Shown: piece by piece, positions 1 through 64,000 of the stretch | How the letters are laid out: every line of letters begins with the position of its first letter | How positions within the stretch are numbered: position 1 is the first letter of the stretch | Source: Venturia oleaginea | Lineage: Eukaryota > Ascomycota > Dothideomycetes > Venturiales > Venturiaceae | NCBI GenBank assembly: GCA_013176395.1 | Contig: JABMLP010000002.1 | Coordinates: 930,001 to 994,000, forward strand | Reading direction: 5' to 3' | DNA: 64,000 nt | Position numbers and translations under genes: made by a program | Notes under the pieces: model-generated | Seen by the model: the letters and a program-made list of their open reading frames with translations, nothing else | The model's database searches: none | Told to the model about the DNA's origin: nothing

Positions 1-581
1 GCGGCAACCTGAGATACACCAAAAACTTGCATAACTTCCTGCACACCAGGCGTATAGATGGCAGAGCCGATGTAAATACCGGTTGTCATAAGACAAATCT
101 GCAACGTAACGAAGTACTTCTTCCCTGGGGACCAATTTTGCGGGTTCTGCATGCAAAGTTAGCAATCGCAGTCAAGAATGGAGTATGGTTCGAAACGTAC
201 CCCAGGATCGTCTGGCAAGAAATGTATGACGGTCTTGTCCATTCCCTTCTCGGGATCAACTTTCACTCCGCTTGTCTCGTTGACGGTCGCGCCATCTGGT
301 GTTCTGGTTTGGGAGGTAGCAGCAGAGTCTGCGGTCGATTTCTTTCGATCTTTACGATCTTCAGCCTTCCCATTTTCATAATCAGACTTTTCGTCGCTCT
401 CCTCCTCTTCAGGTGGTTCGACAGCTCCATAGCGAGCAGCATTGGCAGACTTCTCTTCACTGACCCATTTCTTCCAAAGTTCAGGATCCTTCTCTTCTGG
501 GTACTGAAGGAATTTCCGTCTCGTGACGACACGAACAATCTGGCCAACGGCAGTGTCACGAATCAAATCCATGACGGTCAT
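1..581 (-). CDS. MFS multidrug transporter (DHA1 type), N-terminal part
   Basis: This is the start of a drug/H+ antiporter of the major facilitator superfamily; the gene runs off the left edge. The first exon (160-581 approx.) encodes a hydrophilic cytoplasmic head beginning MTVMDLIRDTAVGQ, with FLQYPEEKDPELWKKW and an acidic stretch. The frame then meets a GTACGT donor after DDPG. Splicing across about 55 nt to a GCATGCAG acceptor joins DDPG to NPQNWSPGKKYF, the motif that precedes the first membrane helix in fungal DHA1 transporters, followed by the start of that helix (LQICLMTTGIYIGSAIY). An upstream in-frame extension back to an ATATAG acceptor near 651 is possible, so the start is tentative. 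The substrate cannot be told from this part. Confidence 0.85.
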
Positions 582-1647
582 TATGGAGGGATCCCGAATG
601 TCAGGAAGTAAGTAGCGGTATGTCAGAAATGCGAAGACTTCTTCTTTAACCTATATCAGCGCGCGAGGCTTGCCACATGCAGGATATGTAGTGCAAGAAA
701 TTTGGGCAATAACATAGCATCATGGTGAACTAACAGAGGGACTCCAGTCCCAATCAGTAATGCCAAAATCTCCACAATTGCTTAATCGTCTCCATTCTGA
801 TTAGTGGGCGTCTCATTACTCAGGAATTGCAAGCTTTTCCTGCTGAAACGGTGGAAGTGGTTTGGTGTGCGGTCGACATGTCTATGACGACGCTTTAACG
901 TCGAAGGCGATCGACGCGCCTACGTTGAATCGGCGGTTCTGTGACAGAGGCTCCGGCTCAAGATGATCCCACGGGCTCCGTCGTGTGCAGTCACAGTCAC
1001 GACTTAGGGTAGCGTTGACCCTTTTGCATGACGAGACTGCTTTGAGTCTTTGGCAGCTAAGAGGCAGTCTTTGATCCCCTTCGTGCTTCGGGTTCGAGTC
1101 GGACTTGGCAGCCCGAAGAGTTTTCTCTCTATGTGGCCCTCTGTTGATTTACTGCTGACTAAGGATCGGTGCCTGCTAGGGCACTCGGACGCTCCGATCG
1201 CCGCGATCTGCGTCTCCGAGAACGCTTGAGGGGACAAGCTCTGCTTGTGCAAATCTTGGTACAGAGTCAGTCTCGCTGCTTCGACTGGCGTCGTCTGACT
1301 CGAGTCTTCCAATGCATAACCATACTTGTCACATTTTATGCGAGTTTGTCCAATTGAACGGGCTGTAGAGTGCCTTGAAGACTTTGTGGAATCCGTTGCC
1401 ATCTTTTCAGTTTACATTCTTCTTGGCGGTAGGTAGCCTGACTGAGTTGGAATGTGAGGACTGGACCCAAGTCAAGCATACCGAAAGTCGATACCGAGAT
1501 CATGATACATACATATTTCGACAATAATAGGAATGCTCAAATGGTCTCTTCGAGAATAAAAAGGAAATCCGTTACCCTCATTTACAATAACACATCGCCA
1601 AAACCTCCGCTCTTCACTAACCTCAACCAAAGCCACCTCTTGCCAAA
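582..1647. other. Intergenic stretch without a convincing gene
   Basis: The left third is the likely promoter of the transporter at 581. A 132-codon minus-strand frame (1004-1402) has no recognisable domain, no signal peptide and no splice support, so it is not called. A short A-rich patch at 1555-1565 lies roughly 90 bases before the secreted-protein start at 1648 and could be part of its promoter. Confidence 0.5.
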
Positions 1648-2022
1648 ATGTACACTTCCCTCACCTCCCTCCTCGCCAGCATAACCACCCTCCTCACCCT
1701 CACAACCGCCAAACCAACAATCGCCGGAATCCAAGGCATCAAACCAGCACACTTCGACTACTGCAAGACAATAGACTTCCAAGACTGCGTCTTTGGCGTC
1801 ACAAGAGCAGCAAACGATTGCATCACCCTCCCCGATAAATACCCTCTAATGTCCGTCAAATTCAAGAGGAACGTCAAATGTCAAATCTTCACGGATAGAC
1901 AGTGTGGTGCAGATCTTATGATACGGTATGTTCGGCTTGAAGAGGCGAAGCCGGATCTGACCATACACAATCAGGCTATTGGAGGGTATTTTCAGAGTAT
2001 CAGGTGTGCAGGTGGGCAATAG
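1648..2022 (+). CDS. Small secreted cysteine-rich protein
   Basis: A 124-residue protein with a clear signal peptide (about residues 1-21, a hydrophobic run ending LTLTTA, then KPT). The mature part of about 100 residues has six cysteines (YC, DC, DC, KC, QC, RC), consistent with three disulfides. The block KCQIFTDRQCGAD followed by a late GGYFQSIRC resembles the layout of small fungal beta/gamma-crystallin-like secreted proteins, where two cysteines bracket a strand and a last one closes the domain; that is a resemblance, not a firm assignment. It is a single exon with no close neighbours. Size, secretion and cysteine content fit an effector-like or antimicrobial small protein, but the function is unknown. 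Confidence 0.75.
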   Translation: MYTSLTSLLASITTLLTLTTAKPTIAGIQGIKPAHFDYCKTIDFQDCVFGVTRAANDCITLPDKYPLMSVKFKRNVKCQIFTDRQCGADLMIRYVRLEEAKPDLTIHNQAIGGYFQSIRCAGGQ

Positions 2023-2536
2023 TAGTCAACAGTAACTTTTGCTGTTAAGAAGAGCGATGGGTTGGGGTGGGAGCACGGTGGATGGTTTGGTTGGTCAGAG
2101 GGTCGGTGGTTATGGCGGGTGCGGGTGGTATGCGTGGATTGACGGAATGCAGGTCGCGAGCAACATGCTTTGGAATAAGTTGATCTGGAGGGCTGCACAC
2201 ATCCTGTAGAAATAGAAACTGGTGTACTACTAAAAGGATGTTGGCACGACGTTTTGGTCAGGCTCTTCTCAGCAGCCCAGTCTCGGGCACCCCGATTTCA
2301 CTTCAGAGGATCGCAATGAACGCGACCTGTGCCTTTGGGGTAATAGAAAGGTCGAAAGCTGCTCCTAGGGTTTACATTGAAGAAGCAACCTTCGTACCAG
2401 CAAGAGACGCATTAGTACCGACGCCGCTAGTCGCAAAACAGTTGATCAAGATCAGTGCCGCGTCATCAGTGCAGTGTGATGAATAGAAAAACTTCCTTCT
2501 TCACGCCCCCGTCCGTAGACGAGAACAGCAATGAAT
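2023..2536. other. Intergenic stretch, no gene recognised
   Basis: An 82-codon plus-strand frame (2238-2486) lacks any recognisable motif and is not called. The segment separates the secreted-protein gene from the 3' end of the U6 snRNA gene. Confidence 0.45.
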
Positions 2537-2686
2537 AAAACTTGTAGCTTCTATTTGATTGAGCATGTCATCCTTAGTGCAGGGGCCATGCTAATCTTCT
2601 CTGTATCGTTTCAAATTGACTGGGTAATGGTTAGCGTTGGACGGAGGAGTGGGAATTGGTGTTTACGAACCCAAATGCCCGAAGGC
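2537..2686 (-). ncRNA. U6 spliceosomal snRNA with an internal intron
   Basis: The minus strand carries the nearly invariant U6 core: TCAATTTGAAACGATAC, then ACAGAGAAGATTAGCATGG and GATGACATGC, ending in a T-run (2537-2540). The ACAGA box (5' splice-site pairing) and AGC triad are intact. The expected 5' stem-loop is not directly next to this block. It lies 51 nt upstream as GCCTTCGGGCATTTGG (2671-2686, a GCC-UUCG-GGC hairpin). Removing 2620-2670, which starts GTTCGT, has a GCTAACC branch-like site and ends CCCAG, restores ATTTGGTCAATTTG exactly as in other fungal U6 RNAs. The mature RNA is about 99 nt. U6 is the catalytic snRNA of the spliceosome and is transcribed by RNA polymerase III. Introns inside U6 are known in fission yeast and some other fungi. 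Confidence 0.93.
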
Positions 2687-2716
2687 TGAGGAAAGGAGTT
2701 AAATGAGAAGGCGGGA

Positions 2717-2725
2717 CTATATTAA
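2717..2725 (-). promoter_or_regulatory. Possible TATA box of the U6 gene
   Basis: On the minus strand TTAATATAG lies about 31-39 nt upstream of the first base of the U6 5' stem-loop, close to the spacing of TATA elements in polymerase III U6 promoters. A B-box-like GGTTCGTAAAC overlaps the 5' end of the U6 intron; in fission yeast the functional B box is also inside the U6 intron. Both assignments rest on position and partial consensus only. Confidence 0.4.
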
Positions 2726-3793
2726 CGAATTGGTGAAGCTTGGACCATTCGATGAGTAAGCTCAAGCGGGGCCAGCTTGATTGGCCAAGGTCATGTGATA
2801 GATGTTGGCATAATCTCATTCCATGGATCTGACAGGCTCAGAGCCATGCTCCAAGGATCTTCATACACCCTACCGTCTCTGTCCATCCTTCAGCCCTTTC
2901 TTCCCTATGCAATCCAAGAGAGGCCCCAAGGCTCATTTATGATGACGCGGACGAGGCTTGCGAGTCCAGACATTATAAGCTTTGATACATGTTCGAGTTG
3001 GGCTGGATTACAAGACTGCATGATGCCAGACATCCGTATTTCTCTCCGATTCCTTCACGTCCCTCAGCAACATGCACTGATCTTCAAGCGTTTAGATGGT
3101 TGTGAGTCTGATCACACCGATGGCGCTGGACAGCGTCAAACAGCAATTGCAAAGAGGCTGCCATCAACGATAATTCCTAGCCATATCGACAGCATCCTTC
3201 GCAAAACCACGAGGCACGGTTGTAGTCTTTGGTCTCGGAATTGCGAGAGTATTTCACAGCTCTAACAAATCTGAACGAATTCCTTGGGACCGCATGCGAT
3301 ATCTGATTTCAGTCCTCCCGTTCCCGAAGACTTGATAAAACCAAGCCGTATTACTACGATATTTAGCCATGGGACGCAGACTTATGGCCCATGGTTGCTT
3401 CACCAATTCAGTATCTCTTACCCTCTGGAATACTAAGATAACACCTTTGCACTTCGACTCTATGGATTTCAGATCGATATCGATAAAATCCTAGTGACTT
3501 GAAGAAATCCTTCCGCCAAGAAATTATCGATATATTCAATCCTTCGATTAGAAATGTCGAAACGAATTGATAATCCTATTGCGGACTAACCAAGTTACCA
3601 TACTCCGCAGTCTGTCTGTGTGCTGGAATTCTCAAAGACAGATAGAGAAAACGAGAAGAGGCAGTCAAATTTACATCATGCCTCCAGAACTCCTGGCAAT
3701 TTATTGTTTGGAACTCGCCAGAAGTGAAGCGATATCAATCTCAAATTTTAGGGACTTCTTTGAAACAGCAATCTGTGACTAGACTCGGCACCA
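2726..3793. other. Intergenic region between U6 and the MON2 3' end
   Basis: A 162-codon plus-strand frame (2777-3265) shows no recognisable domain and no gene-like features. The notable content is the hairpin repeat at 3471-3535, listed separately. Confidence 0.45.
3471..3535. repeat. Intergenic copy of the MON2-intron hairpin repeat
   Basis: AGATCGATATCGATAAAATC and CCGCCAAGAAATTATCGATA form the two arms of an imperfect inverted repeat that matches the cores found in six MON2 introns. It lies about 260 bp past the MON2 stop codon, so it is outside the coding part of that gene, possibly in its 3' UTR. Confidence 0.7.
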
Positions 3794-6700
3794 TCAGATC
3801 TTGAACTCGTCGCCAACCATGTCTAGCAAACCCTTTGCAGCATCAATGATATCTTCATCTGGTTTCGCTGTTCTACCCGCTACATCTAGAACCTTGACGA
3901 CGAGTGGATATAACCTCATTAAATGCCTTTTCTCGTCACTCTTTACCCCCCTCGCCTCGGGAATAGCCTTCGGCTCCGTGACCAGTTCCGTCATTCGCCT
4001 TAATACAAAAAGTAACTCTTCCCTCTCACTCTGTGGTTGCGGCATGTATTTACCCCGAAGCGGTTGATCGGCGATATAAGCCTTCAGCGGTGATGCGGCG
4101 CGGAGTATGAGATATGGCGTGGCTGCTTGAGCGAGTTTGATGCGTGGCGGCGATGAATCGTGCTTAGCGCTTAGCGAGATAAGGTTATCGAAAGCTTGAT
4201 AGGCCATTACGCCTCGAATGTTTGGATCGGGGTCATATGTTCTGCCGAAGCGGATATTGTAGAAATCTTTTAGAGGTTCGCTTTCGAGGTTCGGTATTTC
4301 ACTGTCTTGAGTGGCGTGGATGAGGGAGCTTTCGAAGAGGGCGCGGGTGTATGTTCGGCGTGTGGTGTCTGGGATGCTTGAGGAGCCCAATGCTGGAATG
4401 ATTAAGCTGTTGAATTTGACGAGGGAGGCGACGTCAAAGTCTTCGTCCTCGAAGATGGGCGTGGATGATGGCGCACTATCAGTATCTGCCGGCATACAGG
4501 TCAGCGAATTATTTTCCAATAGAGAAACTAACATTCCGTTCGTTTTTTAAACTCTAAAATCAAGAGCGATATCGAAAAAATTCTGGCCATCCAATCCGCG
4601 GAAATCGCCAGAAAATTTACAATATCGACACAAAACAAGACACTAGATTTCCAAAATAGCGGTATCAAGGCTGTCGACTCACCTGCTCGTGTTATGCCAC
4701 GACCGCATTGCACGATTACCTCCCAGTACTTCTGCGACTGTTTAGCACCTAGTCCAATGTCGAATATGCGAGGGACAGTATGCTCGAGCACAATCAGTAG
4801 TGTAGACGTTGCTTTCTGCCACAGATATGGCGTCTTGCCTTGCTTTCCCCATTGGTATTTTAGGCCAATTGGACGTTCCAGATTGGTAAAAAGCAATAGC
4901 AATGAGTCCTCAAAGATGTCATTGCAACTGGCATGATGCACGATGAAAGTTTGGGCAAGCTCCATTGAAGCCTTTGCGAAGGCGACAAAGGTGAGCCCGG
5001 TCGACTCCATCTCTCCTTTCCCAGCCTCGAAAGGCAAACCGATAAAGCGAGCTAGAAGAGCGCAGATGGTGGCCGGACCGCCCTCTAGGTCGGTTCGCAA
5101 CATCGATAGGCATCCTAGGACCTCTCTTTGCAATTTGGTCAAAGAGTCCACGTCGCTCGAGAATGAAGGCAACTTTGACCTCCGCACTGCCAGAACGCGG
5201 GTTAGTTGACAAACAAATGTTCCATTCATTGTGGAATCGCTCAATATGTGATCGATATTGATAATCTTCTGGCAAGTCATTCTGGGACATTTGCCAGGAT
5301 ATTGTCGATACCGATATAGGATGAAGCAGTGAAAAGTTAAGTAGAGGGATTTGAAAAAACGATTCACTCACGTGCGAGCTCAAGATTTTCAGCAATGCGA
5401 CGAATAGCTTCAGGCTCAATATCAGACTCTGTGAGCCGATATACTTCTTTCAATGATCGAATGTAGGCTTCAAGTGCCTCCTGGTTTGTATTTGACACCG
5501 GATGTGGTTTCGTTTCAGGGAAATGGCGAGCCCAGATACCCGCAGCTTGCTGAACGGCCTCACTCCCGATAGCCTTTGGTTTGGGAACGTTGGATAGTAG
5601 CTCTGTCAGCGACGTATAAACAGCGGCATTCATGTCGTGAATATGGCAATCGAGATAAGCCATCAGAATCTCCATAAGTCTTTGCCAGATGCGTTGGAAT
5701 TGAGAGCATTGGGCGATTGCAGGGAGATAAATAGCTATCAGCTTGCTGGAGCCTTCCAACATGAGTTTCGAGGTGACGATATGACCTTTGACTATTGATA
5801 CCAAGTCATCAGAGTATGGACCGTCTATTGTTGGGGACAAGCTATGGTATACATTGGCGTTAGCTCTAAGCATTGGGAGAAGAACGGTCCACAGGCAGAG
5901 TTGCCAGGCATCCGAAGATATCTCGTCGCCGTGGTTATCGAAAATTCGTAAGATAGTATGTATAGCGCCTGCACGGCGAGTCAGCGAATTGGAAGTCGAA
6001 AGAGCTTATTACGAAATACAGTCCGTAACTGGAGATCGATATCAATAACTTTATGGCGGTCTTAAGAAACAATATCGCCAGAGATTTATCAATATCGACC
6101 TGGATTGAACATTTGGTAAATCAACAGGTGTCAGATCAGACAATCACATACCTGTGCGGACCTCCTCCCTGGGGTCTACAGTCATGTCGCTAACCCGACG
6201 GAGGAGCAGGATCCAGAGTGCTGGTTTTGATCCTTTTTCAGCAAAGTCGCGCAGTTCTTCGCCCATCACCTCTGCAGAAGTGTTAGAACCGTGATGAACA
6301 TCATTCGAGAGCTCATCGAGCGACTCTTTGGTGGTCTGCCCGAATAAGAGATCTGAGAGCTTCCAGAACAGTGTTGTAGTCTAAGTATTTTGTTAACAGC
6401 GTTCAATATACGACTTGAAGGTTGCTCACTGTAAGAGAGACATTCAAGTCCTGGACTTGATTGCCAAATTGGTATATTGTCTCTACCAAGATCAACAAGC
6501 AGGAGTCAGGTACGGAAGACAGAAAGTCTGAACAGATGAGTTGGACTGACCCGAAGGCTGACCGCCCTAAAGATACAGTACATAGCGAAGATCTGGATGG
6601 CGTCTCAGTAATTCGTGGCGACCCGAACACACTACCAATGACGTTGAATACAGAGGTCCAGCCTTCTGTTAACGAGTCACCGGTCTGCTCAAGTATCGCT

Positions 6701-9700
6701 CTCAGCGTCTCCAGAGCTATTGAATGTACCTCGTTTGTAGTGTCGTCAGATTCGTGAACTCTCCTTGTAATTGTGTTGCACAGCAATAAGAGTGCAGACA
6801 GCGATCGGCACTGGACCTCATTTTGCTTTTCGGCTTCCTCTTCTGCCGAGAAACTGACAGTGTCCCGAGTCAGGCGACTGAGAAGTTCGGCCGCCAGGAG
6901 ACGAGCGGTGCTTGGATTGTCACGTTGCATAGCGACTGCGGTAGTCGTGGATATGAACAGATCCCAACCACTTTCTGCGGGATCATTGGTGGTGAATCTG
7001 TCCACGTTACCCGAGACAAGTTCGCGTATTTTTGAGAGAGCGAATATGTAGTCTTTGTCCGTTGAATCTAATATTATTGATGACCGCGAAAAGCTAGAAA
7101 TTCTACGATGTTGTCCACCTGGAGTTGGCGGGGGTGTCGCTTTCGGTTCTTCGGACAGCTGCTTCGTATCAACGAACAGGCAGAGCGACTGAAGAATTTG
7201 GACGAAGGACTCATTCGGAAAGTCGACGGTACTCTCGAACAGTCGGGACACTGCAGCTTGTATGGCGTTGACCTCCGAGGCAATGACCTGATGGTGTGGT
7301 GGCTCCCCTGATGAGGATATAGTTGTCTGGGAGCCTTGCCTGGTAATTGGCCTTAAGCTGGAGCTTGCCATCACTTTGTCAGCTTGTTGTAAAGTCTCAA
7401 ACACTATGCTCCATGAGGTGTCCAAAGTTGGCCCCAGTGCAATAGCAAGGTTGAGTAATGCTCTCAAGCATAGCAAATTCCGTGAACTCAGTGTAGGCTC
7501 TCCTGAATCGATGGACGTCCTTCGGCCTCGGTCTGATAACACGCAGGTCAGTGAATTCTGTGCTTTTAAACATCCAACTACGCCGTTAAGTTCAGAATCC
7601 TTTAAATGAAGATCGATATCGATGAATTTCTAGCAATTTTTGAGAATTATTTTGCCAGAAATCTATCGATATCGAACAAAAGCTAAGCGTTAAGTATCCG
7701 GAACAGTGCAGCCAAGGGAAGGAATTGATGAACCTACCTGGTAGCAAAGTCGAAGCCTGGCTGACAGCTTGACTGACCAGATTCTCGACATTCATGAAGC
7801 CTCCTTTCCCGGAATTAGGACTCTGGGCCGAGTGAACGGACGGCGAAGTAAAGGACCCCGCAAGCACGTGTGAAGGGACTGCTGCTTTTCCAAAAGTTGT
7901 AAGGAAAGCGTCTCTGGGCGTCGACATTCGCAGTAATCCAGCGACTTGGGCAAATTTTTGAAATGCTCTCACCAATGCACGGTAATGCTCCGAGTCCAAT
8001 GAGGCATAGAAGAAAGTTGAACAGCTTGCAAGAATGGCTGGCCAGCAATCGTCTACCAGCTTAGCTACGGTTTGAATCGTAGTCAAGGCTGGATGGTTCG
8101 CGAGAAGGAGAGGATTGACTGGTACGCTTCGTTTATTGTATGAATGTGACCTCTTTAGCGAAGACCTAGCTTGGTCTCCCGATTCAGCAGTTGTTGACGA
8201 TGGCTCTTCCTCCTCGACGATTTGAGCTTTGTTCTTCTTTTTGCCTTTGCTGCCATGCTGCACCGTCAACGGCAAGATGAACTTTGCAAGACTTTCGGCC
8301 AGATTATTTAGACATGACAAAACAAGGCTGTATAGGTATGTTTCAGGCAGAGACGGAGCATCAGACTTGTCTAATTGATCTATGCAAGGAACTCGAATGG
8401 AACTCCATTGGTTGCTGATGCCAAGGGCGTTAGTTAATTCTGTGCCCGCTCCACAGTTTGAAACTTGGACTATACCATTCGTTTCGTCAGCCCGTAATGA
8501 GATCGATATCGACAAATCTCTGACAAATAAAGAAGATTTATTCGCCAGGGATTTATTGACATCAAATTCAAGTTGAGCAGTAGTTCTAATACTAGAAGTA
8601 CGATCAAAGCGAAGAGAATTGGCAAACGTACCTGATGCCAGGAACAGACGCAGCGCCGACACCAGCAGTACCCTCAGCGCCAGCCAGGGAATTTGGATCG
8701 GTGGCAGAGTCTGGATTGGCTTCTCGTTGAAAGTAGTTTCCAACGGGAACCGTTGACTGTTGGCTCATTCCGATGAGAGCAGGCTTTTCAGACGCCAGTC
8801 TTACAAAGCTGGCTGTGCACGACCGTATGATGGATTTCCCATTCTTCTGCTGATCGAACGCTGCATATGCTTGAAGAACAAGACGTGGCTCCGCAAATAT
8901 GCCTCGGAACACCTCCATACACAATACCTTCTTCCATCCAGGAACGACGTCTCCTTGCTCAATTACATGGTTGAAAGAATGTAGAATGGTTTCGCATTCT
9001 GATGAGAACAGGGCAAGATGATTTCGGACAATCAAATAGAGAAGGCGAGTGACGCGTACAGTAGTCGAGAACGGTTTCTTCTCAGCAAAGATATTGATCA
9101 GAAATGGAAGAAGCGATGTTCGAACTGTGTGGGCGAGTTCGGGGTGAGTTGCGATCTTTTCAGCGTGGCTGACGAGAATTGTCTCCACCAACTCAAGTGA
9201 GGCAGATTCTGCCATGGGAGAGAATCTGACGCATTGCGGCCTGTCGCCAGTGGTCATGAATACCAGATCCTGGAACACTCGAAAGGTATCGTAGGCTACA
9301 GCACGCACCGAGACCTGACCATTTTCACCTGGCACTTCTGCTATAGTGGGAAACTCCAGAGCTTTGATATCCTCGTCGCCAAGCTTTTCAAACAGCGCTG
9401 AAAATAATTGCTGCAGAGTTGCTGTTGCTGTTGAGCTCACTGAAGGGGTTTTCGAAGTCTGGAGTATGGAGCATGTTTGCAAAAGCGTGAACAGCAGGCC
9501 GCCGCGAATATCGTCAGGATAGTTCTGTAGCAGAGGGGGCAATGCTTGTAACACCTTGAGCTGCACATCGAGACCTACTGTACATCAGCTCAGCTCGGGC
9601 AGACAGGCAGAACGACAGTACCAAGATTACTGCATTCCTTCATGGAATCCAGGACTTCTTTAAGACGTGATTTTGGCAATGCTTTTGATACGGCCAGTCT

Positions 9701-10124
9701 TTGAAGGCCACTGATTCCAGGGCCAACATATTTGAGGGTTTTCGAGAGAGCGGCAATCAGGAACGGTTCGATAAAACGTGGCCGTCTGGACAAGTCTACT
9801 GCTAGTTGGACCTCTGAAGTCGATGGCAGCGACTTTAGTTCTTGAAGCGACTGATCTGCAGCCTTGAGAGAAAAGTTAGCCGCATTGGCTCTCTTGACGG
9901 TAAGCTGAAACGCATGCAACATGTTCAATTCGAGATCGATGTCGTTAATTTTCTAGCGACCTTAAGAAATGGAATTTTGGAAATTGATCGATATACATCT
10001 CGAATTGAGGGAGGGTTCGAATCGAAGTTGGGCATGCATGGCATACCGTCCGCAGCTCAGGGAGCTTCCTTTTGCTCTCGAGCGACAGAGCAGTCAGTTC
10101 TGCGCTGAGGATGTTGGCCGTCAT
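3794..10124 (-). CDS. MON2: MON2, Sec7/BIG-related Golgi-endosome trafficking scaffold
   Basis: Nine exons (minus): 10047-10124, 9622-9862, 8632-9577, 7738-8414, 6430-7532, 6152-6380, 5372-5968, 4683-5186, 3794-4485; total 5067 nt, 1688 residues, the usual size for fungal Mon2. Every junction is GT-AG and in phase. The start MTANILSAELTALSLESKRK and ELRTAADQSLQELKS give the conserved N-terminal (DCB) segment. VQLKVLQALPPLLQNYPDD, VRAVAYDTFRVFQDLV and WKKVLCMEVFRGIF belong to the DCB/HUS helical repeats. STRNLLCLRALLNLAIALG-like and LWILLLRRVSDMTVD blocks continue into HDS repeats, and the tail ends LLDMVGDEFKI. Mon2 resembles large Arf-GEFs but lacks the catalytic Sec7 domain; it acts with Dop1 and the flippase Neo1 on Golgi/endosome membranes. 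Six introns (1, 3, 4, 6, 7, 8) are 183-217 nt and share a repeated hairpin; introns 2 and 5 are ordinary (44 and 49 nt). It is divergent from MMS2 with 284 bp between start codons. Confidence 0.94.
4486..4682 (-). repeat. Introner-like element, MON2 intron 8
   Basis: A 197-nt intron (GTGAGT...GGCAG, phase 1). Its hairpin core is at 4564-4630: in the sense direction TCGATATTGTAAATTTTCTG pairs imperfectly with CCAGAATTTTTTCGATATCG. The 3' end AATTCGCTGACC followed by CCGGCAG matches introns 4 and 6. Exon flank GAGCAG resembles the intron end GGCAG. Confidence 0.8.
5187..5371 (-). repeat. Introner-like element, MON2 intron 7
   Basis: A 185-nt intron (GTGAGT...GGCAG, phase 1) with the hairpin core at 5249-5317: TATCGGTATCGACAATATCC pairs with GATTATCAATATCGATC, with CTGGCAA and TTGCCAG facing each other. 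The 3' end carries CAACTAACC as branch-like site. Exon flank CTCGCA before the intron resembles CTGGCA at its end. Confidence 0.8.
5969..6151 (-). repeat. Introner-like element, MON2 intron 6
   Basis: A 183-nt intron (GTATGT...GTGCAG, phase 1) with the hairpin core at 6032-6099: GGTCGATATTGATAAATCTC pairs with AAGTTATTGATATCGATC. The 3' end AATTCGCTGACTC is nearly the same as in intron 8. The flanks CCGCACAG (exon side) and CCGTGCAG (intron end) agree at six of eight bases. Confidence 0.82.
7533..7737 (-). repeat. Introner-like element, MON2 intron 4
   Basis: A 205-nt intron (GTAGGT...TATCAG, phase 1) with the cleanest hairpin of the set at 7611-7674: CGATATCGATAGATTTCTGG pairs with CTAGAAATTCATCGATATCG. 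The 3' end GCACAGAATTCACTGACC aligns with GCACAGAATTAACTAAC of intron 3. Flanks TGCTACCAG (exon) and TGTTATCAG (intron end) agree at seven of nine bases. Confidence 0.85.
8415..8631 (-). repeat. Introner-like element with 9-bp duplication, MON2 intron 3
   Basis: A 217-nt intron (GTACGT...ATCAG, phase 2) with the hairpin core at 8500-8563. The exon sequence immediately before the donor, TGGCATCAG (8632-8640 on the complementary strand), is repeated exactly as the last nine bases of the intron (8415-8423). The coding sequence therefore reads through as VPGIS-NQW whichever copy is counted as exon. This is the arrangement expected from insertion with a target-site duplication that supplied the acceptor AG. 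Confidence 0.88.
9863..10046 (-). repeat. Introner-like element, MON2 intron 1
   Basis: A 184-nt phase-0 intron (GTATGC...CTCAAG). It contains the hairpin repeat at 9926-10007. Its outermost arms are a perfect inverted repeat, CAATTCGAGAT and ATCTCGAATTG, followed by the CGATGTCG/TATATCGAT part shared with the other copies. The 3' end GCGGCTAAC resembles the others less. Confidence 0.75.
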
Positions 10125-10408
10125 GGTCCTGAAAAGAGAGATTTCGGTAAATTCATGGTGTTAGAGGACAGATTGGAGTTGCGAATGGAGTTGGACGACG
10201 CGACACATCCGCATCACGTGACCTGTCCTAATTAGGTATAGCACAGCATTATGCGGAACTTCCAAGAAGCGATTGGGGTAGGCCAGGTAAGCCAAGAATA
10301 GCAAACGGACAACAAAGCACGAGTAGGACCGTATAACAGACACGGAACTTGCGAATACCGCCCTCCACAGCTCCATCTGATACATTTCCTCATTGACAAA
10401 CATAAATC
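10125..10408. promoter_or_regulatory. Shared upstream region of MON2 and MMS2
   Basis: The 284 bp between the two start codons must hold the promoters of both divergent genes. No canonical TATA box stands out. CATCACGTGACC at 10211-10222 contains a CACGTG E-box-like palindrome, a candidate factor site. Confidence 0.5.
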
Positions 10409-10989
10409 ATGGGAGCCAAAATACCCCGCAACTTCAGGCTGTTGGAGGAGCTCGAGAAGGGCGAGAAAGGTTTGGGCGCTGGTATGTCTGATATGAAGCT
10501 TGCACCAGGAGTCATCTAACCAAAAAGCCTCAGAGGCATGCTCATACGGTCTTGAAGACGGAGACGACCTCCTCATGACAAACTGGACCGGCACCATCCT
10601 CGGTCCTCCCCACGTCAGTATCCTCACCCTTACCCTTACATGTCACACGAGCTGAAGCTATAGACAGAGCGTCCACGAGAACCGAATCTACAGCTTGAGA
10701 ATAGTCTGCGGTCCAAATTACCCTGATGCCCCCCCAGAGGTCGTCTTCATCACCAAGATCAACCTGCCATGCGTCGATGCGAGGAACGGAAAGGTCGACA
10801 ACAGCAAGCTCCCATGCTTGATCCAGTGGAAGCGCGACTTCACAATGGAGACTATATTAATTGAGCTGCGACGGTTAGTAGCATTCTCCCCAATGATTAT
10901 GGTCCAGCCGCTGACACTATACTACCAGGTACATGGCACTACCACAGCACAAAAAGCTTCCACAGCCACCCGAAGGCACGTCTTTCTAA
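10409..10989 (+). CDS. MMS2: Ubiquitin-conjugating enzyme variant MMS2 (UEV)
   Basis: Four exons: 10409-10481, 10534-10613, 10668-10873, 10929-10989 (420 nt, 139 residues, the normal length). The protein starts [77 protein letters not shown] and a tail [19 protein letters not shown] follow, all typical of the UEV fold. The catalytic cysteine of true E2 enzymes is absent, as expected. Mms2 pairs with Ubc13 to build lysine-63-linked ubiquitin chains, including on PCNA in error-free post-replication repair. Introns are 52, 54 and 55 nt with clean GT-AG ends. Divergent from MON2. Confidence 0.96.
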
Positions 10990-11698
10990 GCAAGACGAAC
11001 AGGCTACTCCTCGACACTAGAAGAGAGAAGATATCTTTGGGATAATCCCTTATTCTTGCGTACACTTGGAAAGCAGAGGTAGAGACGCAGCGCGGACAAC
11101 AGCAGGCTCGCAAGGCCACGAGGAACATTTTGAAACGAAGTCATGATTATAAGTTCGATCAGAGGAATGATGCACGTGTGGCATTTGCATGGAGTTCGGC
11201 ATCTCAACTATGAGGCTGTGTGGAAGATAGGCCGCTGGAGGAATGGTCTAGCTGCTTCAAACAAATTATGATCACTTCAAAATTTGACCTGCCTACGAAC
11301 ACGTGAGTATCTTCCTCTTCCGTCACCTTCAATCCACCGAATGGATGAAGCGTGCAACTAATAAGCGGTTCCAATCGTGCGAATGCTCAAATCTCCTGCC
11401 GGTAGGAAAGCATCTGTCTGCTCACCGGCAGGAGAGTCTTACCAAAGTTCTCGACTCTTGATATTGCGGGTTTGATAACGGATGCAGATAGTCTCCTCAT
11501 GTCACTGAATCGAATGCTTGGTGGGAGATCCCATTTTCTGTCAGTCCTCTTGATACAAATTATAAGCGATGGCACTTCGTTATATTCACGAGTTAAAAAC
11601 ACAAAAAACCGCTTCACGCCGTTGAGTCGCCCAATATTATCCAGATAAAGTCATACGCATCACCATCGTAACCGCAAGGGCGCATTACCCTAGGAAAG
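10990..11698. other. Intergenic region and presumed 5' leader of the decayed LINE
   Basis: No gene is recognisable. The right part probably includes the 5' untranslated region of the retrotransposon whose first ORF starts at 11699; the exact element boundary cannot be seen. Confidence 0.4.
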
Positions 11699-13326
11699 AT
11701 GTCGAACAACCCGCAGGACAGCGGTGGTGGTGGTACCACGAGTGGACCGCCACCGTCGCAGCTGCCGACCGGATCCATTAGAAGAGCAGAAGGACCTCAA
11801 GCCGGACAACCCTTGAGACCAGCAAAGGAAATCCTAATTGAAGTCATAGGACACTTGAACGGCTCCAAAATGCCCCATCCTCGGTTCCTTGCCTCCCTCG
11901 TCCGCGATGCCTTGGACGCACTTGCACCCCCAGTGGCCCGGGAAAACTTTGCGGCTGGACCAAAATGCTTCTCGGCTGGACCACAACTGGATCGGATTGA
12001 GGGAATGATCAAAGACCTCCATGGAAAGGGGCCATCGACGGAAGGCCGCCTGTACTCCTATATCACGGCGGAGCCACCAAACTCCAAGATAGTCCGAATC
12101 AACCTCAACGAAAATTCTGAGCTCACAGAAGAAGATAGGAGAGATACCAACAAGGTACTGGAAGCCTGCAGGAAGGATATGCCATCCGCGGATGGAGTCC
12201 ACGTCCTCAAGAGCGGAGCGGTGGGTGTTTATTTCAGGACCACTGTAGACCAGGACAGGTGCGCCCTCCAAGGAACGGGGGCGGCGACCACACAAGTACG
12301 AAGAGACTACCTCCTAGAGGTGATGGGAGTACACCGAGGAGTAGGAGTGGCCCACGGAAGAAACGCGGACAACACCCAGGTTCTGAGCGACATTATCATG
12401 GGGACTCAGAGACTATGCCCAGGGCTGAAGATTCACTCAGTTGCATGGAAGGATAAAGCCAAGAGATACAAAAGAAGGGACGGGCCGGCAATGGTCTCCG
12501 AACGGGCAGCGCTCTTGCTTGGGTTCAGTACCACAGAGCATAGGGACATAGTAATCCAGAAGGGGATTGTTATAAGAGGGGAGATCTACCAGGCCTGGCT
12601 GTACGATCATACAGCCTCAAGCAGTGTTATAAGTGCCAAGTCTGGGGACATGTCTCGGAGCATTGCACCTCCGTGGTCAAGTGCGGTAGATGCATGGGTG
12701 ACCACGACACCAGGATATGCCTAGGGGCATTGAATGTCCACCGGTGTACAAACTGCAAGGGCACACACCCCACGTGGGCTAGGAGACAGTGCAAGACTTT
12801 TGAAAGGTATTTTGGGCAAGTGCAAGCAAAGAGGGCGGCCTTACAGCAGCAATCCTGGATGATTAAGGACCGCGCCTTCCAGGCAGCACCCGAGTACGAG
12901 AAGCAGTTTCCACATGGTTCGAACAAGCGTAGGGCCCCTAACGGTCCCGGTGGACCAGTTGGGAGACCGCCCGGATCCACAAACAGGCCCAAGGTAGTGC
13001 CGAGACCCCAAGGGCAGGGGCACATCTTCGAGAAGGCTAGGTTCAGCACACCAACTACCAGAGGAAGCCGACTCTCTATGGCACCCGAGTCCGCCTATGG
13101 AACGCCCATAGGAGAAAACCCAGACACCCCGACAAGGGCGGAAGCGACCCGGCCAGGGAGCGGGGGCAGCGGAAGAGGAATTGATACTACCGGCAGCCCC
13201 CCGAGGTTCGGGGCTCTGCCGGCCATAGTGAGCCGCGGCACGCTACCGCCATCCAGTATGGAGCAGACAATGGATAGGGAATTCACGGGGGGTAGCCGTG
13301 AGTTTTGGCGATGTAGCGCCACCTAG
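11699..13326 (+). pseudogene. LINE 1 ORF1 (gag-like), frameshifted
   Basis: The first frame (11699-12724) gives MSNNPQDSGGGG..., a proline/glycine-rich head, then a region related to ORF1 of the intact LINE. Around 12605-12625 the homology shifts by one frame. The other frame then shows three cysteine knuckles: CYKCQVWGHVSEHC, CGRCMGDHDTRIC and CTNCKGTHPTWARRQC. The tail is Gly/Pro/Arg-rich. Tad1-type ORF1 proteins bind the element RNA. The single shift separates the N-terminal part from the zinc knuckles, so this ORF is dead. Confidence 0.82.
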
Positions 13327-13360
13327 CACACCCCTTAACCCGATCTTACCCAATGTCTAG

Positions 13361-16266
13361 TAGACCCAGGACCGAGATTGTGTAGTACAATTGTTGTAAC
13401 GCTAACTACAACAAAGCTAGGTCGTTGATCGACCGCTGTCACCCAAAGATACAGAAAATTATAGTGCTGCAGGAACCAATGGAGAAGAGAGGCACCACGT
13501 ACTGCCCCCGGGGTACAAGTTGGCGTTTGAACCAAGGGGAGAGAGGGTGAGTGCGACAAGTTGTCTTTTTTCATTAGCAAGGAGATCGAGCCCGGAACAT
13601 GGGCGGTCCGCTACTTTGGCCCATGGGTCGCGGCGCTCGACATCAACCTCGACGGCTGGCCCGTTACACTTATCAATGTTTACAATCCTATCACGAACGA
13701 AGTACGAATGACCATATGGCCACAAGTACGGACAGCGATAGGGGAGGCGAAGGAGAACTACATGGCCCTAGGGGACATGAATGCAACGCACCGGAGATGG
13801 GGCGGCATTGGCGCGAGGGCGACACGCCAAGCCGATCATCTTTGGGAGAAGGTGGAAGCGTACAACCTGTATATGCTTACGAAGAGAGGGGAGCCGACTT
13901 GGGAAAGGAATGGAGACAAATCGACGATCAATGTCACGTTCGGGACTGAGGGGGTACACGCCAGGACAGTGTCCTGTCTCCCGGAACCAGGGTGGAGGGA
14001 CTTCAAAGACCACCACCCTATTCGGATAGTTTTACAAGCGGAAACAACGAGGGCCACGGGCCTGGGGAGGTTCAATACCGACAGGATGGATCCGCAAGAG
14101 TTCAGAGAGAGAGTCGCGGCCTTCGGATGGCAAAGTTCCGGAGATAGAATGGTGCCGCTACAGGAGGCCATACACCAAGCCCTGGTGGAACTGTACCCTA
14201 GGATCAAAACAGGAAGGAAAGAGAGGAAAGGGTGGTCCCCCCGCGCGGCAGAACTGGTCAAGGAGAAGGATGATGCCCGTCGGGACTACAAAAGGAGTTT
14301 TGCGGCCAGAGATAGGAAAGGTTGCGAACGGCCACCAAAGACCTAGATCGGAAAATTCGAAGACTCTTCAGGGACAATTGGAGGACCTTCCTAGATGAGT
14401 TTACCAGTGACCCCGCCGTACCACACAACAAAGGGCTATGGACAATGTCAAAATGGAGCCGCAAAGGAGCACCCGGGCTCCCCCAAATGCCCGATCTGAT
14501 CGATCCGAGAACAGGTAGGAAAAGCAAGGACATGGCCGATATAGCGCGGACCCTGGCGGAGAAATTCTTTCCCGCGCAGCAGGAGGCTGATCTCAGCGAC
14601 ATCGAAGGGGCACCAGGATCAGACCGGCCGTGGGCCGTACGGGTCGAGGGCGAAGAAGTGCCGGATATCACAGAGGAGATGATCGAGACGATTATCTTGG
14701 AAATGCCCAATAGGAAAGCCCCAGGGCCGGACGAGATCCAGAACGAAGCTATCAAGCTGCTGGTGGAGTACATTAAGAAGCCGGTTGCGGAAGCGGTATA
14801 GACCATGCTTGAGACTGGAGACCTCTCACCGTCATTTAAGGAATCCATTACGTGCGTCCTGAAGAAGGAGGGCAAGAGCGACTACACCGACCCGGGTGCG
14901 TACCGGCCCATCCAATTGGAAAATACACTTGCGAAGCTGGTGGAGAAGGTGGTCGCGCAGCAACTCACAGATTTTGCTGAGAAAAGCGGCGCACTGCCGT
15001 ATAACCAGTTTGGTGGGAGGAAGCAGAGGTCCACCCTCTCCGCGGTAACGTTCCTGCGCAGCAGTATACACACGTCATGGAAATCAACCGCCAAAAAGAT
15101 TCTAACCATGTTAAGTCTCGACCTCAAAAGGGCTTTCGACCATGTATCGCACAGGAGTTTAATGCACATACTATGAAGCAAGGGAGTGCCGGCATGGATC
15201 CTGAGGTTTATCGAAAGTTTCTTGGAAGGGAGGCGAACCAAGGTGTCCTTTACCGGATTTACGAGCGAGTGGACTTCAGCCAGGACCGGGATACCGCAGG
15301 GGTCCAACCTCTCACCGATACTGTTCCTCTTCTTTATCTCGCAGCTACTCGAGGAATTTCAGACACCAAATGATGGGCTGGTCGGCTTTGGCTTCGTGGA
15401 CGACACAAACTTGATTGCCTGGAAGGTATCGGCCGCAGACAACTGTCGGAGACTAACCGTTACACATGAAAGCTGTATCGCTTGGGCAAAGAGACATGGG
15501 GCGACATTTAACCCTACAAGGTACCAACTAATGCACTTCAAGCAGGCCTAACAGACAGAGGCCCAGCCAGGGGACACGGACTCTACAATAGTGGTTGATG
15601 GGACTCCAGTAAAGGTAATGAAGAAGGAGATAAGGATGCTCGGGGTCTGGTTCGATCCGTCGTTGAGTTGGGAGTCCCATATGAACAGGGCCATCGGCAA
15701 GGCCAGGGCAGCTATGGGAGCAATGGGGCGGCTGGTAGCCGGAATATTTGGACCATCATTGCGGAAGTCCAGACTCATTTATATAGCAGTGGTAAGACCC
15801 ACCCTCCTATTATATGGAGGGCAAGGTGGGAGGAGAAGAGAAGGAACAAGGCCGGTGCGACTTGGTCTAAGGAGTGGGAGGACGAGACACTGAGACTGTA
15901 CGATGGCCTCACGAAACTTGAAGCTACAGCGGTGTTTTTGATGAGAACAGAGGTATTGGAACTCCGGTCCTGGCTGGCAGCGATACATGTGCCAGGGATA
16001 ACCCCGGAATGCGCGTGTGGATGGCGACACCAGACACTAATCCATGTATTCGACTTCTGCCCCAGATACAATAGAGACCATCTGAGGAGCGCAACTAGTA
16101 CAACATCGATACGTACGGCACTCAATACCAGGAAGGGATGCAAGGCTGCTGCTAGGTGAATGCTCGACAATAATATCCTGCCCTATCTTACCGTGGCAAA
16201 CAACGCACAAAAGGAGGACAGGTCAAACTTCTCCGCGGCGCCGCGCCTGGTGGGGAGAGTTAAGTA
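13361..16266 (+). pseudogene. LINE 1 ORF2 (endonuclease and reverse transcriptase), broken
   Basis: Remnants in order: IVLQEPMEKRGTTYCP (endonuclease start); VTLINVYNP, ALGDMNATHRRWGG and DHHPIRIV (apurinic-type endonuclease); RKAPGPDEIQNEAIK, GAYRPIQLENTLAKLVEK, LDLKRAFDHVSH, GIPQGSNLSPILFLFFIS and GFGFVDDTNL (reverse transcriptase); and CACGWRHQTLIHVFDFC near the C-terminus. Lesions include stops in place of sense codons: TAG at about 14800, TGA at about 15174, TAA after HFKQA at about 15550, and TGA for the conserved Trp in ARW at about 16158. There are also frameshifts near 13540, 14330 and 15800. The nonsense changes fit C-to-T or G-to-A transitions. Confidence 0.85.
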
Positions 16267-16600
16267 AGAAGACACAGGGTAGGAGAGGGGACGAGCAGAG
16301 ACTACGGACGGGAAGGGAGAGAAGCTGAAGTGAGAGATGAGCGGAATTCCCGGACCATGGACGGTACAAACACCGTCCATCAGTACGAACTCCAGCCAAC
16401 CAGGAGGAAGCGTTGGAGAGCTGAAGGTGCGATGAGGGTCTTGAGGAGGGACTGAGGAGAGAAGAGGAGGTGTGGACTGAAGATTGCTGTGAGGTGAAGG
16501 AGGGAGGAGAGATTGGGGTGGAAGTTGTTTGTTTATTAACGGCGCGTTACCAGGGCGCGCCGTGTCCGTTACCACGCCCTCACTTGGACTCGCAATTTTT

Positions 16601-17172
16601 GGGTCCTCACGATGCTTGGCATATTGGATCCTGGTGTTGTAAAAATCCTGGACCCTGGATTTACAACAACAATGGCCAACTCGGAATCTGGACAACACCG
16701 GACCCGGAACAGAGGATTGGGAGCATCAGGACCGGAGGGTGTCCTATACTGACCACAGTATAGATGACTCGGGTAGTGAACGGGGGGGCATAGTTCGACG
16801 GCGCCGGTCCATGGACGGGGCGCGGTCTGGAAAGTGACAAAAGGCTTTTTTATCCCAGAGAGTTGGCTTTTTGCAATTGTAGATAGAGATGTGGGCACAC
16901 GGCACATACGCCATTATATACCACGTAAAATCTGATTATCATTATATTTACGAATCGACAGCGAAGCACCAACGAAAGGTGTATTTCCAAAATTCCAAAT
17001 TCAGCCTTTATGGTGCAAGGTTCGCTTGACGAAGCTGAGGTCATGACAGCCAGACGGGATTATCCTTCCCGTTATGCCGTTACCCCATTCTTGCCTCAGG
17101 GGGCTCGAGCGCCATCAATATAGCGGTATATATACGGGGACAAAGTGGCCTCACACAAAGTCCTTTTCTGTT
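16601..17172. other. Intergenic stretch, no gene recognised
   Basis: AT-rich and with several short frames but no recognisable protein or RNA. It separates the decayed LINE from the TGAG-rich cluster. Confidence 0.4.
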
Positions 17173-17345
17173 CTGAGACGTGAGTTACGCAAGGGTGTAA
17201 CGTGAGCTATGAGTAAGCAACTTGAGCTGTGGCTGAGCACTCCTGAGCTTGTCCTGAGTCAACGTGAGCCCGCACGATCGTGCTTGATTTAAGCCTGAGC
17301 TCTTCTGATTGTGCCTTATTTCATCCATGAGCAGCATGAAGAGGG
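17173..17345 (+). repeat. TGAG-rich degenerate repeat cluster, left
   Basis: The pentamer TGAGC or TGAGT occurs nine times in about 100 nt (17173-17270), spaced irregularly by 6-20 nt, and at least twice more up to 17330. A similar cluster with the same strand orientation lies at 23743-23905. Function unknown; clustered short motifs like these can be subterminal binding sites of a mobile element. Confidence 0.55.
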
Positions 17346-17899
17346 GTCTGATTTTAGGCCCCACCCAGCTCGTACAACGTGAGGTGGCTAAGATTGACTG
17401 GTCCCAATTTGTCCTTATTCTAGGTTGAATGAAGAACCTTTTTAACAGAGCTATGAGAAGGTAACGTGTGCGTCAGCCAAGGTGACTACTACGGGGTTGA
17501 AAAATCACCGTTCTATCTCCAGTTTTGATATAGTTCGATCAATAGTGGCGTTCAACCTGGAGAACATTTTGAGTAGAACATGTCCTTCCAAAGACCTAAT
17601 ATTTTATCCTGCCACTTGCTTCATTTAACTTTGACTTGTTTAACCCACGTTTTGTTTCAAACATTGCGTGCCTAGAGAGTGTATATTGTAAAGTTAATCA
17701 CCTAGCTTATCTTCTTAAGGTTGGGTCAATTTTCCGTTGTTTTAGCGATTACAGATATCCTAATCCTCATTCACACCCCGATGCCGCCGACTTAGTGTAG
17801 ATCAATCAACACTAAAAACTTTTGCGATCCGCGTGTAGTAGGGACTTTTCTCATTATTGTAAGCTTTGAAAGATCGGCCGTTTGTGGGAGAATCACCGT
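17346..17899. other. Non-coding AT-rich stretch, no gene recognised
   Basis: No recognisable frame on either strand. It lies between the left TGAG cluster and the 3' end of the DUF3723-like relic. Confidence 0.4.
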
Positions 17900-19513
17900 G
17901 CACGCGGTAGTAATCATTTCTACTTCCTCGCATACTTCAACAATTCCGCATGCCTCCATCTGCGTGTCCCTAACGCAGCTCCAACAATTGGCCTCTCCAC
18001 TACTCTCTTCTTATCAACTTTGCTGACTCCCCCACCTTTAATAGCTTGCTTTTCACTAAATTTCGTTACCTCTCTTCTCTTCGTCCGGTTTTTGCGGTCG
18101 TCTGTATTCGTGTCAGCTTCAACCCTCAACGCTTTTACTATATCACCTAACGATTTTGCCATGTCGTCTAAACTCTTCTCCTGCACAGGCGACTTATCCA
18201 GAGAAGGCTGTAGCGCAGTTATTACTCTTCGTAAATCTGTTGCTTAATTACTTTGGACGGACTCTACTATAGCAGCAATCAAACGGCGAGTGATTGCAAT
18301 TTCTTCATCCCTAGAAAGAACAATATTTAGTTCTCGTGCCATGATTTGTGACTACATCGAAAAATTTCTTCTCTGTTCATGCACGCCCGTTAATATCGAA
18401 GATATTGAAGCCCTTTCTTTCTCGAACATTTTTCTTTACAAACCACTTTAGTTCGTCTATTTCATACTCTCTCTTGTTCCCCTGGTCGAGAAGTTTTCCA
18501 TTAAGCCAATACCTGATAGAGCCTCCAAGAAGCGTTGGCTCCGAGATCATTGCCGAATTATCTTCAGAAATGACTGTAGAGGCCTGTAGAGGCGCTACAT
18601 CATCTTAACTTAGTATAATCGAAGCCTATGCAGGATCCAGAATATCCTTACTAGGAGCAGCAGCAGCAGTAGTAGCTGGATCTTGTATAGCCACGGGATT
18701 ACCATTACTTGGAGTAACAGCAACGAAAGCCTATATTCTCAGATCCTCTTCCAACTAGTCCTCGTCAAACAGATCGTCGTCATCTAATAGTCCCCTAAAC
18801 TCGAAGATCGGTGGTAAAGGCGCATCTTGTTTGTCGTCTAGTCCAGTGGACAGGCGTTGCACTTCGGCTTTGGAAGCATCTGACTATGTAGCGGGCATCT
18901 GAGCCCCTTTCGGGACGTCTACCATTATGACATTCTTTGGCGCCTTTGGAACGCTGGGAGGAGACTTGTTGGCAGTATCTAGGCGCCCAAAAAAATGGAA
19001 CAAGACAGATAATCTGACCAAGAACGAGGAAACACCACCGCCAGTTCCTCTTTGTGGAGCATAGAGAGTGTCTAGGAAAAGATACCTCCGATCATCTTTC
19101 CACGCATTGTTAAATGTGAGTCCACATCTCCGCTTAAGACTCTCCCCTAGTTTTTGGAACGGAGGGTTTTTAGGATATCTTCGATTTTCAGTTACTAACT
19201 TCAACATGTCTGCAATCTGAGCAACGAAGTTTTCAAATGTGTATACATTGTACTCGAAGTCTTCTGGAGGATAGGCCACGAGAAGGAAGTCTTTAGCGCT
19301 TTTCCTATCTGGGTCTTGGTCCAGGAGCTGACGAATCATTTCTAATTCGAAGCCAGATCTCCTTGCGAGTGCTACCAATTGATACCACCTTATCAGATCT
19401 GGAGTTTGACGCAGTGGTTTCTTCTCTCTCGGCTCTTTTCTCGGCACACCTAGCCCGAGTTTTGTCCAATCCCTAAAGACATGGTGGCAGATAACTAAGC
19501 TCAAATTAGCCAT
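17900..19513 (-). pseudogene. DUF3723-like gene with in-frame stops
   Basis: The first open part (18884-19513) encodes 209 residues. TPDLIRWYQLVALARRSGFE, DPDRKSAKDFLLVAYPPEDF and YTFENFVAQIADML resemble fungal DUF3723 proteins as I recall the family. Past the first stop the same frame continues for about 530 bases with protein-like sequence (PPIFEFRGLLDDDDLFDED, LGGSIRYWLNGKLLDQGNKR, EIDELKWFVKKNVRERKGFN), broken by TAG, TAG, TAG, TAG, TAA and TGA. A further segment in another frame, MARELNIVLSRDEEIAITRR up to EKSLDDMAKSLGDIVKALRV, has one TAA and may be a last exon. Every stop can be restored to CAG, CAA or CGA by one T-to-C change. DUF3723 genes are recurrent passengers of giant fungal mobile elements. 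Family assignment is moderate; loss of function is clear. Confidence 0.55.
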
Positions 19514-19869
19514 CAGAAGAGCACTCTACTCTCCTGTAGGAGTTTTCCGGTACCTAGATAAAGAATCTGCCGTCCTCTACAGTATGAGCCCCTCAGCTTG
19601 CTAATGCATGCAGGTGTCTCCCAAAATCGTGTATGTAAGATACTGTTGGTGGTTCATTCATAACGAGTGGTCCTTTCTTTCTGCTCATTAGGCCCAGCAA
19701 GCCCAAGAAATAAGGAAACAAGAAGCTAGCAAGTTGCAACCGCCGCTACTGAATGAAATCTGTAGATCGGGAGCGGAGTGTGTCGGAGCGGTGCTACCAT
19801 TGGTGCTATGGTAAGGTCTCGAAGCATCCGTAATTAGTCGAGAGGGTTTAGCACTCATTAGATCGTGTC

Positions 19870-21285
19870 GGTGGAGTTGCTTCCGTCGCCCGCTTTGAAA
19901 CCAATGGGATTTTGATATATGAACGTGTCTTTGTAGAGGTCTCTCCTCTGGAAGCCAGCGAACAATTTTTCTCATGAATTGGAGCAATAGTTGTTCATCC
20001 TCGCCGCTGAAATGCTTATTACGAGTTTCGAGGGACCGGTTGGGAACTAGCGTTTGGGCAATCCCGTTGCCTAGGTCGTTAGCTTTGGTCAATATGCAGC
20101 GGCAGAGGCAATACCTTCGTGATCCCAGTATTTGCTGCAGTTTTCACTCCTTTCTAGGACTTCTTTTGGGGGCGGACCATAAGCGAAACCATTTCAGCGA
20201 GAAGTCGCTTGTCATGTAACAGCCCATCCTTGGAAGCGTTGAATAGACAATTGCCTTGAAGAAGGTCTCAGGTCTGAACGATGTGAGCATGATCACATAT
20301 TGTTATTAAGTACACTTACAGTGAGTGCGACTGCCCAAATGTCGATCTTTGAATTCCACTTCATATCTAGAATGAATTTGGGGGCCCGATACTGTCCAGG
20401 CATGACATCACCAGTGTGCTCTGCACCGATACTCGCTGCTCCAAAGTCGCAAATCTTTGGCACCCCGCCAGTGACTAGCATTTTGTGCGACATGTGTATC
20501 GTCCGGTCTGGTAATTGTTTTCGATATGATGGATTTTCCGGTTCGGACCTCTCTATCTCCGAAAGCACAGCCATGTCCGTCAGGCCGAAAAAGAGATTGT
20601 TTGGCGATATGCCTAGGTTCGGTCAACCGAGTTCCGAGATTAGGCTGTTTGCGGAACGAGTTCACCTGTATGTACAACACTGACTTGATGGAGAAAGTCA
20701 AATCCTATGAGCAGGATCTGCATGGTGTGCTGGACCAATAGTTTAGGTACAGACTTTTCGGGGAATCGGTTGCGCAACTGAGTAGAATTAAACCAAGCGG
20801 AGTGAAGAGCAGACATTGATGTTTCCCAACAGAGCCTTGAAGCAAGAAGTGGTCGACGAGTAAACGAAGGAAGTTCTTTAATGGATGTTCGGCTTCAATG
20901 GAGTCAAGGTATTGCGAGACGGACAGTTCATTGTCTATACTTGAATCCGAAGTCTCTTCCGTGGCGCACACCTTTATGGTCAAGAAATAATTCTGCCTTC
21001 GGGAAGTAAGTCCGCCAGCTTGATAATAAATAATGAAAAGATAGTGTTGTCCCTTGGGAGATGAAATGCACACCTGAGGTCTCGGCAAAGCCAGATAGTT
21101 GAAGTGGTCCCAAATCCAAGCTTCGCCAGGATTTGGTAACGGTCATTGTACACTTGTCCTATCCGTACAGGATAGAACCTCTCGACATGATATCTGGGTA
21201 AGCTCTCTTCTTCGAATTTGTCTTCCAATAAAACATGTCCAAACCCACTGGTCGGAAAAGAGCGAATGAGGTTGTGATCGGACAT
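19870..21285 (-). pseudogene. SRPK-like serine/threonine kinase relic
   Basis: The reading starts [20 protein letters not shown], with [20 protein letters not shown] and [15 protein letters not shown] (glycine loop), typical of SRPK-type kinases. After an intron, YFLTIKVC gives the ATP lysine. FDFLHQVSVVHT leads into the catalytic loop, but the splice that best fits gives HTGISPNN, replacing the catalytic Asp by Gly. ICDFG is present, but the APE motif reads APK. A TGA at 20268-20270 replaces a conserved Trp before DLLQGNCLFNAS, and one base is missing near 20178 (LMVRP instead of LMGPPP). The C-terminal GEDEQLLLQFMRKIVRWLPE survives in another frame to about 19900. With a stop, a frameshift and changed catalytic residues it is a pseudogene. 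Confidence 0.8.
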
Positions 21286-21842
21286 TGTTGATTATCGGTA
21301 GAAATATTGCGAGATCTGGCGAGGCGAAAGTGACAACCTTCTGCATGTGTAAAGATTCAGAAAGGGCTGAAACCGGCAGGTCATGATGCTGAATTATGAT
21401 GCTGCACTGAGCCTTAGAGGTCGAATGTGAGATATCAGTGCAAAAAGGTTGCCAGGGGAGCGCATCGCGAAACGAGTAGCGAAAGGTCTGTGCGCCCAAG
21501 CGCCGGAGCAACCCCCAATCATATCGTCTAACAAAGTAGCCATCTCTTCCTCGAGGTCGAGCTAGTCTTGGCGGTTCTTAATTTCATATTGTTTAGCTGC
21601 TGGAAAGCTCTGCCATAGATTCGGGTTCCGAGACAGGGTTAATTCTCTAAAGGCGTCGTTTACTACATCCCGCCGCTCGTTACCAAGGAACGTGGCCTAG
21701 CCATCTACGCCGGCATCTCTAGGCTGGTAGTTTACATAGAATATCTCTCTATCATCTTATTCGGCCTGTCCTATCCGCGTATTTTACGAATTATACTTGT
21801 CTTTACTAATATTAGTATATTTATAGTAACTTTTAAGCTTTC

Positions 21843-21872
21843 GTATAACGTGTTCCACCACCGAGCTGGTCA
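21843..21872 (+). repeat. Left terminal inverted repeat of the Fot1-like element
   Basis: Begins GTATAACGTGTTCCACC and ends GAGCTGGTCA. The last part, CCACCGAGCTGGTCAA, is repeated directly just inside the end (21875-21890), a possible extra transposase binding site that the right end lacks. Confidence 0.9.
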
Positions 21873-21930
21873 ACCCACCGAGCTGGTCAAAAAGGCTTGG
21901 CACGACCCACTCATGTTACGACTCTTCAAT

Positions 21931-23252
21931 TTAATCGCTATTAACAATACATTCTAAGTCCATCGTGCTGCTATCTGATTCAGATGATACCTCGATATCT
22001 TTTTTACAAGTTCGCGCATTATGCCCAGTCGCACCGCAGTTCCTACAGCGCCGTTGAGTTGGTCGGGCTATTTCTTGACCACCACTACCACGAGCCTTCT
22101 TTGATCCCTGAGGCGCGACAGACGCCTCGGCAGCTACCTGCGCTGCTACAGTCCCATACTCTATAGTACCACCTTGCTGGATCCACTTCCTTTTGCGCCA
22201 TTTTCGCTTTGTCATTACTGCCAATTGCTCTTCAAGCTCGCGGTTGCGCGCAACAAGTAGAGCGTTTTGGTGTAGCATCAATTCAGCGCCCTTGACAAGC
22301 TGGGAAAAGCCTGCCTGCGCAGTAACTGGTGACCGAGTAAAGGACTCGCTTACGAGCTTGGATTGGGATCCAAATTCAAGAGTATTGCTTGGAGTCTTCG
22401 ACTGCCACGGCGTCTCCTGTGGTGGGGGTGCTGGTGGGGTACGTAGCCGTACTTCAAGGCGATCCAATACCACCTACGCGTTGATAGGGACTAGCCCTAC
22501 CATCTCAAAAGCCTTTCGACAGTTCTCTTCTGTAAACACGTCGAAAAACGCGTCTTTGAAGGCTGGGAGGAAGCCTTCTTTGCTGATATGGTAGACGCGT
22601 CGGCGTGCCAAGTCTCGAACTCGTTGAGAGTACTTGCACTTCAACGGCGAGAAGCAGACCACATCAAGCGGCTGGAGGATATGCGATGAATGAGGTGGCA
22701 CATAGAGCGTTATGATCTTATGTTCGAGGCAGTAGTCCTTGAAATCCTGGTTGAGATGGCTCTCATGGCCGTCCAAGATGAGCTGCCTATACCCCCCACT
22801 TGACGCGCCTTTGTATACGCGTCAAAGTGCTTCAACCACTCAAGACCAAGCGCGTTGTTTGTCCAGCCGTTCTCAGAGACCGAGAGCTTCCAATTCCGTG
22901 GTATATCTGCCTCCTCATACCACGCAGAGATGTGAACGCGTCCTTTGTAGATAATGAATGGCGGGGTCGCATACCCAGCGGCGCAGATGCTCTGGATAAC
23001 TGTAACCCACTCGCGGTCGAGGATGTATTGGACAATTGTCTGCTCTTCAGTCGTAGTGAGCTTGTGTTGGGCGTTGCGAGTATCTAGGCGATACGTGATT
23101 CCGTTGTATCGGCTAGTCAATGTTGAAGGAGGTACATCAAACGCTTCAGCAGCGCGCCGCAGGCTTCGGAATTGGTGGGTGTTATAGGCAGAAAGGGCAA
23201 GCTGAATTCTGCCTTCTCTGTTAGATAATTGCGCATTTTGTTGTTGAGACAT
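21931..23252 (-). pseudogene. Fot1/pogo transposase, deleted and interrupted
   Basis: The frame starts MSQQQNAQLSNREGRI with a psq-type helix-turn-helix (FRSLRRAAEAFDVPPSTL) and the start of the CENP-B-like DNA-binding domain (TTTEEQTIVQYILD). It then jumps directly to REWVTVIQSICAAGYATPPF of the DDE domain. The rest of the second DNA-binding domain and the first catalytic Asp are therefore gone, roughly 120-140 residues. Around 22710-22776 there is a frameshift before DGHESH (second catalytic Asp). HSSHILQPLDVVCFSPLK follows, and a TAG (PINA*VVLDRLEVRLRTP) interrupts the C-terminal part where a Gln codon is expected. The tail carries a zinc knuckle CRNCGATGHNARTC. The element cannot encode its own transposase. 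Confidence 0.88.
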
Positions 23253-23290
23253 ATCGTGTTAATGAGGGAGTTGGTCGTCTTGGCAGAAAC

Positions 23291-23320
23291 TGACCAGCTC
23301 GGTGGTGGAACACGTTATAC
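23291..23320 (-). repeat. Right terminal inverted repeat of the Fot1-like element
   Basis: Reverse complement of the left repeat over the full 30 bp by eye: TGACCAGCTCGG through ACACGTTATAC. Confidence 0.9.
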
Positions 23321-24440
23321 CAGTTAGAAAAAGGCCTTATACCCTCTAGTTATAAATTGTCGGAGGTACCGGGAAACCACCTTAGATACCGCATTCCCGA
23401 TGGCTACCACCAAATTTACCGGCGTTTTCAATCCTTTTTACACCCTTAGTAGATTGATTCAGGAACACGGGAGTATTAAGTAGATCTTCCTCCTAGTGGA
23501 TTTGGAACGCACGGTGTTCCTAAGTTAGGGTAACTGCAAAGAGCTCTTATAATGTCTTATGGTCCCTAAACGCGCGACGGCTGAAGATTATAGCTAAGCA
23601 CGGTAGAAGAGGGTTCTGATGAAGAGGGCGAGGATATCGCCCTTCCGCAAATGCATGCTGCGGCCTGTCAGGCTTTTAGTCAGTGTCTAGATTCGTATGT
23701 TCACTGAATCTCATTCGAAGGGGCCTAGAACTGGGACCGCGAGTGAGACTGAGCGAAAGCATCAGCAGCCTGAGGCAGCTAGATTCGAATGTGAGCGACC
23801 ATGATTGAGTTTGAGTTGACCGTGAGCGAGCGTGAGTTGAGGCGGTGCAAAGGTGAGCGTATTGAGCCGAGGTTGAGCCGAGTAACATTTTGTTGAGTCA
23901 GCGTGGCTGTATCTAACACACCTGGCCAATGCTCAACCAAGCACCCTACAAACATCGATGAACTCTTACACACCCCAGATCTACGACGATTATCCTCCAC
24001 AAGATCTAGGGTATCCATCTTCGGACCTCTGCGGAAGACTCGCGAGCACGTCAATGTTGTTGGAGATCACCCATAGCCTTCTTTCATTCGTGGGTGCCGT
24101 TCTATCTTTGCGTAGGAGTTCCATCGTATACGCCCGTACTTCACACGGATCATCTATACACGACCTTGACATCTCTATCATTTTTAACCTTAACTCTTCG
24201 CTCGCGATCGCGCGGAGAGTCTAAGCCGTGAATACAAAGCTTCAGCGAATCATGAGCATATTTTTGGTCGATTCATGCCCTATCAGAAATGAATAGCACG
24301 AGCGTCTATGTGGAAGCTTACGATTTAGTACCACGGCGATACAGCTTTAAGGTTGAGACCTCGACATTTAAAAGAGTCTGACAGGTCGCGCACCGTGATT
24401 CCGGCCTTTCTGTCATCGTTTGCTCAACCAGGAGAACAAA
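23321..24440. other. Non-coding stretch with the right TGAG cluster
   Basis: No gene is recognisable. It contains the TGAG-rich cluster (listed separately) and, at its right end, the promoter of the secreted protein at 24441. Confidence 0.4.
23743..23905 (+). repeat. TGAG-rich degenerate repeat cluster, right
   Basis: Thirteen TGAG motifs in about 165 nt, mostly as GTGAGC, TTGAGC or TTGAGT, in the same strand orientation as the left cluster at 17173. The two clusters bracket the 6.5-kb block of relic genes. Confidence 0.55.
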
Positions 24441-25953
24441 ATGAAGCTCACGACACTTACTATAGTAGCCTCGTCACTACACCTCACCTATGCCATCCCC
24501 ACCGCCAATCCCGTTTACAGCGAATTCGGCACCCGTCTAACCTACCACTCCCGCTCCAACGCCCACCTGTCGAAACGCGACCCTCCCAAACGTTTCCCCG
24601 AGTGGAACTACGCCAACGCCACAACGCCCGATGCCACGCCCGATGGTCTAACGGGAATCATCTTTGAACCCGATTTGATCCCCGGTCAACCTGGAAAAGA
24701 TGGGGGACAGATTAAGAAAACGAGGATTGGACCTATTACGATTCCGCCGGGGGCGACGTTGAATAGACCTGTGATGAATTTCGCGGCGCCGTGTAGGGAT
24801 TGTCTTGTTACTGCTATTCAGTTGGGGTTAGAGTATGCGGATGGGAAGAGGGCTAATGTTGATTCGGGCGCTTGGTAGGTTTCTTGGTTTTTCCCTTTGG
24901 TTTGGGGGTGGATGGTAGAGAGGGAGAACCATGGTTGAGGGTAGTGACTTGATAAGAGGCCGAGAACCTGATATCCTTCGTCTTGGTTGAATGGTTGGCT
25001 GTGTGGATTCATGATGCAGAGAAACAAGAACGAGGGACTAACACTCCGAAAAGGTGCCATCACATCGACCTCACAATCTCCGGCAGCGACTACACCTGCC
25101 CCGTCTCCCTCTCCTCCCTCCTAACCCTCTCCGTCCCCTCCATGTTCGCCAATCGCATCTTCAGCGGCGGTAACGAACGCACCGCCATCCGCACAAACTC
25201 CAAATCAAAACACGGCATCGATCTCGAAACCGGCCCCGGGAAATCCGTCGTCTTCGGCGGCGTATACGAATTAATGTCCGAAGCGACGAAACCCATTACC
25301 GTGTTCATGACGTTGACGTGGGAGTTTGTGCCCAAGAGTATGCCAGTGTATAAGAAGGCTGTGCTTGTTTGGTTGGATGTGACGGATTGTGCTAGGGAGA
25401 GTGAGTTTCCGAGTCCTGAGGGGACGTATCAGAAGGAGAGTAAGGAGTGGGTTATGGGGCATGATGGGGAGTTATTGATGGGGATTGGGCATGTACATGA
25501 TGGTTTGTTTTCCTCCTCTCTTTTCACCCCTCCCGTAACGCTCCTAATGTCTGTTTGCTTGAAAAACTAACCCGCAGCATTTTCAGGCGGAACGAAAGTA
25601 GACATGTACCACAATGGCAAACTCTCCTGCTCCAGCAAACAAGTCTACGCCAACCGTCGCGGCGGCTACGTCGAAGCGACAGACGGAAGTGTAATTAAGA
25701 GTATGGTTATGCCTGAGGGCAGTCATATTTCTGATGTTGGTGTTTGTAAGGATTGGGGTGAGGTGAAGAAAGGAGATAAATTGAAGGTGATTGCTTACTA
25801 TGATGATAAGACGCATATGCAGATGCGGGATCAACAAGGAAAGCTGGAGAAGCAGATGGGCATGATTTGGGTACGTACACATGATCTTGGTGACTGTTGT
25901 GTGGTTTGGGAGCTGATTGATGTGATTAGGTATATATGGGTATCAAATCGTAA
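24441..25953 (+). CDS. Secreted SURNod19-family protein
   Basis: Four exons: 24441-24874, 25054-25502, 25587-25870, 25930-25953 (1191 nt, 396 residues), all GT-AG and in phase. The signal peptide is MKLTTLTIVASSLHLTYA; the start at 24441 is preferred to an in-frame ATG at 24420 because it gives a clean signal. Family blocks: ATLNRPVMNFAAPCRDCLVT, HHIDLTISGSDYTCP, MFANRIFSGGNERT, VVFGGVYELM, VWLDVTDC, GELLMGIGHVHDGGT, HISDVGVCKDWGEVKKGDKL and YYDDKTHMQM. This matches the stress up-regulated Nod19 family, known in plants and fungi as extracellular proteins of unknown biochemical role. Cysteines in CRDC and elsewhere suggest disulfides. The first intron (179 nt) is long for this window but does not carry the MON2-type hairpin. 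Confidence 0.85.
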
Positions 25954-26028
25954 AACGCCCTGATTTGCCGTTGTTGTTGACTTGTACATAGACGCTTCCT
26001 CAAGGAAAGATTAGAGGCGATTAAATTC

Positions 26029-27344
26029 TTAAGCTTTCTTTTTGCTTCTTCTTGAACCTGCTTGTCTTTCTGGAGGTGCTTTTGCCTTTGCATCCGTCAA
26101 CTCCTTCTCAGCCTTTTCCCGAGCCTCAACATCTTCCTTGGTTTTCTTCTCTGTTGCTCTCTTCTTGGCTCCGATCTTCTCGAGTGCCTGCACCGTCTTG
26201 TCACTTTCTTCCCACAAAGCCTTCTGCAATCCTTCGTCATTCACCTCCTCCCTCAGTATTTTGACAATCTTACATTCTTTGATCATATCGCCACCATCTC
26301 CTTCGCGTAGAGCTCCCTCCATTGCAGCGAACAGAAAGCTCTGAGCACCTTGTTCGGGGCTCTTCAGGATGAGCCACCAGAGAGGCCACGTGATTAAATA
26401 TATCAGAAGGCCCCAAAGACTTCCGAAAGAAATATATCGTCGCATTCCTGGTGTTCGGACAAATCCCGGGTCAACTGTCATGACTTTGGCGGTCATGGGC
26501 AACTTATCGGGTCGTCGGTAGACAGACAAATGTTTCTGAAATGCTTGAGCAAAAGTGAACAGGGCAAATTTCGACGTAGCATATGCTCCAGAAGGCGTGA
26601 AATAGACTTCTTTTGAATTCTGTCTCCTGGCTTTCTCATTTTTGCCAGGGTTCGCCTTCGCAAGATGCGTCAAGGATCCGCCCATGTAGGAACTACACAT
26701 TCCGAAAATGATTCGCACATCTCGATCGGCAGGCTGAGCGCGTATTGCTGGTGATAAGATGCTGAGGAGTTGAAAATTGGCCATATAATTGACACCCCAA
26801 TTTGACTCAACGCCATCTTCTGTTGTCGTGGCTGTTCCTCCAGCGGGCGTGAGAGTGCTCGCACATAGAATGACCATATCGAGTCGTCGTGGAGGGGCAT
26901 TATCGATCCATTTTGTTGCAAAGAGTCGAATGCTGTGTAATGAAGCCAGATCCACGTGCTCGGCATTAATAAGTTCGTTCTTGGTGTCTTCGCGTAGATC
27001 CAAGATGAAGTCGACCAAGAATGGATCTGTGAGTGATTGTTGTGTGAGGAGGACCAATTGAGCTCCTCGTGTTGCTAGTTCCCTCGCAACGACGGCGCCT
27101 ATTCCTGATGTTCCGCCCTGATAGGTGTGTTAGAATCGCCTTGGATCTTGAAGATTCGATGGCCTACTGTCATTATCACAACTTTAGAGTGCATGTTTCG
27201 TTCCGAGAAATTCGAGGCTCCAGCGAAGTATCGCTTCAATCCGTAGATGCCACCAACCCATGGTAATGTTTTCAGGATTGTATATACATGTGGTATCCTA
27301 GACAAGCCCTCTTCAAAGGCTGATGCCACCAATGGAATTGGCAT
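26029..27344 (-). CDS. Short-chain dehydrogenase/reductase with membrane segment
   Basis: Two exons: 27168-27344 and 26029-27117 (421 residues; intron 50 nt). Splicing creates the cofactor motif MT-GGTSGIG of the Rossmann fold. Further hallmarks are LDMVILCAST (NAG-like position), a Ser in FGMCSSYMGG and YATSK (catalytic Tyr and Lys), so the enzyme should be active with NAD(P)H. After the catalytic core comes PGFVRTPGMRRY, a hydrophobic segment SLWGLLIYLITWPLWWLIL that should sit in a membrane, and a long lysine/glutamate-rich tail ending RRSKKKA. The layout is like retinol-dehydrogenase-type SDRs anchored in the ER. Substrate unknown. It is divergent from the G-patch gene, 267 bp between starts. 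Confidence 0.88.
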
Positions 27345-27611
27345 AATGGAGTAGCGAATATGAAGTGTTTTTTCCTCGATAAGACGAAAGGCGTTGGTGT
27401 TGTTCATGAGCGATATGTGTTCGCCCAAGAAAGGAGTACCAAATCGCCTGGATTAGTCAGCGCATTGCCGATAACAATGTGGCCGCCTGTCGTGCTCCTT
27501 CTCAACAACACTACACAACGTCCCTCGCTTGTTCCAACGGTCCCCAATTTCGAGAGGAAATAGAACAAAGAATCCAACGACCTCTCTCCACCATAAAAGA
27601 AGCCGAGCGCA

Positions 27612-28337
27612 ATGTTATCGGCTCCCGGTGAGACCTGGACTCCAGGAACCGGCAGTAACTCCATCGAGATTGAAGACGTAGAGACCGAGCCCGAGAAGAA
27701 CAAGACATATGATGATGAGATCGAGACATACACGGTGCCTCTGAGAGAGCCTCTATACTATGGCGTTGGAGTAAAGAAGCAAGGCATCAAATTTGTACCT
27801 GCTTCCTCGACCAGTATTGCACCAGAGACATCGAAACCCGTCAATGTCGGAAATCGCTACCTGGAGATAGTATTTGGGAAGAAGGCAACATCTGACAAAG
27901 AACAAGTAGCCACCACCGCAACCTCAACCTGCGACATTTGCAGGCTTCCAGTCAACTCAGCGACGGCAGTAGCCCATGAGACGAGTCTAGCACATCAGGT
28001 CTGCCTCGAGCATATACATCCTCCGTCTGCTATCGATCGCACGCGCAAAGGAGCAGCATACCTGCAAGACATGGGCTGGGACCCTGATAGCAGATTGGGC
28101 CTAGGCGCATCTGGAGATGGCAGGCTATATCCCATACAATCCAAAGAGAAGGTGGACAAATCAGGTATTGGGATACCGACTGCATCAAACTCTGCCGCTC
28201 CGAAAATACATAAGAAACTTCTTAATCCAAAAGAGGTGCGCAAGCTTGAGGCAGAGAAGAAGAAAAGGAATCAAAGGTTGCACGATATGTTCTATACCGA
28301 TGATAGAGTGGCACGATATCTGGGACCTGATGCATGA
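27612..28337 (+). CDS. G-patch domain protein (GPANK1-like)
   Basis: A single exon of 241 residues. A zinc-finger-like CDICRLPVNSATAVAHETSLAHQVC (about residues 114-138) is followed by a G-patch: KGAAYLQDMGWDPDSRLGLG with GRLYPIQ and KSGIGIP. The C-terminal part is rich in Lys/Glu and ends DDRVARYLGPDA. G-patch proteins bind RNA or activate DEAH-box helicases, often in splicing or ribosome biogenesis; the exact role here is not known. The start MLSAPGETWTPGTGSNS fits fungal homologues. Divergent from the SDR gene. Confidence 0.88.
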   Translation: MLSAPGETWTPGTGSNSIEIEDVETEPEKNKTYDDEIETYTVPLREPLYYGVGVKKQGIKFVPASSTSIAPETSKPVNVGNRYLEIVFGKKATSDKEQVATTATSTCDICRLPVNSATAVAHETSLAHQVCLEHIHPPSAIDRTRKGAAYLQDMGWDPDSRLGLGASGDGRLYPIQSKEKVDKSGIGIPTASNSAAPKIHKKLLNPKEVRKLEAEKKKRNQRLHDMFYTDDRVARYLGPDA

Positions 28338-29382
28338 TGCATCATTGCACACTCTGGAGCAATTCGTTATTGAGGGTTCACTTTTGTATCGCACTCTTCC
28401 ACATACAAATGAGAAAGGACGACGCCGAGTTTATGGCAACTTAGGGACCAAAGAACTGGGAATTCATGGCAATCCTTAGGTATACGCAACGAAGCACCAC
28501 CACAGCTATCTTAGCCACTGCGTCTTTTGGTTTGGAAAAGAACGTTCAAAAAACTGGAATTATTGTGTTTGAAATTGCATAGCGATGGAGTATGGGGGTT
28601 TTGATTTTGAGTCAGGAGCAACAGGATACCCTGAAGGAAAAAGGAGGAGTAGTCTCCAAGATATGTATACACCAATGTCGAGTTTTGAAGTGCTTGAGTC
28701 TCGTCCACCCCTTATCTCGACTGCTTGGTATTACGTTGGCCCTCCCCATTGCAACGGCTCGCTTCGCACCATCGCACGACATGAAAGTGGTAATCGAGCC
28801 TGCTGATACTCTTCCTTCTTCCTGTCTCATCTTTGAGCCTCAAAACTTTGAACATGAAAGCCCGAATTACCGCCCCGACTGCAGTGAGGATCATGACTGC
28901 GGCTTCGGTCGAAAAGTGAGGCTGGTAAAGGACGACGGCGACATGTTTGATTCTGCATGGATTTCCGTCGAGTGCTGAGGTGTGACAACCATGTTGGCCA
29001 TATAATCCTCTATGACCTCGAGAACATCGAGATATTGGTTGCTCGATCTCCCAAAAGTGTTCTCGACATTTCGAAGGTTGGTTTGGAGCTGATGGGGGCT
29101 GTCAGAGTTTATCTTGAATTCGACGCTTGGTGGCTTTCTACAATTATGAGGTACTCAGCTTGATCTGCCATTTTTCTTTCGATCTTCAGTCAATTTTGTG
29201 TGTGAAGATGATTCTGTTGACTTTGGAGTAGGATTCTATGTGTCTTATCACGGATTTGTGGTTATTTATAGGTTGTCGACTTTGTAAAGTTTCCGAACCA
29301 ACCTTCAACCACCAATTATCAACCATCAAGTTTTTTCTTCACACAATGTCAACATCATCCACCCAACGCTATTCTCGAGTTA
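28338..29382. other. Intergenic stretch, no gene recognised
   Basis: Overlapping frames at 28585-28978 give no recognisable motif. The right end is probably the promoter of the F-box/ankyrin relic. Confidence 0.4.
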
Positions 29383-30180
29383 ATGATCATGCATCTCCTC
29401 GATCTACCGATCGAACTTTTTGGCGACATAATCGATCTGGTAGTCGCCATGGAACACCCTGAATATTCCGTGAGGCATCGCGCTGTCTGCCGTAAGTCTT
29501 TCTCTTTTGATCCAAGAGTGTTGCTCCGAAAAAGATGTCACTTGAGCGCAACTTAGTGGAGGGTATAGTCCCGTGGCCGTCGCGTCTGCTGGAGACATGC
29601 ACTTCGTGCGCCACTTGTTAAGCATGGATGAAGATAGCCAACTCCATATATCCCAACTCATTGAAGCTCTCTCGCCCTCTTTTGGCAGTCCCATTTATGC
29701 CCCTATAGTGGGCTGGCATGTGGAGATCTTCGAAAGCTTACAAGCATAGAACTACGACCCAAGCGAAACGACTTTCGACTTCGCAATAATTTCTTGTGGG
29801 CCTCACAATTGAAAATCTACCACCTACGGGTCTTTCCAGCAGCCAAAGGACTTGCAGACCTGGGGTGCGCTACGTAATGCGGCACAATCAGGTCACTTTT
29901 CGAACATTCGAACACTTCTGAGACTAGAACCACCCAGTCGTCATATTGGCGATGCCCTGGTAGAGGTCATATGCCATGGACACAGTAAATCCCTTAATGA
30001 TCTCCTAGAGCTTGCTCATAGTGATGAGTAAGCATATCCGGCTCATTGGACACCATTGCACATAGTTTTGAGAACAGGACAAACCGAGTGGCGAGATTCC
30101 TGATTGCATATGGCGCCAGAGGATGCAGCGATTGGTGGCCATAACGCGATGGTCGAGAGGACTCTGCCTCTTCATTCAAA
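29383..30180 (+). pseudogene. F-box-like/ankyrin-repeat protein relic
   Basis: The start MIMHLLDLPIELFGDIIDLV is an F-box-like leader often seen in fungal ankyrin proteins and is followed by EYSVRHRAVCR and a GTAAGT donor. Downstream in shifting frames: YSPVAVASAGDMHFVRHLLS, ALRNAAQSGHFSNIRTLLRL, ALVEVICHGHSKSLNDLLEL and NRVARFLIAYGARG, all ankyrin-like helices. TAG follows SLQA and TGA follows GPHN within one such block, so even with introns the reading is broken. A gene with many unrecognised introns is less likely. Confidence 0.5.
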
Positions 30181-30657
30181 TCGGGACAAAGAACGAAAGA
30201 CAGGTGATGCGTGTGGTTATACTCTTGATCAAAGCTAGTGTGTTGTCCTTTCGTATGATAGTATTATCCAATCTTTTCAGCTTCTTGGGGCTCTTTGGCG
30301 GGTTAGCTTTCGTTGTAGGCGTTGACATCCTTTTCGCGGGCAATCGCACGGTGCTTTTGCTGGCGAGGAACAAATTTAGGGGCCAGAGAGAAGTGAAAGT
30401 ATTGTACAACATGTCGCTGCATCGACATGTTGAAGATTTCTTTATGCAATACAGGTTTTGGTTGGAACCAGGGGTTGATAAGAGATTGTCAACTCGAGCT
30501 GCAAGCACCTCAGCACCCCTCTATCAATCCCCCTGTAACTTCAAAGACACACCCCCGGTTAGTTAGCGGGTCTGCCCTGGTCCGAACCGAACCACAATTT
30601 TTCACATACGATACCGTGTCTCTTCACTTCACAACTTTCATTACTCCACCAACAATC
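30181..30657. other. Intergenic stretch before SEN54
   Basis: No gene recognised; the right 100-150 bases are presumably the SEN54 promoter and 5' UTR. Confidence 0.4.
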
Positions 30658-32016
30658 ATGGCCGACGCCTCAGAAGACGCCCTTCACCATCCTGGTGCTA
30701 ATCTAGACGGTCCAGATCTCGAAGATGAAGTTCAAGACTACCGATTCCTTCTCACCAAGAGCCAAGCTCAAACGATACCATCACGCGGAGTCAAAGATTT
30801 CGAACCCCATGGCACAAATCTGCAACAGGCGACGCTCGATGCGAGCCGGGAGGCTATGTACATGGCATTGAGCTCCACGAGATTCCACCAGATCAATGCG
30901 CAAAGAGCTATATACGATGAGATTGAGAACGGAGCTTGGGTGATTAATGAGGGTGGCAGCTGGGCGAAGAGTGTTGGCAAACCCAAAAGGGTGCCAGAAT
31001 CGCAGAGGCATGCTCTTGGCATGAAAAACCATTTAGAGGAGGAAATTGAGACCACGGCAAAAGACGAGGAAGATGACTTGCTATTTTCCAGCCCCAGCGT
31101 GAATGACACGAGTTCGAAGCCAAAGAAAAGAAAGGCGAAAAGGAAGGACAATGAGCCCAGGCTATGGCTACTTCCAGAAGAGGCTCTATGGCTCATCGAA
31201 CGTGGTACATTGGAAATTAGCTGGCCTGCGGACCAGGGCGAAGACATGGACGAAGGATTGCCGATGTCACTCCAGGCAGCCCATGTCGCGTTTCTGGGCA
31301 TGGAAAAAGCAGGTGGACTGACTTTGGAAGAGTACACCGTCTACCAATATCTCAAAAGAGCTGGCTATATCGTGTTCCGTGCAAAGGATAATCTGCACAA
31401 TGTCCCGAGCTACGAAGAGACGCGTGAGCGTCTAACGTTTTCGTCATTTTGGAAGAGCCTGTTCTCGAAACAGCCTCCAGCTCTGACTGGGCGCGGAAAG
31501 ACTGGTCCACTCGTGCAGCCAGGACTGTATCGAAGCTACGACGACATCTTTCGCATGCTCACCCTCATCCCAGCCAACAATCCGAAAGTGGACAAAAATA
31601 TATCACCGCGTGTCGAGGAACCCAATGCACTGAACGTGACATACCACGTCTACAAAGCACGACCAGGCTACAAAAAAACGGCACCTGGGCCACCAGATTT
31701 CTACTTCTCAGTAATCAACGCGCGGCAAACATCATTACCAACGGAACCTCAAATCGACGCGCTGCTGAAGCAGACTCCATATCATCCTCCAGATCCGAAC
31801 CACAGTCTGTATAAGAAGCTGAAGGAAGGATATCGGGACGTCATTTTGGCAGTAGTAGACCAAGGTGTAACAAGCTTCATTGATGTCAGTGATTCTGGAT
31901 TTGGTCAAGAGAGGCTTTGGGGCAGGGAAAGGAAGCCATTCAAAGGTGGTAAGAGAGGTGGAAAGGGTGGTGGCAGAGGTAGAGGCAGAGGACGGGGACG
32001 GGGGAGAGGTTCTTGA
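30658..32016 (+). CDS. SEN54: tRNA-splicing endonuclease subunit Sen54
   Basis: A single exon of 452 residues. The start MADASEDALHHPGANLDGPD is preferred over upstream in-frame ATGs. LTKSQAQTIPSRGVKDFEPH and an acidic linker lead to the Sen54 N-terminal domain: RLWLLPEEALWLIERGTLEI, SLQAAHVAFLGMEKAGGLT and EEYTVYQYLKRAGYIVFRAK. The C-terminal part ends with FDVSDSGFG-like sequence and a basic tail of Gly-Arg repeats (about 25 residues). Sen54 is a structural subunit of the Sen2-Sen34-Sen15-Sen54 endonuclease that cuts introns from precursor tRNAs. The RG-rich tail is unusual and could bind RNA. Confidence 0.93.
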   Translation: MADASEDALHHPGANLDGPDLEDEVQDYRFLLTKSQAQTIPSRGVKDFEPHGTNLQQATLDASREAMYMALSSTRFHQINAQRAIYDEIENGAWVINEGGSWAKSVGKPKRVPESQRHALGMKNHLEEEIETTAKDEEDDLLFSSPSVNDTSSKPKKRKAKRKDNEPRLWLLPEEALWLIERGTLEISWPADQGEDMDEGLPMSLQAAHVAFLGMEKAGGLTLEEYTVYQYLKRAGYIVFRAKDNLHNVPSYEETRERLTFSSFWKSLFSKQPPALTGRGKTGPLVQPGLYRSYDDIFRMLTLIPANNPKVDKNISPRVEEPNALNVTYHVYKARPGYKKTAPGPPDFYFSVINARQTSLPTEPQIDALLKQTPYHPPDPNHSLYKKLKEGYRDVILAVVDQGVTSFIDVSDSGFGQERLWGRERKPFKGGKRGGKGGGRGRGRGRGRGRGS

Positions 32017-32243
32017 TTTTCTCAGCCTCGTGCTGGGCCATCTTACACTCATCATCAGTCTGACACCGCACTCTGAATATCGATATCCATAATCTTTACA
32101 ATTTTCCAAATCAAATTAGCAGGAGAAACCGCATCAGCAGTGATACCGCTCCGAAAACGACTCAATAAAGCTTATAGCCATCGGTATCCGTATCTACACT
32201 ATCAATTCACCTATCAATTCCTATAGCAGCCATCGCTCAAGGC

Positions 32244-33671
32244 ATGGCTGCCGTAGGCGTACAGCCGTCGCAACGTGGTCGCACCGATGCGTCGGGCAAG
32301 AGGCCACCAGAGGAAGGAGACCAACCACCGCACCGCGTAACCCCAGCTCCTTGCTGGATAAAACTTATTGATACACTTACTACTATCGGCAATGATCTCA
32401 TGAAAGAGGAGGATGTCGCTCCGAGGAGAGGTATCGCCAGTCAGCTCCAGGATACGATTCGACAGGTCCGCGCAATGAGCGCGCAGCCGTCGGGCCCGGA
32501 TCCCATCAGCGATAGGCTCGCTGGGATTGAGAACACTCTCAAACAGCTTACCAAGGCCACACCAAAGGCGAATACGAACACTCCTACCCCGAGAGGACAG
32601 ACGTGGGCTGCGATTGCAGCGGACTCAGCTCGTAGCGCACCCACCGCGACATCGAACCGCGCCGCCGTCCGGGTACGATTTGAACAACAACACGAAAACG
32701 CTAGGGATACTCTTGCGAAGGCACGTACGATTATTCCTGAGGCATACGCAATCCGTACGCTCCAAAGCGGCGATATCGATGTTATGGTTCCTTCCTACGC
32801 TATAAAGGATAGAATCCTTAATCAGCCGGATATCCAGGGCTGTAAGGTCCTCCGTCAAGACTACCCTATCGAGGTACCCGGCGTCCCGCTTTCGACACGC
32901 GTGGTTAATACCAAAGGCCTAGGGAATGAGGAAACGATCCAGGAGATCTGTCAGGGTATGCGGCGACTTATACCTAGCTTTGCTATTACTAAGGTCCGCT
33001 GGCTCCACGACCCCGTAAAGCAACCGACCCGCGCCGATACACGCCCAAAAACACGCGGTACACTTATCCTCAGTCTCCCTACTCAGGATATCCAGCATCA
33101 GGCAATCCGAAAGGGGATAGTCATCAATTCTATACTCTACGAAGCTAGGCTATTCGAGAACCGACTTATCCCTCGACAGTGCTTCCGATGCTGCCAATGG
33201 GGGCATACCCAGAGCGCGTGCAAGAAGCAGGCTAAGTGTGGCCAGTGCGCGGGGCACCACGATACACGGGACTGTACTACGACGAGCGTATCGTGTACAA
33301 ACTGTGGGCGGCCTCATAAGTCTTGGCGGCGCCAGGAGTGCAAGACCTACCAGGTATACCGTGATGGTATCGATGCGAGGCGCGCTGTACTCTTTGTTCA
33401 GTCGGCTACGATACGTGGTACGGGCACAACGCAACCCCTACTCCAGGGAGATGGATTCCAGCTAGTCAGTAGCAAGAGGCAGAGGGTACAATCTGTAGAG
33501 AAACGCAGTGTTGGGCGACCCTCGTTTATTACAGCGGCAGCACGAGACAACTCGCAGACGAGGCTTACCAGTACCCCGATTGGGACACAGATCCCTAGCA
33601 GTCAACCCCAAGAGGTACCGACCCAGGACCTACTCATGGACGATGCTACACCGAACGGCTCGCTATGGTAG
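32244..33671 (+). CDS. LINE 2 ORF1, gag-like RNA-binding protein
   Basis: A 475-residue protein. The N-terminal half has a predicted helical segment (WIKLIDTLTTIGNDLMKEED through RLAGIENTLKQLTK). A central region (ARTIIPEAYAIRTLQSGDID, VPLSTRVVNTKGLGNEETIQ) is followed by three knuckles near residues 312-370: CFRCCQWGHTQSAC, CGQCAGHHDTRDC and CTNCGRPHKSWRRQEC. This is the ORF1 layout of Tad1-type LINEs, which binds element RNA. Its stop codon overlaps the ORF2 start (ATGGTAG, 33665-33671), so ORF2 is probably made by termination-reinitiation. Confidence 0.92.
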   Translation: MAAVGVQPSQRGRTDASGKRPPEEGDQPPHRVTPAPCWIKLIDTLTTIGNDLMKEEDVAPRRGIASQLQDTIRQVRAMSAQPSGPDPISDRLAGIENTLKQLTKATPKANTNTPTPRGQTWAAIAADSARSAPTATSNRAAVRVRFEQQHENARDTLAKARTIIPEAYAIRTLQSGDIDVMVPSYAIKDRILNQPDIQGCKVLRQDYPIEVPGVPLSTRVVNTKGLGNEETIQEICQGMRRLIPSFAITKVRWLHDPVKQPTRADTRPKTRGTLILSLPTQDIQHQAIRKGIVINSILYEARLFENRLIPRQCFRCCQWGHTQSACKKQAKCGQCAGHHDTRDCTTTSVSCTNCGRPHKSWRRQECKTYQVYRDGIDARRAVLFVQSATIRGTGTTQPLLQGDGFQLVSSKRQRVQSVEKRSVGRPSFITAAARDNSQTRLTSTPIGTQIPSSQPQEVPTQDLLMDDATPNGSLW

Positions 33672-36600
33672 AGCTTACAGTACTCCAATACAACTGCGGA
33701 AATTCCAATCATCGAGGCTCCCGGCACTGGTTCGATGCCGCCTCGCAGGCGGAGCACCAGGTCCTCGCAATACAGGAGCCTTACTTCAATAAACGTACCC
33801 GATCTACCTACTGTCCTCCAGGATTCACCCTACTATACGAACCATACGAAGCTACCCGTGCCTGCTTTATGGTAAGCAAGCTTATCGATCTCACCCACTG
33901 GGCCTATACCCAACACGGCCCAGACGTCGCCTCTCTGAGGCTTACTACCGAATCCACGGTGGTCACAATAGTCAATATATACAACCCACGAGGCGACGGG
34001 CCCCGAATTAGGGTCTGGCCTACCCTAGTACGCGCTCTTCAGGATCCTGAAGGGGAAGTCCTACTCCTCGGGGACTTCAACGTCCACCATCCCGCGTGGG
34101 GAGGGACGCGGGCTGCCTGCGAACCAAATGCAGAACACCTTCGCCGCGAAACCCAGGACCGAAACCTACACCTTATTACCCCTCCGGGTATCGCGACGTG
34201 GAAGAGAGGTATACAGGAAACTGTTATCGACCTTACCTTCGCGTCAGAAGGTCTTAGCACCCGGGTCAAACGATGCGGACCTGTCCCGCAGTGGGCCACT
34301 ACGAGCGACCACGTTCCTATACGTATACAGTTCGACCTTACCCTACACCCGCCAGCGCCACGTAAGCGATTCTCCCTCGATAAGCTCAATACATCAGGGT
34401 TCCTCGCTACAGTGCGAGCCTCGAAATGGATGGATACCCCTGAGCCCCTCGAAGCACTACAGGAGCTCCTACGGACCGCGCTCGAAACGTACTGCCCATA
34501 TTCAAAGCCTAGTACGCAAGCCCGTAAGGACTGGACTCCGAGGGCTGCCGAGCTACTCGCTGGCGCCCGACAGGCGAGGAGACGGTTCGCGGCAAATGCA
34601 CAACCGCACGACTACGAGGCATACCGGTCTCTCACTAGCCAACTCTCGGGGGAGCTTCGAAAGGGGCGACGGAGCTCTTGGCGACGGTTCCTAGCGGACT
34701 GCACAACCGACCCCCAGGGCGCATACCAAAACAATCTATGGCGTGTATCCTCATGGAGTAAAAGAGCCGGTAGCCTCCAGCAGTCGGATCCTCACCTACC
34801 CGCACTTCGCCGGAAGGCGGGAGACCCCCTTACCGAGGACAACGCCTCGAAGGCGGAAATCCTCTCCGAGCGGTTCTTCCCTACTACGGGCGAGGCAGAT
34901 CTCTCCGATATCGATAACAACGTCGATACACAGCCGGTACACCAGCTCCCCATTACCCAAACGGTTACCCAGGAAGAGCTCGAAGAGACTATCCAGAAAC
35001 TACCGAACGGCAAATCCCCGGGCCCGGACGGGATCCCGAACGAGGTCCTCAAGATCGCGGCACCAGTTATCTCGAAGGATCTAGCACAGGCAATAAGCCG
35101 CTGCTTCGCTATAGGAGCACTTCCTACCCGGCTGAAGGAGTCTACCACAATCACGTTACGTAAGCCCGGAAAGGAGGACTACTCCCTACCGGGAAGCTAC
35201 CGCCCTATCGCCCTACAAAACACACTCGCAAAGGTTATCGAGAAGATCCTCGCCGAGCGCATTACCCTTGCCGCCGAGGAGCACCTCCTCCTTCCGTGGA
35301 ACCAGATGGGTGCAAGGAAGCAACGCTCAACACTCTCAGCGGTTAACCTACTTACATCGAGCGTGCAGACAGCGTGGGCAGCGCGGCCCGGCTGCGTTGT
35401 ATCTATGCTTGGGCTAGACCTCAGGGGTGCGTTCGATAACGTCGCTCACCGCCGCCTCCTATGGATCCTCGAGCGTAAAGGCTTCGCGCCATGGCTAGCA
35501 CAAACCGTATACAGCTTCCTTACTACAAGGCGTACGCGGATTGCATTCGGCGGCTACGAGAGTGATTGGATCCAGACACAGACAGGGATCCCTCAGGGCT
35601 CCCCCCTATCGCCGATCCTTTTCCTTTTCTTCATCTCTGAGCTCTTAGAGGACCTCCACCACGTCGACGACAACACCTTCGGATTTGGATTCGTCGACGA
35701 TACCAATCTCGTTACATGGGGTACCTCCGCACAGGATAACTGTCGACGCCTTACCGCTGCACACGACCGATGCATCGCGTGGGCTAAACGCCACGGAGCC
35801 AAATTCGCACCTGATAAGTACCAGCTTATCCACTTCACACGAAATCGGCGACATAGCTGCGAAGACCTCGCGAGTACAGTTCGGATCAATGGTCACCCCG
35901 CGAAGGTGGAGAACGGTGCCCTTCGAGTCCTTGGGGTCTGGGTCGACTCTAAGCTCCAGTGGAAGGAGCATGTGAGGCTAACTACGAGTAAGGGCGAAGC
36001 AGCGTTTACGGCTCTCTCTCGTATTATGGCCTCTACCTGGGGCCCGTCGGTACGGCGCTCAAGGCTCCTCTACTCGGCTACGGTGCGGCCGGTGCTGCTC
36101 TATGGTGCTCCGATATGGGGTGTACGTCTCGACGGCAAACCGGTACCAAGGAGCACGCTCCAACCGCTGGAGAAGATCCAAAACTCTTGCCTCCGTCGAA
36201 TTACGGGTGGATATAAGAGGTCGCCGCGCGCTGCGATGGAACGCGAGACAGGGATCCTACCGATCGATATACAAATCGAGCAGGCAGCACTTCAATACGC
36301 CGTACGAACCACAAACCACAGGGTTAGTATAGAATCTAATACGCTCCTGGATCAGATTTGGGAGGCTACACGGGCGCAGCGTAGGCAGGTTGATACCGCT
36401 ACGCGGCCGCCCGTTACAGTGGAACTACTTCGTAAAAGAGCCTTGGAGTGCGAAAACGAGATACAGGAGTACCTGCGACACAAGGCGGCGCAAGCCGCAA
36501 CGCGTGGAGGCCGAAGGGGAGAGATACGGCGGGCGACAAGGGGACAACCACAAGTAAGGGCAGGGACATATCTCCAGCGCTGGGCAGACCTTGAGTGGAG

Positions 36601-37045
36601 TAGGCGCTGGCACTATACAGCGCGAGGCAAGACAGCAACTACCTGGAGTACTACATGGCGAACGCCGGTGTCTTTACTCTACGAAGGCCTAACTAAAGCG
36701 GAAGCTACAGCACTCTTTCTTATGCGTACAGAGGTCATTGGCCTCAACGCGTGGCTTGCCTCGGTTAGGGTCCCTGGGATACTCCCGCGGTGCGAGTGCG
36801 GAGCCCAGGCGCAGACGGTACGGCATATCCTCCTTCATTACCCTAACTTCGATCGAACAGCACTTATTCGAGATACGGGAACGGAGATACTTCCTAGGAT
36901 GCTCTCAGAGAAGGGTCGCGCACAGTACGCGGCGAGGTGGTTCGTTAAACAGGGTGTCCTCAAACAGCTACATGTAGCGCGCGATATCGAGGAAGAAGGT
37001 ACCGGATCCCTCTTCCCTACGCCAGCCCTCGAGGAATGGATATAG
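33665..37045 (+). CDS. LINE 2 ORF2, endonuclease and reverse transcriptase
   Basis: 1126 residues, uninterrupted. The apurinic-type endonuclease spans about residues 5-225: QEPYF (37-41), LGDFNVHHPAWGG (about 135-147) and SDHVPIRI (214-221). The reverse transcriptase follows: LPNGKSPGPDGIPNEVLK, GSYRPIALQNTLAKVIEKI, LGLDLRGAFDNVAHRRLL, GIPQGSPLSPILFLFFIS and GFGFVDDTNL, with the catalytic VDD at about residues 676-679. All key acidic residues are present. The C-terminal zinc motif reads CECGAQAQTVRHILLHYP, where Tyr (codon 1059) stands at the position of the last Cys seen in the decayed LINE (CACG...HVFDFC). Target-primed reverse transcription is the expected mechanism. Confidence 0.93.
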   Translation: MVELTVLQYNCGNSNHRGSRHWFDAASQAEHQVLAIQEPYFNKRTRSTYCPPGFTLLYEPYEATRACFMVSKLIDLTHWAYTQHGPDVASLRLTTESTVVTIVNIYNPRGDGPRIRVWPTLVRALQDPEGEVLLLGDFNVHHPAWGGTRAACEPNAEHLRRETQDRNLHLITPPGIATWKRGIQETVIDLTFASEGLSTRVKRCGPVPQWATTSDHVPIRIQFDLTLHPPAPRKRFSLDKLNTSGFLATVRASKWMDTPEPLEALQELLRTALETYCPYSKPSTQARKDWTPRAAELLAGARQARRRFAANAQPHDYEAYRSLTSQLSGELRKGRRSSWRRFLADCTTDPQGAYQNNLWRVSSWSKRAGSLQQSDPHLPALRRKAGDPLTEDNASKAEILSERFFPTTGEADLSDIDNNVDTQPVHQLPITQTVTQEELEETIQKLPNGKSPGPDGIPNEVLKIAAPVISKDLAQAISRCFAIGALPTRLKESTTITLRKPGKEDYSLPGSYRPIALQNTLAKVIEKILAERITLAAEEHLLLPWNQMGARKQRSTLSAVNLLTSSVQTAWAARPGCVVSMLGLDLRGAFDNVAHRRLLWILERKGFAPWLAQTVYSFLTTRRTRIAFGGYESDWIQTQTGIPQGSPLSPILFLFFISELLEDLHHVDDNTFGFGFVDDTNLVTWGTSAQDNCRRLTAAHDRCIAWAKRHGAKFAPDKYQLIHFTRNRRHSCEDLASTVRINGHPAKVENGALRVLGVWVDSKLQWKEHVRLTTSKGEAAFTALSRIMASTWGPSVRRSRLLYSATVRPVLLYGAPIWGVRLDGKPVPRSTLQPLEKIQNSCLRRITGGYKRSPRAAMERETGILPIDIQIEQAALQYAVRTTNHRVSIESNTLLDQIWEATRAQRRQVDTATRPPVTVELLRKRALECENEIQEYLRHKAAQAATRGGRRGEIRRATRGQPQVRAGTYLQRWADLEWSRRWHYTARGKTATTWSTTWRTPVSLLYEGLTKAEATALFLMRTEVIGLNAWLASVRVPGILPRCECGAQAQTVRHILLHYPNFDRTALIRDTGTEILPRMLSEKGRAQYAARWFVKQGVLKQLHVARDIEEEGTGSLFPTPALEEWI

Positions 37046-38865
37046 GCGACCGGGTCCAAAACGGTCGACTACCGGAGCTGGGGATTTAGGTACGGAAGAA
37101 AAGGAGAGAGCTAGGGACGGAATGGAATGAGATCAGCCGGTAAAGGAAGCAGCGGTTGAGAAGGGGACTATATTATATAGTTAACGGCGGAACGCAGGCG
37201 ATTCTCTATAGATACGCCGGCCGCCTGCGGGGCAGGGCAAAGGGTTTTCCCTTAGGGGTTTTTCCTATGTATGGTAACATGTCTGCGTAGGCCAATCAGT
37301 GGTCCGTATCGGACGTTAAACAAGAATTTAATTAAATTACAGGATTTGCTTGATATCGATCCTGTGGTGAGGGGATTCGACTTTGACTAATACCTTTGGT
37401 TCTTGGAGATGGGGAAACGGAAAAGCGTCCTCAATGGATGACTTCAATGCAGCCGCGGGCAAAACATAATTGTATGTAAATTACCGCAAGGCAGACTATT
37501 CGGCAGTCGGTGCGGCCAGACCAGATGTCTTCTTTGCTTTGAGGGCTGTCTCCATTGGTTGTGGGCGCTCCCCGTCATTTGGATCTGGGGACTGCTAGGA
37601 GGTGATGTGAAACTTGTCGAATTAGACTCCATAAATGCACCCAAAGAGTCCAAACACAGCATTCACCAATACTAAAAATGGAAGACAGGCCACAACAGCC
37701 TTCCATCCCCGAGATGAAAAACCTCAAACGGTGACGAAAGAGTCTACAGGGAGCTCAATTTATGAACTCTAAGTTCAGAAAGATGAGGTACGCATACTAT
37801 GCCCTAATGCAGGCACAAGTAAACAAGCCCTTGAGAGTGTCAATGTCCAACTGCAACTTGAAAAATGTCTTCGGCGTCTACGGAGCTCTCTCATACTGTG
37901 GGCGGACCAGATGAAGGGAAAGTGCAAAAGATATTGATCCGCAACCTTATTGCGACCTTGCCAGAGTTCGACAAGAACATGCTAACAAGTGGAAGGAAAT
38001 TACGAATGACAATCAAGGTCGCAAATCAGATGATGGCAAGTTCGCAGCAAATCTACTAAACCTGGAAACTCTGGTGTCAACTGGCATAGATATCTTCATG
38101 TCCGACGTAAAGTACCCTGGCAACCAAAAACCATCTCGGCGGTCGATAGCATAATCACGCGTTGAAAGCTTCAACCTCGATCTCTGTCAAACCGCGTCAC
38201 ACTTGCTATTGGATTCTGGGCAGCCTAGCCGACACTGTGTGCGGAAGATGTGAAGTACAAGCCCGAAATCCCGATGGACCTTTTGTGTTACTACGTTCCC
38301 TGCTACAACCACCGTTCTCCAAATCCAGACTATTCCATTCAAGACTGTGTTACAGATGTGAACTTCAACAGGAAGTCACATTTTCCGAGTGGGTGGACCT
38401 TATCTCGCATGGTGAAAGGTGCGGTTGGCCTGAAGTTTCTTTCTGCGTGGAAGCTACAGTGGGGCTGACGTTTCATTCTTTCACGATATTTGTTGGCTCT
38501 GCCAGCAGAATGATCTCAAACTGGAAAAAGGGGGAAGTACTCTATGCAAGAGGGTTCTTCTATTCATCTCTGGAGCACGTCAACAGAGAAACAGATAAAA
38601 GAAAGACGGCACAGTTAACCAAAGACTTGCAGGAAATGATCATGAATGGACGAAGAAATGGGTGATGTGCAATGATACGATGGAGGCTCATAGATCTGTG
38701 TCGCAAAATGGTAGACCACGAAGATGCAGATACCCATCGTCAGCAACATGGGACTGAAAATGCTATTGTTCAACTGTGGCTCAAATTTCTTCGATATACC
38801 ATCAACGATATCGTCCACTTTGTTCACCACAGCGGTGCATTCAATTCACAAAGTGTCTCACACTG

Positions 38866-38935
38866 ATATCGATATCGCTGCATTTCGGGCGATTTAGTTT
38901 TTGCAACTTTGCCAGAAAATTATCCATGTCGAACC
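38866..38935. repeat. Intergenic copy of the MON2-intron hairpin repeat
   Basis: TGATATCGATATCG at the left and TTTGCCAGAAAATTATCC at the right form the two arms, with diverged middle. It resembles the MON2 intron cores in spacing and arm sequence. No gene is recognised around it. Confidence 0.6.
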
Positions 38936-39027
38936 CACATTAAAAATGACACTCAAGGTCATCTAATGATTACTATCCTACAATTCTAATTTGAAAATCA
39001 TATCTCCTAGCAGAGCCTAATTCTTCA

Positions 39028-39056
39028 TGATCGACATCGATGAATTCTGGCAATTC
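39028..39056. repeat. Half copy of the hairpin repeat
   Basis: GATCGACATCGATGAATTCT followed by GGCAATTCC matches one arm of the repeat; the second arm is not found within 60 bases. Confidence 0.45.
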
Positions 39057-39158
39057 CCTATTTTCTCTAGACGACAACAGATCATAAGTAGTTTCTCCGT
39101 ACCGATGAAATCGGCATACAATAAATGCGTAGCATATATAGTGAGTGCCCTTCGACAT

Positions 39159-39884
39159 TCACACCACCCCCTTCAACTTCTGCAACACCTCCTTCATACT
39201 CCCAGCATACAGATCAAATTCCCCAAATACTTCCGTAATCGGATCATGTTCCTCAAAATCCAGATACGTCGTTTTAAAGCCCGCCGCTCTGGCCGCAATC
39301 AAATCCCACGCATGCGCAGCAACAAACCACCTCTTCCCATCCCTCTTCTCTCCCAACCCCTGCTTCGTCAGATAGTCCTGCGCACGCTCATAAACCCTAA
39401 CGTCCGGCTTCGCAACCTTCAAATCATCGCATGACAGCAGATGCTGCTCATCAAGTTCAACATTCGCATTATGAAAATAAGCAAGCGAAGTCTCCATGCC
39501 TCCATTCGTAACACCATAAACATCCCACCCGGCCTCTCTCAGCCCATCGAAGCACTCCTTCAGTCCCTCGCGTGGCCCCATGGCTTTGAATGCTTTCATA
39601 ATCGCAGCGACGTCTTCATCGCTGACGGCGTCGGCAGGGATATCAACAATCAAACATGCCCGCTTGAAAGTCAATTTCAAAATCTCTGCAATCGGTTTGT
39701 ACGATCCCGCGAGCGAGACGTAGGTGAAATCCCGTTGTGCAGCGTAGAACCATGCGAAGAAGAGCGTTTTCGGATCGGATTTTGTGGTGGATAGTACGGA
39801 GCTGAGACGGTCGCGGATGGCTTGGATGGGGGCTTCGAAGTCGAGGCAAGTACCTATCACGTCAAAGGATGCTGAATTGGTCAT
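39159..39884 (-). CDS. HAD-superfamily hydrolase (haloacid dehalogenase type II-like)
   Basis: A single exon of 241 residues from MTNSASFDVIGTC; an ATG 15 codons upstream (39929) is also in frame, but MTNSAS places the catalytic motif at the usual distance. HAD motifs: FDVIGT (nucleophile Asp), GVTNGG (motif II Thr), DDLKVAKPD (motif III Lys) and FVAAHAWDLIAARAAG (motif IV Asp). The cap region lies between motifs I and II. The size matches fungal 2-haloacid dehalogenase-like proteins, which hydrolyse small organic halides or phosphates; the substrate here is unknown. Confidence 0.85.
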   Translation of the reverse strand: MTNSASFDVIGTCLDFEAPIQAIRDRLSSVLSTTKSDPKTLFFAWFYAAQRDFTYVSLAGSYKPIAEILKLTFKRACLIVDIPADAVSDEDVAAIMKAFKAMGPREGLKECFDGLREAGWDVYGVTNGGMETSLAYFHNANVELDEQHLLSCDDLKVAKPDVRVYERAQDYLTKQGLGEKRDGKRWFVAAHAWDLIAARAAGFKTTYLDFEEHDPITEVFGEFDLYAGSMKEVLQKLKGVV

Positions 39885-40317
39885 TTTGAGGCACCGGAGG
39901 GATATAAAAGATGGAGATGTCGATGACAAGAGATGAACTCCGCACCTAGGTTCTTAGAGTAAACCTAAGGTAGCCGTTCGGTTTGAGCATTGGGCGCTAA
40001 CTGTGTTGGGACAGCCTTTTGATGGAGATATTACGTCAAGAGACTCGGGATCAGCCTCCAAGGTGTACATTTTTGGTGATGCTGCTTGATGGGTTAGAGT
40101 GTATGGAGAGGATATAGAGGATAGATATATTACCAGCACATTCAGTAACTAAGAAAATGGAAGGGAAGAAGTGCCACAACTCCCGAGAGGAAGATCCTCG
40201 CAATCATTCGGACATGGGGTAAAATTCCCGACTCGCCAGCAAATCTATATAAAGTCTAAGAGGCAGGGATTCCATTCTTCTCCTCCCAGACGTCGAAGAA
40301 AACTACTGACATGAGAA

Positions 40318-41993
40318 TCAGATGAAATGCAACAAATCCTTCCTCAACCCCTCAACAACAACCCAGTCATTCTCACCCTCACCTGCCCCAACTACATCAT
40401 CCTTGTCCGGATCAGGATACTTCGTCACATGCTCAAGAGCCCAAATAATATCCCTCCCAAAAACAGGCGGCAAGCTCCCATCACCCCCCAACGTGCCCAA
40501 CCCCGCCCACTCAAAAAGTCCCTCCAACCACCCCATCGTCTCCCCACTCTCCCACTCGATATTATGGAATTTCCTCCCCTCCTTCTTTACCACCTCCAGC
40601 CTGTCCCTCTCCCACCTCTCCATTTCCAGTACATCAGGTAGCGGTTTAGATAACCTGCCTGCGAAAAGGCGGGCGAGAGTTATGGCTTGATATTCCCACG
40701 ATCTGAAAGTGAGGACACGAGGGACACCGACAAGTCCCAAGGTGGAAAAATCATGGAGGAAAGTGTGCCAGTAGTTTTTAATGACTTTGTCGTTTTTTTC
40801 GTCCCACAGTGGTCGGCCATTGTTTTCCGAGTTCCAGAAGGGGAAGGAGTGGCGGTATCCCGTACAATAGATTACCTGGTCGATCTCGTTCAACTCCAGG
40901 ATCGCGCCGTCGGAGAATTCGATGGTGCCGTCCGAGTGGAAGGCCGAGATGATGGGTTTCCAGATGATTCCTGGGGCTGGGTTTGGACCGTCCCAGCGGA
41001 ATTTGCTGCGGATGGATTGGTAGACGGGTAATTTGGCATGTTTGGAGAGTTCGGCGGTCAGATCGTGGCCAGAAGCCGAGCTACCAATGGTAAGGACCTT
41101 TTTTCCGATGTAGGTTTTTGGTGAGCGATAATATTTCGAGTGCATGACACGGCCAGGGTAGAGTGAAGAATACTCTTTCAAGCCCTTGACCTCAGGAATC
41201 TATCAAATTATCAGCATGAATTCCATCCCGTCATTAAGTCAATCTCACAAAAGGAACGGAATAATGCCCATTTCCAAAAATCACAGCATCAAACTCCTCC
41301 TCCCACCACTCATCCACGTCCCTCCCTTCATCATAACTCCTAAGCGTTAACCTCCACCTCTCCCTCCCCTTCTCCGACATGGGAGGAGCGGACTCACGAA
41401 TGAGTGAAACATCCTCCACCGTCGTCCCCAAAACCAGTAACCCCACCAACCCATGCCTCTCGAAATACTCCTCCACATACCTCCTCGGCACCTCGTGCCT
41501 AACAAACGGTCCATCCTCAAACCGCACATCGGAAAAAGACATGGCAATATCCGGTACATTCGTCGTCAAAGAATCATAGATGGGTGTTTTCTCAAATCTC
41601 TCTTGTCGACTCGGTTTTGTCGTCGCCGGTAACTTACTTGGAAGAGATAATGGAGGATCAATGTCATTTGGGAGTGAGCCGGGGAAGACGTCGAGTGGTG
41701 GTGTTGGATCGGGATCGTAGATCCTGCAGCATATCGTTAGGCGTGATATAAAATGTTTGCGGTTGTGAGGTTGAATTCTTACCAAGTCCCACCAGGACTT
41801 CCACGCCTTTCAAAAACTCGGATTGTTTCGAAGACATTTTCTCGGGCGAGGGCTGCAGCTGTGATGGCACCTACACCGATACCATGTCAGCCTAGATCCT
41901 GATAATCTTTGTACAGATCATCAGAATACTGTACCTACCCGCAGCTCCAGCACCAATGACAGCAACTGACTTGATTGCCGTTCGGTTTTCCAT
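40318..41993 (-). CDS. Flavin-containing monooxygenase
   Basis: Four exons: 41939-41993, 41783-41870, 41249-41723, 40318-41199 (1500 nt, 499 residues); introns 68, 59 and 49 nt. The first splice completes the FAD motif VIGAGAAG-AITAAALA, and RVFERRGSPGGTWIYDPDP is the classical end of that Rossmann unit. RWRLTLRSYD and EEFDAVIFGNGHYSVPF precede the second nucleotide site, VLTIGSSASGHDL (NADPH binding). YCTGYRHSFPF is the FMO-type ATG-like motif. FMO enzymes use NADPH and oxygen to oxidise nitrogen, sulfur or carbonyl groups; fungal members often serve in secondary metabolism or detoxification. No biosynthetic neighbours are seen. Confidence 0.92.
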
Positions 41994-42736
41994 GGTCGGT
42001 CCTCACTGGCAACATAGATATTTCTCGTCTACGCTTTATCGGTTTGTTGGAACGTTGAGATATGCTGTAGAGGTGAGAGCAAGCAGCTACCGCACGGGAT
42101 GCCGTATCCCGATTCGTCATCCCGACCCATGTATATCGCAATACGCTCTAGTTCCAATCCCTGCCCTGGCCATGCGCCAAGGCTGTCTCTACACTGTATC
42201 TTCGCGAGTTGTATGTTTTTTCTTGTCAACTTTTTACGAGTCTATTCTCCGAATCTTTCTCTCTCTGCTCGTCCCAAGGTCTTTGTTATAATCCTACGTT
42301 AGGAAGGAGAAGTTGGGGTAAGAAGAATTTTATTGATCGCTGTCGATCGCTAAGAAATTAACATTTACTTGGCCGGCAACCAAATATAGTAATGAGACAG
42401 ATCGGCTTTACTAGGAGTACCTCGTAGATTTACCATGCCATTGGTATTTCCGATAAGTTTGCACCAATCCGTTTTCAGATCTAAAATCATCAGCGTAATG
42501 CAAAATCAGAGAAGCAGAAACGGTTGAGAACTGCTGTAGTGAGCGCTTCATTGAAAGCCGTTATCGAGACCTCATGACGACCTACTCTGCAGAACCTGTC
42601 TCGGCTCAATAACAGTTGCGCTGCACAAAGATACGCCTCCAAATGTATCCCCATATCTACAATATGTCATGGCACCACAAAGGTGCCTCAACGCCAAACG
42701 CCATGCATGAAACAGCAGTATCAGAATAGCCTCCAA
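41994..42736. other. Intergenic region, FMO promoter and MDM1 3' flank
   Basis: No gene recognised. Confidence 0.45.
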
Positions 42737-45700
42737 TCACCTTGTCGTCCCAGAGTCCCCAAAGATAATCTTCACAATCTCGTCCAGCAAGGTGAAAACA
42801 AGATGTGTTCTGCAGAACAAATTAGTGATAGCCCCCAGATCCTCAAGAAAGAAACTCACAACAACCGCTGATTGTTAATCATAGCCAACAACCTCCTCGC
42901 CGCAGCCTGCGCATTCGTCCTACCAACCACACTCCCCACAAGTTCAGGCACCAGACTTGCCAATACCATACCCGCCTCTTGTCGAGTCCTAGCCTTCTCA
43001 GCCAGCGTTCTTGGTATGCTAGCAGCTTTTTCTTTTCCACCGGGCCACATGTTGTCGATCAGAATCGTAAGCAATTTTGCTACACCCTCATCTGATAGGT
43101 ATCCTTTCGCATTCTCACGGACCTTGCGTTCGATAGTTCCACCGAGGAGTTGTTGGAGGACTATGACGACGGCACGGCCACGGAGCCAGTTGTTCTCGCG
43201 GTTCAATTCGAAGAGTTCGAGGAAGAGATCGCAGATTGGTTTGACGAAGGGTTCGAGTTCTCGTGTTTCAAAGGCCCGGAGTTCTGCTTCTGCTTCTGCG
43301 GATGCCGCTAACTCTGCAGCCGAAGCCGGGTCAGCGGACAGTGGTGTGTTCGGTTGAGTTGCACTGAGCTGAGTGGTAGCTGCGGATATTAGGTTTTGTC
43401 CTGCGAGGGAAAGTTGATCAAGGACAGGAATATTGCCTAGAAATTCGTCCATGCCGTCGGTGACACTGTTGTAAATTCTCGTGACGAAATCTTTGGTGTC
43501 AACATCTGAATTGGTGGGCCGGGTAGATGGAAGCGCATGCTCTGAAAGGAAAGCTCGAAGCTCTCTACTCCGGCAGATGGCTGGGATCTTCAGAAGCTCC
43601 CTCAGATACTTCTCGAGTGCCACTCGACGCTTCTGCAGGAAGTCTCTTTGTAGCTTTAATGCGATCTGTCGACGAGGAAAGTCTAGATTTCGAATCATAG
43701 GAAATCGGGTGCGCAGTCGTTTGTTGAGATCATGAAACTCGCTGTATCGTCTAGTGACAGCCCAAGAGGCTGCTGGCATTTGTTCGCCGGCTTGTCGTTT
43801 GACCTCAACGACATCTTTGACTTGTTAGCGCATACGGATCTATTAAGAAATGACTTACAGATGGCATATTCTTTGCCATCCTCCTCTTTCCCAACCATGA
43901 TGGAGGCGATAGCTATCGCAGCTCGGCCATACAAACTGTTATCGCTTTCTTGCACAATATACTGTTGCCTTTGCAATTCCTTGCGATTGATCTCCCGTTG
44001 CAAGCTAGCTTTCGATTTCCTCAAAATCCTCAGCTCAGCAGCATTATTCGTCAACTCAGCCTTCTTAGTCAACGAGTCAACAATCGACTCCTGAGCGACA
44101 AGTTTCTCAATGTCCATAGTCAAAGCATCAATAGCTTCAGCGAGTCCAAGATCTCCAGGCGCAGCTTCGTGTATCGCCTCATCATCGCCCATGTCACTCG
44201 CGTCAGAATCTTCTCGTTCATCTTCAAGAAATTTAGGCTGCTCCTCGGCGAAAAGCTCATCATCAAAGACGCCTCTTCTTCCAGGGGTGCCCAACAGCCC
44301 AAGCGACGCAATACTAGGCTTTCCCTTATACTCAGGTCTTTTCTTTTCATTCAACGCGGCATTCAGTGCTGGTGACGAGGGCCTCGGAAGTTCCATGGAA
44401 CTCCTCACTGAGTCATTATCTTGTGGTGACTTGAGATTCGACTCGCCAAAGAGGGAGTCCTTGTCGGGCGCCTCGTCCATGATGTCGGTCAGTGCAGCTT
44501 GCATAGCATCCACAATTTGGGAGTCGTTGCCATTCGTGGCTGGAAAAGGTTCGCCACTATCTCGTTCAGAGTCGAGGCTGGCGATGGATCCGTTCATCAG
44601 GTCGTTATCAAGGTCATCATCGAACAGGGGCGCTCTAGAATCAGTATCCAAAGACCGACGAGTTGGTGTCTCGAAGTTCGAAGCCGCTCTTCCAAATGCT
44701 TTGATATCAGAGGCAGACGCAATGGCTCTTCGAAGATCTGGTGCCTTGAGATTTGCTGGCTGAGTGTTTAGACGGTGTGGTCTGGCCGGCCGAGAGCTGT
44801 CTAAAGACCGTCTGGAGGTCGATATTTCGTCTGTTTGATTTGTGGCGGGAGTCAGGGTGGGAGCAGCCTCTTCTGACGCCAATAGTTTGAACCACAGATC
44901 CGTCTTCTTGAAATTACTGAAATACGGTTCTTGCATTTCTTCGTAAGCCGCAGTCTGGGTACGCAATACAGCCCTTCGAGCTGCTTGATACTGCGAATTC
45001 GAAGCATTTTTGCCTGCTTTCAAGAAAGCCTTTACAGCTTCACGGGCGACAGGCTCGATCTTGATTTCTGATTGAGTAAGATACCCTTCATTAATCTGTG
45101 CCAAGTCGACACGGTCGGATTCTGTCCAATCGCCAGTCGAAGCAGGCTCATCTGTATCTTCTTCCAGTGGATTTCGGAAGCCATCCACGACGATCCAGAA
45201 TTGCACAAGCCTCATCAAATGCTGACGATCCATGTACTCCATGAAATATGATAAACCGGTGGCGTTGTACAGAATCTCTCGAAGAGTGGCAGTCTCCATC
45301 CGGGACGCAATTCGCACTGGACCATCTTGAGATGCCTTCGAGACGTGACCTGTTGGTTGTGAACCAGCTCCAAGCTGTGCAATCCTTTGATCAAGTATCC
45401 GCTTGCCAGTGTCCAGTCTTCGAAGGTATACAGGATCCTGAGCATCATCCGAAGACTCTCGATGCAATTGACTCGCGACCTCGCTTCGGAAACGCCTCGC
45501 CTCAGAAAGCGTATTACACTTCCTTATCGCCCTGATGAACTTCTCAAACTTTCTCTCGTTGTCTCCAGGTGCCAGTTTCGGGAAAGAAGTAGTTCTCGCA
45601 GTCTTCAGTGACGGCTGTGCATGCTCCTCCAGTGCTGCACGGAGTTTTCTCACGGTCTTCCTCTCCTGCAGTATTGTCCGCCCATAATTCGCAATCATCT

Positions 45701-46544
45701 GATTCCAGGTATCCGGATCCGCCAGCATGCCAATGATAGGCGACAGCACGGCGCAAGTAACAATCTCTTTGACCAGCACAGTAACCGCAGGACTCGTATT
45801 CATATTCGGCGGCAGAATCTTGGGTAACAACCGCATGATAATACTCCGTATATGCGCCTGCTGCACCATCTTCGTTTCCGAATATGCTAACGAAGCTGCC
45901 GGATGTAGATTTCCGTTCTTGAACTTCCCAGCAATTGCCAGATCCAGTTCGTCTGATTCCGTGACGGTCCTTGTAAGCTTCCTTCCTCGCACAGCTCTTT
46001 CTGCTTCGTAGAATTCGCCCATGTGTGTTGTGACCATTGGGACTATGCGGGAGACGCTGATGCCGACGATATCCAAGTCTATGACATGATCCAGAATTGT
46101 ACTCATCGCGGCGCGTATGGCTCTGTCCACCTCGTTCGTGAAGGTCGGTCTCCTGCTGATTGCGCCATACCAGCTATTGACAAAGTCGCGCAGGACCAGG
46201 ACAATCAGCTTATCGATTCTTTGCGTGACTACGGGAGAGTCAGGGTAGAGAGGCTCGCTGATATATTGTGACCGCTTCTTCAGCGCAGCCGTCTCCTTCG
46301 TCCATAACTGCGGTCCCGTGAAAGCGAGGTGAGGAAGTGTACGGGCAGCGGGGTGCTTATCATGATTTGATTTCCGACGGGCAGTAGAGATGAGAATCCA
46401 GAGTTGTATCGCGATTGTCGCAGCTATTCCGGAGAGGAAAGCTTGAGGAATCCATCGAAAGGAGGGTAGCCAGTCTGTCACAAAGCCCCATGCGATGAAA
46501 GCTACGATGGGAGCGAGTATCAAGTAGCGGTGCTGGATTTCCAT
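42737..46544 (-). CDS. MDM1: MDM1, sorting-nexin tether (PXA-RGS-PX-nexin C)
   Basis: Three exons: 43859-46544, 42860-43814, 42737-42809 (3714 nt, 1237 residues); introns 44 and 50 nt. The last small exon restores the conserved end (NNQRLLTHLVFTLLDEIVKI) that the unspliced frame would lose. The order of parts is: two N-terminal hydrophobic segments (about residues 7-53), PXA domain (about 105-300), RGS-like domain (LREILYNATGLSYFMEYMDR, about 415-560), a long low-complexity acidic linker with a coiled coil, PX domain (SWAVTRRYSEFHDLNKRLRT, about 885-1010) and the nexin C-terminal domain (EPFVKPICDLFLELFELN onward). Mdm1 is anchored in the ER and binds vacuole/endosome phosphoinositides, forming ER-vacuole contact sites. 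Confidence 0.94.
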
Positions 46545-47554
46545 GATATTCTGCTATGGGATTCCATGCGTTCGGCTGCGCATGTCGCGCAAGGGAGGCC
46601 GAGTTGTATGCAATGATAGCGAGGTTCCAATGTTGAGCTCCTGTCTATCAAGACGATATCCATTGCCGCGCCATTATCGCGCATACATAACTGCAGTAAT
46701 AACTGCACTGTTTGAATACGACCATTTGGATCACGGATCAAAATCACTGTCCATTTGTAGACACTCAAATTTGCAACTTTTTGTTCTGATTGAGAGAAGT
46801 GCTGTTACTCCGAACAGTGAATGTTGCTGCAAAGATCGAGTTGTCACAGTCGATAGTGGTCTTGATGTGGACACAGATGGCCCTCATATAACTTCAATGT
46901 ACTGACGAGAAATAAACGTCTTCAACAAGATCAGTTCAGCCAGCTCTGACAAGACCGTAGCCTCGTCAGCATTACTATACACAAAAGCGATTTCCACCTC
47001 CGTGTATCCAATTCCTACGCCACAGCAACAACAACAGAAGTCTGTTACATCACTTCATCTTTTTCCATCAAGCCAGCTCCAGGCCTTTTTGCGCAAGAAA
47101 GTTCAGCTGAGGGGAGACAAAGGAAAATCACCTTCCTCTTGACCAACGTCTAGCAGATAGACAAACCCAAACTAGACTTCTCCCACAAACAGCCAGCCAC
47201 AATGACAAGAAACAATAAACAACAGTACAGCGTTGTGTGGCCTGAGCCAAGGTCCATGATATGGGGAATTAGAAATGAAAAATAGTGACGCGGTACGGAG
47301 TCTATCGCCACCTGCTCTACGCCATTTTGAAAAACATAATACGCCAGCCAGGATGAAGATGCCTGGCAAGTAGCCTGGTATAAGAAACGCTTGTCATGCA
47401 AGAAGATACGTCAACGTGTATTAGAACGAAAGGCTTCGGTATGAAAATTCTTTTGCTGTCTCCGCTCCTGCTGTGTCGGCAGGTAAAACATAAGATCCTT
47501 CTTCAACCAGCAAGAGGAAAGTCGTAAGGTAAGAAAATTATTAGAGCGGCTACA
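46545..47554. other. Intergenic region, MDM1 promoter side
   Basis: No gene recognised. It contains the upstream region of MDM1 and the 3' flank of the kelch-type gene. Confidence 0.45.
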
Positions 47555-50272
47555 TTATACGCTCCCAGCATTGATGTTCAGCCAGCTCATGTCTTCGTCC
47601 CCAGTAGTCTTGCGCATCACTGGTCCTCTCCACGCAGGGCTAGGTGGAATCGGTGCTGCAGGGGGAGGGAAAGGCCTTCGATTCTCTACCATGGTAGACT
47701 TGGTGAAGGACGTGGCGGACGTGGCAGTTGGCTGCGGTACGTTGAACGTTTTCGTTGTTGTGGGCGACGCCGGAACAGGGAATACGGTCATATCGCTGGC
47801 GCTACTGTCTCGGTGTTGTCCGAAATACGCCTGCGGCATAGGGAAGTCGAAATCATGGTCGGGTACTTGTGGTGGAGGAGCTGGCGCAGCTGGCGTTCTG
47901 TCAGGAAACGCGGAGAGCTGTGGAGAGCCAGCTCCGATGCCGCTAGGGAACAGAGTCATAGCACTTCCTGAGCTATCTCTGTTCACATCCCCGAAATGTG
48001 GCCTTGCAAATTCCAGGTTCGGCAGCGCTGGCGGGTTTGCAGCATTACGTGGCTTGGTGCCATTCAAGAAGCCGTAAAGAGGGTTATTTGGAGCATATTC
48101 TCCCTTCTCGTCAGGTGCAAACGGATTTAGGCTCTCCGCAGAATAGCTGCTTGCCATCGATCGAGTGTCGTTGGTCTTGGAAGGCTTGGGCCATCCACCA
48201 GTATTGGATTGTGGCGTGTAGTTGGCGGTGGTGGTTTGAGTGTTGATGGTGCTTGCATACATGTCTCCGGTATATGACCCACGACTGCTGGTGGACCCAG
48301 CACGTCGAATCTCTGCCGACATGCCATCTCTCAAATGCTCAGTGGACCCGCCCATTTGTGGACTGCCTGTGTTCACGGTGTTTATTCTCTGGCCGGATTC
48401 GAACTTGGGGCCAAAATTGAGCTCCAGTGGGCGTACCGAGGGATCGCTCATGTTCCTCGCATCGTCATACTCTGATCTGGAGATGCTTGTGCGAAATGTC
48501 TCAGCTTGTACACTGTACATTGATTGGTTGTTTGGTTGCATGGTAGCAAGATCCGTTACGTCGTTATTGGCAAAATAACGGCTCCAGCCATTGCTGCGAC
48601 TGCGTTCAGCATCAGGTCCGACTGCGGCATTTCTCGCTGTCAATCCTGCTCCTGCTCCGGCGGCCGCGACTGCAAACCTAGGAGGCGCAAGACTCGTTTG
48701 TTGTGGTGGATTGTCAATTCTTGGATCCAAGCTACGTGGGGTAAAAGTTGGTGATAATGTTTGAGTCATCTGCGACATCTCCATGGGTTCGTTAGCTCCT
48801 AGCGGGCTCTTTCCGTTAACGAGGCCCAGCTGGCTGGAGTCACTCGGAACTCCTCGAGTGTGACTCTTCGGGCCGGACTTCGGGCCTGTTTTCGAGAAGA
48901 ACTGCAAAGATGTCACCGAGCTGTTGAGCGACGCGGAATAGGCACGACCCCTGGAACCACCAGCTTCATGCATGAATTCGGCGCCCTGATCAGCAAAGCT
49001 CAGACGTCCGTCCTTCTCATTCATCTCATCATCAGCCTTCTTGTTTTTCTCCTTCCTCCACTTCAGCAGCACAAGGATCAGGATAAGAATTGCAGCGAGG
49101 CTAAAAATGGCTCCTAGAGTCGCTCCCAAAACCGTCAAGACCTTTGCCTTGGATTGTTGAGTACTTCCGCCCACAACTCCAGTTAATGTTGATGTTGGAG
49201 ACGAGCTCGAGGTAGCAGTGGGTATAACGGTAGAAACCGAAGGAAGTGACGATGTCGAGGTAGTCAATGGAGTCTGGTTCTTGGCCACGAGAATGCTTGT
49301 AGCATTCAACCAGGTGTTCTCTCGTTGGTTGAACATAGCGATTGGGTCGCTATTCGATCCCCCAGTAATAACAACCAATCCGCTGGCGGACTCTGCCAAC
49401 GAATATGCCGACCGTGATGAGGTGGGAGCAAACGAGCTGTTATATGTGGGCCAGTCGCTCAGGGTTAGGTCTCTTCTCCTCTTCCGTGATGGTGGTCCCC
49501 CCACAGTCTTGCCTACCGGTGCAGGCTTGTTGTCAGGTCCGAGCCAGAGAGCATACCTCGCCACTGTATTTGGCGTGACTCCCAGATTGTAGACTTCGAG
49601 AACTTTGCTCGAATCGTCTCCCGTCACTATCGAGCATTGGGTTGTGGCTTGGTCGGTGATTGGATTAACCAAGGTGGTCCCCAGATTCTGCCAGCCGGCA
49701 TCTTTCGCGAACGTCCAGATTTGCTTGTTGTCCGCCGCTCCTCCGACCATGACTGCGTGTTCCTGATCCCACGGCATGAGTATGGGATCAAGGAGTGGTG
49801 GCGCACCCTGCGAATTGAAAGATAGAACCGAGTATGGCGGTGCGGCTGAAATCAAAAAAGTTTGCGTCGATGGGGTTTTGTTATCGGTATCTTGCGATCC
49901 AGAATAGACCAGTATCGAGTTGGTCGAATGGATGTATTGTGCACCATGATTCCGTCTGTTTGCCGTGACTGGGACGGATGGAGTGATGTTCTGCCAGCTG
50001 CCACTTGCAAAGTCAAATCGTTGAAGTCCTGGATAATTGGGCGCGAAAGTGGTGGTGGACCCTCCAACAACGTATAATGCCTCATTCTTGGCACCCATTG
50101 CTGGCGCACAAATCCCTCCTGTCACCGCCTGACCAGAGGGTAAGGTCTTCCATTTCGCGCCTTCTGTCAGCGACAAGGATTGAAATCCTTCCGGGGTGTA
50201 GACGTAGACTGTGTTATTCCAGACTGTGGAGCAGTGGTTTTTGAGCTCGAATACAGCTTTGGGTATCGACAT
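47555..50272 (-). CDS. Kelch-type single-pass membrane protein
   Basis: A single open frame of 905 residues. Residues 1 to about 330 contain kelch/galactose-oxidase-like blades: APAMGAKNEALYVVGGST, NRRNHGAQYIHSTNSILVYS, DQEHAVMVGGAADNKQIWTF and SGLVVITGGSNS. A Ser/Thr-rich stalk (about 340-375) and a single membrane helix (LGAIFSLAAILILILVLLKW, about 384-404) with a basic stop (RKEKNKK) follow. The remaining 500 residues are a disordered Ser/Pro/Asn-rich cytoplasmic tail. This is the layout of fungal surface sensors or adhesins with an extracellular propeller. No signal peptide is seen at the called start MSIPKAVFEL; a CACTTGTAG acceptor just upstream suggests that a first exon with the signal is missing from this call. 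Confidence 0.75.
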   Translation of the reverse strand: MSIPKAVFELKNHCSTVWNNTVYVYTPEGFQSLSLTEGAKWKTLPSGQAVTGGICAPAMGAKNEALYVVGGSTTTFAPNYPGLQRFDFASGSWQNITPSVPVTANRRNHGAQYIHSTNSILVYSGSQDTDNKTPSTQTFLISAAPPYSVLSFNSQGAPPLLDPILMPWDQEHAVMVGGAADNKQIWTFAKDAGWQNLGTTLVNPITDQATTQCSIVTGDDSSKVLEVYNLGVTPNTVARYALWLGPDNKPAPVGKTVGGPPSRKRRRDLTLSDWPTYNSSFAPTSSRSAYSLAESASGLVVITGGSNSDPIAMFNQRENTWLNATSILVAKNQTPLTTSTSSLPSVSTVIPTATSSSSPTSTLTGVVGGSTQQSKAKVLTVLGATLGAIFSLAAILILILVLLKWRKEKNKKADDEMNEKDGRLSFADQGAEFMHEAGGSRGRAYSASLNSSVTSLQFFSKTGPKSGPKSHTRGVPSDSSQLGLVNGKSPLGANEPMEMSQMTQTLSPTFTPRSLDPRIDNPPQQTSLAPPRFAVAAAGAGAGLTARNAAVGPDAERSRSNGWSRYFANNDVTDLATMQPNNQSMYSVQAETFRTSISRSEYDDARNMSDPSVRPLELNFGPKFESGQRINTVNTGSPQMGGSTEHLRDGMSAEIRRAGSTSSRGSYTGDMYASTINTQTTTANYTPQSNTGGWPKPSKTNDTRSMASSYSAESLNPFAPDEKGEYAPNNPLYGFLNGTKPRNAANPPALPNLEFARPHFGDVNRDSSGSAMTLFPSGIGAGSPQLSAFPDRTPAAPAPPPQVPDHDFDFPMPQAYFGQHRDSSASDMTVFPVPASPTTTKTFNVPQPTATSATSFTKSTMVENRRPFPPPAAPIPPSPAWRGPVMRKTTGDEDMSWLNINAGSV

Positions 50273-50930
50273 GTTTCCTACAAGTGATGCTGAAGAAGCA
50301 ACGAGCCGTTCCTCCCAAGGTCTAAGATGGACTGGTATTGTTGCCAGTCGAAGATCAGGAATTCAAGGTCCGGACATGCTGGATGGGGGTGAATCTTGTG
50401 CAATATTGGCGGCGCTGAGCCACGACGATCCAACGTCGATGCAGGGCAAGAGTTGGCGGAAAGGAAATTGCACGAAGCGAAAGAGAGTCTTCGAATTCCC
50501 GACGGCAAGTGTTCCAAGGCCAATAGCGGAAAACCCTAAGCTTTTCCTGTGTGCAGCAACTGCTGGTGATGGTGACGACTGCGAAGGTGAATCTCAGGAC
50601 GTATGTTGGCCAGGGCAGAAAAGGTGATTGAGGGATGTTCAATGACACCGGGGTATAATGATTTGTGATGCAAGGCGCCAGTGGACAATGCTGTGTGAAT
50701 GGAACGGGCTGGTGTTGGATACTCTAGCTGAGACAAGCAGCGAGTTGGAGGCGCGGAAAGGAGTGTGGTGCGGCGTTAGGCCAGAGTTAACACAGCAGTG
50801 TAGAAAAGAGTGGCAGCGAAGACGAATTGCAGTGCGACATGAGATGCTGGGCGGAGCTGCAGAGGGACTTGTCGGTAAAAGGACAAATACGGTGATGTTG
50901 AGGTGAGAAGAGAATCGTCTGGCAAGTGGA

Positions 50931-50990
50931 GCTCGTCGGCGAGTCCAAGCCAGGCCCAAAGCTCGTCGGCGAATGCAAGCCAGGCCCAAG
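50931..50990. repeat. Two-copy 30-bp tandem repeat
   Basis: Two units starting GCTCGTCGGCGA and containing AAGCCAGGCCCAA; they agree at 27 of 30 bases. Confidence 0.85.
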
Positions 50991-51310
50991 GGATGGGAGT
51001 CGGAGAAAATGGAGGGCAGCCGTCGTTCGCCAGGGGCAGCACACACTACAATCGCTGGTGCACGCCCAAGTCGGTGTCGCTAGCTCGTAGTTGGAATCGC
51101 GACCTTCTCACCGCCTTGCCTCTTCGGGCAGCAGGGTACGGGACATTCGAGGATCCTGCGACATGCTTGGACGCCTCTGTGCGGTAGAACACGCCAATCC
51201 CTGACTGCCGTGGACCGTGGTGCTTTGGGCGACTGGCTTCATCTTATCTGTCAGCAGGCAAGAGTCGACTTCAGCAGGCAAGTCAACTTCATCAACCAAG
51301 AGGGCGAGCA

Positions 51311-51382
51311 GACACTCTCGCAGACGCTCTCGCAAACACTCTCGCAGATGCTCTCGCAGATGCTCTCGCAGATGCTCTCGCA
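51311..51382. repeat. 12-bp minisatellite, six units
   Basis: Six units of the form GATGCTCTCGCA (first three GACACTCTCGCA, GACGCTCTCGCA, AACACTCTCGCA; last three identical). The unit length is a multiple of three, so several frames stay open through it without meaning that it is coding. Confidence 0.9.
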
Positions 51383-51934
51383 GACGTGTCGACAGATATT
51401 GTCACCATGCGCCCAGCGAGACTAAGGGATGGACTCGACGGGAAGTGGTCCTGACGGGCTGCTACTCGGAAAAAGGGGAAAATCGTCCATGTTTCATCGG
51501 TTGCGGCGGGAGGCTGTTGAGCAAACTAACTAGCCGCCGACGGCTTGGAGGTGTTTATTCTGGGTACTCCCAGAGACGTTCCTTTTGGTGCACCAGCAGT
51601 CCACCACCATGGACAAAAGGTGGTTGGGGAGAGGTTGTACTCGGTACGTGTGCTCCCCCCAATCTAATCATGGAAATTGAAATCTCATAAACCTTCCACG
51701 CTCTGAACAATATAACTCCTCGAATGGCTGATCCTCGCCGGAAATCTCCCGAGCCGCTAGAATCAAATCTCCGCCCATGCCAGGTCACTCGCGTACGGTG
51801 AGAAGCATGCAGCCATCTTAATCGTCCACATTCTGTAGTTTCCTGACCACACCCCTCATTTCATGCCGTTATTCTATCTCACGAGTGTGTCGACAAACCC
51901 CATGTTTATTTGACGTGATTCTGTTTTGAAACTT

Positions 51935-51970
51935 CACACGAACCACACGAACCACACGAACCACACGAAC
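51935..51970. repeat. 9-bp tandem repeat, four units
   Basis: Four exact copies of CACACGAAC. Confidence 0.9.
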
Positions 51971-54900
51971 GCGCACTACCCTGTCTCGCCTCCAGATATT
52001 ATCCCTCTGCATATCTCAACACCCTGCCACTTGAACCTCGCACGCAGATGTCCTCTCGTGGTCCCATAATCGGCCAAGTATCCCATGTCCTAGAGATCCT
52101 CATCAAGCATCTCAGTCATCCGCCAGGCTCAGGCCAGTTGAAACCAGCTCCGAGTTATTACTTTTAGTTCATGGTAGGGCTTGGGGATCGTGCAAAGGAT
52201 CCCCAGTTCCTGAATCGTTCGAGCAAGCATCCGTCTTGTATTTGATTGGTCACTGATAGTTATATCGAACTCTTGTGTAAATAGCCATCCTGGTTGGTTG
52301 TGACTGCGATGCTCGGATTTCGCTCCTATGGATTTCGTCATTCGGTAGCTAGGTCTCATTGCAAAACACTACCCTCACTATCCCGTTCCATCATTCCAAC
52401 GACTTTCGTCCAATCTCTTTGCTGATACCAGCGTTGTACAAGCTGTAATATTTCTTAAGAAGGGCTCACCGTAGGCTCTTCTCTTTCGGTTGATACTGGG
52501 ATGTCACTGATGTCAAACTGAAGAGATTTCCCCATCTCGCAGGCAAACATTCCGACCTGAAATAGACGCAATGGTATTGCCCTTCTCATGTCACCTGCAT
52601 AATCTGAGCTTTCTTGTCTTCCCATAAGCGCAGGACGGGAAATGTTCACCAGCTTGATCTCAATTCTGCCAATACATTTGCTACCTCTAAATCTTACCAC
52701 AGTCCTTTCGTCAATTCATGTCTGCCAAAAATCATGCTGTTCAAAAGTTAGACTTTTGCTCCAAGAAAAAGTACCCTCCATTCGACCGGAATAGGCAATT
52801 CTCCACGTGACAGCTCCTCATATGATCGGGGTCTAGAACTCGATGCTAACGTCATTTGCTTCTTCCATAACTGTAACGATAAAATTTACACTTTTAACGG
52901 TCCCGTTCTCTATTACTGGCGATTCACGTATTTTCAACAAAGATTTCTCAGACTAGAAGCCCGCCGTTTCCAGTCACCATTCATTCATTCTGCAATATTT
53001 GCACCATTGTCACCCAAACCCAAATTCTTCTCCAAAATGTCAGAGACCATTGCTGGGAAATGAAATTGCGGTCGTCATGAATATACGATCCCACCACCTA
53101 AAGAAATGAATCTATGTCGTATGCTTTAAACTAACAGATAGCTTCATATGGCCCCATCACTAATAAGCATCAGATTGTACTAGCTGCCGGAAATGGGCCG
53201 ATGCAATGTGCGTCTTCTCTCAGCTACTCAACTACCCAGCCCATCTATACGCAAACCTCAATGAGTAGCAATTGAACCTGCTCTGACTTCAGCACTAGGC
53301 ACTCAGCCCATCTCTTCGTCAAAACAGCCGATATCAAAACCTCCTCTCCGAAACCAAAAATATGGGTCACCGTGGCTGAATCAGGCCAGGAAATGGAGAG
53401 GGAGTGGTGTGACGAGTGTGGATCGGGTATCTGGTTGGGAAGGAGCAGCGATCCAGGTATGACTTTTTTGAAAGCTGGCAAGTGAGATTCTTCTAATTTG
53501 AAAGAAAAAAGCGACGATATACTTTCCAGTTGATAGCTTCGGAGCGCAAGATTATTTGTGAAACTATCCAACTAATGACAATCAAAGGTCTGTTCGAACA
53601 TGTGGATATTCCAAACCCGACTATGGAGAACTGGCAGAGGAATATGAAACCGTGGGGAACGCCTGCGAAAGGGACGAAATATCAGAATCAGGTTGGCTGA
53701 AGAGGAGCATCCAGCTAGACTCTACTAAGAACTCAAACTTCAATTTCAATACAATTTCAGTATCAGTATCTATTCTTCTCCGCTTAAATACAAACTTACA
53801 ATAATTTGCCATCGAACCCAAAAATTATCTCCTACTTCTCTATTGCTCAGCATCGAAAAGCAAATGGCTGTCAAGGTGACAATGTACCGCCCTCCAGGTA
53901 CGCCAACTACATTCTTCCCCTTCCTCGTCTCGATTTATGCCGTCGTTGTCATGGATCTTGTGGTAGAACAATGTTTTTTCCCATTCTGGACCCCTGTTTT
54001 GGCGCATTTATAAACACAACCACCCACCTCAACTGCTACATACGGCCACAGAATGAAGAAAACTCGAATCCCCTTTCGCTCATTCATAGATAAGCTTCAT
54101 ATCGGCGAATTAGTAGTTGGGTGGGTGACCACCAGCGAATCCCCGCTGCCGTATGTTTTTGTCTTTTTGACGAACGAATTCATCTTTGGGGTTTCCTTGG
54201 GGGTTAGAGTAAGCCAGTGTCAGTACTGTATTAGAGTTAATATCTGTATATACTACTGGTTGGCACCTTGTCGCATGCTCTCTAGTTCAGCCACTCGACT
54301 CTCAAGCGCGCTGGTGTATTCTTTCTTTTGGTCTGAGATTGTGGAGAAATCCGTGTGAGGTCTTCCCTACATTTTTCAGACAAGATCACAGTTTTAAATG
54401 GCCAACATCTTTCATTTGGCGAGGCTGGAAGAATTATCAGCAATAGAGCGTCTAGCATGCAAACGGGAGACAGAGACGCGATATGTGGCTCTTTGATAGT
54501 GCTGTAACAACTTTCTAGACGAAGTAAGTTATACTATAGATTGGAGACGCAAGCTCTCTCAAAGAGGAGCTGCCGGTCCGCCTCGATAGTTTTCAATTCC
54601 ACAAGACACGAGAAGGACCGTAATATTCGATCTATTACAATGTTCCTCTATGATCTACAGCTCATCGGAATGGCTTTCCCGAGCGTCAGATCTGTTCTGG
54701 TTGGCTTGTTCGTGGGCTAGATGAGCTGGGGAAACGAGGAAGAAACAATAGAGATCATTTCTTTTTTGAACGAATGGGACGTATGAATGGAAGAGAAAAA
54801 GGAGAATGAGATGAAGGGAGACGTTTGATGGAAGTGAAAGAAGAAGAAGAGGAGAAGAAGGTTGAGATCTGATTGACACTTGCACGTCGCGTAGAGACGG

Positions 54901-55013
54901 GAACTAGACCGATTTGGACGGCCCTACTTTAAAAGAAAGCTCGTCGCGTCCAACTTCGCTTCAACCACATCACCAACAATACAACCAATCAAACCCCTCG
55001 AAATCCATACATC

Positions 55014-55481
55014 ATGGCCGATGCAAACACATGCGAGTTGACTGCCTCTCATCATCCAAAGGCGGCAGCTAAAAAGTCATTCAAACTCCTCCTCCCAGAG
55101 ATCAAGCGCGAACTCATCAAGCTTCGTCACAACCACGACAAACACGAGCTAGAGTACTTCGCATCCGTCAAGTCTCTGTCCGACCAAGAGCTCATTTATT
55201 TTGACGATTCCGACATTGTCGAAGTACGTGCTGGTCGCGTTGCGTATGGTGTCATCATCTTTGGCAAAGTCAGGCTCCAATCGCCAGGAAAGTACATCTT
55301 TGTGAGATGGTTTGTGGGAGGAGATGATGAAGATGATGACGGGAAGGTTGAGGCGGACGAGGTGGAGTACAAATTCCACAGCTTCTACACCGAAGAAAAG
55401 ACGGATGCAGATGCAGACGGGACGACTATGTACAGGGCCATCATGGGGGAGAAAGACGAGCTCTTCTTCTTCAGCGAATAA
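55014..55481 (+). CDS. Small acidic protein of unknown function
   Basis: A single exon of 155 residues, start MADANTCELTASHHPKAAAK. No signal peptide or membrane segment. The N-terminal third is basic (KSFKLLLPEIKRELIKLRHN), the rest strongly acidic (VGGDDEDDDGKVEADEVEYK) and it ends DELFFFSE. AYGVIIFGKVRLQSPGKYIF suggests a beta-rich core. I do not recognise the family. The gene is called because of good coding composition, a CAACAATACAACCAATC leader typical of fungal 5' UTRs and a plausible start context (ATCATGGCC). Confidence 0.65.
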   Translation: MADANTCELTASHHPKAAAKKSFKLLLPEIKRELIKLRHNHDKHELEYFASVKSLSDQELIYFDDSDIVEVRAGRVAYGVIIFGKVRLQSPGKYIFVRWFVGGDDEDDDGKVEADEVEYKFHSFYTEEKTDADADGTTMYRAIMGEKDELFFFSE

Positions 55482-55809
55482 TTAGCGGAAAAACCTTCAT
55501 CTAACTGCTCGGCGGGCCGACGATATCGTTTTCATAGGGATATCACTTTAATAAGAGGCTATGCTGGTTCAAACTCGCCCTACAACTTTCAGCGTGAAGT
55601 ACACCATCCATTTCCAGCGATCACAGCGAGTTCTTGAATAGATAACGCACTCTTGATATCGATATTGGCATTCAGGGTCCATCGCATCGAATTTGAAGGC
55701 AAATACTAAAAGTTCTCAGGCTATGGCCAAACAAAGTTCTCCAGACAACACACACCAGCACTTTTGCAAGCCGGGGGCTCGGAAGATGGGATTATCTTCG
55801 CGGGTAAAC
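55482..55809. other. Intergenic stretch, no gene
   Basis: Contains GATATCGATATTGGCATTC (about 55655-55673), which resembles one arm of the hairpin repeat found in MON2 introns; no second arm was found. Confidence 0.4.
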
Positions 55810-56530
55810 ACGCTTAGGGAACAAACTGCGGCGTGCCTACAATAGCAGGCTTGCTCTGCTATAGCGAGTCTGTTCGAGAAACCGCTGCTGCTGCTGGCCG
55901 TGACCTGAGCACGATCAAGCCGTTCGCAGGAATCTGTCCTATTGTTGCCCGAACGGAAGAAGAGGCTTGGGAGAAACATGATAGATACGAAGCTACTATT
56001 AGTGTAGTTGTGGACTTTCATCTTTCTGTGCGCTGATTGGTATTAATCTTTTGGACCATGGCCTCGATTGATAACTTTTCAACTTCGATGATCTGTAGGG
56101 CGCAAGTATCAAAGTTTAAACTTCGCGTATTCTTGGATCTAGAATATTCGCTGATGAGGCTCTCGGGAATATTCAAGAAATTCAAACTTGCCGAAAATGA
56201 CCAGGCATGGACGACGATGGACGACGATGGACGACGATGGACGACGAATTCCGGTGGGTTTGGACCAATACCTGTTAGAATACCCTCACAGGTCGCCGAC
56301 GCAATGGAGGAATGATTTATGGAGACTGACATCGATGGCATCAACATTCAACATCCAATGTGAGTTGACCACCATATCCTTCTTCACAACTTGTCTAGTC
56401 GCTAATAGTTTCTCCTAGATACGTGTAAATCCGGATGCAGCGAAGACCTCGTCGAACTCCTAATACGCAAACTAAAAAATCGTGGGCTATACAGAACGAA
56501 TTGCCCAGTTGTCAGTGGAAAATTCAGAAA
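55810..56530 (+). pseudogene. Luciferase-like (NtaA/DszA-type) monooxygenase, C-terminal relic
   Basis: SVRETAAAAGRDLSTIKPFA with GICPIVARTEEEAWEKHDRY is typical of flavin-dependent NtaA/SnaA/DszA-type monooxygenases. The family's later blocks follow in shifted frames: GGFGPIPVRIPSQVADAMEE, a TGA (56312-56314) where a Trp is expected, FMETDIDGINIQHPM, a probable intron, and GCSEDLVELLIRKLKNRGLY. A 10-bp tandem repeat (56211-56247) disrupts the middle. The N-terminal two thirds of the enzyme are absent from the window, so this is a truncated relic, not a functional gene. Confidence 0.78.
56211..56247. repeat. 10-bp tandem repeat inside the monooxygenase relic
   Basis: Three exact units of ACGACGATGG and a partial fourth (ACGACGA). 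Confidence 0.88.
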
Positions 56531-57000
56531 AAATAGTAAGCCAAGCCTGGACATTCTCATTCAGTAGCAGATCATCTTGGTGCTAGGGTTCGAAGGCGCA
56601 ACTTGCCAGCCATTGGTGGATCTGTCTATAAATAGCGAGGAGCGGATCCGGTGCGCATATGCTGTTGACCGGAACATTCCAAACCCCGCCACACCTCGCA
56701 AGTTGCCGTTACCAAAATCAAATCGGATTGTCTTTCCTTTTCTCAGTAATTCCAGACAGAGATGGCTTGGATGAGATTTGCTTGTCTCAATGGGTTCTGA
56801 ACGTACAGGATATCTACAGCTTTCCATCAGCTTGTCAGGGCATCTTTGGCTATCGCGCGTGTGGAGCGGAAAGGCTATAGTGAATGTTATTATAAGGCCA
56901 ACCTTATTCATTGGTATGCAGAACGACAGCTTAACAGTTGACTACGATGCTTGAAGCAAGGCACTAACAGGCCCATCGATAGTGAACGTGCTACAAGACC
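56531..57000. other. Intergenic stretch before the HET gene
   Basis: No gene recognised; the right end should contain the HET gene promoter. Confidence 0.4.
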
Positions 57001-59583
57001 ATGGCGCAGCCAGCTTTTGCCCAAAAGCCAAAAGTGGTCCAGCATCTCAGCCATAACGAGGGATCCGTGTTAATCCATCTGAGAAATCCATGGATCATCA
57101 ATCAGATCTGCCAAATCCCCGGCTCGCACAACGTAGTACCGTTGAAACTCTTTCGCAAAGCTGCCTTCTCGGTAGCCGTCTCCCTCACGGAAGGCTTGAT
57201 AGACAACCCTCTGTTCTTCTCTTCGGAGCTGTGTTCGGTTTGCTGCAAATTCGACTGGCGAATTCCAGAAGAACTTGACCAATTCACGTCAACAATCAAG
57301 CAGCTGGTGAAGGAGTTAGAGGAGGATGAGGCGTGCGGGGACGGTGAGGATCTAAAGCCAGTATGGACCACTGAAAATCGTACGGTTCCTTTGCCAAGGG
57401 GCTCTCTATTCCATGTGATGACACGACCTCATTGTCCGATCTGTAGGCTGATCTTGCACCTCTTCGGCCCGCTCTCAACCAAGGAGTTTCTAGATCGGGC
57501 GATCACTCAACCACTTTCACAGCTTCATGAATATCGTTACATCCTCTATTTTGACAATGGCAAAGTTTGCGTCAAAACATCCTACCCAGGGAGCGGAAAA
57601 TACCGAGATGTCGGCGTCATCGAGCCTCTTTCGCGGAATTTGGAGCGCAATCCGGAACTTCGACCAGAGCAATACTCTATATGGCAGTCATGTAGATTGT
57701 CGCACTCAAAGCTTTGGAACGTTAGCTGGGCTCGGGACTGCAATATCAAAATTCCACTGGTTTCAACATGGCTTCGGCATTGCGACCAAACTCATGGCCG
57801 CTGCCAACGAAAGCTTCAAATCAGAAGTAAGCGACACATTAATATTCGCCTTGTGGACGTGGTTGATCAAAGAATTGTTAGAGCCAAAACCAGCTTCTGC
57901 TTCTTCGCTTTGAGCTATGTCTGGGGCCGGGTTAGCACACTGTCGGCCACGGAGGCAAACATTTCCGAGTTGGAACAGCCAAACTCGTTGCAAGCTCACG
58001 CAGCAGAAATCCCACAGACTATCCGAGATGCCATGGAATTTGTTTCCAAGCTTGGTGAACGCTATCTTTGGGTTGACTCTCTTTGCATTGTGCAAGACGA
58101 TAATATCGAAAAACACGACCAAATCCTACAAATGCACCAAATCTATTCAGCAGCATATGTAACAATCGTGCAGCATGCAGGCCATGATGCCAACGCAGGG
58201 CTTCCAGGAGTTCGAAAAGGAACTAGATCGATGCTCGCAGTCGAGGCGTTTCCACGAGATCGGGCCATGATAGCCATAGCAAACTATAGTGTTCCGCGTA
58301 TACTGGGCGATTCCGTTCATAGCTCCCGCGGCTGGACATTACAAGAGGTCTTGATTTCTGGCCGTTGTCTACACTTCTTCGACAAACATCTCACCTTCGT
58401 TTGTACGGAAGAGTATGTTCAAGACTGGCGTTCGGTCGATGCCAACTCCATGGCTCAAAAGCGGTTCAATCCCAGGAATGGAACCAACGATGTCCGCTCC
58501 CCAAGCGAGGTTGATAACATACACCGAACCAGATTATCTGAAGGTGTACTTTGGCAGATGAATCCGCTGGCGGAAACAAGTGAGCTCGATACTACTGGCA
58601 GACATGGGATTCAGGCCAGATGGCTTCGTTGCTTTGAAATCTACGCACGTATCATGTCCGACTACACTTCTCGCCAGCTTTCATTCGAGTCAGACATACT
58701 TCATGCATTTCATGGACTAGAGTCTGCTATCGGACGTCTCGAAGCAGGAAGGTTCTTCTATGGCTTACCTTCGGTTTCTCTAGACCATTCTTTGCTTTGG
58801 CTACCTGCATCGGCAACGCAGCGACGACTGGCAACAGACATCCCGACCTGGTCATGGGCCTGCTGGGCTGGTTCCACAACTTACAATTGCTGTTCAACAA
58901 AAGGCAAAGCATCGGATATATATCGCCTCAACTCCTTCGTCAAGGAATTCCACATCGTAGAGAACAACACCTCGATTCTGATCCAACGAACTGCTCACAC
59001 TTTCTTAGAAGATATCACGGACAGCCCCTACAGAAGAGCGCGACGAGCCGCTCCCCCCGAACCCCCAGTAACCCAAGAGAAAACCATCCACTGGCCTCAA
59101 GGCTGTCTTCACTTTTGAGCGGAGGAGACAAGCATGGATCAATTCCAGTGCCGACTTTCGCCAGCCTCCACTTCCTCAACATCCAAAACGAGCCACAGGA
59201 GCTCTACATTATTCCCATTCCTCTACCTCGCATCCTCGAACCAGCGCTGTGGCATTCTAGCACCAACCATCGAGTTTGTAACGGACACAACGGCTCCATC
59301 TATGGACCGTTCCAAATACTCCCTCTTCTTGATGTCGGAAAGCAGAGATGCGCGTGTGCTGCGTGATTGGAAGGCATATCAAGTAGGCGGCTTATCGCGT
59401 CTCCGCCGGGAAGATATTTTCGCCGGGTTTCCCAACGTGTTCGGCACTGATCTGCGATTTTATTTCAATGTTCTTTTGGTAAGACGGAAGGGGATTTTTG
59501 TGCAACGTCTTGGTGTTGGGCATGTACACCCAGATGCTTGGTTTCAGGTGAAGAGACGGCGTCGATATGTTCGCATGGTGTGA
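57001..59583 (+). CDS. HET-domain (heterokaryon incompatibility-type) protein
   Basis: The frame opens MAQPAFAQKPKVVQHLSHNE and runs 705 codons to a TGA at 59116. HET motifs: FFALSYVWG (303-309), ERYLWVDSLCIVQDD (about 353-367), QIYSAAYVTIVQHAG, NAGLPGVRKGTRS and SRGWTLQEVLISGRCLHFFD. Two CxxC pairs (CSVCC and CPICR) precede the domain. The same frame reopens after the TGA and shows a typical HET C-terminal end (FYFNVLLVRRKGIFVQRLGV, GHVHPDAWF). An in-phase 81-nt intron (59068-59148, GTAACC...TTCCAG) would remove the TGA and give 833 residues. Otherwise the gene carries a nonsense mutation. HET proteins trigger cell death on recognition of non-self hyphae. Confidence 0.85.
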
Positions 59584-60039
59584 TTCGCGTTGATGGGCTC
59601 AAACGTAGTCAGCCCTCTTTTGACATGAGAGTCGATTCCGAGTCATTGGCAATACATCACTGCCAGTTGTGCATGATCCCATCTTATCAGCTTTTTGCAA
59701 GATCTTGGCGCCAGGCAAATAAAAAGATGGACCCTCCTCTTCCGCCCCCACAAGAAAATTGGTGGGGCTGAGGTTGGCCGAGACTATTGGTATAATGCTG
59801 AAGTTTATGAGGCTGTTATGGATGTGAAATTGTGTTGATGTGATATTATGGGATTGGAAGGGAAGTTTAGCTTAAGGCTAGTCAGGGTTTGAAGATGCAG
59901 TACATGTATGTATTGGGTCCCCAGGAGACCTTTTAGAAACTGAACCAAGTCTTGAAAACATCCTGCATACTCGCCTTATCAATGCCAAATTTTGTATAGC
60001 CAACTTAAGTTGGTCCATTGAGTAATGTAATATCCATAC
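59584..60039. other. Convergent intergenic region
   Basis: Lies between the 3' ends of the HET and permease genes; no gene recognised. Confidence 0.4.
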
Positions 60040-61610
60040 TTATTCCTTTTTCTTTCCCATTCTCGGTAAGCCAGCCCACAGCAACCAGATGACCGCAAGT
60101 AGAGCCAGCACTATAGGCTGCAACACCTGCACTCCTTTCGCTTGGGCAATGGCACCCACAGCGAATGGAAATAGCGCTGCTCCACCTCCTCCAAATGCAG
60201 CCGCGAATCCAATGGAGCTGACGTGTAAATGCTTCGGAAGCAATCTTGTCGCAGCGACCACAGCAGCGGGAAACAAAGGCCCGAGAAAGAATCCTTGGAA
60301 AGCGACAGCAACAGAGGAAACGTAGAATTGAGGTACGAGCCAGAATAAGAGCTCGAGGCCCATACAAATGGGTATGTAGATAAGGATAGCAAGACTCTCT
60401 CCAATCCTTGGCGTGACGAATCCGAGGATGACTCGGCCGATTGTCATACCGAGCCAGAAACCTGTGGCGACCATGCCGGAAGCAAATGGTGAGCCGTGAC
60501 GCACGCGAAGCATGAATGCTGTGATCCAGCCTCCGAGAGCGACTTCCACACCCACGTAGCCTGCTAGAAAAGCGGCACAGAGCCATGTTACTCTTGCCGC
60601 AGGACGATGGAAGAGAGCTTCGTTCATGCGGTTGCCCTTTACATCTGTGGTGCGAGGATGGTTAGCGCGGTATTCAGCGCCAGTGGCTGTCCAGAAAGCG
60701 GTGGCGGCGATCAAAAGCTCGATGCCGGCCAGGGGAAGCTATGAGCATGGTTAGTTGCTGCATTTACATCGAGTTAAAGGCCATCTACCATGACGTATTG
60801 ATAATAATGATACCAGGCGAGATTCGCCTTTGTAATCATGGTTGTCGCAATGAGCGGACTGATTGTTGCGCCTAGGCCGTAGAAACCATGCAGAAAACCA
60901 AGGACTTCGTTGTTGTTGGCCATGTTTCCTACCCATGCATTCCATGCTGCGTCTTCAAGGCCATTTCCGAACCCTGCAAGAGTGAAGAAGACGACGATCA
61001 CTGGAAACGGAGGGTGCGCGGCGGCAGAGATGTAAGCGACAAGATGACAGAGTGGACAAATGATAGCCACTCCACGTTGTCCCCATTTGAGATGTATCAT
61101 GTTATTTGTTAGAGCTGAGGCTGTGTATCCAACGAGGGGCGAGAGGAAGAGTAATGAAACCACAAGATACGATAAGTCGTAGTGTTCTTGGAGCTATTAC
61201 AAGATTAGACTTGGTCATATGATATTCCATCTAACCGGGACCTACATATGGTATGAGGGCCTGAATAGTTGTTAGCCCGAGGGGAGCTCTTGAAGAATTC
61301 AGTGATGACTTACTCCCACCACCGCATCATTTGCGCCCATAATGATGAACCCCCAGAATGCAGCGAGGGTTCGCCACAGATTTACCCTAGGGTAATTCCA
61401 TTGCTGCAAATGCTCTGTCGCTGTGATTGGTGACGGCAAAGATCCATCAACATCATCGACCGTGGCTTCGTGAAAAGAGTTGAGAGACAGGGCTCTTCCA
61501 CCCTGGGTTCGAGAGGAGAGTTGAGAGATGTTGTCGAAGGGTTCTTTCGTATGAGCAGGCTTAGGCAGAGTGTGGACGGCTTCCATTTCTATAACGGCGG
61601 TCGAAGACAT
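60040..61610 (-). CDS. MFS permease (FHS/Bsc6-like)
   Basis: Four exons: 61314-61610, 61246-61260, 60789-61193, 60040-60738 (1416 nt, 471 residues); introns 53, 52 and 50 nt. Exon 2 is only 15 nt (ALIPY) and is required to join DAVVG to LQEHYDLSYL in frame. The soluble N-terminus of about 80 residues is followed by helices starting FWGFIIMGANDAVVG. Also seen are AGFGNGLEDAAWNAWVG, GFLHGFYGLGATISPLIATT, FLAGYVGVEVALGGWITAFM and FWLGMTIGRVILGFVTPRIG, the pattern of fungal FHS/fucose-permease-like transporters. The C-terminus is basic (RMGKKKE). Substrate unknown. Confidence 0.9.
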
Positions 61611-62471
61611 AATGCCGGCTAGAAATATTCGGAGAAATGATGGCCTTAGATATATGCTGGAGGGGACTTGGGAAGAGGAAATGTTAACGAGTCAAAAAGA
61701 AGCTCGATCTCAGCGTTTGTACTTGACCTTTGTACTTTCTAGTCGCATGTGGACAGATTGTCGATGGATTTGAAATGTAGTATGACGGTAAATGGCTTGC
61801 TGGAAATAGGCTATTCGACGTCGGGAATGGATACGAAGAGATTTCCGTGGACAATCACAGCATGCCTGAATTGCCAAATTCGATAGACGTGCAAATGAAG
61901 CCGGGGAAAAGGATTGCAAGACGTAACATCCGCCTAGAGATGGCTGTTTTGTACGAAAACAGAGAGGATGGATAGTGGGTCTTCCCCAGATGGCGGGGAT
62001 CTCTATGGGACTAATGCTATTAACCGACGAGAGGGTAACCAGACGTGCATTGGCAAGCTTAGGAACTCATTAGATAGTTGGTAATGCTTTGGATCCTCCT
62101 TCACGAGTTCAACCAGTTCCTGTAGGTGCAGCTTGGCGATGGATGAAAAGGGATGTGATTCCTGCGTAGTCGTTCCGAGGCTTTGCCGCTAGCGATCGCG
62201 AACCAGGATGACTCGGATGAATCTTGTTCCCTGAATTACCTATTTAGGAAACAGAGAAGGTTTGTAATCGGCCGGCTTGTGAATGAGATTTCACGGCGAG
62301 ATTTCGACGCATATAATTGTATATAATATAGATGCTAATATCTGTATAGACTTCCGTCACGTGCCTGCTCCAAAATGGCATTTTGAGCCGATCGCGTAAA
62401 ACTACTACTTGAGACCTTGGGTCTATCAAAAGTTTCATCGCTCGCCTCTCCACCCGCCATAAACCACAACA
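61611..62471. other. Divergent intergenic region of the permease and UTP3
   Basis: No gene recognised; it should hold both promoters. Confidence 0.45.
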
Positions 62472-64000
62472 ATGGCCGCCAAGAAAAGAAAAGCTTCCAG
62501 CACTGGACCACCTAAGAAACCAGAGACCTCAAAGCTCACTGTAAATTCATACGAAGATGTCGCAGACTCGGAGGACGAGTTTCTTCTCAATCGAGAAAAG
62601 ATAGCTCTGGACGAGGGCAGAGATGCTAAGAGGAGGAGGAAGATACGGGAAGGTGGTGAGTTATACATCCTTGATTAAGTCTGCTTGCTTTCTAATCCAA
62701 TCCATAGAACAACTCCTGGAAGCCTCAGATGAAGAAATTCTAGCCCATGCGTCTTCCGACGAGGAGGAAGACGAGGATGAGGAGGACGATGAAGAAGTGG
62801 ACGAAGAGATTGCTGAGAACCTTTTTCCTGGTGCATCAAAGCTTCTCAATTCAACGCGCGCGAGAAACCTGCACGAAGACGACTCAGATCGACTCGACGA
62901 AGACGAGGATGAAGAAATGGAAGGATGGGGCGACTCGAAACAGGACTACTATGGCGCAGATGAAATCGATACCGAACAGGCTGCTCGCGAAGAAGAGACC
63001 GAAGCAAAGAGGCTACAGCAGAGACATCTTGAGGCAATGGCCGAGGATGATTTCGGGTTTGGTGAAGGCACATGGGAAGATGAGGAAGCACAAGGCGATG
63101 ATGCTCTGCGGGAGGATGGAACTGTCACAGAAGTCCTGCCGCAACTACAAATCCCGGAGAACCTTGGACCAGAAGAGAGATTGAAGGTCCTAAAGAGTCG
63201 GTATCCTGAATTCGAGCCCATTGCAAAGGAATTTGTGGAACTGCAAGGACTTCACGAGGAGCTGAAAGAGGAAGCAAGCTTGGCAGCAGAGGTGCTGGTA
63301 CAGCGAAGTGTGTTACAAGCAAAAGATGGAGTTACGATATCACAGACACACCCAGCTATTGTCAAATACCAGGCATTATCAACATATTTGGGCACGACAG
63401 CCATGTACTTTGCGGTTTTGGCAACTACCGCTGATGGAAACCCAGAGACTCTCGCGAAATCACCCCTAGAATTGCGAGACCACCCAATTATGGAAAGCCT
63501 AGTAGAAAGCCTACAGTTATGGAAGAAAGTCGAAGACCTGCCCATTCCAGACCCCGAGGACGAGCTTGCCATCATTGCAGAGATTCGTGCAGATCAAGAG
63601 AAGGCATTGGCCAAGACTACGGTGGCCGAGCCCAAAAGCAAGAAGGACGGTATTAAGCCTGCGAAGAAGGCTAAGAAAGCGAAGAAAACTACGGCAGAAT
63701 TGGAAGCAGAACTCGCGCAAGCAGAAGCCGAAGTCCGCCGAGCGGAGCGCATGCAAGAAATGGAGAAGGACCTTGCAAGTTTATCAGCACTCACCTCCAA
63801 GCCGTCACGAAAGGCCAAGAAATCGACCGCTCCAGCTCGTCTTGTCATCAATGAAGGCGATTCAGATATCGGTGACGAAACCGAACTCACCGCGCACGAG
63901 CTCGCAGAAAAGGCCAATAGGAAACGATCACTCAAATTCTACACTGCGCAAATCACGCAAAAGGCAAACAAACGTGGCATGGCAGGCAAAGATGCAGGTG
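62472..64000 (+). CDS. UTP3: UTP3/SAS10, small-subunit processome protein (3' end outside window)
   Basis: Exon 1 is 62472-62655; a 52-nt intron leads to exon 2 from 62708, which runs past the window. The start is MAAKKRKASSTGPPKKPETS. After a highly acidic stretch (EEEDEDEEDDEEVDEEIAEN) comes the Sas10/Utp3/C1D-type region: PERLKVLKSRYPEF-like sequence, FVELQGLHEELKEE, STYLGTTAMYFAVLATTADG and LRDHPIMESLVESLQLWKKV. The last visible part, LKFYTAQITQKANKRGMAGK, is the beginning of the conserved Sas10 C-terminal domain. Utp3 is a nucleolar component of the U3 snoRNP processome that matures 18S rRNA. Confidence 0.93.

Follow-up and report, generated by a model that had tools for sequence, protein, structure and literature searches.

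Long introns of a Venturia MON2 gene belong to a repeated hairpin family that probably spread as a DNA transposon

The six long introns of the MON2 gene in the 64,000-nucleotide stretch of Venturia oleaginea DNA analysed here (the window) belong to one repeated family of elements, which likely spread as a non-autonomous cut-and-paste DNA transposon (MITE) whose left end is predicted to provide the splice donor and whose right end the branch site, a reading to which we give a probability of roughly 0.8. The copies have a common sequence from the donor to the right end, carry 4-nt duplications and leave open frames upon removal, and they have relatives bearing terminal inverted repeats (TIRs) with duplications of 3-4 bp; from these observations we infer transposition, a source transposase and splicing itself.

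MON2 is encoded on the minus strand, from an ATG at 10124 to a stop codon ending at 3794, and its spliced sequence is an open frame of 1688 amino acids in nine exons separated by eight introns, the best named matches of the protein being those of V. nashicola (85%) and V. effusa (82%). The lengths given in an earlier sequence-only reading of the same DNA, in which six long introns of 183-217 nt were set against two short ones of 44 and 49 nt, are confirmed. The gene and the features of its introns are as follows.

3794..10124, minus strand: MON2 gene, with an open spliced frame and named protein matches
9863..10046, minus strand: MON2 intron 1, 184 nt, hairpin arms at 9936-9997, an outlier
9578..9621, minus strand: MON2 intron 2, 44 nt, short, without the element
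8415..8631, minus strand: MON2 intron 3, 217 nt, intronic subfamily, hairpin at 8503-8565
8635..8638, minus strand: target-site duplication of MON2 intron 3, exon copy GCAT
8418..8421, minus strand: target-site duplication of MON2 intron 3, copy within the intron (GCAT), after which comes the acceptor CAG at 8417-8415
7533..7737, minus strand: MON2 intron 4, 205 nt, intronic subfamily, hairpin at 7613-7675, duplication CTAC/TTAT (2 of 4 bases)
6381..6429, minus strand: MON2 intron 5, 49 nt, short, without the element
5969..6151, minus strand: MON2 intron 6, 183 nt, hairpin at 6036-6098, duplication CGCA/CGTG (2 of 4)
5187..5371, minus strand: MON2 intron 7, 185 nt, hairpin at 5252-5314, duplication CTCG/CTGG (3 of 4)
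4486..4682, minus strand: MON2 intron 8, 197 nt, hairpin at 4566-4628, duplication CGAG/CCGG (2 of 4)

The inverted repeat that had been noticed in the long introns is indeed present in all six, its arms being 18-19 nt apart, a little below the 20-30 nt then given; introns 3, 4, 6 and 8 likewise share the terminal block that had been ascribed to them, which reads AATT(C/A)(A/G)CT(A/G)AC. A covariance model scores the six introns at 68-86 bits, figures that are circular since the model was built from the same six. The proteins of V. nashicola and V. effusa align without gaps across all six long-intron junctions, and among the eight relatives whose MON2 was aligned a single one (P0129) has a gap touching a long-intron junction, namely that of intron 4. 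A kelch protein in the window also has its closest named matches in V. nashicola (84%) and V. effusa (80%).

A genome-wide search for the hairpin core, as the sequence-only reading had proposed, was run over 46,083,126 bases in 61 contigs, and the hairpin recurs at about 500 or more places. The pattern comprised both arms (16 specified bases, a fixed 19-nt loop and at most two mismatches) and matched 521 times in forward and 523 times in reverse orientation against 8 and 10 times for the reversed control, a difference that excludes chance. Since the pattern is nearly palindromic, the forward and reverse counts are largely of identical places, and the figure of about 500 hairpins with this length of loop is a lower bound, since the pattern misses hairpins with longer or shorter loops and those that have diverged further. 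The identity of the copies to the consensus is about 85% or less. Matches to a single arm (753+726) were rejected as a measure of how many copies there are, since a gypsy-like ORF carrying the arm sequence accounted for 13 of the 30 loci that were cut out. Three additional and weaker matches (20-31 bits), absent from the earlier reading, lie in the window beyond the MON2 coding span.

3460..3552, minus strand: copy of the hairpin lying downstream of the stop codon of MON2, with flanks resembling the TIR type (covariance model, 31 bits)
3662..3752, plus strand: weak match to the hairpin, 42 nt past the stop codon of MON2 (22 bits on the plus strand, 20 bits on the minus strand)
38855..38946, plus strand: hairpin copy outside genes (30 bits), without coding flank

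With regard to coding context, 45 copies from the pattern list (loci L089-L142) could be scored, of which 9 lay between coding flanks of the same strand, 15 had a single coding flank and 21 had none, against 215, 180 and 109, respectively, of 517 random positions from the window and the loci (the rest having opposite strands), and a strong bias of the hairpins towards genes was not seen in this comparison. The Markov method used for it recognises coding sequence on both flanks in just 5 of the 11 copies known to be intronic, and the intronic share is therefore underestimated; a finder of introns based on codon usage was dropped as too weak.

The hairpin is not specific to introns, but forms the core of a larger family, some members of which bear TIRs and lie outside coding sequence. 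This could not be seen in the earlier reading, and it favours transposition as DNA over the multiplication of an intron as such. When the flanks of 61 copies were compared, 54 pairs were significant against 1 with shuffled queries, and even the most extended homologies give out some 80-90 nt away from the hairpin. The TIR type is about 215 bp long, is found outside coding sequence, and has CAC..GTG ends and strong inverted repeats (0 of 5000 shuffles as good) with TIRs near CAC(A/G)GTGGCTTCATCAATTCAGTGCCC; the TIR pattern has 39 matches in the genome and 0 in the control. The intronic type can be aligned from donor to branch site across 17 copies; it starts at the donor with GTAGGTTCATCAATTC (10 matches to the start pattern, control 0) and ends near CTAACCCGCGTG, at the branch site and right end (26 matches to the end pattern, control 5), and its own inverted repeats are weak (290 of 5000 shuffles being as good for the flanks and 76 of 5000 for the ends). 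Beyond the hairpin itself, the consensus sequences of the two types can be aligned, strongly in the left flank (z 7.6, 0 of 5000 shuffles as good) and modestly in the right flank (z 3.1, 48 of 5000). Run against single intronic copies, the flank profiles of the TIR type found next to nothing, with 8 matches in 62 flanks, the best at 7.3 bits, and 1 in 310 shuffled flanks. At 82 of 121 scored hairpins the scores with the intronic and the TIR profile differ by less than 20 bits, so poor a split that further subfamilies probably exist. Five of the six MON2 introns are seeds of the intronic profile and their scores with it are therefore circular. The poorest fit to the introner model among the six is intron 1, which scores higher with the TIR-element profile (50 bits vs 33 bits with the intronic one) and has just 1 of 4 duplicated bases.

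That the introns had been called introner-like seems well justified, since the homology runs from donor to branch site across loci and since a target-site duplication is found at the intron ends. The latter, which is also indirect evidence that the introns were gained, was evaluated by comparing the 4 nt before the last three bases of the exon with the 4 nt before the last three bases of the intron (positions -7 to -4), and in 32 intronic copies 73 of 128 bases match, as compared to 38.2±5.0 in permuted data with a maximum of 60 in 20000 permutations. The excess is not significant at position -8 (15 vs 12.0, p 0.10) or -3 (23 vs 20.5, p 0.07) and there is none at positions -2 and -1, and among 24 offsets tried just offset 0 stands out, the 23 others being at background. 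An 8-bp (hAT-like) duplication was rejected, since the position-wise permutation gives a clear excess at -7 to -4 only. The 32 copies (6 from MON2, 5 hairpin matches, 7 from the 5'-end pattern and 14 further copies) were gathered by several routes and their ends were placed by eye, the blind test excepted, the acceptor of L145 being doubtful; dropped before the count were L074 and L077 (start match alone), L155 (ends unclear), L158-L160 and L162 (matches to the 3'-end pattern at which the complete element is missing), L161 (of the TIR type), and L002, L021, L043, L091 and L112 (possible intronic copies with unsettled ends). A blind acceptor rule gave 84 matches in 155 over positions -8 to -4 (48.6±5.3 expected from permutation, maximum 69), and it agreed with the acceptor set by eye in 29 of the 32 copies, differed at MON2 introns 1 and 4 and returned none for L156; for MON2 intron 1 the acceptor chosen by the rule is the correct one. 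With corrected ends the count over the same positions is 88 of 160 (vs 50.2±5.4) for the 32 copies, and 71 of 130 (vs 41.8±4.9) for the copies outside MON2.

The duplications have decayed, all four bases matching in just 7 of the 32 copies, three in 8, two in 6, one in 9 and none in 2, and the six MON2 introns pooled match at 14 of 24. In 22 of the 32 copies the distance from the start of the branch motif to the intron end is exactly 19 nt, of which 12 nt belong to the element (with TG as their usual ending), 4 nt to the duplication and 3 nt to the acceptor. Furthermore, the spliced frame is open in 28 of the 32 copies (over up to 100 nt on each side) and in-frame stops are found inside the intron, the four copies without an open frame being L076, L145, L148 and MON2 intron 1, the last having been tested with a since-corrected end. 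The TIR type likewise carries a duplication, which is 3-4 bp long and lies directly outside CAC..GTG: in 23 copies with paired TIRs, 54 of 92 bases match in the 4 nt outside these ends as compared to 26.4, and the maximum of the scan is at z 6.25 vs 3.7 in 300 permutations.

An insertion of this kind could create an intron if the element were to enter an exon at NNNN^CAG and duplicate NNNN, the expected product being NNNN-(CAG/GTAGGTTC...hairpin...CTAACCCGCGTG)-NNNN-CAG/exon, or in shorthand NNNN (CAG/GTAGG...CTAAC...GTG) NNNN CAG/, where slashes mark splice junctions and the parentheses enclose the element. The donor would then be the CAG/GT in the left end of the element, its CAG corresponding to the CAC of the TIR relatives, the branch site would be the CTAAC in the right end, and the acceptor would be the CAG already in the target, just past the duplication. 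Since the element would bring donor and branch site while the target would supply the acceptor, splicing would restore the original codons, and the open flanking frames and the in-frame stops within the introns fit such an exon-restoring model.

Fungal introners have previously been read as RNA-based, the notion being that an excised intron enters DNA or other transcripts by reverse splicing (this is the reading in the excerpts of PMC9860276 and PMC8469720 used here), and the weak TIRs of the intronic type would agree with multiplication through RNA. Such a route however gives no reason to expect the duplication of 4 bp seen where the introns end, nor relatives that bear TIRs, lie outside coding sequence and are themselves flanked by duplications, and it is an unlikely origin of the present family. 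The notion that the hairpin element instead inserted repeatedly into old and unrelated introns, so that the core alone is common to them, had been named in the sequence-only reading as the case that would speak against it, and is favoured by the observations that the first BLAST matches spanned the hairpin only and that many hairpins are found outside introns. In the intronic subfamily the homology nonetheless extends to donor and branch site and the duplication sits at the very ends of the introns, and with both thus reaching the splice sites insertion into old introns is disfavoured and quite improbable for the family, although it may apply to individual copies, MON2 intron 1 for example.

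It might also be that the hairpins are kept because their transcripts give rise to small RNAs directed against a gypsy retrotransposon, since the arm consensus is identical over 22 nt (GATATCGATAAATTTCTGGCGA) to a repeated gypsy-like ORF; of the 30 loci cut out, 13 are of this kind, and in 12 of them the identity is exact. The covariation of the stem is however weak (62 compensatory double changes vs 48.4±6.0 in shuffled data with a maximum of 68), on which ground conservation of the stem by RNA selection was rejected, and a role as small-RNA precursors moreover leaves both duplications and TIRs unexplained, so that we regard it as very improbable.

As to the class of a transposon that may have given rise to the family, the CMC superfamily (CACTA, Chapaev) has CAC..GTG termini and target-site duplications of 3-4 bp. 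The copies of the TIR type are similar in having CAC..GTG termini, albeit not kept in all copies, and in the 3-4 bp length of their duplication, but unlike in CMC elements no transposase could be linked to their TIRs. Searches of the genome for hAT, Plavaka and Transposase_21 found no autonomous element with matching TIRs. The genome has 70 hAT domains, and in the six of these loci that were inspected TIRs like those of the element were not found (at least 6 mismatches in 20), three of the six having the inverted repeats CAGTGCG.. and CAGTGATG..; a hAT identity was rejected on account of these unlike TIRs, seen in six of the 70 loci, and of the lack of an 8-bp duplication. Plavaka gave no match in the genome and none in the control genomes either. 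Transposase_21 gave 39 matches, none of them less than 65 kb from the 39 matches to the TIR pattern, and the nearest of all 109 transposase matches (70 hAT and 39 Transposase_21) to any of the latter is 18 kb away.

Huff et al. are said to have described, in 2016, introners of algae and protists that derive from DNA transposons, and the introner-like elements of Dothideomycetes were reportedly described by van der Burgt in 2012. DNA-transposon introners as such are already known, and what is new here is the probable case of an ascomycete, a group from which they have been reported absent. Indeed, in the excerpts of the survey PMC9860276 used here the ascomycetes are an outlier with introner families that lack TIRs or target-site duplications, while a Chrysochromulina family is described as having 4-bp duplications, its own 5' splice site and a co-opted 3' splice site. 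As far as these excerpts go, the Venturia family resembles the algal and protist introners in being short and non-autonomous, in the duplication of a few bases and in carrying one splice site while taking the other from the target, but differs from them in its ascomycete host, in having the acceptor CAG just beyond the duplication, and in that TIR-bearing non-coding relatives are seen in the same genome. The introner-like elements of Dothideomycetes, judged from parts of PMC4457414 in which neither target-site duplication nor transposon is mentioned, are similarly full-length introns that are repeated in many loci and longer than ordinary introns, but they are described as near-identical (up to 98-99%), unlike the more diverged Venturia copies. 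The Hypoxylaceae sister stwintrons are likewise fungal introns that proliferate and contain long inverted repeats, but, according to the portions of PMC8469720 and PMC12403724 consulted, they lack the flanking duplications which the Venturia introns have. A published Venturia introner family was not found in the open-licence literature, which does not imply its absence from print.

The Venturia family offers a concrete and testable DNA route to new fungal introns, which would explain the acceptor as a CAG pre-existing in the exon. It is conceivable, and we put this forward as a tentative suggestion, that fungal introner-like elements generally are DNA transposons in disguise, whose TIR ends become donor and branch site while the target gives the acceptor and age erases TIRs and duplications; the Venturia family would then be a case observed alongside siblings that are not introns, and a reverse-splicing model of intron gain in ascomycetes would be unneeded. 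One of the copies, L156, is an intron of 57 nt that has both ends of the element but no hairpin, as if it were an introner on its way to becoming an ordinary intron.

The hairpin arm is common to a repeated gypsy-like pol open reading frame, being found in 13 of the 30 loci cut from the genome-wide single-arm matches, and 22 nt of it (GATATCGATAAATTTCTGGCGA) are exact in 12 of these 13. The match codes for part of IQDIDKFLAKK, ahead of the reverse transcriptase, and a given 22-mer would only rarely be matched by chance.

L041:1497-1518, arm match in the gypsy-like pol open reading frame
L044, L048, L049, L054-L056, L058, L060-L063 and L067, the other 12 gypsy-like loci with the arm

Two hairpins with identical loops, 9744 bases apart, are present on both contigs C8 and C14, and the identity of loops and spacing therefore indicates a large recent duplication.

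G000:C8:15140 and 24884, hairpin pair on the first contig
G000:C14:1065661 and 1075405, hairpin pair on the second contig

Intronic and TIR types are mixed within 3 kb at locus L020 (G000:C4, ~416000-419200), which holds six hairpin copies. The TIR element of about 145 bp at L079 (G000:C24:123560-123790) has both TIRs and lacks the full hairpin, and a predicted 57-nt intron at L156 (G000:C13:1151180-1151660) carries both termini of the intronic element and no hairpin.

In the window, a single arm-like stretch (ATCGACATCGATGAATTCTGGCAA, 39028-39055) lies next to the hairpin at 38855-38946, and is perhaps half of another copy. The window furthermore holds two RNA genes.

2536-2638, minus strand, U6 spliceosomal RNA gene (75 bits)
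54038-54157, plus strand, 5S rRNA gene (80 bits)
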